Shown here piece after piece: positions 1 through 64,000 of a DNA stretch of 64,000 nucleotides. Each line of letters starts with the position of its first letter. Positions within the stretch are counted from its first letter, which is position 1. Both the position numbers and the translations under genes were made by a program. The stretch comes from Desulfomonilia bacterium (GTDB taxonomy: Bacteria > Desulfobacterota > Desulfomonilia > UBA1062): assembly GCA_036567785.1 (NCBI GenBank), contig DATCTV010000062.1:62001-126000 (forward strand). The letters are read 5' to 3'. The notes below the pieces were generated by a model that was given only the letters and a program-made list of their open reading frames with translations, was not told where the DNA came from and searched no databases.

Positions 1-30
1 CACTGAAAGGTATGGAATAACAGACGGACA

Positions 31-74
31 GCCTGTCCCGCTTGAATCCTGATGCGGGGCAGGCATGATTCAAG
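31..74 (+). other. Interleaved inverted repeats, possible pseudoknot
   Basis: Positions 31-41 pair with 54-64 (11 bp, one G-U), and 41-48 pair with 67-74 (8 bp). The second stem uses the loop of the first, the layout of an H-type pseudoknot or of two alternative hairpins. No T-run follows, so it is not a standard terminator. It lies in the 147-bp stretch before the first gene. Short open frames reach the left edge (stops at about 18 and 50), but neither can be assigned to an upstream gene. Confidence 0.35.
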
Positions 75-147
75 ATCGACATGTGTACCGGATTGCAGAA
101 GGGCATTAAACCATATTGTGTATTTCCAATGGTAAAAGCGAGGGGTT

Positions 148-1071
148 ATGAATGAAGAAATAATTGATATGCATACACACCTGGGTAATATTCTTTATCC
201 TGGAGGCGGAGGTCTGATCGAAAAAACAGGCCAAAAAAAGGCAATCAGATTTGATATAATCACAATTTCAGAAAAGATGCTGCACTTTGATCTGGGCGAC
301 AAGAAAATGGAAAAAATATTGTTCGGAAAGTATATAACAATTGCCGAAAGGGCAAGAAACCTGACTGCGACGCGAGAAAATATGCGCCGATCAATGGATG
401 AAAACGGTATTGTGGCAAGTGCCGTTATGCCGGTACCACCTAATGTGCGTTTTTCAGACCTGTTTCGAGCCGCCGGAAAGGATAAAGGAATTCTCCCGTT
501 TACAGGTATCGATTTTTCACAGTCTTCCGATGCCATTGACTCGCAGCTTGCAGCAGACGTCAATGCGGGTGCCAGGGGATTGAAGCTTCACCCTGTTATT
601 CAGAAGGAAAAATTGACAAGCGCAAAGACATTTTCAGCAATGGAATCTTTTATGCGCTACAATCTCCCGGTACTATGCCATAGCGGCACATCTTCATATT
701 ATCCGAAAAGCGAGCATTTCATGGAAGAACCTTCATACGGCGAGATTTTCTATATCAGAAACCTTGCACGGGCGTTTCCCGGAGTATGTTTCATTGTTGG
801 ACATTCGGGGCTTTATGAGGTGGAGGATGCAATAAATATGCTGCATCCCTATCAGAATATATATATGGAGATATCGTTTCAGAACCCTTGGACGATTCGC
901 AGGCTGATAAGGACATTCGGACCTGACAGAATTCTTTATGGTACGGACTGGCCGTGGGGTGACAGGCGTACCGCCGTAAAGTGTGTACAGCTCGCATGCG
1001 GGAAAGACAGGCAACTTGCGCGCCGTATATTATATGAGAATGCAGCTGAATTATTGTGTATCAACTTATGA
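148..1071 (+). CDS. Amidohydrolase-2 family metal-dependent hydrolase
   Basis: A 307-residue TIM-barrel hydrolase of the amidohydrolase-2 type, the family of ACMS decarboxylase and related C-C or C-N cleaving enzymes. The N-terminal DMHTHLG carries the metal-binding HxH. GLKLHP, VLCHSG and FIVGHSG supply the barrel histidines, and LYGTDWPWG near the C-terminus carries the conserved Asp. The start is set by an AGGGG box just before the ATG. It precedes a dehydrogenase, a second amidohydrolase, an SDR and a TetR regulator, so a catabolic role is likely. It may be transcribed separately, because a promoter/operator or terminator-like palindrome follows. The substrate cannot be read from the sequence. 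Confidence 0.85.
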   Translation: MNEEIIDMHTHLGNILYPGGGGLIEKTGQKKAIRFDIITISEKMLHFDLGDKKMEKILFGKYITIAERARNLTATRENMRRSMDENGIVASAVMPVPPNVRFSDLFRAAGKDKGILPFTGIDFSQSSDAIDSQLAADVNAGARGLKLHPVIQKEKLTSAKTFSAMESFMRYNLPVLCHSGTSSYYPKSEHFMEEPSYGEIFYIRNLARAFPGVCFIVGHSGLYEVEDAINMLHPYQNIYMEISFQNPWTIRRLIRTFGPDRILYGTDWPWGDRRTAVKCVQLACGKDRQLARRILYENAAELLCINL

Positions 1072-1150
1072 GCACATCAAAGAATTCATTGGCCGGCTCA
1101 AAAAAACAAGGCTGGAATATTAAATAAATCAGAGTATATCCTTCGTACCG

Positions 1151-1179
1151 TTGACAAGGTCTTTGACAGGGAGTAGAAG
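1151..1179 (+). promoter_or_regulatory. Candidate sigma-70 promoter
   Basis: TTGACA (1151-1156) is separated by exactly 17 bp from TAGAAG (1174-1179), which matches the -10 consensus at four of six positions. The expected start site falls inside the palindrome at 1178-1199. It would drive the dehydrogenase-amidohydrolase-SDR-TetR genes. Confidence 0.5.
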
Positions 1180-1204
1180 AGAATGAACGTTCGTTCTCTT
1201 TTTT
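1178..1204 (+). promoter_or_regulatory. Palindrome: TetR-type operator or terminator
   Basis: AGAGAATGAAC (1178-1188) is followed directly by its near-perfect inverted copy (1189-1199) and a run of T (1199-1204). TetR-family operators often centre on GAACGTTC, and a TetR gene lies at 5083, so autoregulation is plausible. As RNA it could also be a weak, AT-rich intrinsic terminator for the gene ending at 1071. Its overlap with a promoter start region favours the operator reading. Confidence 0.5.
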
Positions 1205-1255
1205 CAACGGCAAATACTTTCCTCGGGAAAGAAAACATTTTACGGAGGTTTATTT

Positions 1256-2365
1256 ATGAAAATACTGGTTCTTGGCGGCGCAGGCGATATGGCGATGGAT
1301 GTCCTTGATGAGCTGGGCAAGGAAAAAAAGGTCAAGCTGATAACCATTGCTGACCTCAATCTGGAAAGGGCAAATAAAGAGGCATCAAACAGAGGCAAGC
1401 CTTTTACTGCATGCAGGCTGGATGTCAATGAAAGCGCAAATGTAATCGAGCTTATGAAGCAGCATGACATAACGCTGGGATTTGCCGGGCCGTTTTACTT
1501 TTTCGAAAAGAAAATTGCTGAAATGGCTATTGAAGCTGGCAAACCCTATGTATCAATTGCGGATGACTATGAATCATATCTGGATGTCATAACCCTTGAA
1601 GAAAAGGCAAAGGAGAAGGGCATTCATATACTCACCGGCTGGGGTAATTCTCCGGGCATGACACAGGCCCTGGCAAAGAAAGGCTACATTTCGATGGAAG
1701 AGCCCAAGCGCATAAACGTTCACTGGGCGGCAGGGTCAAACGAAGCCGCCGGACCGGCGAACCTGACGCACCTTTTCAATATCTTCCAGGGAACGTGCAG
1801 GCAGACCATAAGGGGCAAAGAGGTTGAAGTCCCGTCAGGCAGCGGACGGAAGGTCGTGAAATTCCCGTTCCCCATGGGCGAACTGCCGGTATATTACACC
1901 GGTCATGGAGAGAGTGTATCGATGCCGCGCAATATGCCCGGCCTTGAGGAAGCGACCCTTCACGGAGGCGTACAGCCTGCCTATATCCCGCTTCTGGTCA
2001 TGGGACTGAGCAAGCTCGGTCTTATGAACACACATGAAAAAAGAAAGAAACTGGCCAATTTCTTCTATAAAATCGAGAGTATATTCGGTTCAGGCGGCCT
2101 GGACAAATCGGTAGGCCGTGTCGATGTTTACGGACTCGACAAAGGAAAAACAGTACACCGTACCTACACGTACATAGGACACATCGGAAAGATAACATCT
2201 ATTCCCTGCGCCACTGCCGCACTCTGGGAGCTGACAGGAAAATTCAAGAAAAAGCCGGGAGGCGTCTATTCACCTGACAGGATTCTTGACAATCCCGATG
2301 AATTCCTTAATGAACTGATGCGCCGCGGTGTTGAAATATTCTTCTACGAAGAAGGTCTGGATTAA
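1256..2365 (+). CDS. Saccharopine dehydrogenase-like NAD(P)-binding reductase
   Basis: A 369-residue protein with an N-terminal Rossmann fold. The glycine-rich GGAGDM follows the first strand (residues 5-12) and the acidic ADLN ends the second strand. The organisation matches the saccharopine dehydrogenase NADP-binding family, whose members reduce or oxidise imines, carbonyls and lipids. The middle (TGWGNSPGMTQALA) and the C-terminal half resemble the catalytic domain of that family. A TTTACGGAGG-type ribosome site precedes the ATG. A strong hairpin follows the stop. It sits between two amidohydrolases, suggesting a shared pathway. The substrate is unknown and true saccharopine activity is not implied. 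Confidence 0.75.
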   Translation: MKILVLGGAGDMAMDVLDELGKEKKVKLITIADLNLERANKEASNRGKPFTACRLDVNESANVIELMKQHDITLGFAGPFYFFEKKIAEMAIEAGKPYVSIADDYESYLDVITLEEKAKEKGIHILTGWGNSPGMTQALAKKGYISMEEPKRINVHWAAGSNEAAGPANLTHLFNIFQGTCRQTIRGKEVEVPSGSGRKVVKFPFPMGELPVYYTGHGESVSMPRNMPGLEEATLHGGVQPAYIPLLVMGLSKLGLMNTHEKRKKLANFFYKIESIFGSGGLDKSVGRVDVYGLDKGKTVHRTYTYIGHIGKITSIPCATAALWELTGKFKKKPGGVYSPDRILDNPDEFLNELMRRGVEIFFYEEGLD

Positions 2366-2398
2366 TATAAGGATATATACCGAAACAGTATCAGTAAA

Positions 2399-2430
2399 CC
2401 CGCATCCCGTTCAGGGATGCGGGTCATTTT
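2399..2430 (+). terminator. Intrinsic terminator or attenuator
   Basis: CCCGCATCCC (2399-2408), a five-base loop, and a perfect complement (2414-2423) are followed by TCATTTT. The 10-bp GC-rich stem lies between the reductase and the next amidohydrolase. An upstream in-frame ATG at 2417 falls inside the right arm, which argues against that start for the next gene. Confidence 0.7.
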
Positions 2431-2440
2431 AGGAGACCGC

Positions 2441-4177
2441 ATGCACTATGATCTTATCATACGAAACGGTATTATTGTTGATGGAAGCGGTAAGGAAAGA
2501 TTCACAGGTGATATTGCAATAAAAGACCGCAAGATTCGGGAAGTCGGAAATCTGAGTGATGCAACAGCTGAAAAGGAAATAGACGCAACAGGCAAGGTTG
2601 TATGCCCCGGCTTCATCGACATTCATTCCCATATCGATTTTGCGGTGGCAGGCGAAGACCAGGCCGAGAAGCTGAAGCCTCTTATCATGCAGGGTGTGAC
2701 GACCGTGATAGGCGGCAACTGTGGATTCTCAAGCTGCTATGTGCCTGAGAATAACCGCGATCTGACCCTTACATATCTCGAGAACCTTTCAGGGGAGAAT
2801 CAGAAGAAGATAGTGGACTGGCATACGCCGGATGAGTTCTTCAACAAACTGGAGAAAATGGGGATGCTGCTGAATATGGGCACTCTTGTAGGTCACGGAT
2901 CTTTAAGGGTGGCTGCATCAGGCCTTGTGACAAGGCTTCTTGACAATGATGAAATGGCACTGCTCGAGAGATATCTCGACGAGGCCATGGAAATGGGCTG
3001 CCTGGGAATGTCAACCGGACTGCAGTATTTCCCGGGGCTTCAGAGCGACACTAATGAACTGACAAAGCTCGGCGCGATTCTGAAAAAAAGAGGCGGTATA
3101 TTCACCTCGCACATGAGGAGTTATTCGCACACAATAGACAAGTCGATCGACGAAGTAAGCGAAGTCGGCAGGAGAAGCGGCATACCTGTCCAGATATCCC
3201 ACCTCTACTGGCAGCCTTATACGAAAGGACTCGGGTGGATAACGAGAAACGTTATAAAACTGGGTTCTTTCGCGTACAACAAACTCAACATCCCGATACC
3301 TATAGAAAAAGGGCTTGCAAAAATAATTGGAATGATAGACGAACAGCGCCGGCAGGGTGTGGATGTAGCCTTCGATCTGGTGCCGACATCCCAGGGGTTC
3401 ACGGAACTCTTCGCATTCCTTCCCCCGTATGTTTCTCAGGGCAGCAAACCCGAGGCGCTCGAAAGGCTCAAAGATTCTTCATTCAGGAAGAAGGTGCTTA
3501 ACGACATATTTAATGTTGAGCCTGACTGGCCACACAGGGATGGCGCGACATGGTCCTTCAACTACCTGAAGATGACCGGGTGGGAAGGACTTCGCGTAAT
3601 GGCGGTAATGAACCCGAAGAACAACTGGATGGAAGGGCTCACCTTCGTAGAGATTGGAAAGTCGATAGGGAAAAAGCCTTTCGACGCCCTGTGCGATCTC
3701 ATGATAGAGGAAAAGGGCCAGGTCATGGTCTTCCATACGCCTCTCAAGCCGGATGACCCGTTTGCGTTCAGGTCCATGTGGCTTGGGTTCATGCACCCGC
3801 ATTCCGTCCCGGCTACTGACACCATTCTAAGACCGATAGGCAGGCCTGCCCATGTGTTCTATGACTGCTTCCCGAGATTCATTTCATTCTTTGCAAGGGA
3901 AAACCCCATGATGAGCCTGGAGGAGGCGGTGAGGAAGACTACGTCGCTTCCGGCACAGATCGTGAGGATCAAAAACAGGGGCGTTCTTGAAAAGGGTGCA
4001 TTCGCAGACATTACGATATTCGATTTCGACAGGCTGGGAACCAGGGCTGATTTCTACAGGCCGGATATTCATCCCGACGGGATCGAACACGTTATCGTAA
4101 ACGGTTCTCCGGTATTATCATCAGGCCGGTTCATTAAGGACACCCTTGCCGGAGCGGTCATAAGAGGCAATCAATAA
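2441..4177 (+). CDS. D-aminoacylase-like amidohydrolase (amidohydrolase-3)
   Basis: A 578-residue amidohydrolase resembling N-acyl-D-amino-acid deacylases and dihydroorotase-like cyclic amidases. The N-terminal small beta domain reads YDLIIRNG followed by GFIDIHSHID with the metal-binding HxH at about residues 60-64. GNCGFS, GHGSLR and QISHLYWQ follow, and the beta domain returns at the C-terminus with GVLEKGAFADITIFD. ATG 2441 is chosen because AGGAG (2431-2435) sits five bases ahead and the longer form starts inside a terminator stem. The family uses one or two Zn ions to hydrolyse amides or cyclic amides. The actual substrate is not evident. Confidence 0.8.
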   Translation: MHYDLIIRNGIIVDGSGKERFTGDIAIKDRKIREVGNLSDATAEKEIDATGKVVCPGFIDIHSHIDFAVAGEDQAEKLKPLIMQGVTTVIGGNCGFSSCYVPENNRDLTLTYLENLSGENQKKIVDWHTPDEFFNKLEKMGMLLNMGTLVGHGSLRVAASGLVTRLLDNDEMALLERYLDEAMEMGCLGMSTGLQYFPGLQSDTNELTKLGAILKKRGGIFTSHMRSYSHTIDKSIDEVSEVGRRSGIPVQISHLYWQPYTKGLGWITRNVIKLGSFAYNKLNIPIPIEKGLAKIIGMIDEQRRQGVDVAFDLVPTSQGFTELFAFLPPYVSQGSKPEALERLKDSSFRKKVLNDIFNVEPDWPHRDGATWSFNYLKMTGWEGLRVMAVMNPKNNWMEGLTFVEIGKSIGKKPFDALCDLMIEEKGQVMVFHTPLKPDDPFAFRSMWLGFMHPHSVPATDTILRPIGRPAHVFYDCFPRFISFFARENPMMSLEEAVRKTTSLPAQIVRIKNRGVLEKGAFADITIFDFDRLGTRADFYRPDIHPDGIEHVIVNGSPVLSSGRFIKDTLAGAVIRGNQ

Positions 4178-4201
4178 TAGGATATCAGAAGGGGTAAAAT
4201 C

Positions 4202-5032
4202 ATGCGTAACCTTAAGGGCAAAACAGCCATAGTAACGGGCGCGGCAGGCGGCATCGGGACGCAGGTAGCAAAGATTCTAAATGATAACGGCGTAAAGCTC
4301 GTGCTTACCGACATTAACCAAGCGGGCCTTGAGAAGACTGCTGCAATGCTGTCCGGGTCTGTTGTAATCTTCAAGTGTGACATCACAAGCAGAGAAGAGG
4401 TCAAAGCTCTGGTGAACGAGGCTGTAAAGAGCTTCGGAACCATCGACATACTTGTAAACAACGCGGGTATAATAATACCATCACTGTTCGAGGATTGCCT
4501 TTTCGAAGACATAGAAAAACAGCTAAGAATAAACTTCATGGGCGCTCTCACATGCTCGTACGAGGTCATACCTATAATGAAGAAGGCGGGAGGCGGACAT
4601 ATTGTGACCGTATCCTCGATGGCGGGTCTCGTGCCGGAAACGTACAGTTCCATATACACGGCAACCAAGTTTGCGCTAAGGGGTTTCAACCTCACGCTCG
4701 GAATCGAGCTAAGAAAGCACAGGATAGGTGTTTCCACTATATTCCCGGATTCGGTTGCCACGCCCATGCTTCGCTATGAGGCAAGCCACGGAGGTTCGCC
4801 TCTTACGTTTCTTTCACCTCCGCAGGAGCCTGTTGTCATAGCCAGAGCCATATTGAAAGCCATACTCAGGAACAGGGCCGAAGTGTACTGTCCGGCTTCA
4901 ACGGGAATTTTCTCTAAGGCCATTATGTGCTGGCCCTGGGCGGTTACAAAATTATGGCCTGTTCTTGAATTCATGGGAAGAAGAAACAGACCTGCCGTTG
5001 AAAAGGAACTCATGAAGACCATCCCCGAATAA
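4202..5032 (+). CDS. Short-chain dehydrogenase/reductase (SDR)
   Basis: A 276-residue classical SDR. TGAAGGIG near residues 12-19 is the cofactor glycine motif, NNAG the core motif, VSSMAG gives the catalytic Ser, and YTATK the Tyr-x-x-x-Lys pair. The roughly 30 residues after the core are hydrophobic and tryptophan-rich (CWPWAVTKLWPVLEF), as in membrane-associated SDRs such as the DltE/YqjQ-like group. It starts 24 bases after the amidohydrolase stop, with GAAGGGG ahead of the ATG, and is followed after 50 bases by a TetR gene. It probably oxidises or reduces an alcohol/ketone intermediate of the neighbouring pathway. Confidence 0.85.
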   Translation: MRNLKGKTAIVTGAAGGIGTQVAKILNDNGVKLVLTDINQAGLEKTAAMLSGSVVIFKCDITSREEVKALVNEAVKSFGTIDILVNNAGIIIPSLFEDCLFEDIEKQLRINFMGALTCSYEVIPIMKKAGGGHIVTVSSMAGLVPETYSSIYTATKFALRGFNLTLGIELRKHRIGVSTIFPDSVATPMLRYEASHGGSPLTFLSPPQEPVVIARAILKAILRNRAEVYCPASTGIFSKAIMCWPWAVTKLWPVLEFMGRRNRPAVEKELMKTIPE

Positions 5033-5082
5033 AGCCGGGGCAGAAAAATACTCATAACATCATAGCAACTGGAGAAAACGAC

Positions 5083-5718
5083 ATGCAGCCGACTTTTTTC
5101 AAACTTCCCGTCGAGAAGCAGGAGATCATTCTTGATGCCGCTGCCGAGGTGTTCGCCGAAATGGGGTACAGCGGTTCAAATATCCCTAGCATTTGCAGAA
5201 AGGCAGGGGTTTCGACAGGCGCCCTGTATAAATATTTCAGGAACAAGGAAGCGCTTTTCCGTGCGGTCCTCGATCGCGGGGTAGGCATAATCCATTCATA
5301 TTATGACAACTTCGAGACACTTGGCCGCCCTGTATTCGACTCAATCAGGGAACTGTTTCTCCTTCAATCCTCGATGGCAGACAAATACCGCGCATACCTG
5401 ATTATATATATAGATATCGGAAGCTGCTCCATGAATGCCGTTACTGATTACATATCGGACCGCATAGAAAATATCGGACGTGATTTTTTTTATCACCTGA
5501 TTGAGGAGGGAAAAAAACGGGGAGAGATAAACAAGCGCATAAGCAGCGTTCATGCGGCGTATATGATAGACAACTATGTGATGTTCAACGTGTATTCCCT
5601 TGTGTCAGAACATTACCGCAAACGCTTTGACCGTTTTTTCAGCAGGGTCGGCAGGCATTTAAGCCAGGAGCAGAAGGTGGATCTGATAATAAAATCATTA
5701 AAGATGTTTCTTGAATAA
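5083..5718 (+). CDS. TetR/AcrR family transcriptional regulator
   Basis: A 211-residue one-component repressor. The N-terminal helix-turn-helix contains ILDAAAEVFAEMGY, then IPSICRKAGVSTGALYKYF and NKEALF, the standard TetR signature at residues 15-60. The C-terminal helical domain is the effector and dimer domain and is not specific enough to name a ligand. It ends the amidohydrolase-SDR cluster and precedes the AbfD-like gene. The palindrome at 1178-1199 is the best operator candidate in the window. Acyl-CoA or small hydrophobic effectors are common in this group, which would fit the CoA-linked enzyme downstream; that is inference. Confidence 0.88.
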   Translation: MQPTFFKLPVEKQEIILDAAAEVFAEMGYSGSNIPSICRKAGVSTGALYKYFRNKEALFRAVLDRGVGIIHSYYDNFETLGRPVFDSIRELFLLQSSMADKYRAYLIIYIDIGSCSMNAVTDYISDRIENIGRDFFYHLIEEGKKRGEINKRISSVHAAYMIDNYVMFNVYSLVSEHYRKRFDRFFSRVGRHLSQEQKVDLIIKSLKMFLE

Positions 5719-5792
5719 CCTTGACATTAAAAACTTAAGATATTTCATGATAGTTGAAATTGTATGCCTTTTTTCCAAGGCGGGAGGTTTGT

Positions 5793-7259
5793 ATGTCAGG
5801 GATGATGAATGCACGGCAATATGAAGAAAGCCTCAGAAAGCTCAGACTCAATGTTTTCATGTTCGGGAAGAGAATTACAGATGTTGTCGATAACCCCATC
5901 ATTCGCCCGTCCATGTGTGCGGTTGCAGCCACCTATGAATATGCCGGCAGGCCCGGGTACGAAGATATACTTACTGCAACCTCACACATAACAGGCAAGA
6001 AGATCAACCGTTTCACGCATATCCACCAGAGCAGGGAAGACCTTATCAAAAAGAGCAAGATGGGGCGTCTTATGGGATCACTCACCGCATGCTGCTTCCA
6101 GAGATGTGTAGGTATGGACGCCATGAACGCGCTTTCCATTACAACGCATGCTGTTGATGAAAAATGCGGTACGGAATATAAGAGGCGATTTCTCAGGTTC
6201 CTTGAATATGTCCAGGAAAACGACCTTGTATGCGACGGCGCCATGACAGACACGAAGGGAGACCGTTCACTGCCTCCTGGCAGACAGCCTGATCCTGACG
6301 CATTCCTGCATGTTGATGAAGAGCTGCCCGACGGCATAGTTGTGAGCGGGGCAAAGGCGCATCAGACCGGTGCTGTCAACTCTCATGAAATAATAGTCAT
6401 GCCGACAGTCACCATGAGGGATGAAGACAGGAAATATGCGGTCTCTTTCGCTGTTCCCAGCGACACGGAAGGGATCACATACATAATAGGCCGCCAGTCC
6501 TGCGATACCAGAAAACTTGAAGGAAAGGGCTTTGACAGGGGTAATATGTTCTACGGCGGGCATGAGGCGCTGGTGATATTTGATAGAGTGTTTGTGCCGT
6601 GGGAGCGGGTGTTCATGAACGGGGAGTATGAATTTACAACGCAGCTGGTCGAAAACTTTGCCGCCTACCACCGTCAGAGCTATGCATGCAAGGTGGGCGT
6701 AGGTGACGTGCTGATCGGGGCTGCACAGACGGTTGCAGAATATAACGGTGCAGAAAAGGCTTCCCACATAAAGGACAAGATAATAGAGATGAACCATTTG
6801 AACGAAACCCTTTACTGCGGATGCATCGCCTGCGCATCCGAGGGAAGGATGCAGCCGGGCGGGACGTATCTGGTCGATCTCTTGCTTGCTAATGTGCACA
6901 AACAGAATATCACCCGCATGCCCTATGAAATTGCAAGGCTTGCACAGGATATCGCAGGAGGCCTGGTCGTGACATGTCCTTCGGCAGAGGACCTTGAATC
7001 ATCTGAAACCGGGAAATGGGTGGAAAAATATCTGAAGACAAAAGCCGATGTCCCTGCTGAGCACAGGATGAGGATACTCAGGCTCATCGAGAATATCACC
7101 ATGGGCTCCGCCGCTGTCGGCTATCTGACTGAATCCATGCACGGTGCCGGTTCCCCCCAGGCGCAGAGGATAATGATCTCAAGGCTCGTGGACATGAAGA
7201 AGAAACAGAAGATTGCAAAGGAGCTTTGCGGCATAGAAAAGGGCGATAAATTTCCATGA
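5793..7259 (+). CDS. 4-hydroxybutyryl-CoA dehydratase-like enzyme (AbfD/HpaB)
   Basis: A 488-residue member of the 4-hydroxyphenylacetate hydroxylase/4-hydroxybutyryl-CoA dehydratase superfamily. AbfD of Clostridium is about 490 residues and binds FAD and a [4Fe-4S] cluster through C99, C103, H292 and C299. Here C101-x3-C105 (CFQRC, followed by VGMDA), H293 and C299 occupy those places, which separates it from the HpaB monooxygenases that lack the cluster. The H-to-C spacing is six here and, from memory, seven in AbfD. GGGAGG (5782-5787) five bases before ATG 5793 fixes the start over a longer form at 5754. AbfD performs a ketyl-radical dehydration to crotonyl-CoA and isomerises vinylacetyl-CoA. 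A relative acting on another acyl-CoA is possible. Confidence 0.78.
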   Translation: MSGMMNARQYEESLRKLRLNVFMFGKRITDVVDNPIIRPSMCAVAATYEYAGRPGYEDILTATSHITGKKINRFTHIHQSREDLIKKSKMGRLMGSLTACCFQRCVGMDAMNALSITTHAVDEKCGTEYKRRFLRFLEYVQENDLVCDGAMTDTKGDRSLPPGRQPDPDAFLHVDEELPDGIVVSGAKAHQTGAVNSHEIIVMPTVTMRDEDRKYAVSFAVPSDTEGITYIIGRQSCDTRKLEGKGFDRGNMFYGGHEALVIFDRVFVPWERVFMNGEYEFTTQLVENFAAYHRQSYACKVGVGDVLIGAAQTVAEYNGAEKASHIKDKIIEMNHLNETLYCGCIACASEGRMQPGGTYLVDLLLANVHKQNITRMPYEIARLAQDIAGGLVVTCPSAEDLESSETGKWVEKYLKTKADVPAEHRMRILRLIENITMGSAAVGYLTESMHGAGSPQAQRIMISRLVDMKKKQKIAKELCGIEKGDKFP

Positions 7260-7320
7260 TATAGTATTTGACCGCATAATGATCTTCAAGAAATTCCCGG
7301 CACTCAAGGGATGTATTTAA

Positions 7321-7387
7321 CTCAAGACCCGAGATAAAGATTGACTGTGTGGGTAGTGTATTGTATCCTGTTATCTCAAGACATGAG
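7321..7387 (+). promoter_or_regulatory. Promoter flanked by paired operator motifs
   Basis: CTCAAGACCCGAG (7321-7333) and CTCAAGACATGAG (7375-7387) share CTCAAGAC-N2-GAG. Between them lie TTGACT (7341-7346) and TATCCT (7364-7369) with a 17-bp spacer, a good sigma-70 promoter. The two copies are 54 bp apart, about five helical turns, so a dimeric repressor could bind both faces or loop. The next gene is a ROK repressor, the obvious candidate binder. Confidence 0.65.
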
Positions 7388-7407
7388 AAAACAATGGGGT
7401 GATCCGC

Positions 7408-8610
7408 ATGGGTGCAATAGATCACAGTGCGTTGAAGCTTGGAAACCAGTTGCTTATACTTAATGTACTGCGGGAAAAAGGCCCTATGTCCAGGAATCAG
7501 CTTAAGGATGAGACAGGGCTTGCCTGGGGGACGATCACGGCGTTCGTTAAGGAGATGCTGCTTATGGACCTCATTGTCGAAACGGGGAAGAGCAGTTCAG
7601 ATCTTGGCAGAAAGCCGGTGGGCATCGATATCAACACCAAGGCAAGATTCATTGTTGGCGTAAGGCTGGGCGGGACATACATCAAAAGCACCGTACTTGA
7701 TCTGCGGGGGAAAGTCCTTTGCGAGAAGATATCAAACGTCAATCCCGATGATAAGAAGGAAAAAATTGTTGATCAGATCCTTAAGACGATCGATTCGGCT
7801 TTAAGACAACAGAAAGTGCGTAATGAACGCATTGCAGGTATCGGCTTTACTGCACCAGGCGCCATCGATACAGATAACGGGGTATGTCTTTACGCGCCAA
7901 GGCACCCGAAATGGAAAGATGTTCCGATAAAAGAAATTCTTCATGAGAGATATAAGGCCCCATGCTTTGTCGAGCATTCAAACAGCAGTTCGGCCTTGGG
8001 GGAGCAGTGGTTCGGTGCAGGGAAGAATATATCTGATTTTCTATGCGTGCCTATCGGGACAGGCATAAGCGTCGGCATAATAATAAACGGGCGGATTTAC
8101 AGGGGCTATAACGGGATGGCCGGGGAGTTCGGCCATACAAGCATCTATCCGGACGGAACCAAGTGTATATGCGGAAGGAAAGGCTGCCTGGAAGAGTATG
8201 CATCCGGACGCTCGCTTGCAAGGCAGGGAAACGAAATTGCAGACCGGAAGAAGGCGGACGTTGTTATGACATCCAAGCTGCTATGCGAGGCCGCTGAATC
8301 AGGCGATAAGAAGGCACGGAAAATATTTGAGACCATGGGGCAGCATCTGGGCATAGGACTTGCCAACCTCATAAACATACTTAATCCCGAACTTATAATT
8401 ATCAGCGGTGGTGTATCGAAAGCCTCGCAATTTTTTCTCCCCTCTCTTGAGAAAGCGCTTGCCGGACATGCCTGGGACTATTCCAGCAGAAAGATAGCAA
8501 TATCCGATCTTGAAGACCCTGTGCTTATGGGAGCGGCAAGCCTTGTACTCAGGGAGATATATGTAAACGGACTGCTTCTTAAGGAAAAAAATGGAGAAAA
8601 ATATGAGTGA
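7408..8610 (+). CDS. ROK family transcriptional repressor (NagC/XylR type)
   Basis: A roughly 400-residue ROK protein. The N-terminal winged helix-turn-helix (SRNQLKDETGLAWGTITAFV) is followed by a sugar-kinase-like domain with GIGFTAPG, the GEFGH motif and the zinc site CICGRKGCLEEYASG. Presence of the DNA-binding domain makes it a regulator and not a glucokinase. ATG 7408 is favoured; a GTG at 7399 is also in frame. It overlaps the glucosidase gene, which is followed by a sugar symporter, so it should repress that operon in response to a sugar or sugar phosphate. The paired motifs at 7321 and 7375 flank its promoter and suggest autoregulation. Confidence 0.88.
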   Translation: MGAIDHSALKLGNQLLILNVLREKGPMSRNQLKDETGLAWGTITAFVKEMLLMDLIVETGKSSSDLGRKPVGIDINTKARFIVGVRLGGTYIKSTVLDLRGKVLCEKISNVNPDDKKEKIVDQILKTIDSALRQQKVRNERIAGIGFTAPGAIDTDNGVCLYAPRHPKWKDVPIKEILHERYKAPCFVEHSNSSSALGEQWFGAGKNISDFLCVPIGTGISVGIIINGRIYRGYNGMAGEFGHTSIYPDGTKCICGRKGCLEEYASGRSLARQGNEIADRKKADVVMTSKLLCEAAESGDKKARKIFETMGQHLGIGLANLINILNPELIIISGGVSKASQFFLPSLEKALAGHAWDYSSRKIAISDLEDPVLMGAASLVLREIYVNGLLLKEKNGEKYE

Positions 8611-10219
8611 GACAACTGCGTGGTGGCGGGATGCCGTCATATATCAGCTTTATCCGAGAAGCTTCATGGACTCCAACAACGACGGCATCGGCGACCTGAA
8701 CGGGATAATTTCAAAGCTCGATTACCTGAACGACGGTACCGAGACCTCACTGGGCATAGATGCGATATGGCTCAACCCTGTTTATCCTTCTCCCCAGTAT
8801 GATTTCGGATATGACATAATCAATCATTGCGATATAGATCCGCAATACGGGACTATGGAAGATTTTGAACGCCTCCTGAAAGAGGCGCACAGCCGCGGCA
8901 TCAGAATTATAATGGATTATGTTCCGAGCGTCACATCTCATCTCAATCCATGGTTTCTTGAGTCGCGTTCGAGCCGCACAAATCCCAAGCGCGACTGGTA
9001 TATCTGGAAAGAGACGAAAGGCCGCGGAATATATCCCAATAACTGGATGGGCTTTTTCGGCGGCAGAGCCTGGGAGTGGGACAACAAGACGCAGTCTTAT
9101 TATTACCACAACTCGCTTCCTGAGCAGCCCGATCTGAACTGGAGGAATCCCGAGGTCGAAAAGGCCATGCTGGACGTGGTGCGCTTCTGGTTTGAAAAGG
9201 GAGTCGACGGATTCCGCATAGATGTTTTGAATTATGCATACAAGGACAGGTATCTGAGAAGCAATCCCTTATGCATCGGCAGGCGTCCTTATGAGATGCA
9301 GAGGCATATTCATGACAAGGATTTGCCCGAGGCATATGGGCTGGCCGGAAAACTCAGGGCCGTTGCAGAAGAATACGGTGACAGGATGCTCGTTGCCGAA
9401 ATATTCAGTCCCGATGTCGATTTCGCGTGCGGTTTTCTGGGAGATGATAATGACGGTGTGCATATGGTGTTCAACTTCTCATTCATGAATGCAGGTTTCA
9501 GCGCGCCGAGGTTGAGGGATGAGATTCTGAAATCGGAAAACACCTTCGGCCTGAAAGGATGGCCTGCCTACTTTTTGTCGAACCACGACCATATCAGGCA
9601 TATAACCAGGTTCGAAAAGGGCGGATTTGCATCTGAAAAGGCGTTTGTATCCGCTGCACTGATCCTGACGCTCAGAGGCACCCCGTTCATTTATATGGGT
9701 GAAGAAATCGGTATGAAGGAAGGCCGCCTGAAGAGGCATGAGATAATGGATCCTCCCGGCAGGAGATACTGGCCATTTTTCAAAGGACGCGACGGCGCAA
9801 GAACACCCATGCAGTGGAATGGAGCGGAAAACTCCGGATTTTCTTCAACGAAGCCGTGGCTCAGGGTAAATCCTGACTATGCTCATTTGAATGTCGAGTT
9901 TCAATCCGTCAATCCGGACTCACTGTTGAATCATTACAGGAAACTTATTCGTCTCAGAAAGGATCATGCTGCCTTGAGGTGCGGTTCATTGAAAATGCTG
10001 GATTCCCATCCCGATGTCCTGGCATACATGAGGGAAGGCGAAAGCGAGAATCTAGCCGTATGCCTTAACTTTTCAAATGAGGTGCGAACAGTCGCGATCA
10101 AGGGCTTTGAATCAAGGAAGGCTGTACGGATTTTCTCATATCCTTATATCTCTGCACCTGAGACAAGTTGCAGCAGGATCACCGTGCCACCTTATGGAGT
10201 AATGATTATCGCAGTGTGA
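8591..10219 (+). CDS. GH13 alpha-glucosidase / oligo-1,6-glucosidase-like
   Basis: A 542-residue GH13 enzyme with the oligo-1,6-glucosidase layout. WWRDAVIYQLYPRSF opens the barrel, followed by DYVPSVTSH (region I), GFRIDVLNY (region II, nucleophile Asp at about 211), AEIFSPD (region III, acid/base Glu at about 270) and FLSNHDH (region IV, Asp at about 333). There is no signal peptide, so it acts in the cytoplasm on imported alpha-glucosides. The first region has SVTSH where many relatives have NHTS/NHSS. ATG 8591 overlaps the ROK gene by 20 bases; ATG 8603 with GGAG six bases ahead is an equally good start. The neighbouring symporter presumably supplies the substrate. Confidence 0.87.
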   Translation: MEKNMSETTAWWRDAVIYQLYPRSFMDSNNDGIGDLNGIISKLDYLNDGTETSLGIDAIWLNPVYPSPQYDFGYDIINHCDIDPQYGTMEDFERLLKEAHSRGIRIIMDYVPSVTSHLNPWFLESRSSRTNPKRDWYIWKETKGRGIYPNNWMGFFGGRAWEWDNKTQSYYYHNSLPEQPDLNWRNPEVEKAMLDVVRFWFEKGVDGFRIDVLNYAYKDRYLRSNPLCIGRRPYEMQRHIHDKDLPEAYGLAGKLRAVAEEYGDRMLVAEIFSPDVDFACGFLGDDNDGVHMVFNFSFMNAGFSAPRLRDEILKSENTFGLKGWPAYFLSNHDHIRHITRFEKGGFASEKAFVSAALILTLRGTPFIYMGEEIGMKEGRLKRHEIMDPPGRRYWPFFKGRDGARTPMQWNGAENSGFSSTKPWLRVNPDYAHLNVEFQSVNPDSLLNHYRKLIRLRKDHAALRCGSLKMLDSHPDVLAYMREGESENLAVCLNFSNEVRTVAIKGFESRKAVRIFSYPYISAPETSCSRITVPPYGVMIIAV

Positions 10220-10241
10220 ACAATGATGAAGGAGGATGTGC

Positions 10242-11588
10242 ATGGTTGAAGATTACGGCAGGCTGAGCGTCCCGACAAAGCTCGGATATGGAGTTGGCGA
10301 TCTCGGTGCAAACATTGTTTTCACAACGGTTAATTTCTTTCTGATGTATTTTCTGACCGACATCTCCCTTCTGTCGGCATCGCTCGCGGGCTTATCCATG
10401 ATGGCCGTCCGTCTTGTGGATGCATGCACTGACCCGATGATTGGATATCTTTCCGACAGAACACATACGAGATGGGGGAGGAGGAGGCCGTACATACTGT
10501 TTGGTTCAATAGTGGCCGGCGTTTTCTTTTGGCTTCTTTTCACGAGACTCGATATTCAATCACCGATACTCAAGTTTGCCTATTTTACCTTCATCTATCT
10601 CGTGTTTTTCGTCTCATATTCCGCAGTCAACGTCCCGTATTCCGCGCTTACGCCGGATATGACCAGGAACTTCAACGAACGTACGAACCTGACAGGTTAC
10701 AGGATGTCATGCGCTATCATAGGATCGCTGGTCGCTGCGGGCGCCACCAAGATGCTGGTCGGAAAATTCCCCGACGAGGCAACCGGTTTCAGCATGGTGG
10801 CGTTAATATACGGTGCTGCATTCATTGTATTTTCCTCAATTGTATTTTTCAGCGTAAAAGAAACGGGCAGCTCCGCTGCCCCTGAAGATACAGGATCGGC
10901 TCTGCGGCTTTACATCGGTGCATTCAGAAACATGCCCTTCGTACTTGCCGCCTTGACGTACATACTCCACACGGTGGCTGTCGTCATCATCAGCTCGACG
11001 CTCGTTTATTACTTCAAATACTATATATGCAAAGAAAGTCACTTGAGCACGATATTCCTGACGCTTTTGGGCATCGCCGTGCTCTGCATCCCTGTATGGG
11101 TTACAATAAGCAAGAAGACGGGTAAGAAATTCGCGTACAATACGGGTATGGTGATATTTGCCGCGGCTATTTTTGGTATATTCTTTGTCTCACCCGGTCA
11201 GATTGCAATGATCTATATCCTTACCGGTATAGCCGGATTCGGTTTCTCCACCTTCTTCGTACTGCCGTGGGCCATTGTTCCGGATACCATAGAATACAAT
11301 GAATATATGACGGGACAGAGAAATGAGGGGATATTCTACGGCATATGGAGTTTCGGTCCGAAACTGGGGAGTGCACTTGCAAGCCTGCTTGTCGGGCTGG
11401 CGCTTTCCATTTCGGGCTATATCCCGAATGCGGCGGTACAGCCGGATTGTGTGCTTCTTGGTATACGTGTAGTTCTCTGCATTATTCCCGTGGCCATAAT
11501 ACTGCTCGGAGTGGCATTCATGTCATTTTATCCCATTAGTCGCCAGATGTATGAGAAGATTGTGAGGGAGACCCGTAAGGAACGCTGA
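10242..11588 (+). CDS. GPH-type sugar:cation symporter (MFS)
   Basis: A 448-residue, 12-helix transporter of the glycoside-pentoside-hexuronide:cation symporter family (MelB/LacS/XynB type). The signature is the cytoplasmic loop DACTDPMIGYLSDRT followed by WGRRRPYILFG after helix 2-3. The C-terminal half repeats the six-helix bundle. ATG 10242 is chosen because GGAGG (10231-10235) sits six bases ahead; the ATG at 10236 abuts that box. It is the last gene of the ROK-GH13-symporter operon, starting 22 bases after the glucosidase stop, and likely imports the alpha-glucoside cleaved by that enzyme with Na+ or H+. Confidence 0.87.
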   Translation: MVEDYGRLSVPTKLGYGVGDLGANIVFTTVNFFLMYFLTDISLLSASLAGLSMMAVRLVDACTDPMIGYLSDRTHTRWGRRRPYILFGSIVAGVFFWLLFTRLDIQSPILKFAYFTFIYLVFFVSYSAVNVPYSALTPDMTRNFNERTNLTGYRMSCAIIGSLVAAGATKMLVGKFPDEATGFSMVALIYGAAFIVFSSIVFFSVKETGSSAAPEDTGSALRLYIGAFRNMPFVLAALTYILHTVAVVIISSTLVYYFKYYICKESHLSTIFLTLLGIAVLCIPVWVTISKKTGKKFAYNTGMVIFAAAIFGIFFVSPGQIAMIYILTGIAGFGFSTFFVLPWAIVPDTIEYNEYMTGQRNEGIFYGIWSFGPKLGSALASLLVGLALSISGYIPNAAVQPDCVLLGIRVVLCIIPVAIILLGVAFMSFYPISRQMYEKIVRETRKER

Positions 11589-11662
11589 TGTTATTAACAT
11601 GACGACATTATCCTCACGTCACAGCAATATGAAAACAACGGCGCCTGCCTGGTTTTTATAAG

Positions 11663-11674
11663 CCTGCCGGCAGG
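11663..11674. terminator. Palindrome in convergent gap, possible terminator
   Basis: A perfect 12-bp GC-rich palindrome (CCTGCCGGCAGG) in the 119-bp gap between the convergent symporter and acyl-CoA ligase genes. A GCCTGCC copy at 11643-11649 allows alternative pairing. No clear T-run follows on either strand, so it is only a candidate bidirectional terminator. Confidence 0.3.
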
Positions 11675-11707
11675 GAGCCATTATCTATCCTGATAAGGAA
11701 GACAACT

Positions 11708-13408
11708 TTAAAGTTTCTGCTCGATCACCATCTTCCTGAGCTCCCGTTTCAGGACCTTGCCCACGCCGCTTACGGGAAGCTGATCCATGAATATAATCCT
11801 TTTCGGGACCTTGTATGCGGCCACATGCGCTTTCAGATGGCTAATTATTTTTTCGCGTTCCTCGTCATTCTTTTCGATGCCAGGTTTCAGGACTATTGCG
11901 CAAGCGACCCTTTCCGAACCGGCCCTTTCAGGGTCTGGAACACCGAAAGATGCCGCCATCTCTATATCCGGATGCTCGGTCAGGACATCATCGAGCTCTC
12001 TTGTAAACACCTTGAACCCTGAAACGATGACCATATCCTTGAGTCTGTCCACAATATAGAAATAGCCGTCCTCATCCATTTTCGCTATGTCGCCAGTGAA
12101 CATCCAGCCGTCTCTCAGGGCATGCGCGGTTTCTTCAGGCTTGTTGTAGTATCCGAGGGTGAATACCTGCGGACCGTATATGGCTATCTCTCCGGGTTCT
12201 CCCACAGGCACGCTTTTCCCTGTTTCCGGGTCTATCAGTCTGAAAATGGTATCCGGCATCGGCATGCCTATCGAGCCGGGCTTTTTCCTGCCGTATCGGG
12301 GAAGGCAGCATGTTACGGGAGAGGTTTCCGTCATGCCGTAAAGCTCGACAAGTTTTCCCTGACCAATTATTGATTCAAATTCCTTAATATTTTCAGGCGG
12401 GAAGGGTTGTGCCGCCGACATGCACCATTTGACCCCGGAGAAGTCGATTGCCCTGAATTCAGGCTTTTTCATTAGCTCAAGGTATATTGTCGTTACATTT
12501 ACCAGAGCAGTAGGTTTGTACTTTTTAAGCGATTCAATAAGAAAGTGCGTGTCCCTGGGATTCGGGACCGCTATCTGGGTCATGCCTTTAACGAGCGATA
12601 CCGCCCCGAGTGCAAGTCCTGCTATGTGGAAAAGCGGGAATGCGCAGAGGAAGGTATCCTCAGGGGCTATGTCCATCCAGATCGATATCTGGCTGACATT
12701 GCACATGACGTTCCTCTGGGTAAGCAGCGCACCCTTGGCAGGGCCTGTGGTGCCGCCCGTGTACATCATGTACATGGGCTCATCCATGCCTTTCTTTGCA
12801 TTTACTTCATCTTCCGGCATGGACTTAATGGCATCGGTGAACCGCTCGACCTTGACACCTGTTATCGGTTTTACTTCAGCTGACGGTATCTTTTTTAAGA
12901 GCTTACCAAGAAAGGCCTTAACAGGTGGCAGATAATCGGCAATTGATGAGACAAGAATGGATTTGAGCCCGGTCCTGCCTGCAATTTCATATAACTTCTC
13001 GTAAAGGACATCCACTGTCAAGGCTATCTGTGCCCCTGAATCTTTTATCTGGTGTGTGAGTTCGTTTGCAGTCAGCAGAGGAGACAGCCCTGTTGATACG
13101 AGACCTGCTTTCTGAATCGCAATTACCCCTATGTAGTGGGCAGGGATATTCGGCATATGAAGCCCTACAACCATGCCAGGTTTGAGACCGCTTCTTATAA
13201 AATATGTTGCAAGTCTGTTGGAAAGCCTGTCCAGGTCTTTGAATGTAAGTACTCTGCCAAGATAAATGACTGCAGGCTTGTCAGGAAATTTCTGGACAGT
13301 CTCCCTGAATAGTTCACAAAATGTCCTGTTGTCATAAGAAATGTTAGGCGGTACGTTACTGTCATAATTCTTGAGCCATGGCTTTCCCAGATAGATATCT
13401 TCCATCAT
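11708..13408 (-). CDS. AMP-dependent acyl-CoA ligase (fatty acid type)
   Basis: A 566-residue ANL-superfamily ligase that activates a carboxylate to an acyl-adenylate and then to the CoA thioester. The P-loop MMYTGGTTGPAKG, the YGMTETSP motif, GWMFTGDIAKMDEDGYFYIVDRLKD (the hinge Asp lies in this stretch) and the C-terminal Lys in PVSGVGKVLKREL are present. Length and the N-terminal layout fit long-chain fatty acyl-CoA synthetases. Codons TTG-ATG-ATG lie at the start; an AGGGG box favours one of the two ATGs. It lies downstream of the glutamate synthase operon on the same strand, but 190 bp and a hairpin separate them, so it may be independent. Confidence 0.86.
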   Translation of the reverse strand: MMEDIYLGKPWLKNYDSNVPPNISYDNRTFCELFRETVQKFPDKPAVIYLGRVLTFKDLDRLSNRLATYFIRSGLKPGMVVGLHMPNIPAHYIGVIAIQKAGLVSTGLSPLLTANELTHQIKDSGAQIALTVDVLYEKLYEIAGRTGLKSILVSSIADYLPPVKAFLGKLLKKIPSAEVKPITGVKVERFTDAIKSMPEDEVNAKKGMDEPMYMMYTGGTTGPAKGALLTQRNVMCNVSQISIWMDIAPEDTFLCAFPLFHIAGLALGAVSLVKGMTQIAVPNPRDTHFLIESLKKYKPTALVNVTTIYLELMKKPEFRAIDFSGVKWCMSAAQPFPPENIKEFESIIGQGKLVELYGMTETSPVTCCLPRYGRKKPGSIGMPMPDTIFRLIDPETGKSVPVGEPGEIAIYGPQVFTLGYYNKPEETAHALRDGWMFTGDIAKMDEDGYFYIVDRLKDMVIVSGFKVFTRELDDVLTEHPDIEMAASFGVPDPERAGSERVACAIVLKPGIEKNDEEREKIISHLKAHVAAYKVPKRIIFMDQLPVSGVGKVLKRELRKMVIEQKL

Positions 13409-13570
13409 CAACCCCTGAATAATTTATTTATAAAAAACAAAAGTTTTTTATCAAATGAAGTTCAAAAAAGAGATGCGGTATTGCACGTTGGGATATTAAA
13501 TATTCTGGGGATATTATATATTAATCCGTTGATGTTACAAATTAAAAAAATATCAGGCAGGATAAGGTCA

Positions 13571-13597
13571 AAGGCAGGGATTATCAATCCCCGCCTT
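13571..13597 (-). terminator. Hairpin after the glutamate synthase operon
   Basis: A 12-bp stem with one G-U pair and a three-base loop, immediately downstream of the amidotransferase subunit stop at 13604 when read on the minus strand. No T-run follows, so it may be a rho-assisted or RNA-stabilising hairpin. The rest of the gap to 13408 is AT-rich, and no further gene was seen there. Confidence 0.45.
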
Positions 13598-13603
13598 ACG
13601 CGT

Positions 13604-16240
13604 CTAATTGTTGAATTCTTCCAGGCCGTCGTCATTTGCAGCAGGGGCAGCCTTTTTAGGATGGATTTTCCTGTAAACATCTTTTGCTGATTTTTTCTTC
13701 CCGTTCACGGTTAAAAGTCTTTCTATTCTTATATCGAAGAGTCTTTCATTTTCTTTGAGATAAGGCTCGATCAGCTTCCAGTCCGCATCGGTTATTTTTG
13801 CAAATTCTCCGCCGTTTAGCTGCTCATCGACAAGCTTTTTGTGCGGATCTCTTACATATATCGCACCGCCTGATGCGAGTGAAAAAATATTGGAACCGGG
13901 ATAAGGTGAATCGTATTCTTTTATCGATCCGTCATTATCGTCGAAACCTATGCCGTTTAAGATAACGAATCCTCCGCCGTTCAAGGGATCGCCCGCCATG
14001 AATGATTCTGCAAGATAATCCAGCGCCGTGCCGTTGATGACGACCCTGGGTTTGCCCACGGCATTGATCAGCGGGCGGCCTGCCGCATTACCCATGATAT
14101 AGGCGGTTCCGCCTTTTGCACCGTACATGAATGTCTGACCGACATCGCCGTAGACAACAAGCTTGCCTTCCTTCATGATCTGGCAGAGCTGGTCCTGGGC
14201 GTTTCCGTGAACGTGAATTTCCATGCCGTCGATTCCGGAAGCCAGATAATCGCCGGATGAGCCGTATACGTCTATCCTGACATCTTTTGTTCCGGGTCCG
14301 AAGCCGCAGCCGGTAAAGCGCTGGCCCCTGTATCTGTAGATGATGAAGCGCTTCCAGCCCAGTTTATATGCCTTTACTGTCATTACGGCATCACAATCAT
14401 CGCCTTCGGGTTCGAAACCTTCTGCATCTATGATCAATGTGGTTTCGCCTTTGCCCGGGGCCCTGAGTTTATCTCTGGTAGAAAAATCAATCAGACTGAA
14501 CTGCCCGGCTGGTTTACCCGTAATCTTTGAAGTTTCTGAAAATATCTCATCGAGGCAGATTTTAATTATATGCTGGACCGAGCTTCTTTTAATCGAACCG
14601 GTATCATACTTGAGGTCATTCAAGAAAGTGAGTGCATTTATGGCGGTCTCTTTGAATGAGTCGTTCTTTGAAGCGAATCCCCTGATGGTTTCGATTGCGA
14701 ATCTCAGGCTGTTTGAATCCATCTTTACTATTTCACTTTTTATCAAAGCGCATATTTCACGGGCGGCCTGGGCCCTGTCTCTTTCAGTAAACAGGGATTC
14801 AATTCTGCTTCCAATTGCCTTGCATGATGCGGTTATCTTGATCTTGCCCTTAACATCGCAGGAGGTCTTGTCTTTCGGGATGATAATTGCCTTTCCGAAT
14901 TTGTCTGTGCATGTAAGGGTTTTTGAGCCCGAACCGTCTTCAGAGTCCTTAAGGTTGAAAATGAATGAGCCGCCGTCCGTATAGCTGCCGCCTCTTGCAT
15001 TCCAGTACTTGTCCGCAATGGGTTTGAATCGAGGATCTTCCCTTTCAAGTGAAATCAGAGTGGCGTCGATGGCCTGCTTTTCTGAGCAGATAAGTCCTAT
15101 CTGAACCTCGCCGTCCTGAAGGGCGAATACCTGAGGCCTCAGCATTGCGGTATCCGTAATGCCTATAAGCTGGAACTGGCTGTTCTTGACATCGTTCCTG
15201 GCTATGATGAAGAACCAGGGACCGTCCGGAGATGCATTTACATGGTGCGTCTGTATGACCTTGTAAAGCTCCTGCTTTTCCTTCGGCAGCATGTCGAAGT
15301 CCATTTCGGATGTGGGAGCCATCGCCTCGATTAAATACTCAAGGGGATATTTGTATACCCGGCTCCAGAGATCAAGCAACAGTGCGGCTTCCTCCGTATC
15401 GGTAAGGAACAGCGGGTGGTAGTTCCTCTGCTTGAGGTATTCGTAAACCGACTGATAGTTTGCAAAGTCTCCGTTATGAACCAGGGCCTCGTTAAGCGCA
15501 CTGAAGGGGTGGCAGCCGCCCGGATGCCATACGCGGCCGCGTGTAGGATATCGCTGATGGGCAAGCCATGCATGAGCCTTGAAGTTGTCGAGCTTGTAAT
15601 ACTTCACCACGTTCTCGGCATAGCCGACTATTTTAAGAATCATCATGTTCCTTCCGTGGGACATGACGAATGCCTTTTTTTCACCTAGCGAGGCGTAATA
15701 CTTCGTGTTTATTTTGAAGCTGTTCTGATAGACGAACTCGTCTTCAGCATCCCGCCTGTCCAGGGAATTGAAATTGTTATCTTTTATATACTTGTCGAGG
15801 ATACTATCCTTGACGCGGACAAAATAACGCATGATATCGGGAGGCCTTACATCAAGACCGATGCTTTTGTAGTCTTCTATGGTCGGAAGCTTTTCGGATT
15901 TATCAATTTTAAAGAAAGGCTTGATGAAATTATCTTCAATTTCGGATGCGACGCTTTCGTCAAGGAGCGCAATGTGGAGCATGTAATCGTTGTCGAGCAC
16001 CTCCCGGGTTATGCCGAGTGCCTCGGGAACGAAGCCGACAGCGCCTATTCCGCCTCCTTTTCCATTGCCCCTGTTGTGCATCTGCACGGAAGGCTCAAAG
16101 ATGTTTTTCCCTGTAACCGGGATGGAACTGATGAATCCCGTGACTCCGCAACCGCCTTCTTCTTCCAGGTTCGGGGCGAGTTTCGGAACTTCGCTTATTA
16201 TTCCCGTCCGCGACAATAATATTTTTTCTGCGTTATCCAT
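13604..16240 (-). CDS. Glutamate synthase amidotransferase + GXGXG subunit
   Basis: An 878-residue protein combining domains 1 and 3 of glutamate synthase without the FMN domain. The class-II glutamine amidotransferase begins at CGVTGFIS; Cys31 would be the N-terminal nucleophile after removal of a 30-residue propeptide. HQRYPTRG and HNGDFANYQ are the glutamine-binding loops. The C-terminal third (from about residue 640) is the right-handed beta-helix GXGXG domain, with repeated glycine steps such as GDVGQTFMYGAKGG. It should release ammonia from glutamine for the FMN subunit encoded just upstream. ATG 16240 is used in place of a longer in-frame start that overlaps the upstream gene by about 200 bp. 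Archaeal glutamate synthases have these domains as separate genes; here two are fused. Confidence 0.85.
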   Translation of the reverse strand: MDNAEKILLSRTGIISEVPKLAPNLEEEGGCGVTGFISSIPVTGKNIFEPSVQMHNRGNGKGGGIGAVGFVPEALGITREVLDNDYMLHIALLDESVASEIEDNFIKPFFKIDKSEKLPTIEDYKSIGLDVRPPDIMRYFVRVKDSILDKYIKDNNFNSLDRRDAEDEFVYQNSFKINTKYYASLGEKKAFVMSHGRNMMILKIVGYAENVVKYYKLDNFKAHAWLAHQRYPTRGRVWHPGGCHPFSALNEALVHNGDFANYQSVYEYLKQRNYHPLFLTDTEEAALLLDLWSRVYKYPLEYLIEAMAPTSEMDFDMLPKEKQELYKVIQTHHVNASPDGPWFFIIARNDVKNSQFQLIGITDTAMLRPQVFALQDGEVQIGLICSEKQAIDATLISLEREDPRFKPIADKYWNARGGSYTDGGSFIFNLKDSEDGSGSKTLTCTDKFGKAIIIPKDKTSCDVKGKIKITASCKAIGSRIESLFTERDRAQAAREICALIKSEIVKMDSNSLRFAIETIRGFASKNDSFKETAINALTFLNDLKYDTGSIKRSSVQHIIKICLDEIFSETSKITGKPAGQFSLIDFSTRDKLRAPGKGETTLIIDAEGFEPEGDDCDAVMTVKAYKLGWKRFIIYRYRGQRFTGCGFGPGTKDVRIDVYGSSGDYLASGIDGMEIHVHGNAQDQLCQIMKEGKLVVYGDVGQTFMYGAKGGTAYIMGNAAGRPLINAVGKPRVVINGTALDYLAESFMAGDPLNGGGFVILNGIGFDDNDGSIKEYDSPYPGSNIFSLASGGAIYVRDPHKKLVDEQLNGGEFAKITDADWKLIEPYLKENERLFDIRIERLLTVNGKKKSAKDVYRKIHPKKAAPAANDDGLEEFNN

Positions 16241-16257
16241 TATATGAATACCCCACT

Positions 16258-17739
16258 TTATTTGCTGTAATCCACGTGCTCGAGCAGATCTGTACGTCCG
16301 ACCAGTTCCTTTACGCTTTTCATGCCGAACTTCTGCAGGATATCGACAAGCTGAAAATTCCATGCATGATACATATTTGTAAGCCTCTGCGTTGCCCATT
16401 CCTCGTTGAACAGGTCGGCCAATTCGGAGTCGGTCGAAGCAATGCCGCGAGCGCATCCCCGTCCCGATTCACAATTGCCGCAGCGGACGCATTCAAGAGA
16501 TACCATTTCGGCTGTTCCGATAACAGCGCCGTCCGCGCCAAGACAGATGGCCTTGGCCAGATCATGGGCCGTTCTTATTCCTCCCGAAGCGATGAGAGTC
16601 ATGGCGTCGCGGGCCCCTTCTGCGACAAGGAAGTTGTGCACCTTGGAAATGGCATATTCGATGGGCATGGCGATATTCTTTTTCGCAATGTCTGGAGCAG
16701 CGCCGGTACCGCCGTAGCCGCCGTCGATGTGGATGATATGTGCGCCTGCATAGAATGAACCTACTGCAACCATATCGACGTCATTGGGAGTGGACACCTT
16801 GACCGAAACAAGGGCGTTCGGATTCATCTCCTTGATCCAGTCTATGTGCTTCTTGTGGTCTTCAATCGAATATACCGAGTGGAAAGGGAAGGGTGAGAAC
16901 AGGGATGTTCCCTGTACCGCCTCTCTCATTCTGGCGACGCTTGCCGTATTCTTTTCGCCGAGAAGGTGTCCGCCAAGTCCCGGTTTCGCGCCCTGTGCAT
17001 ATTTGAATTCCACTATCCTGACCCGCTGAATGGTTTCTTCACGCACTCCGAAAAGACCGGTTGCAACCTGAGTGATCACATGGTTATCATAAGGGTGCAA
17101 TATTTCCGGGTAGCCGCCTTCTCCCGTACATGTGAAAGTATTCCAGATTGAAGCGTTTCTGGCCTTTGATACCATGGTGGGAAGGCTGACCGAACCGAAT
17201 GACATTCCGCCTCCGTATACGGGAGTGGAGATGACGACATTGGCCCTGCCGTCATTCCTGCGGTTGAGCTCAATGGCGGTTGAAATTTCATCCCTTTGAA
17301 CTTCCGGAGGGTTATCCGGGAATTTAAAGCGCAATTTGTCGAAACCGCCGCCCGAATTTCCCACATTGTATTCCAGATCCTTGCGATCCGGTGGATAACC
17401 GGTCTCCGCCATTATCCATGTAGCGGTGATCATATCGGCAGTCCAGCGGTAGTCACCGAGCGTTTCATACATTGGATTGTATGTGAGCGTTAAGGCCTTT
17501 CTCGGACATTTCGCAATGCAGCAGAAGTTTCGTTCAAGGCATTCGAATCCAATGCATTTATAGTCAATCGGAGGTTTTACCCTGTTGTGTCCCTCCAGCC
17601 TCTCATGGACGCCGAACGGGCATGTATTTGCGCATGTTCCGCAGTTTATGCAGGCATCGGACCTTGTGACCTTGTACTTGGGCACATTATGTTTGAACCT
17701 TGAAGGTGTTTCCTTGATTTTTACTGTTGATGGTTTCAT
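16258..17739 (-). CDS. Ferredoxin-type glutamate synthase FMN subunit
   Basis: A 493-residue FMN-binding barrel (glutamate synthase domain 2) with an N-terminal ferredoxin module. CINCGTCANTCPFGV and the later CCIAKCP supply two Fe-S clusters at residues 30-80. The barrel has the GGYGGTGAAP phosphate-binding loop and SGGIRTAHDLAKAI. CVRCGNC with GRGCARG downstream gives the cysteines of the [3Fe-4S] cluster typical of GltS. It should condense ammonia and 2-oxoglutarate to glutamate using electrons from its own ferredoxin domain. Seventeen bases separate it from the amidotransferase gene, and it overlaps the preceding paralogue by four bases, so the three are one operon. Confidence 0.87.
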   Translation of the reverse strand: MKPSTVKIKETPSRFKHNVPKYKVTRSDACINCGTCANTCPFGVHERLEGHNRVKPPIDYKCIGFECLERNFCCIAKCPRKALTLTYNPMYETLGDYRWTADMITATWIMAETGYPPDRKDLEYNVGNSGGGFDKLRFKFPDNPPEVQRDEISTAIELNRRNDGRANVVISTPVYGGGMSFGSVSLPTMVSKARNASIWNTFTCTGEGGYPEILHPYDNHVITQVATGLFGVREETIQRVRIVEFKYAQGAKPGLGGHLLGEKNTASVARMREAVQGTSLFSPFPFHSVYSIEDHKKHIDWIKEMNPNALVSVKVSTPNDVDMVAVGSFYAGAHIIHIDGGYGGTGAAPDIAKKNIAMPIEYAISKVHNFLVAEGARDAMTLIASGGIRTAHDLAKAICLGADGAVIGTAEMVSLECVRCGNCESGRGCARGIASTDSELADLFNEEWATQRLTNMYHAWNFQLVDILQKFGMKSVKELVGRTDLLEHVDYSK

Positions 17740-19127
17740 AAGTTCACCGCTTCTTTTTTCTTGAACAGTCTGCCGAAAGTGTCATTGTCTATGTCTTCAA
17801 AGAAGATCGCCCTGCCGGTTTCTCCCCGTAACCTCCGGGCCTCCCTGATTCCCATTGCGCCCATCATTTCCAGTATCTGGGAATGCCATGCCCCCATGAG
17901 ATTGATGACTCTCTGGGTGAGAGTTCTGGCAGGCACTTTGTCAAGTCCGACAGGGAAAACGAGCAGTTTTTCCGGCCCCTCGAACAATCTGGCGCCAAAG
18001 CCTATCATGATGGGAAGGTCTATTGCAGTCAGGTCCGCACCGCATAGCATGGCCTTGGGGACGTGTTCCGCCATTGATATCCCGCCGGAAAAGATAAGAG
18101 TTACTTCATCACGGATCTTCTCATCGACGAGCCTCAGATGAACCGAACGGATGATGTCCTTTACAAGACGGCCGTCTTCACCGCGGCCGCAATAGTCCGT
18201 GACTACGTGAATCACTTCGGCGCCGTCATGTGCGAGAGCAGAAACGATGTCTTCAATATCGTTTCCGGCCTTGACGCGGACTATTGCTACAGCATCGCTC
18301 AATTTCGAAATCCTGTTCCTGGTTTTCTGAAAATTTTCTTTTGATTCTGCATTGTATTCAAAAGATATCAGATTTGCATTTTTAAGGAGCGCCTTGTGTT
18401 CATCCGCATTGTCTAAATCGATTAAAGGAATGATATTCCCGCTGTATTTTTCCACATCCTTGCCGATATCGTCTGCGGGCATGATTATGAAGGTCGAAAG
18501 CTCGGATGCAGCCTTTAACAGGGCTGTCAGGACATTATCGCTGATGTCTTCAGCCGGAATATCGAAAATAATCGGGATAGGAATATCAACGGTTTTGTTG
18601 ATTTTTGAAATCAGCTTTCCGTTCTCATCAAATTTCAGGTGATTCAGCTTTCTTCCGAGTTCGACAGCGGTGCTTATATATTCTCGGCCGTGGATGCCGT
18701 CTCTGGTAGGTCTCACAATTTCAGACATGTCGGTCCACATTCCGTCAAAGCCTTCTCCGGTAAACGGCCCCCGGTATCCTGCTCCGGTAACCGGAACCTT
18801 TCCATCCTCGGACTGCTTGAACAGTGTAATGAACATGTCAGGCTTCCAGAACGAGCCTCCGATGTTCCTGAAATCCATATCTATTGATTTTTCAAGAGCG
18901 CCCCTAGGACATTCCTGTATGCACCTGAAGCAGTTCCTGCATACAACCGTGTTCGGATCGGCCATTTTCCTGGGGTCGCGTTTGCCCCGTTTGTGCGCTT
19001 CGTAGATGCACACTTTAGTGCATTTGCCGCAGTTGATGCAGTTTTCTCCGCGGACAATCTTGAACTTGAAGACATTGTCCACCTGAAGAGGCGTAACTTT
19101 GGTACTAATGTGATATTTTTTCGGCAT
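17736..19127 (-). CDS. Second GltS-like FMN-barrel subunit lacking 3Fe-4S
   Basis: A 463-residue paralogue of the next gene: an N-terminal two-cluster ferredoxin (CINCGKCTKVCIY; CRNCFRCIQECPRG) fused to a glutamate-synthase-like barrel. The loop SGGISMAEHVPKAMLCGAD aligns with its partner. The segment that carries the [3Fe-4S] cysteines in the true FMN subunit has no cysteine here, and the glycine-rich phosphate loop is altered (VTDYCGRGEDGR). It may therefore be an electron-transfer or structural subunit, not a second synthase. It overlaps the next gene by four bases (ATGA), so the two products are made together. This subunit could pass electrons from the FAD protein upstream to the synthase; that is inference. 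Confidence 0.75.
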   Translation of the reverse strand: MPKKYHISTKVTPLQVDNVFKFKIVRGENCINCGKCTKVCIYEAHKRGKRDPRKMADPNTVVCRNCFRCIQECPRGALEKSIDMDFRNIGGSFWKPDMFITLFKQSEDGKVPVTGAGYRGPFTGEGFDGMWTDMSEIVRPTRDGIHGREYISTAVELGRKLNHLKFDENGKLISKINKTVDIPIPIIFDIPAEDISDNVLTALLKAASELSTFIIMPADDIGKDVEKYSGNIIPLIDLDNADEHKALLKNANLISFEYNAESKENFQKTRNRISKLSDAVAIVRVKAGNDIEDIVSALAHDGAEVIHVVTDYCGRGEDGRLVKDIIRSVHLRLVDEKIRDEVTLIFSGGISMAEHVPKAMLCGADLTAIDLPIMIGFGARLFEGPEKLLVFPVGLDKVPARTLTQRVINLMGAWHSQILEMMGAMGIREARRLRGETGRAIFFEDIDNDTFGRLFKKKEAVNL

Positions 19128-19178
19128 CGTCGTTTTCCTTTCTTAACTCACTACTATCAACTCACAGCCGGTTATATA

Positions 19179-21026
19179 TCAGCTGTTCATTTCCACCATG
19201 TCCCAGTATTCGCTGCTTTCATCAACCTTCTTGAGGAATTCGACTATATCCTTTTCGGGTCTGCCGAACCGGGATTCAATCTTTTTTTCCAGTGTTTCCC
19301 ATAGCGTCATCAGTTCGAGATTGGTCTGGCATATCTCCTCGCATGCCTTGCATTTCATGCACATGAATGCCTTTGCCGCCTCTTCGGGTGTGATGTCCTT
19401 GCCTTCCGAAAGCTTCTTTGCAAGGGCTATCTTGCCTTTCGCAGTCACGGCCTCGTCTTTTGTGACAAGATAGGCAGGGCATACAGCGATGCAGTTCCCG
19501 CATTTGGCGCATGCATGAGTTGTGAGTTCGAAATCCAGTCTGTCAACCTTCTTGTTCCTTCCGAAAATCAGGATGATTATCATGCCGATTATAGGAGAAA
19601 AGAGCGAAAGAAGACTCATAGATATATTGAAGAAAAGAGGATTGAAAAGTCCACGGGTGATGATGTTGGAATCGACACTGAAGAATTTGCCCGGATTGAG
19701 GATATTGTTAGGATCGGCTTTGTGTTTGTATGCCCTCAGTTCGAACTGCTTCTGTTTGCTGTAAAGGTAGTCTATGAAAGAGGCATTCCAAAGCCCAAGA
19801 CCGTATGGTTCGGCTCCCAGGCTTACGGCCGCCTTGGTCAGGAGAGAGACGAGAGGCATGCTGATGAAATATTTCTTGCTTCTCGAATCGCAGAGGAAAG
19901 TTGCCATGATGAGCGCATTGTGCCCGTCGATGATGTATGAGTCTATGCAGACTTCCACGCCGAAATACGTACCCGTTTTCTTCGCTTTTAAGGTGAATGC
20001 GGCAGCGGATTCGATCGGGATGATAATTTCACTGGCAAGTATTGTGGGTCCGAGCCTTTTAGTCTTCATACCGAATAGGCGCTCGTTCCAGAGATAATTG
20101 GATACATACGAGGGGGCCTCTTCCACGCTGGCATTCAATGCCATGAATTTCAGAAACCCTTCGTTGTCTTCCTCGCTCCCGAATTCGACCATCACAGCCG
20201 CTGACTTTTTGAATATTGCCGCATGCAGCATCTCGTTTATGTCGCCGAGATGGTTTTCATCTACGAAGCGTATCACATTGGGATTGAGCTTCTTTTCTTT
20301 GATGGTTTCCGTGAGTTCTCTTATGAATGCAAATGCCTCTTTGTCGTTTGCAAAATAAAGGAGATGAGGATATGTCGCCTGCGGTACGTCACGCAGCTTG
20401 AGAGTCACTTCGGCTATAATCCCGAATTCACCTTCAGTAGAAACGAAATAGTTGAATTCATGGTCATCCGGGGTGAGTGTCTTTATCTCTCCCGAGCCTG
20501 TTACAACAGTCATCGAGACGATATGCTTCGATATGTGGCCGTATCTGAAGCTGTTGATGCCGTAGCCGCCGGTTGAAATCCATCCGCCTACAGTGGAAAA
20601 CTTGCTGGAAGGGTATGACATCAGGCACAGGCCGTTCTTTTTTGCGGTGATATCGATATCGCTCCATCTGGCGCCTGCTTCGACCGTCACGGTCTTCTTT
20701 TCTACATCAAGATTGAGGATTCTCCTCATGGGAGAAAGGTCCATCACTATCCCTGAATTTGTCGGAATGACACCCCCGAATCCCCAGGATGCAGCGCCTC
20801 TGGCTATTACAGGGAATTTTTTATCGTTTGCGAATTTCAGTACCTTCTGAATTTCAACCACATTCCTGGGCTGTACGACAAAATCAGGCATTGTTTTAAA
20901 GAACGTTTTCGTCATGATCTGGGGGACATCGCCTATATCATGACTGTAAGTCTCCAGTTCCTCGATCCTGTCGATAACTTTGATATCGCCTTCGGCCTTT
21001 TTGAAATCCTGCGCTAATGTTTTCAT
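19179..21026 (-). CDS. Membrane-anchored FAD oxidoreductase with 4Fe-4S domain
   Basis: A 615-residue protein with an N-terminal FAD-binding PCMH domain (residues about 45-220; VARGAASWGFGG, YPSSKFSTVGGWISTGGYG) and a GlcD/D-lactate-dehydrogenase-like cap (DPNNILNPGKFF). One strongly hydrophobic segment at about 465-490 and a 4Fe-4S dicluster region at the C-terminus (CAKCGNCIAVCP at 506-517; CMKCKACEEIC at 556-566) follow. It resembles glycolate or D-2-hydroxyacid dehydrogenases, with the Fe-S domain fused. It is the first gene of the glutamate synthase operon, 51 bases ahead of the next, behind a sigma-54 promoter, so it may feed electrons into glutamate synthesis. The donor substrate is unknown. 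Confidence 0.8.
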   Translation of the reverse strand: MKTLAQDFKKAEGDIKVIDRIEELETYSHDIGDVPQIMTKTFFKTMPDFVVQPRNVVEIQKVLKFANDKKFPVIARGAASWGFGGVIPTNSGIVMDLSPMRRILNLDVEKKTVTVEAGARWSDIDITAKKNGLCLMSYPSSKFSTVGGWISTGGYGINSFRYGHISKHIVSMTVVTGSGEIKTLTPDDHEFNYFVSTEGEFGIIAEVTLKLRDVPQATYPHLLYFANDKEAFAFIRELTETIKEKKLNPNVIRFVDENHLGDINEMLHAAIFKKSAAVMVEFGSEEDNEGFLKFMALNASVEEAPSYVSNYLWNERLFGMKTKRLGPTILASEIIIPIESAAAFTLKAKKTGTYFGVEVCIDSYIIDGHNALIMATFLCDSRSKKYFISMPLVSLLTKAAVSLGAEPYGLGLWNASFIDYLYSKQKQFELRAYKHKADPNNILNPGKFFSVDSNIITRGLFNPLFFNISMSLLSLFSPIIGMIIILIFGRNKKVDRLDFELTTHACAKCGNCIAVCPAYLVTKDEAVTAKGKIALAKKLSEGKDITPEEAAKAFMCMKCKACEEICQTNLELMTLWETLEKKIESRFGRPEKDIVEFLKKVDESSEYWDMVEMNS

Positions 21027-21097
21027 AGTTTAAATGTCTCTTTCGATTGCTTTCGTTATTTTAATGCCGTGCAGACAAAGCATTGAATTTGATTTCA

Positions 21098-21112
21098 GCA
21101 AGATATATGCCA
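21098..21112 (-). promoter_or_regulatory. Sigma-54 promoter of glutamate synthase operon
   Basis: Read on the minus strand: TGGCATATATCTTGC, with GG and GC ten bases apart, matching the -24/-12 consensus TGGCAC-N5-TTGC apart from one base. The start site would fall near 21086, about 60 bases before ATG 21026. Sigma-54 control requires an enhancer-binding activator, and the dyads at 21232-21267 are well placed for it. Confidence 0.75.
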
Positions 21113-21230
21113 GAACTGGATTAGAAATATTGCAGTTTATATGTCTTTGCGTATAGGCGGCAATGTGAAGCCCGCTGTGTGTTCATGAAAAAGGCAGATA
21201 CCTGAATACATAAATGAACCATCGGAAATA

Positions 21231-21267
21231 TTGAAACAATAATGTTGTAAAGTACAATAATGTTTCA
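21231..21267 (-). promoter_or_regulatory. Tandem dyads, candidate enhancer site
   Basis: Two abutting 18-bp sites: TGAAACAATAATGTTGTA (21232-21249) and AAGTACAATAATGTTTCA (21250-21267). Each is half of a TGAAACA-N4-TGTTTCA dyad. TTGAAACAATAATGT (21231-21245) recurs identically at 29536. The sites lie about 120-155 bp upstream of the sigma-54 -24 element. The rest of the 420-bp gap between 21026 and 21449 is AT-rich and holds no gene that I can support. Confidence 0.6.
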
Positions 21268-21448
21268 GAAATATTGAAATAAATATTATATCAATCCATC
21301 ATGCGATGCAACATTATTCAGTCTTGAAAAATGTTAACAGTACGCTTATTGACGGCTTTTATCCTGATATCTGATGCCTTACGGCTGCAAAAGGTTTTTG
21401 TGGTATATTTATTGTAAAGAGATAACAAATATATCAAGAGGTGGCCGC

Positions 21449-24040
21449 ATGGTATTTTCTGCAAGAGTTACTACCGGTGTCGAGGGGCTTGATAAAATAA
21501 TCGACGGCCTCAGAATGGGAGATAACGTTGTCTGGCAGATAGAAAATATAAACGATTACAGGAAGCTTGCAGAGTCATTTGTAAAAAGCGCCATCAAGGA
21601 GAAGAGGCGTGTCGTCTACATGAGATTCGGCCATCACGAGCCTCTGTTTGCACCGGACTCGGGCCTGAAAATATATTCGCTTAATCCCGACGCAGGTTTC
21701 GAAGGGTTTTCGTCTGACGTCCATAAGATAATCACGAATGAGGGCAGGGACGTATTCTATGTTTTTGACAGTCTGTCCGATCTGCTTTCATCATGGGCTA
21801 CCGACCTGATGATCGGCAATTTCTTTTTTATTACATGTCCCTATCTCTTCGACCTCAATACGGTTGCATATTTTGCGCTTCTGCAGAACAGGCACTCACA
21901 CCATACCGTTGCCAGGATCAGGGAGACGACGCAGCTTCTGATGGATGTTTACAGCACCGGAAAAGATTTCTATGTGCACCCTTTAAAGGTATGGAAAAGA
22001 TATTCCCCCACGATGTTTCTGCCCCATTTGAAAGACGGTGATACCTTTGTCCCGATAACGAGAAGCCTTGATGCCTCCAGGCTTTTGTCGCAGATATCGA
22101 AAAGATGGGACGAATCAACAAGAAGGCAGATGGATTACTGGGACAGGCTTTTCCTTCAGGCCGAAGAGATGCAGTCAAGAGATGTCAGCCCCGATGAAAA
22201 AAAAACCATGATAGACCAGCTTTGCAGGATCATGCTTGTAAGGGAACCCAAGATGCTGGACCTCGCCAGAGAGAATTTTACTCTTGATGATCTGCTTCAG
22301 ATAAAGACAAGGCTCATAGGCACAGGATATGTCGGCGGCAAAACAGTAGGGATGCTGCTTGCAAGAAAGATCCTTACGACGGATACCAGTATCGGGTATG
22401 AACAGTATTTTGAACCCCATGACTCTTTTTTCATCGGTTCGGATGTCTTCTATACATATATCGTTCAGAACGGCTGGTGGAAGCTGAGGATGAAACAGAA
22501 GACAAAGGAAGGATATTTCAAGGTCGCCAGAGAGCTTAAGGATGCAATGGCTAACGGTATTTTTCCTGATGAAGTAAAAGAGCAGTTCTTCCAGGTTATC
22601 GAATATTTCGGGCAATCCCCCATAATAATAAGGTCTTCCTCTCTGCTTGAAGACTCTTTCGGACACGCCTTCGCAGGTAAATACGAAAGCTTTTTCTGCG
22701 CGAATCAGGGTACGCCTGAGGAGAGATATATCCAGTTCGAGGAGACGGTCAGGAAGGTTTATGCATCGACAATGAATGAGGATGCGCTTATTTACCGGAG
22801 ACAACGCGGGCTGGAGGACCGTGACGAGCAGATGGCGCTCCTTGTGCAAAGGGTTTCAGGTTCATACAGGAAAGATTATTTCTTTCCTGACCTTGCAGGT
22901 GTGGGGATGTCGTACAATACCTTTGTCTGGAAGAAAGGGATGGATCCGGGCGCGGGAATGCTGAGACTTGTCCTTGGCCTCGGGACGCGCGCCGTCAACC
23001 GTATAGAAAATGATTATCCGAGGATGGTTGCTCTGGATGAACCTCTATTGAGGCCTCATGCCGGGATGAAGGATTTGAGGACATACTCACAGAGGAACGT
23101 CGATCTCATAAATATCAGGGAAAATGAGTTTCAGACCGTCTCCCTCATAAAAATGTTTGAAGAGGCTGTGGATATCCCCTTTGAGAAAATCGCAGTCCCT
23201 GATTATGAAATGACGGAACAGCTAAGGAAAACGAGGGGAGGAGATATAGAATCATGGCTCCTTACCTTTGACAGCCTTTTGACTGACACATCTTTTACAA
23301 AGGTTATGCACGGTCTTCTGAAAAATCTCGAAAAGGCCTACAGCTATCCGCTCGAGATCGAGTTTACGGTAAACTTCAATGATGTTGGGGATTTCAGGAT
23401 AAACCTGCTTCAGTGCAGACCTTTACAGGTTATAGGTGTGGAAAAGAACATTGAATTCCCAGGAAAGATCGATTCAGACAAGGTGATTTTCAGCATGAAC
23501 GGGAACTTTATGGGCGGCAGTATCGTTCAGCCTGTTGACAGGGTCATTTTCATTAAACCCGAGGCATACAGCGCCCTTCATCAGCAGGAGAAATACGAGG
23601 TGGCCCGGATTATCGGTGAACTCAACAGGATGATAGAAAACAGGAATGAGATGCCCGTAATGCTTCTGGGGCCCGGCAGATGGGGTACCACTACCCCGGC
23701 GCTCGGCGTACCCGTACATTTTTCAGAGATAAACAATATTGCTGTTATGGGAGAGATCGCACACTTAGACGGCAATCTCATGCCCGAACTTTCCTACGGG
23801 ACGCATTTTTTTCAGGACCTTGTCGAAAACAGGATATTTTATGTTGCCGTATTTCCATGGGAAGATGGTGTTGTTTTCAATACCAAAAGACTTTTGAAAG
23901 GGAAAAGTATTTTAACCGGGCTGCTGCCCGAGGCGAAAAAATACAAGGATGTAATAAAGGTTTACGAGACAAAAGGATCTGGACTTAATGTTGTTTCCGA
24001 TGTGGTAAAGCAAAGGATCATGTGTTTCTTCAAAGAGTGA
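21449..24040 (+). CDS. KaiC-like / PEP-synthase ATP-grasp fusion protein
   Basis: An 863-residue protein of unknown function. Residues 1-230 look like a KaiC/RecA fold (VTTGVEGLDKIIDGLRMGDNV), but the Walker A GK[ST] is missing. From about 285 to 700 it resembles the N-terminal ATP-grasp domain of PEP synthase/PPDK: LIGTGYVGGKTVGM matches the GGK loop and PIIIRSSSLLEDSF (about 390) the ATP-binding segment. RWGTTTPALG follows near 745. The phosphohistidine and PEP/pyruvate domains are absent. ATG 21449 follows GAGGTG by five bases. It is divergent from the glutamate synthase operon and may share its control region. Nucleotide-dependent phosphotransfer or signalling is possible but not shown. 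Confidence 0.7.
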   Translation: MVFSARVTTGVEGLDKIIDGLRMGDNVVWQIENINDYRKLAESFVKSAIKEKRRVVYMRFGHHEPLFAPDSGLKIYSLNPDAGFEGFSSDVHKIITNEGRDVFYVFDSLSDLLSSWATDLMIGNFFFITCPYLFDLNTVAYFALLQNRHSHHTVARIRETTQLLMDVYSTGKDFYVHPLKVWKRYSPTMFLPHLKDGDTFVPITRSLDASRLLSQISKRWDESTRRQMDYWDRLFLQAEEMQSRDVSPDEKKTMIDQLCRIMLVREPKMLDLARENFTLDDLLQIKTRLIGTGYVGGKTVGMLLARKILTTDTSIGYEQYFEPHDSFFIGSDVFYTYIVQNGWWKLRMKQKTKEGYFKVARELKDAMANGIFPDEVKEQFFQVIEYFGQSPIIIRSSSLLEDSFGHAFAGKYESFFCANQGTPEERYIQFEETVRKVYASTMNEDALIYRRQRGLEDRDEQMALLVQRVSGSYRKDYFFPDLAGVGMSYNTFVWKKGMDPGAGMLRLVLGLGTRAVNRIENDYPRMVALDEPLLRPHAGMKDLRTYSQRNVDLINIRENEFQTVSLIKMFEEAVDIPFEKIAVPDYEMTEQLRKTRGGDIESWLLTFDSLLTDTSFTKVMHGLLKNLEKAYSYPLEIEFTVNFNDVGDFRINLLQCRPLQVIGVEKNIEFPGKIDSDKVIFSMNGNFMGGSIVQPVDRVIFIKPEAYSALHQQEKYEVARIIGELNRMIENRNEMPVMLLGPGRWGTTTPALGVPVHFSEINNIAVMGEIAHLDGNLMPELSYGTHFFQDLVENRIFYVAVFPWEDGVVFNTKRLLKGKSILTGLLPEAKKYKDVIKVYETKGSGLNVVSDVVKQRIMCFFKE

Positions 24041-24067
24041 CATGACAGCATGTCTCTAAGTGCTTAA

Positions 24068-24853
24068 TCAGGCAGGGACTGTCATTTTCCTTTCGACAGG
24101 TTTTACATCGACCCTGTGATGTTTTCTCCTGAGCTTTATATGAGCCGGTCGGATCACCTCGTTTGCGATCCAGAACTCCTCGGCCTTGTTCAGAGGTTTA
24201 TCGTAGTACTCGTTCAGATAAAGAGGCTCGCCGATTTCCATCTTGAGTTTCAACGGGAACGCGAAGGGCAGACACAGTATGTCATCCGGCTTGTTGTCTT
24301 TTTTGAAAAGCTTTACTACCGGGCACGCCTCGGCGAAATTAATAAGCGCAACAGGCAGCACAGGAACTTTGTAATTGAGCGCAAGCCTTACAACCCCCGG
24401 GAAATATTCGAACACCGTATGCCTGTCCCTAAAAAGAGGGACATTCCCTTCGGGGAAGATGCAGACGAGGCCGGGGTAGTTTTCACCTCCCTCTTTAAGG
24501 TACGGGTCTGTGTATTCATGGCTTATGCCGCCTGGTACGCTGAGTGGAAGTCCTGACCCGACATACCATCTGCCCCATGCGTGGTTGATGAAGTGCCAGT
24601 CATCTACAATAAGAGTGACAGGTTCACGACTTTCGTGTGTGCAGTATGAAACCGCGAAGATGTCAAGCTCCATACCGCCCGGATGATTGGGGGCAAGGAT
24701 TGCCGGTCCTTCAGGGATGTTTTCCCTGCCGATGACTTCAAGTCTGTGAAAATACCTGAAATATTTTTTTAAAAAGGCGATCTTGAATTTATTGTAGACC
24801 GCAAATTTACGGTGGTATTCGTTGGAAAGCATCTTGTAGGTCTGATAATCCAT
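24068..24853 (-). CDS. PlsC-like lysophospholipid acyltransferase
   Basis: A 261-residue acyltransferase of the PlsC/LPLAT superfamily. NHPGGMELD (about residue 55) is the catalytic H-x4-D block and FPEGN (about 140) the lysophosphatidate-binding block. An amphipathic N-terminus (FLKKYFRYFHRLEVIG) suggests membrane association, and the C-terminus is very basic. The relatives transfer acyl groups to 1-acylglycerol-phosphate or other lipids. It is the last gene on the minus strand behind the amtB-glnK-asnB-LDH2 genes, separated by a 52-bp inverted repeat, so co-transcription is uncertain. Confidence 0.8.
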   Translation of the reverse strand: MDYQTYKMLSNEYHRKFAVYNKFKIAFLKKYFRYFHRLEVIGRENIPEGPAILAPNHPGGMELDIFAVSYCTHESREPVTLIVDDWHFINHAWGRWYVGSGLPLSVPGGISHEYTDPYLKEGGENYPGLVCIFPEGNVPLFRDRHTVFEYFPGVVRLALNYKVPVLPVALINFAEACPVVKLFKKDNKPDDILCLPFAFPLKLKMEIGEPLYLNEYYDKPLNKAEEFWIANEVIRPAHIKLRRKHHRVDVKPVERKMTVPA

Positions 24854-24879
24854 AGCCTCTCCTGTCCAAGCTGTTAAGG

Positions 24880-24931
24880 ATATATGAATCTATCGGCCGG
24901 TTTTTACCAAGTCCGGCCTGGATCCATATAT
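24880..24931. repeat. Long imperfect palindrome between two genes
   Basis: Outer arms ATATATGAATC (24880-24890) and GGATCCATATAT (24920-24931) enclose a perfect inner stem GGCCGG (24895-24900)/CCGGCC (24913-24918) with a 12-base loop. There is no T-run in either direction. It lies 3' of the LDH2-family gene and upstream of the acyltransferase, and could be an mRNA 3'-end stabiliser or a REP-like element. Confidence 0.5.
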
Positions 24932-24999
24932 AAAATATTAAGATGAAAGGGTATGCAAATTATTGGTAATCAAGCCTGAATTTCCTGAAAGCATGAAAT

Positions 25000-25992
25000 T
25001 CAAACAATTCCGGCAACTTTTTTGAGTTCGGCCAGCAGGTTATCCTCGATTTCGATCGATCCCGTTTGCAGGCGCTTTCTGGCAAGAGAGTTTTCTTTTT
25101 CTCCGGGGAGGAATATTTCATCGACACCGGGCAGCTTTTTTGTAGATTTCACCTTGAGAATTATTTCCGAGACATTCTTTTTGAGCTGGTCCCTGCCGGC
25201 AAGTAGTTCTGGGTCAACGGCCAGTATAAAATGTCCCCAGTTGCTTTTACTGTTTCCGATGCCGCAGAAAGCCGCACCTGCCAGCGGGCCTGCCAGTATC
25301 TCGGCAATGAGAGCAAGTCCGGAACCCTTGAAGCTGCGGTCGAATGAGCGTATCGCGCCGGCGATTGCCTTTTTAGGGTCGGTTGTGGGCTCTCCCTGGG
25401 CATCATAGGCCATATCACCAGGGATGCTCCTTCCAGCGGTTACCGCTTCGACGAGACCGAAATACGAGGTGGCTGCAGTTGACATATCGAGAACAATCGG
25501 GTCGGGTTCGGCCGGAATCGCTACCGCTATCGGATTTGTGCCGAAGACAGGTTCATACGAGCCGTAAGCGGCAACCCTTTCGGGCGATCTGCTGAAAACA
25601 ATACCGATGAACCCCTTCAATGCCAGACGGGATGCATAATATCCTATGGCACCGGAAGACGTGCTCGTGTTGAACGTAGCTGCAACGGCAAGTCCTGATT
25701 TTTCCGCTTTTCTTAAGACCTGCTCGATGGCCCTGTCCATGACAATCATGGCATGGTTCTGATTGCCGTTGATCTGAACCGAAAGAGTGGTTTCCTTTTC
25801 GATTGTAATCTCAGGGGCATTCTGGTTTTTCGGTATCCCCTTGTCGATAAGCTTGACAATGCCCTGATTATTGTCCCTGAGCTGTGCATATAAAAGCACA
25901 TCACTTATAACCCTTACTTCGTCATCGGTGTAGCCGTAATGCCTGACAGCCTTTGCAGTGATCTCTCTGAGTTCATCAACTGATATTTTCAT
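25000..25992 (-). CDS. LDH2/malate dehydrogenase family oxidoreductase
   Basis: A 330-residue NAD(P)-dependent enzyme of the LDH2/MDH2 family (ureidoglycolate dehydrogenase AllD, delta1-piperideine-2-carboxylate reductase, sulfolactate dehydrogenase). Typical blocks are GIVFSRSPERVAAYGSYEPVFGTNP, the IPAEPDPIVLDMSTAATSYF strand and KGSGLALIAEILAGPLAGA. The fold is the family-specific NADPH-binding one, not a Rossmann fold. It starts 44 bases after the asnB stop, so it probably belongs to the ammonium-regulated operon. A reductase of a 2-oxo or cyclic imino acid would fit that context, as would ureidoglycolate oxidation; the sequence does not decide. Confidence 0.82.
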   Translation of the reverse strand: MKISVDELREITAKAVRHYGYTDDEVRVISDVLLYAQLRDNNQGIVKLIDKGIPKNQNAPEITIEKETTLSVQINGNQNHAMIVMDRAIEQVLRKAEKSGLAVAATFNTSTSSGAIGYYASRLALKGFIGIVFSRSPERVAAYGSYEPVFGTNPIAVAIPAEPDPIVLDMSTAATSYFGLVEAVTAGRSIPGDMAYDAQGEPTTDPKKAIAGAIRSFDRSFKGSGLALIAEILAGPLAGAAFCGIGNSKSNWGHFILAVDPELLAGRDQLKKNVSEIILKVKSTKKLPGVDEIFLPGEKENSLARKRLQTGSIEIEDNLLAELKKVAGIV

Positions 25993-26036
25993 TATACGTT
26001 CCTCTGTATAAATAATATATTGTTAACCTTTCGCTT

Positions 26037-27704
26037 CTATTTATAGCTGTCCTTATGAACATCTTTCACGGCACGGCCCGATGGGTCGGCCATTCTGGCA
26101 AATGCCGCATCCCATTTGATTGCAGTGGGTGTAGAACAGGCAACCGACGGTCCGCCCGGGACGCACTTCGCGGCACTGTCGAGCGGAAAGAACTCGTGAA
26201 AGATTGAACGGTAGTAATAGGCCTCCTTGGTTGAAGGCGTGTTGACTGGGAAGCGGTAGTGCGCGTTCTCCATCTGCACGTCGCTGACCGTAGTTTCAGC
26301 GACTTCTTTCAGGGTGTCTATCCAGTTGTAACCTACGCCGTCGGAGAACTGCTCCTTCTGCCTCCATGCAACCTCGGGGGGGAGATAATCTTCAAATGCC
26401 TTCCTGAGTATGTACTTTTCTATCTTTTCGCCAGTGCACATCTTGTCTTCAGGATTGATGCGCATGGCTACATCCATGAATTCCTTGTCTAGGAACGGCA
26501 CCCTGCCTTCCACGCCCCAGGCTGCAAGCGACTTGTTCGCCCTCAGACAGTCGTATTTGCTCAGCATGGAGAGTTTTCTCACCGTCTCTTCATGAAATTC
26601 TCTGGGATCAGGCGCCTTGTGAAAATAAAGATATCCTCCAAAGATCTCATCTGCGCCTTCTCCTGACAGCACCATTTTAACGCCCATAGATTTTATCTTC
26701 CTCGACATCAGATACATAGGAGTTGAGGCCCTTATCGTGGTCACATCATAGGTTTCAATATGATAGATCACGTCTCGTATCGCATCGAGGCCCTCCTGAA
26801 CGGTAAATGTAAAGTTATGGTGCACCGAGCCTATGTGGTCGGCAACTTTCTGGGCTGCTGCGAGATCGGGCGAGCCTTCCAGCCCAATGGCGAAAGAGTG
26901 CAGCTGCGGCCACCATGCATCCTTGAGACCTCCTGTCTCAACGCGTTTTGCCGAATACTTTTTGGCAACGGCCGAAACGATTGAACTGTCGAGCCCGCCT
27001 GAAAGAAGAACACCATAAGGGACATCGGACATAAGCTGGCGCTCAACCGCCTCCTCAAGTGCCCTGTGCAGTTCTTTGATGCTGGTGCTGTTGTTCTTTA
27101 CGTTGTCATATTCCATCCAGTCCCTTTTGTACCACTCGACCGGGGCTTTTTCCCTGCTGCAGTAATAATGGCCCGGGGGAAACTCCTCAACCTTGTTGCA
27201 GACGCCCATCAGGGCTTTCATTTCAGAAGAAACAAAGAAATTGCCGTGTTCGTCATGCCCGGTATAAAGCGGAATTATTCCAATATGGTCGCGGCCTATC
27301 AGGTATATGTCGTTTTCGCTGTCATAAAGGACAAAGGCGAAAATGCCGTTTAAATCCTCAAGAAAATCAATGCCTTTTTGTCTGTAAAGGGCCAGAATGA
27401 TCTCACAGTCGGATTCTGTAAGGAAATTGTATGGTTCCTTGAGCGTTTTCTTGAGATCCTTGTGGTTGTATATCTCACCATTTACGGCAAGTGCGAGTTT
27501 CCCGTCTTCTGAATAAAGGGGCTGTGCGCCTTTGTTGACATCGACTATCGAGAGTCGTTCATGCGCGAGTATGGCCTTTTCGCTGACATATATCCCGCTC
27601 CAGTCAGGCCCCCTGTGGCGCATCTTACGGCTCATCATAAGGGCTTTAGCCCTCAGTTCCTTCAAATCCGACTTTATGTCAAGAATTCCAAGTATTGAAC
27701 ACAT
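26037..27704 (-). CDS. asnB: Asparagine synthetase, glutamine-hydrolysing
   Basis: A 555-residue AsnB, the same length as the E. coli enzyme. Cys2 in MCSILGI is the N-terminal glutaminase nucleophile, RGPDWSG and the NGEIYNH loop bind glutamine, and SGGLDSS in the C-terminal synthetase domain is the PP-loop that binds ATP. The reaction is aspartate + glutamine + ATP to asparagine + glutamate + AMP + PPi in the cytoplasm. It lies 101 bases downstream of glnK on the same strand, with a nested inverted repeat between, and is likely part of the sigma-54 ammonium operon. Confidence 0.92.
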   Translation of the reverse strand: MCSILGILDIKSDLKELRAKALMMSRKMRHRGPDWSGIYVSEKAILAHERLSIVDVNKGAQPLYSEDGKLALAVNGEIYNHKDLKKTLKEPYNFLTESDCEIILALYRQKGIDFLEDLNGIFAFVLYDSENDIYLIGRDHIGIIPLYTGHDEHGNFFVSSEMKALMGVCNKVEEFPPGHYYCSREKAPVEWYKRDWMEYDNVKNNSTSIKELHRALEEAVERQLMSDVPYGVLLSGGLDSSIVSAVAKKYSAKRVETGGLKDAWWPQLHSFAIGLEGSPDLAAAQKVADHIGSVHHNFTFTVQEGLDAIRDVIYHIETYDVTTIRASTPMYLMSRKIKSMGVKMVLSGEGADEIFGGYLYFHKAPDPREFHEETVRKLSMLSKYDCLRANKSLAAWGVEGRVPFLDKEFMDVAMRINPEDKMCTGEKIEKYILRKAFEDYLPPEVAWRQKEQFSDGVGYNWIDTLKEVAETTVSDVQMENAHYRFPVNTPSTKEAYYYRSIFHEFFPLDSAAKCVPGGPSVACSTPTAIKWDAAFARMADPSGRAVKDVHKDSYK

Positions 27705-27728
27705 CTTTTTGCTCCCTCACAGCTGTTG

Positions 27729-27773
27729 AGCTGATAAATTGTTATGCATAATCAAAGAAAGGTTTTATCAGCT
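27729..27773 (-). repeat. Nested inverted repeats ahead of asnB
   Basis: AGCTGATAAA (27729-27738) and its perfect complement TTTATCAGCT (27764-27773) enclose a smaller palindrome TTATGCATAA (27742-27751). It sits in the glnK-asnB gap and would be in the asnB leader RNA. It could be an operator or a processing/attenuation structure. Confidence 0.45.
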
Positions 27774-27805
27774 TAATGGCTGGTTTCTGCACGCAGGCAG
27801 ATCTT

Positions 27806-29397
<1,592 letters not shown>

Positions 29398-29430
29398 ATA
29401 AAAAACCTCCGAAGGATTTTATCTGTATTA

Positions 29431-29445
29431 GCAACAGGAATGCCA
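29431..29445 (-). promoter_or_regulatory. Sigma-54 promoter of amtB-glnK-asnB
   Basis: Read on the minus strand: TGGCATTCCTGTTGC, with GG-N10-GC spacing and a perfect TTGC -12 element. The start site would be near 29420, about 20 bases before ATG 29397, leaving room only for the ribosome site. The motif at 29536 lies about 90-105 bp further upstream. Confidence 0.8.
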
Positions 29446-29535
29446 GATACGCTTGATACCTAACCACGGATTAATAAAACGGAAATTAGTCATAAGGGTT
29501 TTCAAGGTGGCACATAATTGTATATTTCTGATATG

Positions 29536-29554
29536 TTGAAACAATAATGTGAGT
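29536..29554. promoter_or_regulatory. Shared enhancer-like motif between divergent genes
   Basis: TTGAAACAATAATGT (29536-29550) is identical over 15 bp to 21231-21245 in front of the glutamate synthase operon. It lies about 90 bp from the amtB sigma-54 promoter and about 110 bp from the one facing the AsnRS-like gene, so one bound activator could serve both. The rest of the 364-bp intergenic stretch (29398-29761) is AT-rich, with no further gene seen. Confidence 0.6.
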
Positions 29555-29661
29555 CAAATAATCATAGTCTGGCCAGTTGTTTGAATTCTGCAGGAACTGT
29601 ATTATGATTAAATAGCTTATGATTTCAAAGGTATAATATCTTTAACGGTTTATATAAATTG

Positions 29662-29678
29662 TTGGCACATGAATTGCT
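29662..29678 (+). promoter_or_regulatory. Sigma-54 promoter of AsnRS-like gene
   Basis: TTGGCACATGAATTGCT is a full match to the -24/-12 consensus (TGGCAC, TTGC, GG-N10-GC). The start site would be near 29689, about 70 bases before ATG 29762. An asparaginyl-tRNA synthetase would not be expected to be sigma-54 dependent, so this also bears on the function of the gene. Confidence 0.85.
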
Positions 29679-29761
29679 GAATATATACTATTAATATGAT
29701 CAAGATAACATGATAATAAAATCAGACCGCAAATGCGGATGAAAAAATACAGGAGGACTTT

Positions 29762-30985
29762 ATGACTTTTATAGGCGAGGATCTATTCCATTTCCAGGCG
29801 TCACTTATTCAACAGGGCTCTTCTTTTGAAGAGTTCATAAAAGAGAACTACATCAACAAATGGATTGGCGATACTGTATATGCAGCAATGAATGTACGCA
29901 CCACAATGGTGACTGCCGTACATAACTTCCTGGAAAATGAAGGACTCCTTAATCTTGAAAGGGTTCAAATGAGTCCGATTACCGACCCTCTGGCCCATGA
30001 TGTCGAACATGTGCCTGTGATTCATTACAAGGGCATGCCTTATGTTACCACTCATTCGATGATTTACCATAAGTTTATGGCTTGCTTTAATCCCAGGTTC
30101 AAAGGCATATTCGTTGATTCTCCGAATGTCAGGCTTGAGATTGAAAGTCCGCAAAGGAAGCAGCGCGGCAAGTATCTGATAGACTTTTCCCAGATAGACA
30201 TCGAACTCAGAAGGGGAAGGGATATTGATTTTGAAACATACAAGAAGGAACCAGAAAAGGTTAAGGCAATCCTTAAGGAAGATCTGGAAAAGGCTTATGA
30301 CTTTTTCGAGAGAATGCTGATTCATGCGGTGAAGGCGATTATAGAAAAGAATGAAGACGATCTGAAGGCATTGGATGTGGCTGTCGATGTTCCTTCTCAG
30401 CCGTTTCCGAGACTAAAGAACGATGAAATCCTTAAAAAATACGGGAGGGCCGGTGCGGAAACCGGAGCGGGAGAGGAAGCAGACTCCCAGTTCTTCTGGA
30501 TAACGGGACTTATGCGTGAAAATTATGATCTCATTTATCCTTACATTCAGAAAGACGGCAGCAAGATTCCCATTTCATCATTCACTTCCGATATGATCTA
30601 CAACTATGACATATGCGTCAAGGCCAGGAGCAGATCCACAGGAAAATATATGCCTGCCCTTGAGATACTTTCCGGAGCTGTCCGGGAATGGCTTTATGAG
30701 CCTATTGTGGAAAGGCTCATTGACAACAAGGTCATAGTTGAAAGGCCGGTTTTCAAAGAAGGCAATATAACCAATATCGACATACTGGACGGGTACGGGC
30801 CATTCCTGGCGGCCGTTCATATGAAAGACGCCAATGGCAAAGCATATTTCCCTGATACTTTCGGCGGAGGTCTTGGGGTGGAACGCTTGCTTTACGGTCT
30901 GTTGAGGGGCAGCAAGATAGAAAAGATAGACGATGTCACATTCTTCGGCAAGAATCCCGATTCGTTCCCCATATTCCTTTTCTAG
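29762..30985 (+). CDS. AsnRS-related asparagine synthetase (AS-AR/AsnA type)
   Basis: A 407-residue class-II aminoacyl-tRNA-synthetase catalytic core. Motif 2 is in SPNVRLE and GKYLIDFSQIDIEL (residues about 122-150), and motif 3 is GGGLGVERLLYG (about 368-379). The N-terminal OB-fold anticodon-binding domain of AspRS/AsnRS is absent. Only about 60 residues precede the core. Archaeal proteins of this kind (AS-AR of Pyrococcus abyssi) make asparagine from aspartate, ammonia and ATP. A sigma-54 promoter and divergence from amtB-glnK-asnB fit ammonia assimilation and not translation. GGAGGACTTT precedes the ATG. A tRNA-modifying or still different ATP-ligase role is possible. Confidence 0.75.
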   Translation: MTFIGEDLFHFQASLIQQGSSFEEFIKENYINKWIGDTVYAAMNVRTTMVTAVHNFLENEGLLNLERVQMSPITDPLAHDVEHVPVIHYKGMPYVTTHSMIYHKFMACFNPRFKGIFVDSPNVRLEIESPQRKQRGKYLIDFSQIDIELRRGRDIDFETYKKEPEKVKAILKEDLEKAYDFFERMLIHAVKAIIEKNEDDLKALDVAVDVPSQPFPRLKNDEILKKYGRAGAETGAGEEADSQFFWITGLMRENYDLIYPYIQKDGSKIPISSFTSDMIYNYDICVKARSRSTGKYMPALEILSGAVREWLYEPIVERLIDNKVIVERPVFKEGNITNIDILDGYGPFLAAVHMKDANGKAYFPDTFGGGLGVERLLYGLLRGSKIEKIDDVTFFGKNPDSFPIFLF

Positions 30986-30994
30986 TCTTAAATG

Positions 30995-31026
30995 CAGGAG
31001 AGAGGCGTTTTAACGCTTCTCTCCTG
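30995..31026. terminator. Hairpin terminator shared by convergent genes
   Basis: A 15-bp stem (30995-31009 with 31012-31026, one G-U pair and a two-base gap) lies between the AsnRS-like gene and the convergent Ig-like lipoprotein gene. T-runs are short on both sides, so efficiency is uncertain, but position and stem length are typical. Confidence 0.6.
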
Positions 31027-31040
31027 ACCTTGTTCAAAAA

Positions 31041-31445
31041 TTAATCCTGTACTGTTGAAAATGATGTTATTGAAGTCGTTGAGAATATGTCCCCGTAAAT
31101 ATCTTCAATCGTTGCTTCAACAACAATATTGTATGTGGTATCAGGAGAGAGGTCGCTGTCTGGAATAAAAAGTATTATATTGGCAGACGCCTCAATTAAT
31201 GACCCGTGCACAAAATGGCCGGTATCCGTATTTATCAGATAAAAATTTTCATATAAGTAAATCGTATCCCAGTTCAGATCATAGTTGAATTCAACAGTGA
31301 TGGCCTGGTTTAAAGGCACATTTCTCGCACCGTCTGCCGGGCTTATTGATGTGATGCTGAACAAGTCATCATCAGAGCCCGAATTGCAGGCAGATATAAG
31401 AAATAAAACCATCAGGCCAACAACGAAAGAAGTTATTTTTTTCAT
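31041..31445 (-). CDS. Lipoprotein with bacterial Ig-like domain
   Basis: A 134-residue exported protein. The signal peptide ends in a lipobox (LISAC), so Cys20 should be lipidated. The mature part reads SPADGARNVPLNQAITVEF, then LSPDTTYNIVVEATIEDIYG, the pattern of an SbsA/Big_5 Ig-like domain found in surface and adhesion proteins. Only one domain is present, so it is probably a small outer-membrane or periplasmic lipoprotein. The function is unknown. It sits between convergent genes and appears monocistronic. Confidence 0.75.
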   Translation of the reverse strand: MKKITSFVVGLMVLFLISACNSGSDDDLFSITSISPADGARNVPLNQAITVEFNYDLNWDTIYLYENFYLINTDTGHFVHGSLIEASANIILFIPDSDLSPDTTYNIVVEATIEDIYGDIFSTTSITSFSTVQD

Positions 31446-31588
31446 TTTGAAGAATACTCCTCTTTATTTTTTGATAAGAAATGAATCGGCATTTTTCGGT
31501 ATTTTCTGAAAATTATTTTTATGACTGTAATAAAACACGAGTTATCAGAATGTTTATCTGATTTATAAGAGAACTTGATCCGGTTATT

Positions 31589-31623
31589 AAAAAAAGATGC
31601 CGCTCAATGATTATGAGCGGCAT
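31589..31623 (-). terminator. Intrinsic terminator of the OmpA-family gene
   Basis: Perfect 10-bp stem ATGCCGCTCA (31597-31606)/TGAGCGGCAT (31614-31623), followed on the minus strand by seven consecutive T (31595-31589). It lies 26 bases past the stop of the OmpA-family gene. Confidence 0.85.
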
Positions 31624-31648
31624 TCTTCATTACTTGGACTGCTTCAAG

Positions 31649-32716
31649 CTATTTTTTAATTTGATAGTCAACGGCGGCTTCGACCCTTCTATTCTTCTGT
31701 CTGCCCTGTGCGGTCTTGTTGTCTGCAATGGGTTTTTCAGGCCCATAACCCACTGCTTTCAACCTTGAGGCATCAACACCAAGTTTTTTAACAAGATAAT
31801 CCTTCACGGCATCCGCCCTTTCCTGCGAAAGTTTTTTGTTGAAGGCAGCGGGACCAGTGTTGTCGGTATAACCTTCAATGACTACTTTCAGATCGGGATG
31901 TTTTTTAAGAATATCCGCGAAGTTGGCCAGTTCATCATCAAATCCGGGTTTTATGGTTGCTTTGTTGGTATCGAACATCACATCAATTGTTGCCCTTCCT
32001 TTTTCAATGATAGCTTTTTCGTCACCAACCGGTGCGGCAACAGGTGCAGGTGCAGGGGCCGGGGCCGGTACAACAACCGGGGCAGGAGCAGGTGCCGGTT
32101 TAGGTGCTTCAACTACTACAGGTGCTGCAACTGCAACAGGCGCAGGCTTGGGTTTGTCGCCCAGATAGCAGCCGAGTCCCAGGGTATATTCCAGGTTATT
32201 TACAGGGTTTCCGTCAAAGGCCTTGAAGACAAGAAGATGACGGAAGTCTGCTCTTATGAACCAGTCTTCCGATACGAATATCCTTGCACCAGCTCCATAA
32301 CCGGCCACGAAGTTGTCTTTATTCGGCGCACCTTCGACATTAATATTCCTGTCACCCAGTCCTACTGCCAGATACGGTACAAACCGGCTTTCGGGCATTA
32401 AATAAATAAGGCCTTCCAGCCTGTATCCCATGAGACTTACATCAGTTCCTTCTTTTACCGATGTATCCCCATACATTTTGTTTCTTTTAATATCTGATGC
32501 ACCCAGTTCCAGAGGTATTTCCAGACCGAAATATTCCGACATATCATAGCCTAATCTCAGCATTCCAATAGGCGCCAGATTTATTTCTTCCCTCGAATCA
32601 AAGGTGTAGCCGCCTCCTGACAGCGAAAATGTAATACCACTGTCCCTGTTTACAGCATAGGCCTGGAAAGTGAATCCTATCGTAAACATTACCGCCAGTA
32701 TCAAGACTCTTTTCAT
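31649..32716 (-). CDS. OmpA/OprF-like outer membrane porin
   Basis: A 355-residue outer-membrane protein. A signal peptide (residues 1-22, ending FQAYA) is followed by an eight-strand beta-barrel to about residue 185 and a Pro/Ala-rich hinge (about 190-235). A C-terminal OmpA peptidoglycan-binding domain follows, with VVIEGYTDNTGPAAFNKKLSQ and the RLKAVGYG and RRVEAAV segments; DELANF and LSQERADAV flank the diaminopimelate pocket. It anchors the outer membrane to peptidoglycan. ATG 32716 is chosen with GGGGGAG seven bases ahead; a GTG six bases upstream is less likely. A perfect terminator follows. Confidence 0.9.
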   Translation of the reverse strand: MKRVLILAVMFTIGFTFQAYAVNRDSGITFSLSGGGYTFDSREEINLAPIGMLRLGYDMSEYFGLEIPLELGASDIKRNKMYGDTSVKEGTDVSLMGYRLEGLIYLMPESRFVPYLAVGLGDRNINVEGAPNKDNFVAGYGAGARIFVSEDWFIRADFRHLLVFKAFDGNPVNNLEYTLGLGCYLGDKPKPAPVAVAAPVVVEAPKPAPAPAPVVVPAPAPAPAPVAAPVGDEKAIIEKGRATIDVMFDTNKATIKPGFDDELANFADILKKHPDLKVVIEGYTDNTGPAAFNKKLSQERADAVKDYLVKKLGVDASRLKAVGYGPEKPIADNKTAQGRQKNRRVEAAVDYQIKK

Positions 32717-32926
32717 ACTCACACTCCCCCTTAATATTGGTTTGTAGAACTAATTTAATAATAATCCTTATTTATTATGGAATCAAGTGATTGAGATTTA
32801 TGTTGAACTTTAGGGTTCCTGTTTTTTATCTGTCTGTTGTTTTGAAAATAAGGCATGTGTGTCTTGTGGCCGATACAGCGCTATGGTAAAAAAGCGCATA
32901 TGAAAGGTTTTAATGGGGAGGTTCTG

Positions 32927-34042
32927 ATGATGCGCTGCTTGATATTATATTCAATGATTATTTTTGTTGCGATCCTGTCCGGTTGCGGCAACAGTACCTA
33001 TTCCGATGTTCATTCGTCGGATAATGCACAGCCTGCCGTATTGAAATCGGAAAATGCTTTAACCGTGAGCATCCCTGAAATACCGTTCAAACAAAATTCA
33101 GCTGTAAAGATAGACAGGGAAGTGATTGAGACGTTCGCGCGGCAGTATGTCGCTGAAAAGGCTGGAACATGGACAAACGAGGAGTTCTTTCTCGGATATC
33201 TGCCTCTTAAATCAGCAGACATGCTATGTGCTGCCACAGAGGGCGCGTACGAAACCCGGAGACTGCTCGGGAACCTCTACGTGTCCGGATATTTCGGTGG
33301 CGTATGGTTGAGGGATGCAATGGGCGGAGATACAAAAGAGGCTGAAACACTACTGTCTGGAACACTCTCGGATGGCACTGGAGAGACGATGGACTCTTAC
33401 CCGGTTTCCGTGGTGTTCGATGTTCTCATGAAAGCTGCATCAATGAAAATCAAAAGGGCGGAATCCGGCGGACTGGCTTCCATTGCAGCATGCCGCCTTT
33501 CACTGCCGTCGTTTCTCCTCATATATGGATACAATTGGGGTTATTTCGATTACATACTCAACAACCCGCCCAATGGTGCGGGGGGAGTCGAACGGCCATG
33601 TTATTGCTCAAGAATGCTTGACTGCACCGTTGACGGGCTCAATCTTGAGATCCTTAACGAATATAAGGATGAACGTGACCTGCTTGAAACACCCCGAAAA
33701 GCAGGCGGAGTATCCGCTTTGAAATGGTACGAAATGAGCCTGTTGACTGGTATATGGGCCAATGGCGCGGTCAGTACGGGATCGGGAGTATGGAAAAATA
33801 TCATGAACGGGGACATGGACAAGGACACATATGCCCTGCTGCTTGATCTTTCGGCCAGGTTCATGCTGGTGGCCGAGATGAGCATAATGCCCGCGATGAA
33901 GGGATATGCCGACAGTGATGTCGATGCATGCCGGTGCGGACTCCTCGAGCAGGCTGCAATGATAGTATGGGCGGGCAGCTATTTCATGGGACTCTCATCC
34001 GATGCCACTGCCGGAACATTCCCGTCAATAAACGGATTGTGA
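32927..34042 (+). CDS. Lipoprotein of unknown function
   Basis: A 371-residue exported protein I do not recognise. GGGGAGG (32915-32921) five bases ahead fixes ATG 32927, giving a signal peptide with lipobox LSGC. The mature protein has no obvious repeats. It contains a hydrophobic stretch near RLSLPSFLLIYGYNW, several Cys (CYCSRMLDC, DACRCG) and the C-terminal MIVWAGSYFMGLSS. The Cys pattern could bind a metal or form disulfides. Its TGA overlaps the GTG start of the transglycosylase gene, so translation is coupled and a cell-wall role is suggested. The 200-bp gap upstream holds no recognisable gene. Confidence 0.6.
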   Translation: MMRCLILYSMIIFVAILSGCGNSTYSDVHSSDNAQPAVLKSENALTVSIPEIPFKQNSAVKIDREVIETFARQYVAEKAGTWTNEEFFLGYLPLKSADMLCAATEGAYETRRLLGNLYVSGYFGGVWLRDAMGGDTKEAETLLSGTLSDGTGETMDSYPVSVVFDVLMKAASMKIKRAESGGLASIAACRLSLPSFLLIYGYNWGYFDYILNNPPNGAGGVERPCYCSRMLDCTVDGLNLEILNEYKDERDLLETPRKAGGVSALKWYEMSLLTGIWANGAVSTGSGVWKNIMNGDMDKDTYALLLDLSARFMLVAEMSIMPAMKGYADSDVDACRCGLLEQAAMIVWAGSYFMGLSSDATAGTFPSINGL

Positions 34043-34959
34043 AAAGCTTCATTAAAGTTTCTGCATATCTGGTTCTGGCAGTCATTCTGCTGCTAGCGGC
34101 GTCTTTTGCCGTCTGTTTTGTTTATCCCGATGTTGCTGTTCTTAAAAAGAAAAATCCTGAAAAGACTTCGTTTATGAAATACAGGGAAAAACAATGGGAG
34201 AACAAAGGACTCGATAAAAAGATTAAGCAGAAATGGGTGTCTTTCAGCAGGATATCCCCTTATGTTGTAAAAGCGGTTATTATAGCTGAGGATGATAAAT
34301 TCTGGCGCCATGAAGGTTTTGATTTTGTTGCGATGCAGAAGGCCTTTGAACAGGACATCAAAAAAAAGAAATTCAAGGTCGGGGGATCAACAATCAGCCA
34401 GCAGCTTGCAAAAAATCTTTTTCTTACACCGGCAAAGAATCCTTTACGCAAGATTAAGGAAGCCGTCTACACATGGCGGCTTGAGAAGAACCTTTCAAAA
34501 AAAAGGATAATCGAGCTCTATCTGAATGTCGCCGAATGGGGCGACGCAATTTTCGGGATTGAGGCGGCGGCTAGAAAATATTACGGGAAATCAGCCTCAT
34601 CACTTGGGCCTGAGGAGGCCGCCAGGCTGGCAACCGTTCTTCCCAATCCCATCAGATTCAGCCCTGTCGGGAATTCAAGGTATGTGGCTAACCGCTCGGC
34701 GATTATATACAGGATCATGGTGCGCAGGGGGATTGTCATTGAAGAATACGTCGAGGTTATGAACTCACCTCAGGAAGACATATCAAATGAGGAAGGAACA
34801 GATGAAGAAACCGGTTCAGACGAGGGAGTCCTGACTGACACCTCAGGGCCGGATGTCCCTGATGCCGCTCAAAGAGAGACTGTTCCTGAAACAAAAGGCG
34901 AGCCTGCCCCCGATGACAACACAAGCAAAGACAATGGAGAGGGGAATGAAGAGTCTTGA
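34039..34959 (+). CDS. Monofunctional peptidoglycan transglycosylase
   Basis: A glycosyltransferase-51 protein of about 306 residues. One N-terminal transmembrane anchor (LVLAVILLLAASFAVCFVY) is followed by EDDKFWRHEGFD with the catalytic Glu, GGSTISQQLAKNLFL, KKRIIELYLNVAEWG and EEAARLATVLPNP. It polymerises lipid II at the outer face of the inner membrane and lacks a transpeptidase domain, as in MtgA. GTG 34039 overlaps the previous stop (GTGA); no good ATG exists. A C-terminal tail of about 65 acidic and Pro/Thr-rich residues extends beyond the family domain and is unusual. Confidence 0.85.
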   Translation: MKSFIKVSAYLVLAVILLLAASFAVCFVYPDVAVLKKKNPEKTSFMKYREKQWENKGLDKKIKQKWVSFSRISPYVVKAVIIAEDDKFWRHEGFDFVAMQKAFEQDIKKKKFKVGGSTISQQLAKNLFLTPAKNPLRKIKEAVYTWRLEKNLSKKRIIELYLNVAEWGDAIFGIEAAARKYYGKSASSLGPEEAARLATVLPNPIRFSPVGNSRYVANRSAIIYRIMVRRGIVIEEYVEVMNSPQEDISNEEGTDEETGSDEGVLTDTSGPDVPDAAQRETVPETKGEPAPDDNTSKDNGEGNEES

Positions 34960-35003
34960 CTTAAGGGTGCAGGAGAATAATTTTGATTCATACAAAGGAG
35001 GTT

Positions 35004-37421
35004 ATGAATAAACGCCGGATATTCATACTCATACTGTGTGTGCTGATTTCTTCAGCATTGTTTGCATCGTGTAAAGACACAAGACAAAAATCCTCAGGAT
35101 CCATCGGGGATGTCATAGATCATATTCCAGAAAATCATTCAGCCGTTGGCGGAATTAAGGATTCTGGGCTTTCCGGCTACTTGGGGGATGTCTCGGAAAA
35201 CCTTGGTGCCGGTCAGAATCTGGCAGCCGTATTATTCGGTGGTTTTATTATCATTGGGGTTTTTAACCTGATACTGTTTGCAATCCGACGAACTGATAAA
35301 ACGCATCTCTTCTTCGCAATGCTCAGCATCACAGGCTCTCTATGGATTTTGATTTCCGGACAAGATGTAATTCCAATGATGTTTTTCGCTCATTCCCGGG
35401 ATGTAACAGCAAAAATAGAATTTATTTGCCTTATCTTTACCCTGATAATATCCGGGAGATTCTTCAAACAGCGATATAAAGAGGAATTCGGCAAGTATCA
35501 TGTCACGTTGATGGAAATCTTCGGTGCAGGCCTTATCCTCCTTTTTCTTTTGACTGACAGCAGGAATCACTTCCTCATGGTCCGGGCATTTTATCTGGCT
35601 GCCGTTTTTTATATCGCATTCATACTGTGGATGGCTGCAAATGCCATGAGCAGGAGAAGAAATGTTGATGCGATACTTCCTGCTGCAGGCATTGCCATGC
35701 TTCTTGCTTTTACGGGCGACATTGCGAGGATAAACGGGATAATGATATTTGATACCTCTTTGTCACCTTACGGGCTTTTTATATTCATTATGGTTCAAGC
35801 CCTTGTCTCTTCATACAGTTTTTTCATCATGCTTAAAGGTGAGGAGGAAATTACCGGTCACATCAGGTCAAAGACGGAAAGGCTCGAAGAATCGGAAAGG
35901 CATCTTAACGATATATACAATTCGATATCCTCCATGATTCTGACAACCGACGGTCAGGGAAGGGTGGTGAGCTCAAACCAGTCGGCCCGGAATGCCTTTC
36001 CCTCCCTGCTTAATACCAATGTTCCCCAGTTTATATGGAATCTCGATCCTTTGTCTGAAAAGCTCAAGACTGATATAAAAACGGCGTTTACCTCCCAGGT
36101 GCATTTTGAAGCCAGTAAAAAATATATTGATGACAATGAAGGCAGGTACTGCAGCATAACCTTATATCCCTGCAGAAATAAACAATCCGGGGGCGCTGTT
36201 CTCAGAATTGACGATATTACGGAGTTTGAAAAGAAGGATGAGCAGTTCAAACATGCCGAACGAATGGAGGCGGCAGGGACCCTGGCAGGTGGTCTCGCTC
36301 ATGATTTCAATAATATACTCACGGGCATAACCGGCACGATCTCATTCGTAAACTATTCGCAGATGAAAGATAAGAAATACATCTCGAAAACTCTGGACAG
36401 GCTCACGCTTATCGAGAACGCTGCAGGAAAGGCCGTTACCCTTGTAAACAGAATTATGGCTTTGGCAAAAAGGCAGGATTTTGTCTGTACAGGTGTTGAG
36501 CTAAACCAGATGATGAGAAATGTTGTGAACATATGCCGTGACACCTTTGATAAGAGCGTTGATATCGTTCTGAAATGTTATCATGAAGATGCTTATGTAT
36601 ATGCCGATCCGGCGCAGTTGGAGCAGGTGATGATCAATCTGTGCATGAATGCCAATCACGCGATGACCATTATGAGAACAAGCGGTGACAAATGGGGCGG
36701 TGTCCTCACGATATCGATAAAAAGGATTGAGCCCGGGTCCGATGCTCTGATCCCGTATCCTGTGCTTTCTGACAGTTGCTGCTGGGCTGTCGATATAAGC
36801 GATAACGGCGTTGGAATCGATGACATCACAATGAAAAGGATATTCGAGCCGTTCTTTACTACAAAGGATATAGGGACCGGCCTAGGTCTGGTTATGGTTC
36901 AGAATATTGTGCAGCAGCATGGCGGAGTCGTTGAAGTCAAATCCGAGAGGGGAAGGGGAACGAATTTCAGGATTATCATGCCGCATTATTCTCCCGGTGT
37001 CATGGTGGTCAGGGAACCTCACAAGGAAGATCTTGTAAGGGGAGACGGTCTGATACTGCTGGCTGAAGAAGACGATATCCTGAAAAGGAGCACAAGGGAT
37101 ATACTTGGCTTGTGGGGGTATGAAGTAGCCGTTGCCGATGACGGAGTGGAGGCGCTCAGATTTTTCAAGAAACGGCACAAGAGCATAAAAGGTGTCGTCA
37201 TGAACCTTTCGTTATCCCGTATATCCGGTAAGGAGCTTTATAAAGAAATAAGAAAAATCGATGGGCAGGTCAGGGTTGTTGCCGTCTCCGGTATAAGGCC
37301 TGATATGGAAATGCTCGATGCCTTGAGAAGGGATGATAACGGTTTCATTGAACTTCCCTACTCGATGATGGCGCTTCTGGAGAAATGCCGGGATGTTTTC
37401 TCCTTAAGAGGCGCCGAATGA
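35004..37421 (+). CDS. Hybrid sensor histidine kinase, degenerate receiver
   Basis: An 805-residue membrane kinase. Order: signal peptide with a lipobox-like LFASC, periplasmic segment, seven to eight membrane helices (about 75-275), PAS-like segment (about 290-410), HisKA with LAGGLAHDFNNIL (phospho-acceptor His433), ATPase domain (NANHAM; DNGVGI; GTGLGL) and a C-terminal receiver. In the receiver the phospho-acceptor Asp is Asn734 (VVMNLSL) and the conserved Lys is Leu784 (ELPYS), so it cannot be phosphorylated normally. ATG 35004 gives the best signal peptide; a TTG at 34983 is possible. It overlaps the next kinase gene by four bases. Confidence 0.85.
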   Translation: MNKRRIFILILCVLISSALFASCKDTRQKSSGSIGDVIDHIPENHSAVGGIKDSGLSGYLGDVSENLGAGQNLAAVLFGGFIIIGVFNLILFAIRRTDKTHLFFAMLSITGSLWILISGQDVIPMMFFAHSRDVTAKIEFICLIFTLIISGRFFKQRYKEEFGKYHVTLMEIFGAGLILLFLLTDSRNHFLMVRAFYLAAVFYIAFILWMAANAMSRRRNVDAILPAAGIAMLLAFTGDIARINGIMIFDTSLSPYGLFIFIMVQALVSSYSFFIMLKGEEEITGHIRSKTERLEESERHLNDIYNSISSMILTTDGQGRVVSSNQSARNAFPSLLNTNVPQFIWNLDPLSEKLKTDIKTAFTSQVHFEASKKYIDDNEGRYCSITLYPCRNKQSGGAVLRIDDITEFEKKDEQFKHAERMEAAGTLAGGLAHDFNNILTGITGTISFVNYSQMKDKKYISKTLDRLTLIENAAGKAVTLVNRIMALAKRQDFVCTGVELNQMMRNVVNICRDTFDKSVDIVLKCYHEDAYVYADPAQLEQVMINLCMNANHAMTIMRTSGDKWGGVLTISIKRIEPGSDALIPYPVLSDSCCWAVDISDNGVGIDDITMKRIFEPFFTTKDIGTGLGLVMVQNIVQQHGGVVEVKSERGRGTNFRIIMPHYSPGVMVVREPHKEDLVRGDGLILLAEEDDILKRSTRDILGLWGYEVAVADDGVEALRFFKKRHKSIKGVVMNLSLSRISGKELYKEIRKIDGQVRVVAVSGIRPDMEMLDALRRDDNGFIELPYSMMALLEKCRDVFSLRGAE

Positions 37422-39883
37422 AGAAGTCCAGTATGAAACCCGGTATGTTTCTGTTTTCATTTATGGTGTTTTTGCAGATTTGCGCAAACGGAAATCCTGT
37501 TTACGGCGATGAACACAAATGGATTCTTAAAGGGGCAGTCGATCTGATTACCCGGGATAAAGGGAACTCAGTTCCGGTAATGATCGGACAGGCCGTGATT
37601 CCAATCAAAGCTGCCGAAATAAAAGCTTCAAATAAACCGGCAGGCCCGGGAATTGGAGAGCGTCCGACAGACAGCCGCGATACAGGCACTTTTGCTGAAA
37701 TGACGCTTTTGGGGTGCCTCCTTGTCATCGGTATATACAGCCTCATATTGTTTATCGTTACAAGGAAAGAGACCGTGTATGCATGGTTCGGAATTCTCTG
37801 CCTTTTATCATGCATAAGGATTACACTCATTTCTCATGTGCTCATCCCGGGAATTTTACATGCTCCAGGCAGTGGGACTTTCAATAAGGCCGGATTCATA
37901 ACCTATGCATTGTTTCCGCCCCTGTTTGCAGCATATCTGAAAAGCCTGTTTGGAAAAGAGTTCAGGAATGCGGTCATCCGGATATTATGGGCAGTGGCAA
38001 TCGTATCATGCATCATGGCGATTCTTATCCCGCAACCTTTTTACATCAGGATAACAAGATTATATGACCTTTTGAGTCTGGGTGTGGGAATATATTCTTT
38101 CATTATGGTTGCCACGGCCGGTCCCGGTGAACGAAAAAATTCATATATTATTCTTGCAGGAATAGCTCTTATTTGCCTCGGACTGTTGTATGATATTATT
38201 TTCAGGCACGGGGCTGCTTCAGGAGCAGGCGCCGCTTCTTATGCATTTCTGGCGTTTCTGATTCTGCAGATATGGTTGATTTCATCGAGGCTTATGTATT
38301 CATACAGAACAGTGATTGAGACGAGCGGGAATCTGAGGATAAAATCAAATGAACTTGAAAAATCGAAAAACCTCCTGGAATGCATTTTTAATACATTGAC
38401 TTCACCTATTCTGGCTGTGGACAGCACCTTCTTTGTAACGGAAATGAATGCATCTGCACGCGGCTGCATTTATAAAGATACGGAAGATGAAATCTCAGGC
38501 AGAAAACTCTGGGAGATGATTCCAGTAAAGGATGACTATAAAAGAGCGCTTGAAGATGCCGTTAAAACCGCAATAAGTCTGAATTTGAGAGGCGAACGGA
38601 TTATAAAAGATGATAACAGGCTTTTTAATGTCAGCATAAACCCCCTTTCCGGTCTTAATTCTGAAGGTGCCGTGATACTTGCAGATGACGTTACCGAGAC
38701 AAGCAGGAAGGATGAGCAGATCAAACAGGCTCAGAAGATGGAAACCATAGGCGTTCTTGCAGGAGGGCTTGCGCATGATTTCAACAATGCACTGGGAGGC
38801 ATTCTCAGCACGGTGACGCTTATGAAATATTGCTTCAGAGAAGGAATTGAAGAAAACAGGATCCCTGAAAGGGTGTCAATGATAGAGAGGGCTGCAAAGA
38901 ATGCAGCCGACCTTGTAGGAAGATTCCTGCATCTGACGAAAAAGCATGATGTGCTTTATATGCCTGTCGAACTCAATGCTACAGTTCAGCATGTGGCGAA
39001 AATATGCAGGGATACCTTTGATAAAAGCATCGATATAAATACAGGGTACCTTCTAGAGGATGCCTTCATAATGGCGGATGAGCTTCAGATTGAACATGTG
39101 CTTCTGAACCTGTGCATCAATGCCTCACAGGCCATGACGACGATGAGGGAAAGAAATGAGAACATTGGAGGAGTCCTTGATATATCCATAGGCAGCATAA
39201 ATGAGACTGATGATTTTTTCAAGACGCACAGGGATATTCAGCCTCAGGAGCTCTGGACAGTCAGTGTATCGGATACGGGTGTCGGGATGGACAGCGACAA
39301 GCTTGCCAGGGTGTTCGAACCTTTCTATTCAACCAAGGAATCAGGCACGGGGCTCGGGCTGGTCATGGTGGAGAGCATCATCAGAGAGCATGGAGGTTTT
39401 ATTGATGTCAGGTCGGTCAAAGGCAAGGGCTCGGTGTTCATGCTCTATTTCAAAAAATATACAGGCGCGGTTCCTGTAACAGAAACCTCAAAGACACCGG
39501 TAAAAAAGGAATTTGAGGCAGGAGGGACAATCCTTCTGGCCGAGGATGATGAGATAATCCGTGACATGGCCAGGGAACTTCTTGAAGGTAGCGGTTATGA
39601 TGTCATTGAAGCCTCTAACGGTGAAGAAGCGTTGAACATATTCAGACAGAGATATTTTGAGATAACAGGGGTCTTCATGGATAACGCCATGCCTCTCATG
39701 TCCGGAGTGGATGCCTTTATCGCCATGAAGGAAATAGATCCCGATGTTAAAGTGCTTCTTACATCAGGCTTTGCGCATGACCCGGCCGTAAAGGATGCAA
39801 TGGGAAAGGGAGCGGCAGGGTTTTTGAGAAAACCTTATTCAATGCATGAGCTTCTTGCAAAGGCAAGAGAGGTTTTCACCTGA
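37418..39883 (+). CDS. Hybrid sensor histidine kinase, intact receiver
   Basis: An 821-residue paralogue of the preceding kinase with the same order: signal sequence (MFLFSFMVFLQICANGNPVYG), a periplasmic segment of about 80 residues, about eight helices, PAS-like domain, HisKA (LAGGLAHDFNNAL, His453), ATPase domain (NASQAM; DTGVGM; GTGLGL) and a receiver. Here the receiver is complete: acidic AEDDE, Asp755 (VFMDNAMP) and Lys805 (RKPYS). The ATGA overlap with the upstream gene implies coupled translation and probably a working pair. No output regulator is encoded next to it; the signal is unknown. Confidence 0.88.
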   Translation: MKKSSMKPGMFLFSFMVFLQICANGNPVYGDEHKWILKGAVDLITRDKGNSVPVMIGQAVIPIKAAEIKASNKPAGPGIGERPTDSRDTGTFAEMTLLGCLLVIGIYSLILFIVTRKETVYAWFGILCLLSCIRITLISHVLIPGILHAPGSGTFNKAGFITYALFPPLFAAYLKSLFGKEFRNAVIRILWAVAIVSCIMAILIPQPFYIRITRLYDLLSLGVGIYSFIMVATAGPGERKNSYIILAGIALICLGLLYDIIFRHGAASGAGAASYAFLAFLILQIWLISSRLMYSYRTVIETSGNLRIKSNELEKSKNLLECIFNTLTSPILAVDSTFFVTEMNASARGCIYKDTEDEISGRKLWEMIPVKDDYKRALEDAVKTAISLNLRGERIIKDDNRLFNVSINPLSGLNSEGAVILADDVTETSRKDEQIKQAQKMETIGVLAGGLAHDFNNALGGILSTVTLMKYCFREGIEENRIPERVSMIERAAKNAADLVGRFLHLTKKHDVLYMPVELNATVQHVAKICRDTFDKSIDINTGYLLEDAFIMADELQIEHVLLNLCINASQAMTTMRERNENIGGVLDISIGSINETDDFFKTHRDIQPQELWTVSVSDTGVGMDSDKLARVFEPFYSTKESGTGLGLVMVESIIREHGGFIDVRSVKGKGSVFMLYFKKYTGAVPVTETSKTPVKKEFEAGGTILLAEDDEIIRDMARELLEGSGYDVIEASNGEEALNIFRQRYFEITGVFMDNAMPLMSGVDAFIAMKEIDPDVKVLLTSGFAHDPAVKDAMGKGAAGFLRKPYSMHELLAKAREVFT

Positions 39884-39954
39884 TATGGCATACCATGGCG
39901 GAACAATCATTGCCGATACAATTGATGACTTAAGGAAATTGTAACATTCACGTT

Positions 39955-40965
39955 TTACCTTCTGAAGAACATGCTGAACAACATTATAATTACCGGCAGG
40001 CTTACAATGCTGGCAAGAAAACTGGCAACAAGGAACTGGTTTGCAATTGCCCGGTTCCCTCCTTCGCGTTCGATGATTATCGGCGCTGCCGTAACAGGCG
40101 GAACAGCACTCTGTAATATAAGAATCAAGGCAATTGAATATCCGGGTTTAATTAAAACCAGCAGGCCTAGAACGATCCCTGGTAAAACAAAGTTTTTGAA
40201 TGCCAAAAATTTAAGAGTTTCTGTAATAAAGACTTTTTCCGTATTTTTAAAATCGAGGAATATATTTCCACCGAGAACAATCATAAGCAAGGGGACAGCC
40301 ATTTGGCCGGTGAGGTTTATACCCGATAATACAAATTGAGGGATATATGAATCAACACCGGCAATCTTTGTTAAAACGGCCATCAATGTCACAATCAAAA
40401 CAGGGTTAAAAATCCTTTTAACATTAATTTCGGAGTTCTTTCTTTTGTTAACATATGGGGCAATGTTAAAGAAAAAGGCCGGGTAGAAAAGCGTTAATAA
40501 AAACAGGTCAACCAGGTAGGCTGAATCTGAGCCGAACATTGAAGAAATGATTGCAAGCGGGAAAAATATCCCGTTTTGAAAAAACATGCATGTTATGAAT
40601 TCCCTTCTGATATCACTTTTAACCGTCAATGAACTCAGATATGAGATTATTGCTGCGATTACGGTAAATCCTGCCCACCAGAAAGGCAGTGTCCACCATA
40701 AGGGGTTGGCCGAAGGCTCGAACTTTGTCGTTATATTGATAAAGATAAAGCAAGGTAATGCGATATCTATTGCAAGAAAAGACAGGGGAGGCAGAATGCT
40801 GCCTGTAATGATGTTTCTCCTCAGCAACCAGAAACCTAAAAGACCTATTATCAACAGAGTGGCAACACCGGTAAATGTCACACTTAATATCTGCATAAAG
40901 CAGAATATATAATTAATAGCCATTTTGGTCGAGAAGAAATAACGACTACACCGGGCTTCAGGCAT
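39955..40965 (-). CDS. AEC family (auxin efflux carrier-like) transporter
   Basis: About 336 residues with around ten transmembrane helices arranged as two five-helix bundles, and the family-typical PAFFFNIAPYV and GLLVLIKPGYSIALILILQSAVPPVTA helices. AEC carriers export or exchange organic acids and amino acids; malate and gluconate examples exist. No ribosome site supports the longest start, and Met15 or Met24 (MQILSVTFTG) would fit the first helix better. It is a single gene, convergent with the kinase pair; its substrate is not evident. Confidence 0.8.
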   Translation of the reverse strand: MPEARCSRYFFSTKMAINYIFCFMQILSVTFTGVATLLIIGLLGFWLLRRNIITGSILPPLSFLAIDIALPCFIFINITTKFEPSANPLWWTLPFWWAGFTVIAAIISYLSSLTVKSDIRREFITCMFFQNGIFFPLAIISSMFGSDSAYLVDLFLLTLFYPAFFFNIAPYVNKRKNSEINVKRIFNPVLIVTLMAVLTKIAGVDSYIPQFVLSGINLTGQMAVPLLMIVLGGNIFLDFKNTEKVFITETLKFLAFKNFVLPGIVLGLLVLIKPGYSIALILILQSAVPPVTAAPIIIEREGGNRAIANQFLVASFLASIVSLPVIIMLFSMFFRR

Positions 40966-41051
40966 ATATAAATCCGAATAAAAAATCTCAGGGAACTTTT
41001 TTCTAACCTCCGGTGTCTCAGTGCGTAAAAATAATTTACCGGAGGTTGATT

Positions 41052-43385
41052 ATGAAGTTTCTCAGGTTTCTTTCAGTTATGCTGGCGGCGGTTGCAGTGC
41101 TGGTTTTACATTCCATGTCTTATGCTCAGCAGGAAGAGGGCGGAGACAAGACGCTATCGCCCTACTTTTTTGTTAAAAGCGATGATGCAGGACTTGACCA
41201 GATGCCGCTCAAGTCAACATCGGCCGATGTGAGCATTTCGGGTGTTATTGCGGATGTGAAGGTCACACAGGTTTACAATAATGCAGGGAAAAAGCCGCTC
41301 GAAGCGATTTATATCTTTCCGGCATCAACAAGAGCGGCTGTCTATGGCATGAAGATGACCATCGGCAAGCGCACGATCGAGGCGAAAATCAAGAAGCGTG
41401 ACGAGGCGAGGCAGGAATATGAGCAGGCAAAAAATCAGGGAAAGAGCGCATCCCTTCTTGAGCAGCAGAGACCGAACGTATTTCAGATGAATGTGGCCAA
41501 CATAATGCCGGGTGATGAAATAAAGGTTGAACTCAAATATACAGAGCTTATTATCCCTGAGGATAAGGTTTATGAATTCGTCTACCCGACTGTCGTTGGA
41601 CCCAGATATTCCAACAGGACAGAAGGCAGTGCGCCAGCCTCGGAAAAATGGTCTCAGAACCCGTACCTCAGGCAGGGAAAATCGCCGTCATATACATTCG
41701 ACATTAACGTCAGGCTCTCTGCCGGGCTTCCGATAGGACAGGTCGGATGTTCGACGCACAAGGTCAAGACGACTTTCAATGGAAAATCCGAAGCGCGTGT
41801 CGAACTGGACAAGTCTGAGGCATACGGCGGAAACAGGGATTTCATTCTCAGATACCGTCTTGACGGTGATCGCATACAATCAGGACTGCTCCTTTCAGAG
41901 GGTAAAAGCGAAAATTTCTTCCTGCTCATGATGCAGCCGCCCAGAAGGGTCACCGATGCAAACATCCCGGGCAGGGAATATATCTTCATAGTCGATGTTT
42001 CGGGTTCAATGCACGGTTTCCCGCTTGATACCTCCAAGGAACTCATGAGAAACCTTATCGGGAACTTGAGGGCCTCGGACAAATTCAATGTGATGCTGTT
42101 CTCGGGCGGATCATCCGTAATGGCCGAGGAATCGCTTTCAGCAACGCCTCAGAATATCGCCCGCGCCATAAACATGATCGACAATCAGCAGGGCGGCGGC
42201 GGGACTGAAATTCTTCCTGCACTCAAGCGCGCCCTTCAATTAAACAGGTCAAAGGGATTTTCCAGGACCGTTGTTATCGTCACCGACGGCTATGTAACCG
42301 TTGAAGAGGAGGTTTTTGATCTTATAAGAAACAATCTTGATGACGCGAACATGTTTGCCTTCGGAATAGGCTCGAGCGTCAACCGACACCTTGTTGAAGG
42401 AATTGCCCATGTAGGCATGGGTGAACCTTTCATAGTCGAAAAGCCGCAGGATGCTGCGGAAAAGGCCGAGAGCCTGAGGAAAATAATAGCATCTCCGGTT
42501 CTCACCGGGATTAAAGTGAAGTACGAAGGATTTGATACATATGATGTCGAGCCTCCCAGTATCCCTGATGTCCTGTCCGAAAGGCCGGTCATTATTTTCG
42601 GCAAATGGCGCGGCAAGCCAAGGGGAAACATTACACTGAGCGGCATTTCAGGAAACGGAAAATATTCTGCCGCACTCGATGTATCACAGACAGCACCCGA
42701 TAAATCAGAAGCCTTGAAATACCTGTGGGCCAGACAGCGCATAAAGCTGCTGTCGGACTATAACAGTCTGCGTCAGGACGACAAGCGTGTTATAGAGGTC
42801 ACGGATCTCGGGCTTAAGTACAATCTGCTTACCGCTTATACATCATTTGTTGCCATTGATACTGAGATCAGAAACAAAAACGGCAGGCCCGTGACCGTAA
42901 AACAGCCGCTTCCATTGCCGCAGGGTGTTTCCGATTATGCGGTGGGCGGGGGCAAGTCTTTCGGCTGCAATGCGGTATCGGCGGAGGCTTTGAGATCGCA
43001 GGCAGCACCTTCTGTATATTACAAGGACGGGATGCAAAAGGCTGACTTATCTTCAAAGAAAGAAGAAAAGGACAAGTTGGCAGGCAGCCTAAGTATAGAA
43101 GGGGTGAAAGCATCAGGCACCCTTTCAACTCATGCGGTCAGGAACACGGTCAATACTCATATAAGCGAGATTGAAGCGTGCATTTCCACGAATAATTATT
43201 CCGGCAAAGTAACCTTTCAGATTAAGATAAATGCCGACGGAACAGTAAAGAATGCTGAAATAAAATCGTCAAAGGTCATGAGCGAAGCCCTCAGAAACTG
43301 CATGGCTCAAGCAGTAAAGAGGTGGATATTTATGAAGTCAACAGGTGCGACCAGCATTACATTTACAGTCGGAAAAGCTGGATAA
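41052..43385 (+). CDS. VIT/VWA protein with AgmX-like C-terminal domain
   Basis: A 777-residue secreted protein. A signal peptide (residues 1-25, ending SMSYA) leads to a VIT domain (about 50-180; VTQVYNN, EAIYIFP, AKIKKRDEARQEYEQAK) and a VWA domain with an intact MIDAS start (D315-x-S317-x-S319, DVSGS) at about 308-490. The last 85 residues resemble the AgmX/PglI TonB-like domain (SGKVTFQIKINADGTV, CMAQAVKRW). GGAGG six bases ahead fixes ATG 41052. VIT-VWA proteins are often surface or periplasmic binding modules. It sits upstream of an ECF sigma/anti-sigma pair and is followed by a terminator. Confidence 0.85.
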   Translation: MKFLRFLSVMLAAVAVLVLHSMSYAQQEEGGDKTLSPYFFVKSDDAGLDQMPLKSTSADVSISGVIADVKVTQVYNNAGKKPLEAIYIFPASTRAAVYGMKMTIGKRTIEAKIKKRDEARQEYEQAKNQGKSASLLEQQRPNVFQMNVANIMPGDEIKVELKYTELIIPEDKVYEFVYPTVVGPRYSNRTEGSAPASEKWSQNPYLRQGKSPSYTFDINVRLSAGLPIGQVGCSTHKVKTTFNGKSEARVELDKSEAYGGNRDFILRYRLDGDRIQSGLLLSEGKSENFFLLMMQPPRRVTDANIPGREYIFIVDVSGSMHGFPLDTSKELMRNLIGNLRASDKFNVMLFSGGSSVMAEESLSATPQNIARAINMIDNQQGGGGTEILPALKRALQLNRSKGFSRTVVIVTDGYVTVEEEVFDLIRNNLDDANMFAFGIGSSVNRHLVEGIAHVGMGEPFIVEKPQDAAEKAESLRKIIASPVLTGIKVKYEGFDTYDVEPPSIPDVLSERPVIIFGKWRGKPRGNITLSGISGNGKYSAALDVSQTAPDKSEALKYLWARQRIKLLSDYNSLRQDDKRVIEVTDLGLKYNLLTAYTSFVAIDTEIRNKNGRPVTVKQPLPLPQGVSDYAVGGGKSFGCNAVSAEALRSQAAPSVYYKDGMQKADLSSKKEEKDKLAGSLSIEGVKASGTLSTHAVRNTVNTHISEIEACISTNNYSGKVTFQIKINADGTVKNAEIKSSKVMSEALRNCMAQAVKRWIFMKSTGATSITFTVGKAG

Positions 43386-43396
43386 GAAATCAGGGA

Positions 43397-43424
43397 AAAG
43401 GGGGAAGCGAGAGCTTCTCCCTTT
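43397..43424 (+). terminator. Hairpin with GAGA tetraloop
   Basis: A 12-bp stem (43397-43408/43413-43424, one G-U) closed by a GAGA tetraloop, followed by AATTAT. It lies 12 bases past the VIT-VWA stop and separates it from the sigma factor gene. Confidence 0.7.
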
Positions 43425-43529
43425 AATTATGAATGCCGCGGAGAAGAGAGAAATGAGACGGACGAAAGATCCCAAACATCATTCACAGGACTTTAATATG
43501 GCGTTAGATCATGTATCGGTTGTTCGTTC

Positions 43530-44261
43530 TTGTTCAAGACCTGCAATTCCTCAATTCTGCAATTTCTCCTTGACATTAAACCCAATCTCGATTGTCCATA
43601 TGTTGTGGGCATATTCGGAGGAAAGTCTGAAAAAATCGGAAAGCGTCCCGTCGGCAGGATCTCCTATAATGTTGACGACGGGGATGCGGTATTCATAATG
43701 CGCTGTCTTGCAGGCAATACGGATGCCTTCGGCGTCATTGTGGAGAGACATCAGGACAGAATGCTTAACATGGCCTACAGGATAACATCCGATTATCAGG
43801 AAGCCCTTGATGCGGTTCAGGAGGCGTTTCTTACTGCATACAGAAACCTTGAAAAATTCAGGGGAGAATCTCTTTTTTCAACATGGCTTGCCAGTATTGT
43901 CATAAACCATGCAAAAAACAGTATGAGGAAAAAGGGCAGGCTTAAAAAGCATGAATGCTTATCCATGAATGACCCGCTGACAAACGAGGAGGGCATTATT
44001 GCCATTGAACATGCGGACAGAGGGCCTACACCTCTTGAAAGTCTGCAGAAAAACGAACTCGATATGAAGGTTCAGGAATGCATCGGAGCGCTTGATGAAG
44101 ACCAGCGGGTGGTGCTCGTATTAAGGGAGATTGAAGAGTATGCATATGAAGAAATAGGCGACATGCTCGGTCTGCCTGACGGTACTGTCAGGTCAAGGCT
44201 TTTCAGGGCGAGGGCGCTTCTAAAGGAGTGCCTTAAAAAATTTATAGGTGGTCTCATATGA
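43530..44261 (+). CDS. ECF RNA polymerase sigma factor
   Basis: An extracytoplasmic-function sigma factor. Region 2 spans MRCLAGNTDAFGVIVERHQDR through QEALDAVQEAFLTAYRNLEKF and STWLASIVINHAKNSMRKK. Region 4 is LDEDQRVVLVLREIEEYAYEEIGDMLGLPDGTVRSRL. The start is unclear: the longest form uses TTG 43530, GTG 43605 is in frame, and the only ATG (43698) would cut into region 2; no position has a good ribosome site. Its TGA overlaps the anti-sigma ATG by four bases. It most likely directs envelope-stress or surface genes, possibly the adjacent VIT-VWA gene. Confidence 0.85.
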   Translation: MFKTCNSSILQFLLDIKPNLDCPYVVGIFGGKSEKIGKRPVGRISYNVDDGDAVFIMRCLAGNTDAFGVIVERHQDRMLNMAYRITSDYQEALDAVQEAFLTAYRNLEKFRGESLFSTWLASIVINHAKNSMRKKGRLKKHECLSMNDPLTNEEGIIAIEHADRGPTPLESLQKNELDMKVQECIGALDEDQRVVLVLREIEEYAYEEIGDMLGLPDGTVRSRLFRARALLKECLKKFIGGLI

Positions 44262-45328
44262 ATTGTGAGAACATGAAAGAGCTTCTCAATGCGTATATCG
44301 ACAATCTCCTCAGTGATAATGAGAGGGAGGCCGCAGAGGCGCATATCGCATCGTGCCCTTCATGCAAAAAAGAGCTCGATGAACTTGCTAGTGCCGTGAA
44401 TGTAGTGAAGAAGCTTGACAGGATCGTTCCGCCTCCCTGGTTCTCCGAACAGGTTATGATTAACATACGAAAGGAAGAGGACAGGAAAAGAAGCATTTTG
44501 AACCGCCTGTTCCGTCCTTTATATATCAAACTGCCGTTAGAGGCGTTTGCAACAATAGCCGTAGCAGTGTTTGCAATATTTATTTACAGGGCCGTTGGAC
44601 CAGAATCGAAACCGCTTATGTCTTTACCGCAGGCTGTTCAGGAATCTCCAGCACCGGCGGCACAGACGGCAAAGGATAAAATTGCGGAAACAGGTCCCCA
44701 TGAGGCAGACAAGATGGTTCAGACACTGCAGAGTCCGGAAAGTGAAAAGACTTCAGGTTTGAAGAAGGATATCCCGCAGATGAAACCGGAGGGAAAAGCT
44801 GTTGCTGCTCCTGCTCCCGAAGCAAAAGGGAGCGTTGAACCCGAGAAGAAACAGTCGGCGCCTTCTGCAGTCAGGAAAGATAAGAGCGAGATTCAGTATG
44901 ATCTGGAATCTCTGGGCCCTCAATCGATGGAAAAATCAAAAGAAGATGCGTCGGGAGGCATTGGCAAACCCCTGGCAAATGCGGAAGAACAGGAAAGTAG
45001 CGCTTCTCCTCAGCCTCAAGTCCAGATGAAGGCCGCCCCTTCACCTGTGATGATAGATATGTCTGTCACGGTTGCTGATAAGGAAAAGGCAATCAAGGAC
45101 ATATCCGGCATGCTTGAAACCATGAAGGCGCGCGTAATCGGCAAATATTCATCAGGGTCGGATACGGCGATTCTTGCAGAAGCCAATGGATCTGATGCAA
45201 AGAAGATAATAGAAAATCTGAAATCTTCAGGTGATGCATTACTGATAACCAGATATCCCGATTTTTCGGGAAACAGGGTGGTAATGAGGATAAAGATTAT
45301 CAGCAGACAGCCGCAGGTCAAACCTTAA
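44258..45328 (+). CDS. Anti-sigma factor with zinc-finger domain
   Basis: A 356-residue membrane anti-sigma factor. The N-terminal cytoplasmic zinc-binding domain has His29-x3-Cys33-x2-Cys36 (HIASCPSC), the zf-HC2/ASD signature. One transmembrane helix (about 90-108) and a long Pro/Ala/Lys/Glu-rich linker (about 115-255) follow. A C-terminal globular domain (about 260-350) holds two related segments of the kind that senses conditions in the periplasm. Overlap with the sigma gene supports a sigma/anti-sigma pair. The C-terminal domain is not one I can name. Confidence 0.82.
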   Translation: MNCENMKELLNAYIDNLLSDNEREAAEAHIASCPSCKKELDELASAVNVVKKLDRIVPPPWFSEQVMINIRKEEDRKRSILNRLFRPLYIKLPLEAFATIAVAVFAIFIYRAVGPESKPLMSLPQAVQESPAPAAQTAKDKIAETGPHEADKMVQTLQSPESEKTSGLKKDIPQMKPEGKAVAAPAPEAKGSVEPEKKQSAPSAVRKDKSEIQYDLESLGPQSMEKSKEDASGGIGKPLANAEEQESSASPQPQVQMKAAPSPVMIDMSVTVADKEKAIKDISGMLETMKARVIGKYSSGSDTAILAEANGSDAKKIIENLKSSGDALLITRYPDFSGNRVVMRIKIISRQPQVKP

Positions 45329-45337
45329 TAGTAAAGC

Positions 45338-45976
45338 ATGCTTATCCTGGCAGGAGTTTTTGCGACATCATTTGTCATCGCCCTTTCCGGCGCTATGATG
45401 CCAGGGCCTTTGTTTGCCACAACCATTACTGCCAGTGCGAAAAGAGGCATTATTGCAGGGCCTGCACTGATACTTGGGCATGCGATCCTTGAACTTGCCA
45501 TGGTGGCGGCCATTCTTTTCGGACTGGCCCCGCTGCTTACAAGAGATATGGTATTTGCGTGCATCGCTCTTTTTGGAGCCGCTGTCCTTTTATGGATGAG
45601 CTTTAGTATGATTAAGTCACTTCCGAAGACTAACGTAGACTGGGAGGCGCATGATTCGTCCAATGCGGAGAATCTCGTTTTTCAGGGTATTGTGATGAGC
45701 ATGTCAAATCCATACTGGACGATATGGTGGGCCACAATAGGACTCGGCTACATATTGTACTGCAGGACGCTGGGGTTGCCCGGTCTGGCTGTCTTTTTTG
45801 CCGGCCATATAATGGGAGACCTTTCCTGGTATTCACTTGTTTCTGTTATTGTCGCAAAAGGCAGACATCTTCTGACCATTAGGGTTTACAGGGGGCTGAT
45901 CGGAGGCTGTGCGGTTTTTATATCATGCTTTGCACTTTACTTTATTTATTCTGGGATCAGCAGACTTGCCGGATAA
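45338..45976 (+). CDS. LysE/RhtB-type amino acid exporter
   Basis: A 212-residue transporter with about six helices. The N-terminal SGAMMPGPLFATTITASAKRG is the conserved LysE/RhtB block, and a second conserved segment, GIVMSMSNPYWTIWW, follows the cytoplasmic loop. The family exports amino acids or their analogues, but the substrate is not evident. It starts nine bases after the anti-sigma stop, so it may be part of the same transcript. Confidence 0.82.
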   Translation: MLILAGVFATSFVIALSGAMMPGPLFATTITASAKRGIIAGPALILGHAILELAMVAAILFGLAPLLTRDMVFACIALFGAAVLLWMSFSMIKSLPKTNVDWEAHDSSNAENLVFQGIVMSMSNPYWTIWWATIGLGYILYCRTLGLPGLAVFFAGHIMGDLSWYSLVSVIVAKGRHLLTIRVYRGLIGGCAVFISCFALYFIYSGISRLAG

Positions 45977-46042
45977 CATTAAGGCCATTGAATCGGTATA
46001 TCATATTGATTATATTTAACCTGAACAAGGGAGGATAAGTTT

Positions 46043-46510
46043 ATGGAAGAAAAACGACTCTGTGATTTCCTGGATATTGCCATCCAGAGGGAAATCGAAG
46101 CATTTGATTTCTATTCAGGCCTTTCTGAAAAGGTTACCGACAGGCAGGCCAAAGATGCTCTCAGTGGTCTTGCCTCAGAAGAGAAGAAGCACCGGGCCTT
46201 TCTGGAAAACTACCGTGATGGCAAAATTGAGGCTGGGAGCCTGAGGATGAGCCATGTTGTCGACTACAGGATAGCCGAACATATGGAAAAACCTGCAACT
46301 GATTCAAAAATTAAAAGCAGCGAAGCATATCTTCTTGCGGCGCATCGTGAAAAGGCGTCGCATGATTTTTACAAGGCCCTTGCCGATATTCATCCGGATG
46401 GTCCTGTAAGGGAGATGCTTCTACTGATGGCATCTGAAGAAATGAGGCATAAGGAAAAGGTCGAATACCTGTATTCCAATACCGCATTTCCTCAGACCGA
46501 CGGAGGCTGA
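46043..46510 (+). CDS. Ferritin-like (rubrerythrin-type) diiron protein
   Basis: A 155-residue four-helix bundle protein. Helix one has AIQREIEAFDFY, helix two EEKKHRAF, helix three AAHREKASHDFY and helix four SEEMRHKEKVEYLY: the paired Glu and E-x2-H ligands of a diiron site. The C-terminal rubredoxin domain of true rubrerythrin is missing. Related proteins scavenge peroxide or store iron in anaerobes. GGGAGG precedes ATG 46043. The 3' end overlaps the convergent GH4 gene by 19 bases. Confidence 0.85.
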   Translation: MEEKRLCDFLDIAIQREIEAFDFYSGLSEKVTDRQAKDALSGLASEEKKHRAFLENYRDGKIEAGSLRMSHVVDYRIAEHMEKPATDSKIKSSEAYLLAAHREKASHDFYKALADIHPDGPVREMLLLMASEEMRHKEKVEYLYSNTAFPQTDGG

Positions 46511-47793
46511 CCGAAATCTGTGAAGTAATCTTTATTGGCGGCCTTCAAATCATTCCAGAGCTGATCGATATCTTTTTCTTCCGGGCCAAGCGGATGGACC
46601 AGCATGGCCTGTTTAACAAGGTTTTCATCTTTTGCGAGGTGGCCTTCTATTGTCAGGCGTTCATAGTTTTTTATTGTGCTGATCAGTCCGACAGTTGGTT
46701 TGGCGGCCTTTCCTAGCGGGATGGCAACCGGGCCGTATGAGGTCAGCTTTGCAGGGATCTCCATAATGTAATCGTCAGGGAAGTCATCTATTGTGCCGCT
46801 GTTGCGGGTGTTGATTATATGGGTGCGTCCGTCGTTCGTGGCTATGCTTTTTATAAGTTCTGTGGCAACGGTCGAATACATGAAGCCGCCTCGCTTTGAG
46901 AGCTCTTCAGGCGGTCTGGTGCGTTCAGGTTCCGAATACAGCCCGAGCAGTTCTTCTTCTATGACCAGTATCTCTTCACCCCTTGTGCCCTGTTTACCTT
47001 TTGCCTCCATCTGGCTTTTCAGCATCTGCGATGTGTTGTAAAAGTAGCGAAGATAAGGGTTTGGAAGCATTCCGAGCATGGGTATGAAATTATCGCCGTA
47101 TTCGAGGTCAGGGATATTTTTCATGTTGACCCTGATGTTTTCAAGAACCTCTGATGTGCGGTCCTTTCCTGAAACGAAGACCCCGTCCACCCATGCAAGG
47201 TGATTAAGGCCGTAGTAGCGCAGGAGAAGTTCGTTTTCCTGACAGCCGAGAACAATGCATGCCTGAAGCACGAACTCTATAGGGCAGTTGCATAAACCGA
47301 TGCATTTTTCATATCCGAGATAATTGACAATGAACTCTGTCATCATCCCTGAAGGGTTTGTGAAATTTATCATCCAAGCATTATTTGAGAATTTCTTGGC
47401 AAGAGAAGTGTATTTTTCCATTATGGGCATTGCCCTGAGGCCGTTAGCCATACCGCCCATGCCTGTTGTTTCCTGACCGATAAGGCCGTATCCGAGAGGG
47501 ATCTTCTCGTCGTTTATCCTTCCCCTCATGCAGCCTGCGCGGAACTGGTTCAGAATGAAATCGGCGCCCGATATGGCCTCTTCAGCATTGTAAGTGGATA
47601 ATAATTTTGCCCTGCTGCCGGCTGCTTTTAATATCCTGTCGGAAAATCCGGAAAGTATTTCAAGCTTCCTTTCGCTCTCGGGTATGTCAAGCAGGCATAT
47701 CTCGCGAATGCGAACATGCTCTGAAATCTTGATAAGGCCTTCGATGAGTTCAGGTGTATAAGTGCTTCCGCCGCCTATGATACATATTTTCAT
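46492..47793 (-). CDS. GH4 glycosidase (6-phospho-beta/alpha-glucosidase type)
   Basis: A 433-residue family-4 glycoside hydrolase. The N-terminal NAD site reads GGGSTYTPELIEG, followed by DFILNQFRAGCMRGR. CNCPIEF holds the metal-binding Cys and LNHLAWV the metal-binding His, followed by the conserved ELL and PALLTSYG-like segments (PAKLTSYGPVAIP). GH4 enzymes use NAD+ and Mn2+ to oxidise C3 of the glycone and eliminate the aglycone. It overlaps the kinase gene by four bases and is last in the DegT-Gfo-BadF-GH4 operon. Whether the substrate is phosphorylated is not clear. Confidence 0.88.
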   Translation of the reverse strand: MKICIIGGGSTYTPELIEGLIKISEHVRIREICLLDIPESERKLEILSGFSDRILKAAGSRAKLLSTYNAEEAISGADFILNQFRAGCMRGRINDEKIPLGYGLIGQETTGMGGMANGLRAMPIMEKYTSLAKKFSNNAWMINFTNPSGMMTEFIVNYLGYEKCIGLCNCPIEFVLQACIVLGCQENELLLRYYGLNHLAWVDGVFVSGKDRTSEVLENIRVNMKNIPDLEYGDNFIPMLGMLPNPYLRYFYNTSQMLKSQMEAKGKQGTRGEEILVIEEELLGLYSEPERTRPPEELSKRGGFMYSTVATELIKSIATNDGRTHIINTRNSGTIDDFPDDYIMEIPAKLTSYGPVAIPLGKAAKPTVGLISTIKNYERLTIEGHLAKDENLVKQAMLVHPLGPEEKDIDQLWNDLKAANKDYFTDFGQPPSV

Positions 47794-48770
47794 GAGCGTT
47801 CCTTTTCAAGGTATGTCCTTATCATGCGATCACTGATTTTTTTTGTAAGTGTAAGCCCGCTCTTTTCATATGCATGAAAAACAGCGCCCAGTACCGGGTC
47901 CCATTCCGGGACGACTATTTTTATGCTGTCCCTGTATCTCTGGGAAAGAGAGAGTTCGAGCATGTTCATGAAAGGCTGATATTTCTGTTTGAAGACAGAA
48001 CCGTCAAGCACGAGCTTGAATTTTTCTCCGTGGTCGAAAAGATCGCGGTGAAATTCATCCACTATATGCAGGGTTTCCTTGACCAGCATCCATGTAAGTT
48101 CAAGCGCCACGCCGTCTCCCATGCGTGCGGCCTCGAAGAATATCTCGACGACCTTTTGAATGTTCTCAGGGAAAAGCGGTATGTTCTTTATCTCTTCAAC
48201 TTCATTCAAGGAGAATGTCTCGGTGATGAGTCTGCTGATTACCGTAGGGTATGCCCTGCCGTCCTCACCGCGTATTGCCGCCCGGCATACGAACATGGCG
48301 ATGTTTACCGCGCCAAGTGTGTCTCCTGTATGAAACGAGAGGCCTCCTATGCGTTTGAGTTCTCCTTTTGCATTCATTGCAAAATTTGTGTTTGATGTGC
48401 CGTTTGTTATCAGCATGCCGACACCGTCGACCGTACCGCTCTTGAGCGCTATGAAGCCGTCGTTTTCGAAATCGAAGGGTATGTCCGGGGTTACTTTTTT
48501 ATATACCTTGCGCAGCAGCTTGAAATCATCCGATGTATCCGCGCCTGCGGCGCCGTAGTATATGTATTTTATCTGTTCCGGCTTAATGCCGGCCGCGGCC
48601 ACAGTCTTGCCGATGCCTTCTGAAATAGCGGCCTGAGCTCCGTCAGGTCCCAGATTTTCATGGCTGGCGCCAACATCGTAGACGGTTGCCACAATATTGC
48701 CGGTTGTGTCTGAAAGGACATACTGTGTTTTCGTGTTTCCGATATCCACTCCGAGAAGGTAGCGTTTCAT
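47790..48770 (-). CDS. BadF/BcrA-type sugar kinase-like ATPase
   Basis: A 326-residue ASKHA-fold protein of the BadF/BadG/BcrA/BcrD family, most like N-acetylglucosamine-kinase relatives. LLGVDIGNTKTQYVLSD is the phosphate-1 loop; YYGAAGADT, MLITNGTSNTNFAMN and the GGLSFHTGDTLGAVN loop follow. No iron-sulfur cysteines typical of the CoA-dehydratase activators are present, so a sugar kinase is more likely. It sits between the Gfo/Idh dehydrogenase (12 bases) and the GH4 gene (4-base overlap) and probably phosphorylates a sugar or amino sugar in that pathway. Confidence 0.82.
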   Translation of the reverse strand: MKRYLLGVDIGNTKTQYVLSDTTGNIVATVYDVGASHENLGPDGAQAAISEGIGKTVAAAGIKPEQIKYIYYGAAGADTSDDFKLLRKVYKKVTPDIPFDFENDGFIALKSGTVDGVGMLITNGTSNTNFAMNAKGELKRIGGLSFHTGDTLGAVNIAMFVCRAAIRGEDGRAYPTVISRLITETFSLNEVEEIKNIPLFPENIQKVVEIFFEAARMGDGVALELTWMLVKETLHIVDEFHRDLFDHGEKFKLVLDGSVFKQKYQPFMNMLELSLSQRYRDSIKIVVPEWDPVLGAVFHAYEKSGLTLTKKISDRMIRTYLEKERS

Positions 48771-48782
48771 TGATTCTCCTGT

Positions 48783-49787
48783 TTAAAGGTCTACGGCCTT
48801 GCCTGTTGCTGATGATTTGTAGCCTGCGTCAACTATGTTCATGACGGTCATGCCTTCAGCAAGTCCTGGAAAAGGCGTCTTTCTGTTTTTTATGCAGTCT
48901 ATGAAATGGGTCATCTGTGTCGTGTAAATGCTCTGATCGCAATGTTCCATCTTCTGAGGAAGTTCGGGCTTGAATTCGCCGAACAGAAAACCGTTTCTGA
49001 GTTTTAATTCCGTGGGGAAAAGGCTTGCATAGCCTTCGCTGCCGTAAAGCCTTGTCCCTGCCTCGGGCCCGTCCATGTGAGGCTGCCACCACCCGCTTTC
49101 GATTATGGAAGTTACGCCGTTATCCCATGTGATGACCAGTATGCCGGAGTCGTCCACGTCGTAATCTCCCATATAAGTTCCGATCCTTGCATAAACCTGA
49201 GCGGGTTTAGGATCGCCGAGGATATATCTTACCGTGTCGATTGCATGAACGCCCATGTCTGCAAGCGCCCCTCCGCCTGCGAGCTTTTTCTCGGTGAACC
49301 ATCCTGCAGGCCCCCAGTTGACATGGATGCCATAACCTTTTGTCTTGAAGACTTTTCCTATTCTGCCGGACAGCACGATGTCCCTTATATAATTGACCTC
49401 AAGGTCGAATCGCCACATGTGGCCGACCATTACAAGCTTTTTTGTCCTTCTGGAGACTTTGGCCACTTCCTCGGCCTCTGTTGAGTTCATTGCCAGAGGC
49501 TTCTCGACGAATACATCCTTGCCGTTTTTCAGGCATTCGAGAGTGAAAGGTGCATGGAACCTGTTAGGAGTCGCTATGATGACAGCATCGATGTCATTGC
49601 GTTTTATCAGCTTCATTGCGTCATCGGTGGTGTCCTTAATTCCGTATGTGCCGGCAAATGTCTTTGCATTATCAAGAGGCAACGCACAGACCGAGACAAG
49701 CTCAACACCGTCAATGGTTTTAAGCCCCCGTGCGTGATAGTGAGAAATAAAACCTGCTCCGATAAAGCCTATTCTCGTTTTCCTCAT
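48783..49787 (-). CDS. Gfo/Idh/MocA family oxidoreductase
   Basis: A 334-residue NAD(P)-dependent sugar dehydrogenase. The Rossmann IGFIGAGFISHYHARGL, the EKPLA motif (FVEKPLAMN, catalytic Lys) and the C-terminal Gfo/Idh domain with GGALADMGVHAIDTVRYILG are clear. ATG 49787 is chosen because GGGAGG sits six bases ahead; the longer form would need a TTG. It is 12 bases downstream of the DegT aminotransferase and 12 upstream of the kinase. A dehydrogenase plus aminotransferase pair of this kind builds or breaks amino sugars through a keto-sugar. Confidence 0.88.
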   Translation of the reverse strand: MRKTRIGFIGAGFISHYHARGLKTIDGVELVSVCALPLDNAKTFAGTYGIKDTTDDAMKLIKRNDIDAVIIATPNRFHAPFTLECLKNGKDVFVEKPLAMNSTEAEEVAKVSRRTKKLVMVGHMWRFDLEVNYIRDIVLSGRIGKVFKTKGYGIHVNWGPAGWFTEKKLAGGGALADMGVHAIDTVRYILGDPKPAQVYARIGTYMGDYDVDDSGILVITWDNGVTSIIESGWWQPHMDGPEAGTRLYGSEGYASLFPTELKLRNGFLFGEFKPELPQKMEHCDQSIYTTQMTHFIDCIKNRKTPFPGLAEGMTVMNIVDAGYKSSATGKAVDL

Positions 49788-49799
49788 ATGCAACCTCCC

Positions 49800-51089
49800 T
49801 TAAGGAAGTGTTATGGCGCCATACTCGTCTGCTGAGGCCTGGATTTTTCTGATGGCATAAGCGATATCGTCCATATCCGCCTTTTTTCCCATGAGTATTT
49901 TGTGGTGAAAGGTCACGGCCGTTTCATAAAAAAGCTTCTCGCAGACAGGAAGGCTGAACCTTGAAGGGTCGATGGCCTTAAAGTGTTCATCATTGATCCT
50001 GTAGCGCTTCTTTGTATGTGGTCTGTAAAGCGTGCAGTTATTGAGTGGCTGGTAGCAGTCATCCACAACGCAACCCAGTTCACCCATCATGGCCCACCGG
50101 AACTTCTCGAGCGACAGGCCGCTGAAAGCCTCCTTGTCATAAGTGAAGCCGAAGTTGAAATAGGCCTGAAGATCGACCCGGCTGTCACGTTTCTGAGCAG
50201 TTATGCCGGGAATTTCTTTAAGGAGCGTAATGAGATACTTGTAGTTTTCATCACGAAGCCTTGTCTGTTCAGGAAGTCTTTTGAGCTGACATATCAGGAC
50301 TGCTGCCTGGAAATCGGTCAAACGGTAATTGCCGGACTGTATGAAATCGCCTTCAAGTGTGTACGTGCCTGAGCCCTTGTCGTCGATAGTATGAGTCCCT
50401 TCAGGCCTTCTGCCGCAGTTGCGCAGTGCATCGAGCTTCGCCCAGAGCATGTCGTCATTCGTAGTGAGCGCCCCGCCTTCACCGGCTGTCATGACTTTGC
50501 TTAGCTGCATGCTGAAGCTGCCGATATCGCCCAATGTCCCGGCGCTTTTACCGCGCCAGACGGAACCGTGCTGGTGTGCGCAGTCTTCGATGACCATCAG
50601 ATTGTGCTTTTTAGCTATTGCAAGGATTGCATCCATATCCGACATGCAGCCATAGAGATGAACCGGCATGATGGCCCTTGTACGGGGTGTTATTGCGGCT
50701 TCGACTGCTTTGGGGTCGATGCACCAGGAATCAGGCTCGACATCGACGAGTATGGGGACTGCATTGACGTCAAGGACGGCGGCGGCGGTTGCCTGCCATG
50801 TAAGGCCGGGAACGATCACTTCGTCGCCGAAACCGATATCGCATGCTTCCAGCGCCAGCTGGAGGGTGACGGTTCCGTTTGCTATGGCGAGGGCATATTT
50901 GCAGTTGTTGAATTTTGCAAAGGCATCTATGAACTCTCTCTCTTTTGGCCCCATATAAGACCAGACACCGCTTTCAAGTACTTCGATAAGACCTTGTTTT
51001 TCATTATCGTCCCATACGGGCCAGCCTGGCCATGGGTTCTGATTTACATTGCGAACAGGTGTTCCACCCAAAACTGCAAGTTTTGCCAT
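49800..51089 (-). CDS. DegT/DnrJ/EryC1/StrS sugar aminotransferase
   Basis: A 429-residue PLP enzyme of the sugar-aminotransferase family. PWPGWPVWDDNEKQGLIEVLESG opens as in inosose/3-keto-sugar aminotransferases. VIVPGLTWQATAAAVLDVNAVPILVD, EDCAHQHGS and SFSMQLSKVMTAGEGGAL (PLP Lys) follow. GGAGG eight bases ahead favours ATG 51089 over ATG 51095. It transfers an amino group between glutamate or another donor and a keto-sugar. It opens the four-gene operon with the Gfo/Idh dehydrogenase, kinase and GH4 enzyme, behind an intrinsic terminator. Confidence 0.87.
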   Translation of the reverse strand: MAKLAVLGGTPVRNVNQNPWPGWPVWDDNEKQGLIEVLESGVWSYMGPKEREFIDAFAKFNNCKYALAIANGTVTLQLALEACDIGFGDEVIVPGLTWQATAAAVLDVNAVPILVDVEPDSWCIDPKAVEAAITPRTRAIMPVHLYGCMSDMDAILAIAKKHNLMVIEDCAHQHGSVWRGKSAGTLGDIGSFSMQLSKVMTAGEGGALTTNDDMLWAKLDALRNCGRRPEGTHTIDDKGSGTYTLEGDFIQSGNYRLTDFQAAVLICQLKRLPEQTRLRDENYKYLITLLKEIPGITAQKRDSRVDLQAYFNFGFTYDKEAFSGLSLEKFRWAMMGELGCVVDDCYQPLNNCTLYRPHTKKRYRINDEHFKAIDPSRFSLPVCEKLFYETAVTFHHKILMGKKADMDDIAYAIRKIQASADEYGAITLP

Positions 51090-51105
51090 GTACATTACCT
51101 CCGGG

Positions 51106-51148
51106 AAAAAATTACTGCCTGTCAGAAATTTACGTGCCTGACAGGCAG
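51106..51148 (-). terminator. Intrinsic terminator / attenuator before DegT operon
   Basis: Read on the minus strand: a perfect 11-bp stem (51148-51138 with 51125-51115), a 12-base loop, then TAATTTTTT (51114-51106). It lies between the ceramidase-like gene and the aminotransferase and ends only about ten bases before the ribosome site of the latter. It should stop most transcription from upstream; read-through would make it an attenuator for the sugar operon. Confidence 0.82.
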
Positions 51149-51185
51149 AGTATTTTGTTAATAACCGCGCAAATTTAAGTCAAGG

Positions 51186-52847
51186 CTAATTTTGAGCCTG
51201 CCTGAGCAGTTTCTCGGCATATCCATAGATTTTGGTTGCGGCATCCGGGCTTACGGAGTTCTCCTCGCCGTAAGGGGCTTTCAGATTCCCGAATGTATAG
51301 GGTTCCTTTTCATCCCACTGGCTTTTGGGTATCAGATATCCCAGATGGTCATTCCCCAGATTCATTATCATATTGACCTTCCCGTGCATAAGATTTCTCA
51401 GGGGGGCATTAATCATTTTAAGATCAGCCTCGGTAAGGCTTGAGTAATAATCACCTTCAGGCGGAATGCGCACGCCCCCTTTGGCTATCTCTGGATAAAG
51501 TTCTCCGGGCAGGGTGAGCATCAGAAGGTCTCCGATTTTAAGCACGTTCAATTCAGTTTCAACTGCAAGCTTGCCATTTTCGGTATATGACTTCCTTTCG
51601 ATGAGGCCCGCAAAGAATGCCAGTAAATAAAGCTTGTTCTGGACATCTATTTTATCTTTCAGGACATAGTAACTGATATCAGGGGATGGATTTAACTCGA
51701 CTTTCCCGGATTCGATTGCACCTGCGACAGTATCTGCAAGCAAATTGCCCAGCGCTTCAGCCTTTTCGAAGTTCTCCTTGTTGTATTCACCATACTTATA
51801 CTGTCTTCCCCAGTATTCGGTATTGTCATAGACCACCCTTGAACTTACATATTCAAGTACATATTTTCCGGCATCCTCGTCATAGAATACAACTGGGTCG
51901 GAAACATAGGTGGAAACCGAACCTGTATTTCCAGTTATGAAAATCGTTTCTCCGCCGAATTTCTCATGAAGGGCGTTTCGCAGATATCCGACATAATCGG
52001 CGGAAATGAGCTGATTCCACTGCCAAACGGCCTCCACATGGTTGCTCCAGTTGACAAGCGTGCCTATCACATGTCCGTCCTTGGGGGATCTGAACACGGC
52101 AATGCGCAGGCCGTTGTCTGTTACAAAAGGAGGTCTGAGGTCTGAAAGTCCGAAGTCGTTGGGTGCTGTCAATTTGATCATGTCCTTCAGGGGAAGCTTG
52201 ATACGTTCATCATCAGTAAGGTTCAACTGGTCCTTATCCAGAACCTCGCCGATATACATCCGGGCGGGTTCCATGTTTTTTACTGCCTGTCTGACTGCTT
52301 CTATGGCGGATTTGTTGTTCAGTTCTATGCACCTCTTCAATGCGCTGAAGTCGTAGAAATTCAATACCGAATATATGCCGCTGTTGTCAGGGACGTCATG
52401 ATTATGAACCGAATGGACAATAAGATGATCTATGCCGTATTTCGAGCAGACCGCATCCCTTATTATCTGGGTGTCGTTGATGCTGAGGCTGAATGCATCG
52501 ATGGCGACTATGCCGATTCTCTTTTTGCCGTCATCGATCACTGTCGCTACCGAATAGATCGGATCATGCACTCCAAGTGCGGTGCGGTTCCAGGGCGCCA
52601 TGTTGAAGCCGGATATAAGATAACCTTTGTAGTTATCACCGATCTCTATGATCGGGGATCTGCCGAATCCGACTTTAAGGCCTGTGTAATCCGCCCAGGG
52701 ATCTTCACTGTCAGGGTAGGTGTTGTCATTGGTCTCCGGCTGGTATTTTGCGGTGGGGCTATCATTGCTTCCCGAACTGCCGCAGCCTGAGAACAATATC
52801 ATCATTATCAATGATGAAACAAGGAGAGATATCTTTAATAACCTCAT
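51186..52847 (-). CDS. Neutral-ceramidase-like lipoprotein A
   Basis: A 553-residue exported protein. Lipobox LFSGC at the signal peptide end. The body resembles the N-terminal domain of neutral/alkaline ceramidases: HSVHNHDVPDNSG stands where ceramidases have the Zn-binding THTHSGP, NWSNHVEAVW gives a further His, GNTGSVS the GDVSP-like loop, and NLGNDHLGYLIPKSQW the late motif. True neutral ceramidases are longer with a C-terminal Ig-like domain, which is missing. It should be a periplasmic or surface amidase on an N-acyl compound. It is most similar to the next gene upstream; the two probably arose by duplication. A terminator follows. Confidence 0.75.
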   Translation of the reverse strand: MRLLKISLLVSSLIMMILFSGCGSSGSNDSPTAKYQPETNDNTYPDSEDPWADYTGLKVGFGRSPIIEIGDNYKGYLISGFNMAPWNRTALGVHDPIYSVATVIDDGKKRIGIVAIDAFSLSINDTQIIRDAVCSKYGIDHLIVHSVHNHDVPDNSGIYSVLNFYDFSALKRCIELNNKSAIEAVRQAVKNMEPARMYIGEVLDKDQLNLTDDERIKLPLKDMIKLTAPNDFGLSDLRPPFVTDNGLRIAVFRSPKDGHVIGTLVNWSNHVEAVWQWNQLISADYVGYLRNALHEKFGGETIFITGNTGSVSTYVSDPVVFYDEDAGKYVLEYVSSRVVYDNTEYWGRQYKYGEYNKENFEKAEALGNLLADTVAGAIESGKVELNPSPDISYYVLKDKIDVQNKLYLLAFFAGLIERKSYTENGKLAVETELNVLKIGDLLMLTLPGELYPEIAKGGVRIPPEGDYYSSLTEADLKMINAPLRNLMHGKVNMIMNLGNDHLGYLIPKSQWDEKEPYTFGNLKAPYGEENSVSPDAATKIYGYAEKLLRQAQN

Positions 52848-52876
52848 CTTAAAGCCTCCGGAAGATATTTTAATTA

Positions 52877-52903
52877 AAGAGGGACAGTAAATCCGCCCCT
52901 CTT
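52877..52903 (-). terminator. Weak hairpin between two ceramidase-like genes
   Basis: AAGAGGG (52877-52883) pairs with CCCTCTT (52897-52903) around a 13-base loop, followed on the minus strand by a broken T/A stretch (TTTAATTAAAA). It may partially terminate or protect the mRNA between the two paralogues. Confidence 0.4.
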
Positions 52904-52934
52904 ATTTCAAATCAAATATATTAAGAAGATATTC

Positions 52935-54548
52935 TTATTGTACCTGTTCAAAGAGCTTCAATGCAACCTTATGAATTAAGCCCGCCGCATTGGGTCCGAT
53001 GGAGTTCTCTTCTCCGTAAGGCGCTTTTTCATACCCGAGCATGTAAGGCTTTTTCTCATCCCACTGGCTTTTGGGAATTAGGTATCCAAGGTGATCGTTG
53101 CCCAGGTTCATGATCATGTTCACATCACCTTTCATAAATGTCCTGAGGGCTGGAATTTCAACGGCGGCCTTGTTTCCGGCGGTTTTCTCATCCTTGGGCA
53201 GTTCATTATAATAATCGCCGGCAGAAGGGTTATCATTGGGGACATAGATTCCGCCGGTTGCTATCTCCGCGTAGAGTTCGCCGGGAACCGTAAGCATCCA
53301 TAGATTACCGATTGTCAGAAGGTTCATTTCGGTTGAGGTCCATAGCGTTCCGTCTTTGTCTTTATATCCGTTCCTGTCCATGATTCCCAGGTTATAAACA
53401 AGGGCGAATTTTGAATTTTCAATGGAGATATCAAAGGTTTCCTTATAAAGTTTGATTTTTGGTTCGGGATTTAATTCGGCCTGACCGCTGTCTAATGCCG
53501 AAACAATCAGATCAGCTATCTGTTCACCTTGTGCCCATGGCTTTTTAAAGCCGTCTTCAAGCGTATATTCTCTGCCTTTATAAGTAACAGGGGTTGTGAT
53601 CTTGATGACCTCGTATTTGCCGGTCTGAGGGTTATAGAACACCTCGGGTTCATCTTCGGGTGTTGTTATTGCACCCACACAACCTGTTATATAGACTGTT
53701 ATACAGCCAAGCTTCTTTGCTAGTCCGTCGCGCAGATAGCCGGGGAAGTCGGCTGAAATCAGCTGGTTTTTTCTCCACATGGTCTCCACGTGATTTCCCC
53801 AGTTGACAATCGAACCGATAATCTTGCCGTCCGATACCGCCTTGAATATCGTGAAGCGGATTCCGCTGTCCAGTATGAACGGGGGGCGAAGATCGGTAAG
53901 TCCAAGGTCGTTAGGCTTTTCAAGAAGTTCTATATGGTCAGTGCTTGCCATGAGAGGATCTTCAAGGTTGAGGGTGTCTCTACCCGTTATCTGGCCAATA
54001 TACATTTTTGCAGAAACCATGTTTCCGGCGGCCTTAGATACAGCTGCAACAGCAGCATCCTTGAGAATATTATTGAACTTGTCTTTTGACTTGGGGTTAA
54101 GGATGCTCCACATGCCGTTATTGTCAGGTACATCATGATTATGAACGGCATGCACGATTACATGGCTGATGCCGTAAGACGCCTGTATCCTGTTGCGGAC
54201 TTCAAGCGTGTCCTGATACCTCCAGCTGAAGGCATCAAGTGAAACGATTGCAATCTTTATGCTGCCGTCATCAAGGACCGTGGCTGTTGCATATAGGGGA
54301 TCATGCATGCCCTTGGAGGGGCGGAATATCGAAAACCCCGCCAGCCAGTATCCAGAAAGGTCATCGCTTTTTGTCAGGATTGGTTCCTGTGCAAAACCGG
54401 CCATGATATGAGTTTTATTTTCCTCAATGCTTGCTGCCGAAACGTCTGCCGACAGATCATCACTTGTATCTGAGTTGCTGCATGCTGATGCGGAAATAAG
54501 AACAATCGATAGAATGCCTAGAAACAAAATACTGTGAAATCTGTGCAT
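52935..54548 (-). CDS. Neutral-ceramidase-like lipoprotein B
   Basis: A 537-residue exported paralogue of the adjacent lipoprotein A. The signal peptide ends in SASAC. HAVHNHDVPDNNG, NWGNHVETMW, GCVGAITTPEDEPEVFYNPQTGKYE and NLGNDHLGYLIPKSQW align with the same segments in A, and both end in YGEENS(I/V). It follows the GH31 gene by 28 bases and precedes A by 87, so GH31-B-A form one transcript. As in A, the Zn motif departs from the ceramidase consensus (HNHD in place of HTHS), so the amide substrate may not be ceramide. Confidence 0.75.
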   Translation of the reverse strand: MHRFHSILFLGILSIVLISASACSNSDTSDDLSADVSAASIEENKTHIMAGFAQEPILTKSDDLSGYWLAGFSIFRPSKGMHDPLYATATVLDDGSIKIAIVSLDAFSWRYQDTLEVRNRIQASYGISHVIVHAVHNHDVPDNNGMWSILNPKSKDKFNNILKDAAVAAVSKAAGNMVSAKMYIGQITGRDTLNLEDPLMASTDHIELLEKPNDLGLTDLRPPFILDSGIRFTIFKAVSDGKIIGSIVNWGNHVETMWRKNQLISADFPGYLRDGLAKKLGCITVYITGCVGAITTPEDEPEVFYNPQTGKYEVIKITTPVTYKGREYTLEDGFKKPWAQGEQIADLIVSALDSGQAELNPEPKIKLYKETFDISIENSKFALVYNLGIMDRNGYKDKDGTLWTSTEMNLLTIGNLWMLTVPGELYAEIATGGIYVPNDNPSAGDYYNELPKDEKTAGNKAAVEIPALRTFMKGDVNMIMNLGNDHLGYLIPKSQWDEKKPYMLGYEKAPYGEENSIGPNAAGLIHKVALKLFEQVQ

Positions 54549-54576
54549 CGTGTATCCTCCTCATATTTCTAAGGTA

Positions 54577-56274
54577 CTAGAAATTCAACCTAATCTCAGT
54601 ACCTGCTGTTGCATCTTTTATGGCGACCCATGTGACCTTGCCGTCAACAAAATAGCCGTACGGTAAAGTGGAAAGTTCCGCCATACTCATGACTTTTGCA
54701 AACTCCATACCAGAACCCGACCGTATGCTCTGGGGGGTGGATTCTCCGTAAACCCTGAATAAAAGAGGCCATTTTGTTGGTGTTGATCTTAAAATCAGGG
54801 AATCGTTATTTTTTATGTAAGAAATTAGCGAACCTTTTTCCCTTTCTTCATAAAGGCCGAACTTTTTTTCACCTTTCTCAGGATAGACGAGTATGGTCGT
54901 ATAATCTTTAGAAAGTTCCGTCCCATGTCCTGTGGCATCGTTTACTACATTCATGGGGATGATTGCCCCTTTTCGGATAAAGACCGGGAATTCGGAAAGA
55001 GGAAAGTCCAGTTTTCTGATGCCAGCCTTATATTCCTTTGATTCGTCCCACAGATATATCCAGGTTCCGAACGGATAGACAACAGTCCTGTCATTGCCTG
55101 CCTTGTAAAAAGGCGCAACGAGGATGTCATCACCAAGGAGATAGGTATAGGCACCTGCCTGCGGCCTCATTGTGGGTTTGCCGAGTTCGTATGAATATGC
55201 GGCCTGAGAGTAAATATAGGGAATAAGCTCATTATGAAGGAAGACATATTTTCTGTATATCTCAAGCGTCTCGTCGTCATACATCCAGGGTCTGTGTTCA
55301 CCGTTCCCGCCGTTTTCCATAATGGGGCATAATGCGCCGAGCTGAGTCCACCTGATGAATACATCCTTGGACTTTTCACCGTCCGACCTGAAGCCTCCTA
55401 TGTCCGAGCCATAGCTGACAAAATTGAATTGAGCGGAGCTGAACATATTATTGAGAGCATGCTGAAGCCCGCCCCAGTCATTGTCGTTGTCGCCGACCCA
55501 GCCGTAGAAATTGACATCGCAGCTTGTATATACAAGCGGAAGGCCTATCTTGAGGATCTGATCATCGACAGGCCTTGCCATGATAACCCTGTCCCTGCCC
55601 AGTCTGTTCCTGGTATATTCAAAGAAATCACGGTAACACTGATCGCGGTATTCCGCCCATGAAATCCAGCTTCCTTCGTAGCTTGTAGCCGGCAGCAGAA
55701 GCATTACCATGGGGTCGGTTCCGTCGACCTTCCAACAGTCAATGCCCATGTCCAGGATGTTGTCCATCTGATTATGCCACCACTCAACCGCTTCTGGATT
55801 TGTATAATCAAGAAGAGCGCCCTGACCTCCCCACCAGGGGACGGTTTTCCCGCCGCTCAGGAAGTAGCCTTTGTCCTTTCCTTCCTGAAAATTGGATGCC
55901 GTGTCGTTCACGATACTTGTAGCCCACATGATCACCCTTATACCCATACTGTGGAACAGCCGAACGTAATCATTGAGGTCGGGATAAAGTGCCGCGTCAG
56001 GGATGAATGTATTTGAATCGGTGGCCCATGGGCGGTCGATGATAGTAGCACCGACCGGGATACCGTGAGACAGAAAACCATTGATATGATTCAGTGTCGA
56101 TTCCTGTGTCCCTTCATTTTCCCATACGCAGTGTGTGTGCACCCATACAGGCCAGAGAGGGGGTTCCAGGCTGGGGTCTTTTATATTACCGCAGTTTGAA
56201 AAACCCGTAAGGCAAAAGAAAACAAGTAAAATTATAATTGAGGTTAACGGTACGGGAGTCCTCTTATAGTTCAT
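54577..56274 (-). CDS. Exported GH31 alpha-glycosidase
   Basis: A 565-residue family-31 glycoside hydrolase. An N-terminal signal sequence (LTSIIILLVFFCLTGFSNC) exports it; Cys28 is not in a canonical lipobox. The barrel has RPWATDSNTF, IMWATSIVN, CWKVDGTDPM (likely nucleophile Asp184) and YGSDIGGF (acid/base candidate), then HRPWMYDDETLEIYRKYV and LIPYIYS. It is compact, without the long N-terminal beta domain of many GH31 enzymes. It likely removes an alpha-linked sugar outside the cytoplasm. It opens the minus-strand GH31-ceramidase group. An inverted repeat at 56301-56329 lies just upstream. Confidence 0.86.
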   Translation of the reverse strand: MNYKRTPVPLTSIIILLVFFCLTGFSNCGNIKDPSLEPPLWPVWVHTHCVWENEGTQESTLNHINGFLSHGIPVGATIIDRPWATDSNTFIPDAALYPDLNDYVRLFHSMGIRVIMWATSIVNDTASNFQEGKDKGYFLSGGKTVPWWGGQGALLDYTNPEAVEWWHNQMDNILDMGIDCWKVDGTDPMVMLLLPATSYEGSWISWAEYRDQCYRDFFEYTRNRLGRDRVIMARPVDDQILKIGLPLVYTSCDVNFYGWVGDNDNDWGGLQHALNNMFSSAQFNFVSYGSDIGGFRSDGEKSKDVFIRWTQLGALCPIMENGGNGEHRPWMYDDETLEIYRKYVFLHNELIPYIYSQAAYSYELGKPTMRPQAGAYTYLLGDDILVAPFYKAGNDRTVVYPFGTWIYLWDESKEYKAGIRKLDFPLSEFPVFIRKGAIIPMNVVNDATGHGTELSKDYTTILVYPEKGEKKFGLYEEREKGSLISYIKNNDSLILRSTPTKWPLLFRVYGESTPQSIRSGSGMEFAKVMSMAELSTLPYGYFVDGKVTWVAIKDATAGTEIRLNF

Positions 56275-56300
56275 TTTATTTCCCCCTCATCAGCACTTTT

Positions 56301-56329
56301 GAAGCGAAACATATTTAAAAAAACGCTTC
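56301..56329. promoter_or_regulatory. Inverted repeat upstream of GH31 gene
   Basis: GAAGCG (56301-56306) and CGCTTC (56324-56329) are separated by 17 AT-rich bases. They lie 27-55 bases before the GH31 start, in its probable promoter, and could be an operator. The half-site is short, so the call is tentative. Confidence 0.3.
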
Positions 56330-56398
56330 CAATTGGTTCACATTATCAGTTCCCAAGCTGTTTTGTCAATGATCGGCGCAGTCGGAAAACATAACGGC

Positions 56399-56848
56399 TC
56401 ATGCCTTTGGAACGGGAATTATGTAATAAGTGCAGGTGGATTCCGACACCGTTTTACCGCTGCTGTCGGATGTCGTCATATCTAGTATCCAGTCGCCTTT
56501 GCCCCTCTCCTTGACAGGCGCGATCATTTCATCAGCCTTTTCCTGCGTAAGGAAAAGTTCACAGAAAATATCCGTTGATGAAGGTTTGATAAACCGGATG
56601 TTCATGGCCCTGTTGATTGGAATATAGCTTTCGGCTCCGTAAGTGGCAAGGAACAGGGCGGCTCCAGCAACCTCCATCAGCATAAAGTATGTGCCCGCAT
56701 ATACGATTCCCACATGGTTTATATGCTGCGGATTGACGGGTACTGACAAAAGGATATGCCCTTTTTCAAATATATCGACTTTGAGACCACTTTGCTTGAC
56801 CCATGGGATCGTATCCGTAAGGGCTGTCTTGAGCTCCTCTGTGTTCAT
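56399..56848 (-). CDS. Hotdog-fold thioesterase-like protein
   Basis: A 149-residue hotdog protein similar to the YiiD/PaaI-like thioesterase group (DUF4442). Residues about 15-90 (LKVDIFEKGHILLSVPVN, HINHVGIVYAGTYFMLMEVAGAALF) give the central helix with HVG...AG. GGAGG nine bases ahead fixes ATG 56848 against a longer form. It likely hydrolyses an acyl-CoA. It is divergent from the third ceramidase-like gene and seems monocistronic; its substrate is not evident. Confidence 0.75.
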   Translation of the reverse strand: MNTEELKTALTDTIPWVKQSGLKVDIFEKGHILLSVPVNPQHINHVGIVYAGTYFMLMEVAGAALFLATYGAESYIPINRAMNIRFIKPSSTDIFCELFLTQEKADEMIAPVKERGKGDWILDMTTSDSSGKTVSESTCTYYIIPVPKA

Positions 56849-56959
56849 ATTATCCGGCCTCCTTGCCGACGTTATTTTACCTTGTTGACATATTATCATA
56901 ATTTATATTTAATTTAACGATAGCTGTAATTTAAAAATTTATTTTATGAGGAGATGACG

Positions 56960-58525
56960 ATGAAGCATCTGAGAAAAATTATCATATCCGCAGCCATCCT
57001 TCTTTCATTGGTCTTTTCAGGTTGTTCAGGAAGCAGCAGCGACGACTCTGCTTCGGCAGGGGGGGAAGCCTCGGTTTCAGCCGGTGTTTTCCAGGCAGGG
57101 GCTGCGATAAAGACTCTTGTGCCGTCAGATAATCCTGAATGGTACAAGGAGGTCTGTCTCGGCGGTTTCGGGATACTCACAATCCGCAATTTCTCGCAGC
57201 TGATGTCTGCAAGGGCAACCGGCGTGCACGATAAACCATATGCAAGGGCCATAGTGATCACACAGGGAGACAATACAGTCGCATTCCTGGTAATGGACGC
57301 TGCCATGCTCAGCAACAATGTAATCAATGAAATAACAAAAGGCGCTTTTATGAAGACCGGCATCCCTCAAGAGAATATTTTCGTAGCTGCCACGCATTCT
57401 CATTCCTCCGCCGACCTTCTTGGATATATGGGAGGCGTCTCCGAAGGATACAGGACGTTTCTGATTGATGCCTGCATCAGGACAATAGTTAACGCTTATG
57501 AAGACAGATCGCCTTCCAGGCTCATGATGTCACAGACACGCTATGTACCGTCCGTAATATTTGGTGAGGACGGCAATACTTTTATAAAAAACGGGGAAGA
57601 AATTACCTGGGTCTACAACCGCAGGGGATGGACGACATTGAATAAAGAGGAAGCCGATGCTGAAAAGGCAATAGGTTTGAAACCGAATTATACTCATCCT
57701 GATGTCGATCCGACTATCAATGTGCTTGAAGCAGTCGATATTTCCACTGGCAAACCCAAGGGTGTTCTCATTAACTATGCATGCCATCCGGTCATAGTGA
57801 CTGATACGACAACAAAGATATCCAGGGATTTCTGCGGTTATCTGGTAGACTATGTTCAGAAGCGGATTGGAGCGCCGGCGATATTCATCCAGGGGTCGCA
57901 GGGTGATGTGAACCCGGTTGACTGGGAGGATATAGGAGCTGATGAGAATAATTGCTACTTCTTTGCAAAACAGTTCGGTGAGGATATCGCAAAACAGGCC
58001 ATTACATCCATGTCGGACCAGTCGGCCATAAGCGGTGATATATATATCTCACGGAGAACCGTAAATGTTGATATAGATAATCCATTGTTCATACTTCTGC
58101 TGGGAATTCAGAAATCTTTGATCGATATGACCTTCTCAGCAAAAAACAAGGCCGAAACCAGCGTTTCATATATAAGGCTTGGCAAAGAGCTCCAGATCAT
58201 CACATATCCGGGTGAGCCTGTCACGCATATGGGACTGGGTTTCAGCGAAGGTGAGCGTACGGGTAAGGACGGGTCATTGATAGAGGCCATGACGGGTCCG
58301 AAGCAGATAATGAAAGCACCTTTTAAAATGGTCACTGGGCTTACAGGTGACACATTCCTTTATCTTGTGCCTTCTGTGGAATGGAAGAACTCACCAGACC
58401 CGATGCCTGGATTATTCGGTACTCCTTATGAAGAGCAGATGAGCATGTCGCTTAAAGGCGTATTTGCCGATGAGTGCCGCGAGGCCGCCAACAAAATGAT
58501 CAATGCGGATACAGGAATAGAATAG
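56960..58525 (+). CDS. Neutral-ceramidase-like lipoprotein C
   Basis: A 521-residue exported protein, the member of the three that is closest to true neutral ceramidases. The signal peptide ends in lipobox FSGC. AATHSHSSAD retains the HxH Zn motif, NYACHPVIVTD the second His site, and QGSQGDVNPVDWED the GDVxP loop. TYPGEPVTHMGLG and FLYLVPSVEWKNSPDPMPG form the C-terminal part. The C-terminal Ig-like domain of characterised ceramidases is absent. GAGGAG six bases before ATG 56960 decides the start. It is on the opposite strand from A and B and followed by its own terminator, so it is a separate unit. The substrate is an N-acyl amide; ceramide is likely only by family. Confidence 0.8.
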   Translation: MKHLRKIIISAAILLSLVFSGCSGSSSDDSASAGGEASVSAGVFQAGAAIKTLVPSDNPEWYKEVCLGGFGILTIRNFSQLMSARATGVHDKPYARAIVITQGDNTVAFLVMDAAMLSNNVINEITKGAFMKTGIPQENIFVAATHSHSSADLLGYMGGVSEGYRTFLIDACIRTIVNAYEDRSPSRLMMSQTRYVPSVIFGEDGNTFIKNGEEITWVYNRRGWTTLNKEEADAEKAIGLKPNYTHPDVDPTINVLEAVDISTGKPKGVLINYACHPVIVTDTTTKISRDFCGYLVDYVQKRIGAPAIFIQGSQGDVNPVDWEDIGADENNCYFFAKQFGEDIAKQAITSMSDQSAISGDIYISRRTVNVDIDNPLFILLLGIQKSLIDMTFSAKNKAETSVSYIRLGKELQIITYPGEPVTHMGLGFSEGERTGKDGSLIEAMTGPKQIMKAPFKMVTGLTGDTFLYLVPSVEWKNSPDPMPGLFGTPYEEQMSMSLKGVFADECREAANKMINADTGIE

Positions 58526-58538
58526 AAGCTGAATATAT

Positions 58539-58587
58539 GGTCCTGCACTGTATTCTCTAACCGGATACCTGGCAGGACCTTTTCTTT
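58539..58587 (+). terminator. Intrinsic terminator of lipoprotein C gene
   Basis: A perfect 8-bp outer stem GGTCCTGC (58539-58546)/GCAGGACC (58572-58579), extended by an inner GTATTC/GGATAC pairing, followed by TTTTCTTT. It starts 14 bases after the stop. Confidence 0.7.
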
Positions 58588-58713
58588 AGAAAGTATATCC
58601 TAAAATCCCAAGACAACAGATATCCCGGGATTCCAGTAAATTTTTCGATAAGAGCTAATGTCCGGAAAGAAATTCGCGATAAGAAATTTATACAATCATG
58701 AAAGGAGCGCTGC

Positions 58714-59025
58714 ATGATAGCATGGAGGAATATCAAACTGCATATAAAAGGACTGCTCATCGCTCATTCGGACAACAGAGAAAGCAATTTGCGTATTCTC
58801 AAATATTTCAAGGAAAATCCCAAGATGAGGAAAAAAATCCTGAAGGCGGTGGATGACTGGCTCACAAGAAGTGCGTGTGTTGAGAGTTTCTGCAAGGATG
58901 AAAATGTTATAAGCTTGTGTAAGGCTACTACAACAACACCCATTGAACTTTATGCTTATGTTCATAAATTCTGGTTTGTTGACAGGACCACCATACTGGC
59001 GAATAACTTCAGCGATGATATATGA
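58714..59025 (+). CDS. Small protein of unknown function
   Basis: A 103-residue protein I do not recognise. AAAGGAG ahead of ATG 58714 makes it a credible gene. It is predicted mostly helical, without signal peptide or transmembrane helix. Lys/Arg-rich near residues 30-45 (KENPKMRKKILKAVDDW), with two Cys around residues 54 and 59 (CVESFC) and a third near 68. It lies alone between a terminator and a convergent lipoprotein gene. Confidence 0.6.
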   Translation: MIAWRNIKLHIKGLLIAHSDNRESNLRILKYFKENPKMRKKILKAVDDWLTRSACVESFCKDENVISLCKATTTTPIELYAYVHKFWFVDRTTILANNFSDDI

Positions 59026-59072
59026 ATGATTCCGTCAGCCGGTTATGATCCTGTAAAAAGAGAAGGTGGAAG

Positions 59073-59591
59073 TTAAAAGGATACTAAAAACACCAGGCTG
59101 TCACCCTTAACACTGATGCCTTTAAGGAGCATTTTGGCCATGTTCTGCTTGTAGTCATTCGGGTTGAGCTGATAGAGTGGTGTATCGCTAAAGAGTCCGT
59201 TTACAATCATAGATGTTAGCGACATGAGCTGATCCTTCCCGATAAAACTGTTGACGTTGTTCATGGTGATATCGGTTAGCTCGAAATTGCTCATGTAAAA
59301 TGAGGTATTTTCCGGCCTGTAAACAGGTTTGCATTTGAAGCTTACGGTTCCGCCCACTTCTTTTATCAAAAGGGCGGCGGAATACTTCATTTTAATCCCG
59401 ATGGAGTCGTTCACGAAAAAGACCTGAGGAGCAAAAAGTCTGATATTTGCGATCATTGAATCTTTTTCAATAGGGAATTTCTTTTCAACCATTTTCTGAA
59501 TTGTCGATCTTGGAATTGTTACTTCCTTTTCGGCCCGGCATCCCAGAATAGCCAGCATGATAATAATTGCCGCATATATCATTTTTTTCAT
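59073..59591 (-). CDS. DUF1439/YceB-like lipoprotein
   Basis: A 172-residue exported lipoprotein. MKKMIYAAIIIMLAILGC ends in a lipobox, then IPRSTIQKMVEKKFP opens a DUF1439-type domain like E. coli YceB, a lipid-binding-type fold. ATG 59591 follows an AAGGA box by about ten bases; a longer form overlaps the upstream gene. It begins 17 bases after the glucosaminidase stop, so the two are an operon acting at the cell envelope. Its molecular function is not known. Confidence 0.75.
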   Translation of the reverse strand: MKKMIYAAIIIMLAILGCRAEKEVTIPRSTIQKMVEKKFPIEKDSMIANIRLFAPQVFFVNDSIGIKMKYSAALLIKEVGGTVSFKCKPVYRPENTSFYMSNFELTDITMNNVNSFIGKDQLMSLTSMIVNGLFSDTPLYQLNPNDYKQNMAKMLLKGISVKGDSLVFLVSF

Positions 59592-59608
59592 TTCAAAAAT
59601 TTCCTTTC

Positions 59609-60196
59609 TCAGCGGTTTATCCTGTTCTGCCTGCTGTATTCTTCCAGTTCGGCAGTAACCCTGTCCACCTTTGTGCCATATGCAGGGTCTGTAGCCCATT
59701 TCCCGGTAAGCTGGAATACGTATATGGCGCTTCCCCTTTTAACATATTTGAACCTGGGATCAACAATTTCATTGACTGGCTGGCTGGTTGAAGCATATGC
59801 CTTCAGATGCTGGATGTGTGCTCTTACCCCGAGCCTCATGTCTGAAAAGGATTCGCCTTTGGTCTGGGAATTGAAAACACCGAGCCCGCAGAAGTTGAAC
59901 TGTTCCGCGCTCGCTGTTCCTCCGTATGACAGAAAGCCGGTTTCAATGCACATCTGGGCGAAAGCCACGTCCTGGTTGATGTTTTCGGCGCGTGCCTCTT
60001 CTAGGTAGATAAGTGCGATCTCATTGGCAAGGTTCCTGTCTATCCTGCTGTTCTTCATGATGAGATATTCTGACATGTCATTTGCTTGCGAAACCCCGGG
60101 GCCTTCAATCATGTGAGAGGGGTGAGCACAGGCAGAAAAAATGGAAATGCATACAGCCAGGATGCAATTGAGCAAACGGGATCTTATATTCTTCAT
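59609..60196 (-). CDS. Glucosaminidase-domain lipoprotein
   Basis: A 195-residue exported protein. Lipobox FSAC at the end of the signal sequence. The domain has VAFAQMCIETGFLSYGGTA with the likely catalytic Glu, FNFCGLGVF and SDMRLGVRAHIQHLKAYA, matching the endo-beta-N-acetylglucosaminidase family (Bax, FlgJ C-terminus, Atl). It should cut peptidoglycan glycan strands in the periplasm. Transcribed with the DUF1439-like lipoprotein. Upstream lies a perfect 18-bp palindrome. Confidence 0.82.
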   Translation of the reverse strand: MKNIRSRLLNCILAVCISIFSACAHPSHMIEGPGVSQANDMSEYLIMKNSRIDRNLANEIALIYLEEARAENINQDVAFAQMCIETGFLSYGGTASAEQFNFCGLGVFNSQTKGESFSDMRLGVRAHIQHLKAYASTSQPVNEIVDPRFKYVKRGSAIYVFQLTGKWATDPAYGTKVDRVTAELEEYSRQNRINR

Positions 60197-60224
60197 AAAA
60201 CAAATATCGGTCTCAAAAATAAAA

Positions 60225-60242
60225 AAATCCAGTACTGGATTT
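60225..60242. promoter_or_regulatory. Perfect 18-bp palindrome between divergent genes
   Basis: AAATCCAGTACTGGATTT (60225-60242) is perfectly self-complementary and preceded by four more A. It lies in the 134-bp gap between the divergent glucosaminidase and 2-oxoacid decarboxylase genes, where a shared operator is plausible. On the minus strand the dyad plus the T-run also resembles a terminator, but no gene would be stopped by it. Confidence 0.5.
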
Positions 60243-60330
60243 GATAATCATAAAAAAATTGCGATTAATACTTGCTGATGTCTTTTCCGAACAACTAGAA
60301 TAAAAATCACTCTTATCCAGGGGACATGTG

Positions 60331-61953
60331 ATGAATACAGGCGATTATCTGATTAGTGCTGTCAGGGAAGCGGGTGCCGGACATGTGTTCGGAATTCAGG
60401 GCGACTATGTGCTTAAATTCTATGAGATGCTTTATAACAGCTCCATTAAGCTTGTAAATACTACCGATGAAGCCTCGGCCGGATTTGCAGCCGACGCTTA
60501 TGCAAGGGTCAGGGGTTTCGGTGCGGTCTGCGTTACTTACGGCGTCGGTGGGCTTAATCTGGTCAACAGCATTGCCCAGGCGTATGCAGAGCTTTCACCT
60601 GTGCTTGTGATAAGCGGTTCTCCCGGAATTTCCGAACGCTCGGCTGATGCATCGCTGCATCACAAAGTTCACGACTTCGATTTTCAACTGAAGATATTCA
60701 GGGAAATCACAGTCGCCCAGGCCGTATTGAACGATCCGGAATCGGCCGCTGATGAGATAGATCGTGTAATCAGAGAAGTTCTTAAACACAAGAGGCCGGG
60801 ATACATTGAACTGCCGAGGGACATGGTGACAGTAGAGACGGCTGCTCCTCATAAGAAATTTTCGGATAAAGATGTTAACGACCGTGATGCGCTTGAAGAA
60901 GGTCTTAAAGAAACTCTTGAAATGCTGGCTGGTGCCGAAAAACCGCTCATATCAGTGGGTATTGAGATTCACAGGTACAATCTTCAGGAAGAGGTGCTTG
61001 CCCTGCTGGAAAAAACCGGGATGCCTTTTTTTACAGGCATTCTGGGGAAATCCGTCCTTTCTGAAAAACATCCGCAGTTTATAGGAGTATATACAGGCGG
61101 CATGAGCAAGGATTATGTGCGCAATACTGTACATAATTCCGACTGTCTGCTCCTGCTTGGTCCTATGATTACTGATTTTAGCACTGGTATGTTCACCATC
61201 AATATAGATGCATCCCGCTGCATAATCGTGAATGAGGGCATGCTTGGTATAAGTCACCATGTCTATAAAAGCATCAGTATGAAGGCATTTATTGAACGAC
61301 TCACGGCAACATGGGACAAACCGAAAATAGATATGAAGATTCCCGCCAGAACCGGGATTAAGAAATTCAGGCCTGAAAAAGGCAGAAAGATAACTGTTTC
61401 CAGGTTTTTTGAGTGCATCGACGGTTTTATCGCAGATGACGATATTGTTGTCGCCGAGGCTGGCGATACCATGTTCGGCTCTCTCGATCTTTGCATACAC
61501 GGTTCCACTGAATTTATTGCTCCCGCTTTTTACGCCTCGCTGGGGTTTTCAGTTCCGGCTTCTCTCGGAGTGCAGCTTGCTTCACCCGGCAGGCGGGCGG
61601 TTGTGCTTACAGGAGACGGAGGATTCCAGTTCAATGCCATGATGCTTTCGGTTTCCGCGAAACTCGGCCTAAACCCGATTGTCGTAATACTCAACAACAA
61701 CGGATACGGTCTTTTCCGGCCCATGATAGACGGCAAGTTCAATGATATACCGGATTGGAACTATGCAGAAATTCCACGGGTAATTGGAGCAGGCAAAGGT
61801 TATAAGGTAACCACGGAAAACGAGCTTGTGACTGCCCTTGATAAGGCAAGAAAAAACGAATATTCTCCCACGATCATAGATGTCAGGATAGAAAGATATG
61901 ACAGTTCGGACGCTACGAAAAGACTGCTCGAAAGCCTGAAAAAGCGTATATGA
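60331..61953 (+). CDS. Thiamine-diphosphate 2-oxoacid decarboxylase
   Basis: A 540-residue ThDP enzyme of the pyruvate/indolepyruvate decarboxylase and acetolactate synthase-like group. FGIQGDYVLKFYEML and NTTDEASAGFAADAYARV (with the conserved cofactor Glu) form the PYR domain, and GDGGFQFNAMMLSVSAKLG with LNNNGYG the diphosphate-binding motif. GAGDTM-like AEAGDTMFGSLDL opens the last domain. AGGGGAC ahead favours ATG 60331. Substrate range cannot be read directly; indolepyruvate/phenylpyruvate or branched-chain 2-oxoacids are likely. It is 19 bases upstream of the esterase gene. Confidence 0.83.
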   Translation: MNTGDYLISAVREAGAGHVFGIQGDYVLKFYEMLYNSSIKLVNTTDEASAGFAADAYARVRGFGAVCVTYGVGGLNLVNSIAQAYAELSPVLVISGSPGISERSADASLHHKVHDFDFQLKIFREITVAQAVLNDPESAADEIDRVIREVLKHKRPGYIELPRDMVTVETAAPHKKFSDKDVNDRDALEEGLKETLEMLAGAEKPLISVGIEIHRYNLQEEVLALLEKTGMPFFTGILGKSVLSEKHPQFIGVYTGGMSKDYVRNTVHNSDCLLLLGPMITDFSTGMFTINIDASRCIIVNEGMLGISHHVYKSISMKAFIERLTATWDKPKIDMKIPARTGIKKFRPEKGRKITVSRFFECIDGFIADDDIVVAEAGDTMFGSLDLCIHGSTEFIAPAFYASLGFSVPASLGVQLASPGRRAVVLTGDGGFQFNAMMLSVSAKLGLNPIVVILNNNGYGLFRPMIDGKFNDIPDWNYAEIPRVIGAGKGYKVTTENELVTALDKARKNEYSPTIIDVRIERYDSSDATKRLLESLKKRI

Positions 61954-61972
61954 AAAAGCATAGGAGGTTGAA

Positions 61973-63649
61973 ATGAGAAGCATTAAAGTTGTCTTTCTGG
62001 TTTTCTTTATATCAACACTGTCTCAGGTATGCCTATTTGCAGAATCTTTGCAGACAGGCGTCAACCCGACCGGTGCGATTTCAACCGAAGAAGTTCAGGC
62101 GGGTCAGCCTTCTACGGCTGTCACACCCGATCCTGCTACAGTAGCAACCCCTCTGGGCCTGGTGAGGGGTAAAATTTCCGGTGATGTCGTCTGCTGGCTT
62201 GGAATCAGATATGCCGAACCGCCTGTTGGTGCGCTCCGCTTCAAAGCTCCTGTGCCTGTGAAGCCCTGGGATGGCATTTATGATGCTACGAAATTCGGGT
62301 TTGCCGCCCCTCAGCCGCCCCCTTCCTCTACTGAATTCACCGGAAAAGGCGAAAAGAAATCCGAAGACTGCCTGTTTCTGAATATATGGGCAAAAAAAGG
62401 TGTGACCAACAGGCCTGTCATGGTCTGGTATCACGGGGGCGCATACATGTCCGGCGAGAGTTCTCTCGGACTCTATAACGGGGAAAGGCTGGCAAAAGAG
62501 CGCAATGTGGTTCTTGTAACTGTGAACTACCGCCTTGGCTCCCTTGGATTTCTTTATTTCTCCGATCTGGCCAGAGATGCCGGTCTTGCCGATGACTTCA
62601 CTGATAACCCTGGAATGCGCGATCAGATCGAGGCGCTCAGATGGATTCATGACAACATTGCCTCATTCGGCGGCGACCCGGGCAATGTGACCATTTTCGG
62701 GGAATCGGCAGGCGGTTCTACTGTCATATCCCTTTTATGTGCGCCTGCGGCCAAAGGACTTATCCACCGTGTAATTGCAGAAAGCGCGGCGCCTTCCTGT
62801 ATATACGGCAGAGAGACCGGCACTTTCTATGCGAAAAAATATCTGGAAATCCTCGGGCTGAAGCCGGAGGATGTAGGAAGACTTAAAGATATCCAGGCAG
62901 ATAATCTGGCGGACGCAAACAGAAAAATACTTGACTGGAATGCCTTTGACAGGCCGGGGTCGATTCCGTTCGGTCCTACGGCCGAAACCGTTACGATGCC
63001 GCTTGATCCCTTGAGTGCTGCGGCTGCCGGTGCGACTGCATGCGTCCCCCTGATAATCGGGACGAATCATGATGAGGCAACACTATTCAGAGGGGATATA
63101 CCAATAGTTCCCACCACGCCATTTCTTATAAACAGAATGCTCGATAACACTAATCCTGATAAAAAAGAAAGAATTCTGAGGGCCTATCCTGGATTTCCAT
63201 CACATGACAGCGTCATAAAAACCGCCACTGATGCGTTTTTCCTTCAGCCTTCGATTCAGTTCGCCGAGGAATATGGCAAACATGCTCCGGTATGGTTCTA
63301 CAGGTTCGATTATAAGCCGCCAATGACACGTCTGCTCGGGTTTAACGCCACTCACGGCAGCGAGATTGTCCATGTATTCCATACATACAATACTCTGGCA
63401 GGCAGGCTTATTACTTTGTTTGCATGTCCGGGTGATAGGCGGAATGTGGGAAACTCAATGCAGTCGGAATGGGTTAATTTTGCAGAATACGGCGATCCCA
63501 ACGGCCCGGGAACGAACGACAAAGTGTGGCCGGCATACGACACCACGTGCAGGACGACCCGCATATTCGGAATGAAAAAGATAACAACCATTGATGATCC
63601 CGATAGAGAACGCCGCGAGGCCTGGCAGGGGGTGAAGCTGTACAAATGA
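61973..63649 (+). CDS. Type-B carboxylesterase
   Basis: A 558-residue esterase of the carboxylesterase/para-nitrobenzyl esterase family. A signal peptide (residues 1-23) exports it. GIRYAEPPVGALRF, EDCLFLNIWAKK, the oxyanion-hole YHGGAY, FGESAGGS (nucleophile Ser245), NHDEATLF with the acidic residue, and THGSEIVHVF with the His complete the triad. GGAGG sits just before the ATG. It follows the decarboxylase closely, suggesting one transcript, though the shared pathway is unclear. Confidence 0.88.
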   Translation: MRSIKVVFLVFFISTLSQVCLFAESLQTGVNPTGAISTEEVQAGQPSTAVTPDPATVATPLGLVRGKISGDVVCWLGIRYAEPPVGALRFKAPVPVKPWDGIYDATKFGFAAPQPPPSSTEFTGKGEKKSEDCLFLNIWAKKGVTNRPVMVWYHGGAYMSGESSLGLYNGERLAKERNVVLVTVNYRLGSLGFLYFSDLARDAGLADDFTDNPGMRDQIEALRWIHDNIASFGGDPGNVTIFGESAGGSTVISLLCAPAAKGLIHRVIAESAAPSCIYGRETGTFYAKKYLEILGLKPEDVGRLKDIQADNLADANRKILDWNAFDRPGSIPFGPTAETVTMPLDPLSAAAAGATACVPLIIGTNHDEATLFRGDIPIVPTTPFLINRMLDNTNPDKKERILRAYPGFPSHDSVIKTATDAFFLQPSIQFAEEYGKHAPVWFYRFDYKPPMTRLLGFNATHGSEIVHVFHTYNTLAGRLITLFACPGDRRNVGNSMQSEWVNFAEYGDPNGPGTNDKVWPAYDTTCRTTRIFGMKKITTIDDPDRERREAWQGVKLYK

Positions 63650-63773
63650 AAATATTAAGGTCTGTCAGCAATGCCGCATTAAAGGAAATCGTCTAATGTA
63701 CAGTTTTGATTTTAGAGTAAGTATTAATTAGCCCGAACTTATGGACTGAATCTTTCGGCGCACAGGAGACGAT

Positions 63774-64000
63774 ATGAAGGACTTGAAATCTTCCGTGATA
63801 ATAATCCTCTATTTTCTTGCTGTTACTGCATTTGTACTGACTGCATCATTTGTTATATCGAATCTCTGGAGCAGCCAGACGAAGGCTTCTATTGACGAAA
63901 AGAATATGTCGATCGCCCCCGGGATGACAATCATGGGTTTCGGGAAAGCCAACAATCTTTATGATACTGTCTTAAAGGAGCTTTTCAATCTCAAAAACAA
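63774..64000 (+). CDS. Membrane-anchored protein, truncated by window edge
   Basis: An open frame from ATG 63774 (CAGGAGAC ahead) to the last base of the window, at least 75 residues. The N-terminus has one helix (VIIILYFLAVTAFVLTASFVI), then a soluble part reading SIAPGMTIMGFGKANNLYD. I do not recognise a family from this fragment. The 120-bp gap before it shows nothing else. Confidence 0.6.
   Translation, partial: MKDLKSSVIIILYFLAVTAFVLTASFVISNLWSSQTKASIDEKNMSIAPGMTIMGFGKANNLYDTVLKELFNLKN

Follow-up and report, generated by a model that had tools for sequence, protein, structure and literature searches.

Enzymes of the AS-A/AS-AR kind spend ATP to activate aspartate, which then reacts with ammonia in place of tRNA (PMC9437257), and in archaeal AS-AR it is the β-carboxylate that is activated, with the aspartate anchored by two arginines (PMC3532385). 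AS-AR is represented by structures from P. abyssi (3p8t, 3reu and 3rl6) and P. furiosus (1nnh) and by the NCBIfam models NF005052 and NF005054. Here, we analyzed a 64,000-nucleotide stretch of a Desulfomonilia bacterium genome (hereafter, the window), which carries a tRNA-synthetase-like gene; the bacterial family of its product is named ASL in this report. ASL is probably an asparagine synthetase that depends on ammonia and forms part of the nitrogen regulon, belonging to a divergent sister subfamily of AS-AR. The basis for this reading is the predicted fold, the lineage, the active-site residues, the sigma-54 sites, the nitrogen operons and the constant presence of asparaginyl-tRNA synthetase (AsnRS).

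The ASL gene (29762..30985, plus strand) was delimited by its open reading frame, a Pfam tRNA-synt_2 match, PDB matches, its grouping with AS-AR in trees and a 46-member alignment; it encodes 407 aa, and AGGAGG lies immediately 5' of the ATG. A preliminary description had assigned the span 29662-30985 to this gene; the frame is real and on the plus strand, but position 29662 belongs to the promoter and the frame starts at 29762. Above cut-off, the Pfam search returned just tRNA-synt_2 (38.6 bits, cut-off 25), with no OB/tRNA_anti domain in the protein and no match to AsnA (PF03590) at E<=1. The AlphaFold model (pLDDT 80, with low confidence at the active-site loops) consists of a helical N-terminal stretch and a class II core, and the OB β-barrel is absent from it. 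The Pfam search, the model and the alignment thus bear out the earlier account of a 407-residue product with class II motifs 2 and 3 and no OB domain. By sequence, the top PDB relatives were the AS-AR entries 1nnh (E 2e-13) and 3p8t (E 1e-12), and the family profile reached E 1.5e-18 against the same entries. Scores with the NCBIfam 'asparagine synthetase A' models were 124 bits for NF005054 (cut-off 309) and 62.5 for NF005052 (cut-off 368); since these lie far under the cut-offs, ASL was treated as a separate sister subfamily, outside both families.

Like AS-AR, ASL consists of a class II catalytic domain of the AspRS/AsnRS type that lacks OB, and the two share the signatures SPxTDPL, THSMI, PN(I/V)RLE, Q-x-D-x-E, RE-x-YD and SG-x-x-REW. 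With 26-28% identity to each other, they differ in length (407 vs 294 aa, in agreement with the earlier remark that the protein is longer than that of P. abyssi), in the extra segments of ASL, and in that ASL is bacterial, under sigma-54 control and found in GS/GOGAT operons. Bacterial AS-AR homologues annotated as 'asparagine synthetase A' (Methylobacter, Streptomyces plasmids) fall in the same clade as ASL, but are about 325-340 aa long and share 23-27% identity with it. With bacterial AsnA (E. coli, PF03590), ASL shares the predicted reaction and a freestanding class II core, whereas the profile comparison matched the motif 3 region only and the lineage is separate. The ancestral fold and motifs 2 and 3 are shared with AsnRS and AspRS, unlike the OB domain, the flipping loop and the diagnostic residues of these synthetases, which ASL lacks.

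With regard to lineage, the trees united ASL and AS-AR in one clade (support 100/100) and placed AsnRS in a separate one (99/95), and AU tests rejected both a grouping of ASL with AsnRS (p-AU 0.004) and one with AspRS (p-AU 0.007). The phylogeny proposed in the preliminary description therefore assigns ASL to AS-AR, outside the AsnRS and AspRS clades; the trees are compatible both with ASL nested in AS-AR and with ASL as its sister (p 0.086). The stem branch of ASL is long (2.7-3.6 changes per column), so that long-branch attraction may still affect its placement. Profile-profile comparison gave E 2.5e-35 against AS-AR (31% identity), compared to 1e-11 against AspRS and 9e-8 against AsnRS. At the columns diagnostic for AS-AR, ASL carries the AS-AR residue in 13 of 24, compared to the synthetase residue in just 1 of the 13 synthetase-diagnostic columns, and where AspRS/AsnRS have the EGG flipping loop, ASL has SPxTDPL, like AS-AR. 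VIA-align of the ASL model yielded Z 24.3 for AspRS 1b8a (21% identity), 23.4 for AsnRS 1x54, 22 for AS-AR 3p8t/1nnh (262/294 residues, 25-27% identity) and 19.3 for E. coli AsnA (11as); as all four match the model, the fold alone is undecided, and the sequence decides for AS-AR. ASL is best explained as a long divergent subfamily beside AS-AR with about 110 extra residues. Of the proposal that it is an AS-AR-type enzyme, the kinship was upheld by the tree, but not the identical architecture, ASL being a longer and divergent sister group.

Of 297 genomes from the phylum, 20 (source included) encode relatives with 57-78% identity, which also occur at 32 named MAG loci. The carriers are for the most part 'Deltaproteobacteria' and Desulfobacteraceae, with single loci labelled Bacteroidetes, Neomarinimicrobiota and Wallbacteria. 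Across 46 ASL sequences, the class II residues R124 and E126 (motif 2), E301, G305, R308, and G368, G370, G372, E374 and R375 (motif 3) are invariant, as are the loop residues S71, T74-L77, D80, T97-I101, K104, Q144, D146, E148 and R252. R252 and R308 align with the AS-AR arginines, which makes them candidate aspartate anchors at the level of the alignment. No viral homologues were confirmed, the sole match in a plasmid search with the window protein was the distant Methylobacter AS-AR, and a literature search of limited scope returned no paper on the ASL family in sulfate reducers. On two Streptomyces plasmids (L082, 2965-3939; L083, 2902-3921), an AS-AR-type gene immediately follows those for a B12-binding protein and for methylaspartate mutase, and a GltB-like gene comes next; one of the two AS-AR-type genes adjoins an NRPS, and their products may amidate 3-methylaspartate. 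A very divergent relative, a 335-aa 'amino acid--tRNA ligase-related protein', adjoins a TauD-family dioxygenase on a Pantoea plasmid (L084, 2953-3957).

Upstream of the ASL gene, an exact consensus sigma-54 (-24/-12) promoter, TGGCACATGAATTGCT (29663..29678, plus strand), lies 99 bp from the ATG; the 3.96-Mb genome holds eight exact matches, this one included, compared to one match of a reversed control pattern. A second site with one mismatch, TGGCATTCCTGTTGCT (29430..29445, minus strand), faces amtB and is the probable sigma-54 promoter of amtB-glnK(-asnB). These genes, which are divergent from ASL, encode an ammonium transporter (amtB, 28168..29397, minus strand; Pfam and NCBIfam amt), a PII signalling protein (glnK, 27806..28144, minus strand; Pfam P-II) and a glutamine-dependent asparagine synthetase of the E. 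coli AsnB type (asnB, 26037..27704, minus strand; NF006949, 958 bits, over cut-off). Both the consensus promoter and the arrangement opposite amtB-glnK-asnB had been described correctly beforehand. Intrinsic terminators were not found in the ASL region. The source genome encodes rpoN, as did all four genomes searched, source included. Elsewhere in the window, the gene at 21374-24040 has an 888-aa product that contains a PPDK ATP-grasp domain; homologues recur near amtB/glnK/ASL in five further loci (L059, L039, L029, L040 and L038), so this gene may be part of the nitrogen neighbourhood.

Of 47 ASL genes, 18, that of the window among them, have a near-consensus sigma-54 site on the coding strand in the 200 bp upstream; none of the 47 has one there on the opposite strand, and among other ORFs the figure is 3 of 196 (Fisher p 6e-12 for ASL vs other ORFs, relatedness ignored). 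In six further loci (L044, L047, L048, L050, L052 and L058) the site precedes glnA, and together these observations indicate that the promoter of the window is a family feature. The glnA gene lies within 1.5 kb of ASL in 19/47 loci, and nitrogen-assimilation or glutamine-amidotransferase genes occur in 38/47, several of which have short flanks. The operon glnA-ASL-gltB-gltD-hisH-hisF-carA is present in L042, L044 and L050, with L047 identical as far as hisF, and glmS-glnA-ASL-hisH in L048 and L052; among the remaining loci, some carry amtB, glnK and glnD and some purF. In L044, a GAF-AAA-Fis sigma-54 activator is encoded close to glnK. In line with the earlier suggestion of nitrogen regulation through sigma-54, both the sites and the nitrogen genes are thus conserved across the family. 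In L051 (84-2252), an AspRS apparently fused to a GatC-like C-terminal segment is divergent from ASL.

AsnRS was found in 20/20 ASL genomes, compared to 102/277 genomes without ASL (uncorrected p 7e-9, with five families involved), and in L025 asnS lies directly downstream of ASL. AsnB was present in 17/20 ASL genomes; therefore, ASL is rarely the sole candidate asparagine source and the two routes usually coexist, like AsnA and AsnB, both of which E. coli has. The pairing with AsnB, which had been considered unusual, is accordingly the common situation. A phyletic replacement of AsnB by ASL was rejected, with ASL in 3/27 AsnRS-positive genomes lacking AsnB and in 17 of about 95 with both AsnRS and AsnB. 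One MAG (G159) has ASL and AsnRS, with AsnB, AsnA and GatB not detected, which is only suggestive since the assembly is 90% complete. This argument is weakened by 24 AsnRS-positive genomes of the phylum sample in which AsnB, AsnA, AS-AR and ASL were all undetected (AsnA in 0/24, no full AS-AR over cut-off); the NF005054 cut-off was exceeded in 0/44 genomes. Pelobacter carbinolicus likewise has AsnRS without a known asparagine synthetase (PMC3543383), and ASL alone leaves this kind of puzzle in place for the 24 genomes. In L034 (9237-9367), an asnB remnant, its start fused to the last ~36 codons, lies directly 3' of an intact ASL gene.

The missing OB/tRNA-gripping part, the ammonium and glutamine neighbours and the sigma-54 promoter together indicate that ASL most likely makes asparagine from aspartate and ammonia. 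The second asparagine synthetase postulated in the preliminary description is thereby supported, through the placement with AS-AR; from this homology and the genomic context we infer the reaction, the ammonia donor, the β-carboxylate activation and the induction under nitrogen limitation. Derived from an AspRS/AsnRS catalytic domain, ASL would hold ATP with its class II motifs and activate the β-carboxylate of aspartate as aspartyl-adenylate, which would be attacked by ammonia rather than tRNA to yield free asparagine, AMP and PPi. Ammonia is the likely donor, since ASL has no glutaminase domain and AmtB imports ammonium. Transcription from the sigma-54 promoter would rise under nitrogen limitation, like that of amtB and glnK, with AmtB importing ammonium, and the asparagine made would serve as substrate for the AsnRS of the cell. 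Tentatively, ASL might represent an uncharacterised bacterial asparagine synthetase lineage that serves, alongside GS-GOGAT, in primary ammonium assimilation by uncultured 'Deltaproteobacteria' and members of a few further phyla, and be the sole asparagine source for AsnRS in some genomes.

Other functions were weighed against this one. The methylaspartate mutase and GltB-like genes beside the Streptomyces plasmid relatives, together with the one NRPS, suggest that the AS-AR scaffold may accept other acids, and ASL has segments extra to AS-AR near residues 127-135, 154-170, 262-300 and 325-360; ASL could then be a nitrogen-linked, AS-AR-like adenylate-forming amide ligase for another substrate, such as a substituted aspartate or an alternative amine acceptor. 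We consider this unlikely, since ASL resides in primary nitrogen operons (glnA, gltBD, amtB/glnK), once with asnS, and not in biosynthetic clusters, and since every ASL genome has AsnRS. Less likely still is a non-catalytic regulator or subunit, comparable to HisZ for HisG, that would tune glutamine synthetase or PII via aspartate, asparagine or ATP: glnA, glnK and glnD are often near ASL and a true AsnB is usually also present, but in all 46 sequences, which come from several phyla, the class II catalytic residues are unchanged, and so are the two arginines that putatively bind aspartate, in contrast to a degenerate paralogue.

ASL might instead be a shortened AsnRS or AspRS that has retained tRNA charging and receives an OB domain from another protein, a reading that would agree with the shared catalytic fold and the slightly higher Z scores of AspRS and AsnRS compared to AS-AR. 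This reading is nevertheless very improbable, given that ASL lies outside both clades and that the flipping loop and diagnostic residues of tRNA synthetases are missing. Furthermore, the source genome has separate genes for AspRS, LysRS and a full 430-aa AsnRS, the last of which the preliminary description had suggested looking for, and none of the neighbours tested encodes a split-off OB domain; gatB was not found in this genome.

The evidence supports ASL as an asparagine synthetase-like, divergent subfamily of a known enzyme kind in a notable regulatory setting: a synthetase paralogue taken into the sigma-54 nitrogen regulon alongside GS-GOGAT. It extends AS-AR-type enzymes well into bacteria and provides a testable function for a conserved synthetase-like family prone to mis-annotation. 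The source genome also harbors a second ASL copy (contig C60, 47427-48647; L026), 76% identical to that of the window and without adjacent nitrogen genes or a sigma-54 site. Another genome of the sample, G131, likewise carries two ASL copies in differing contexts.
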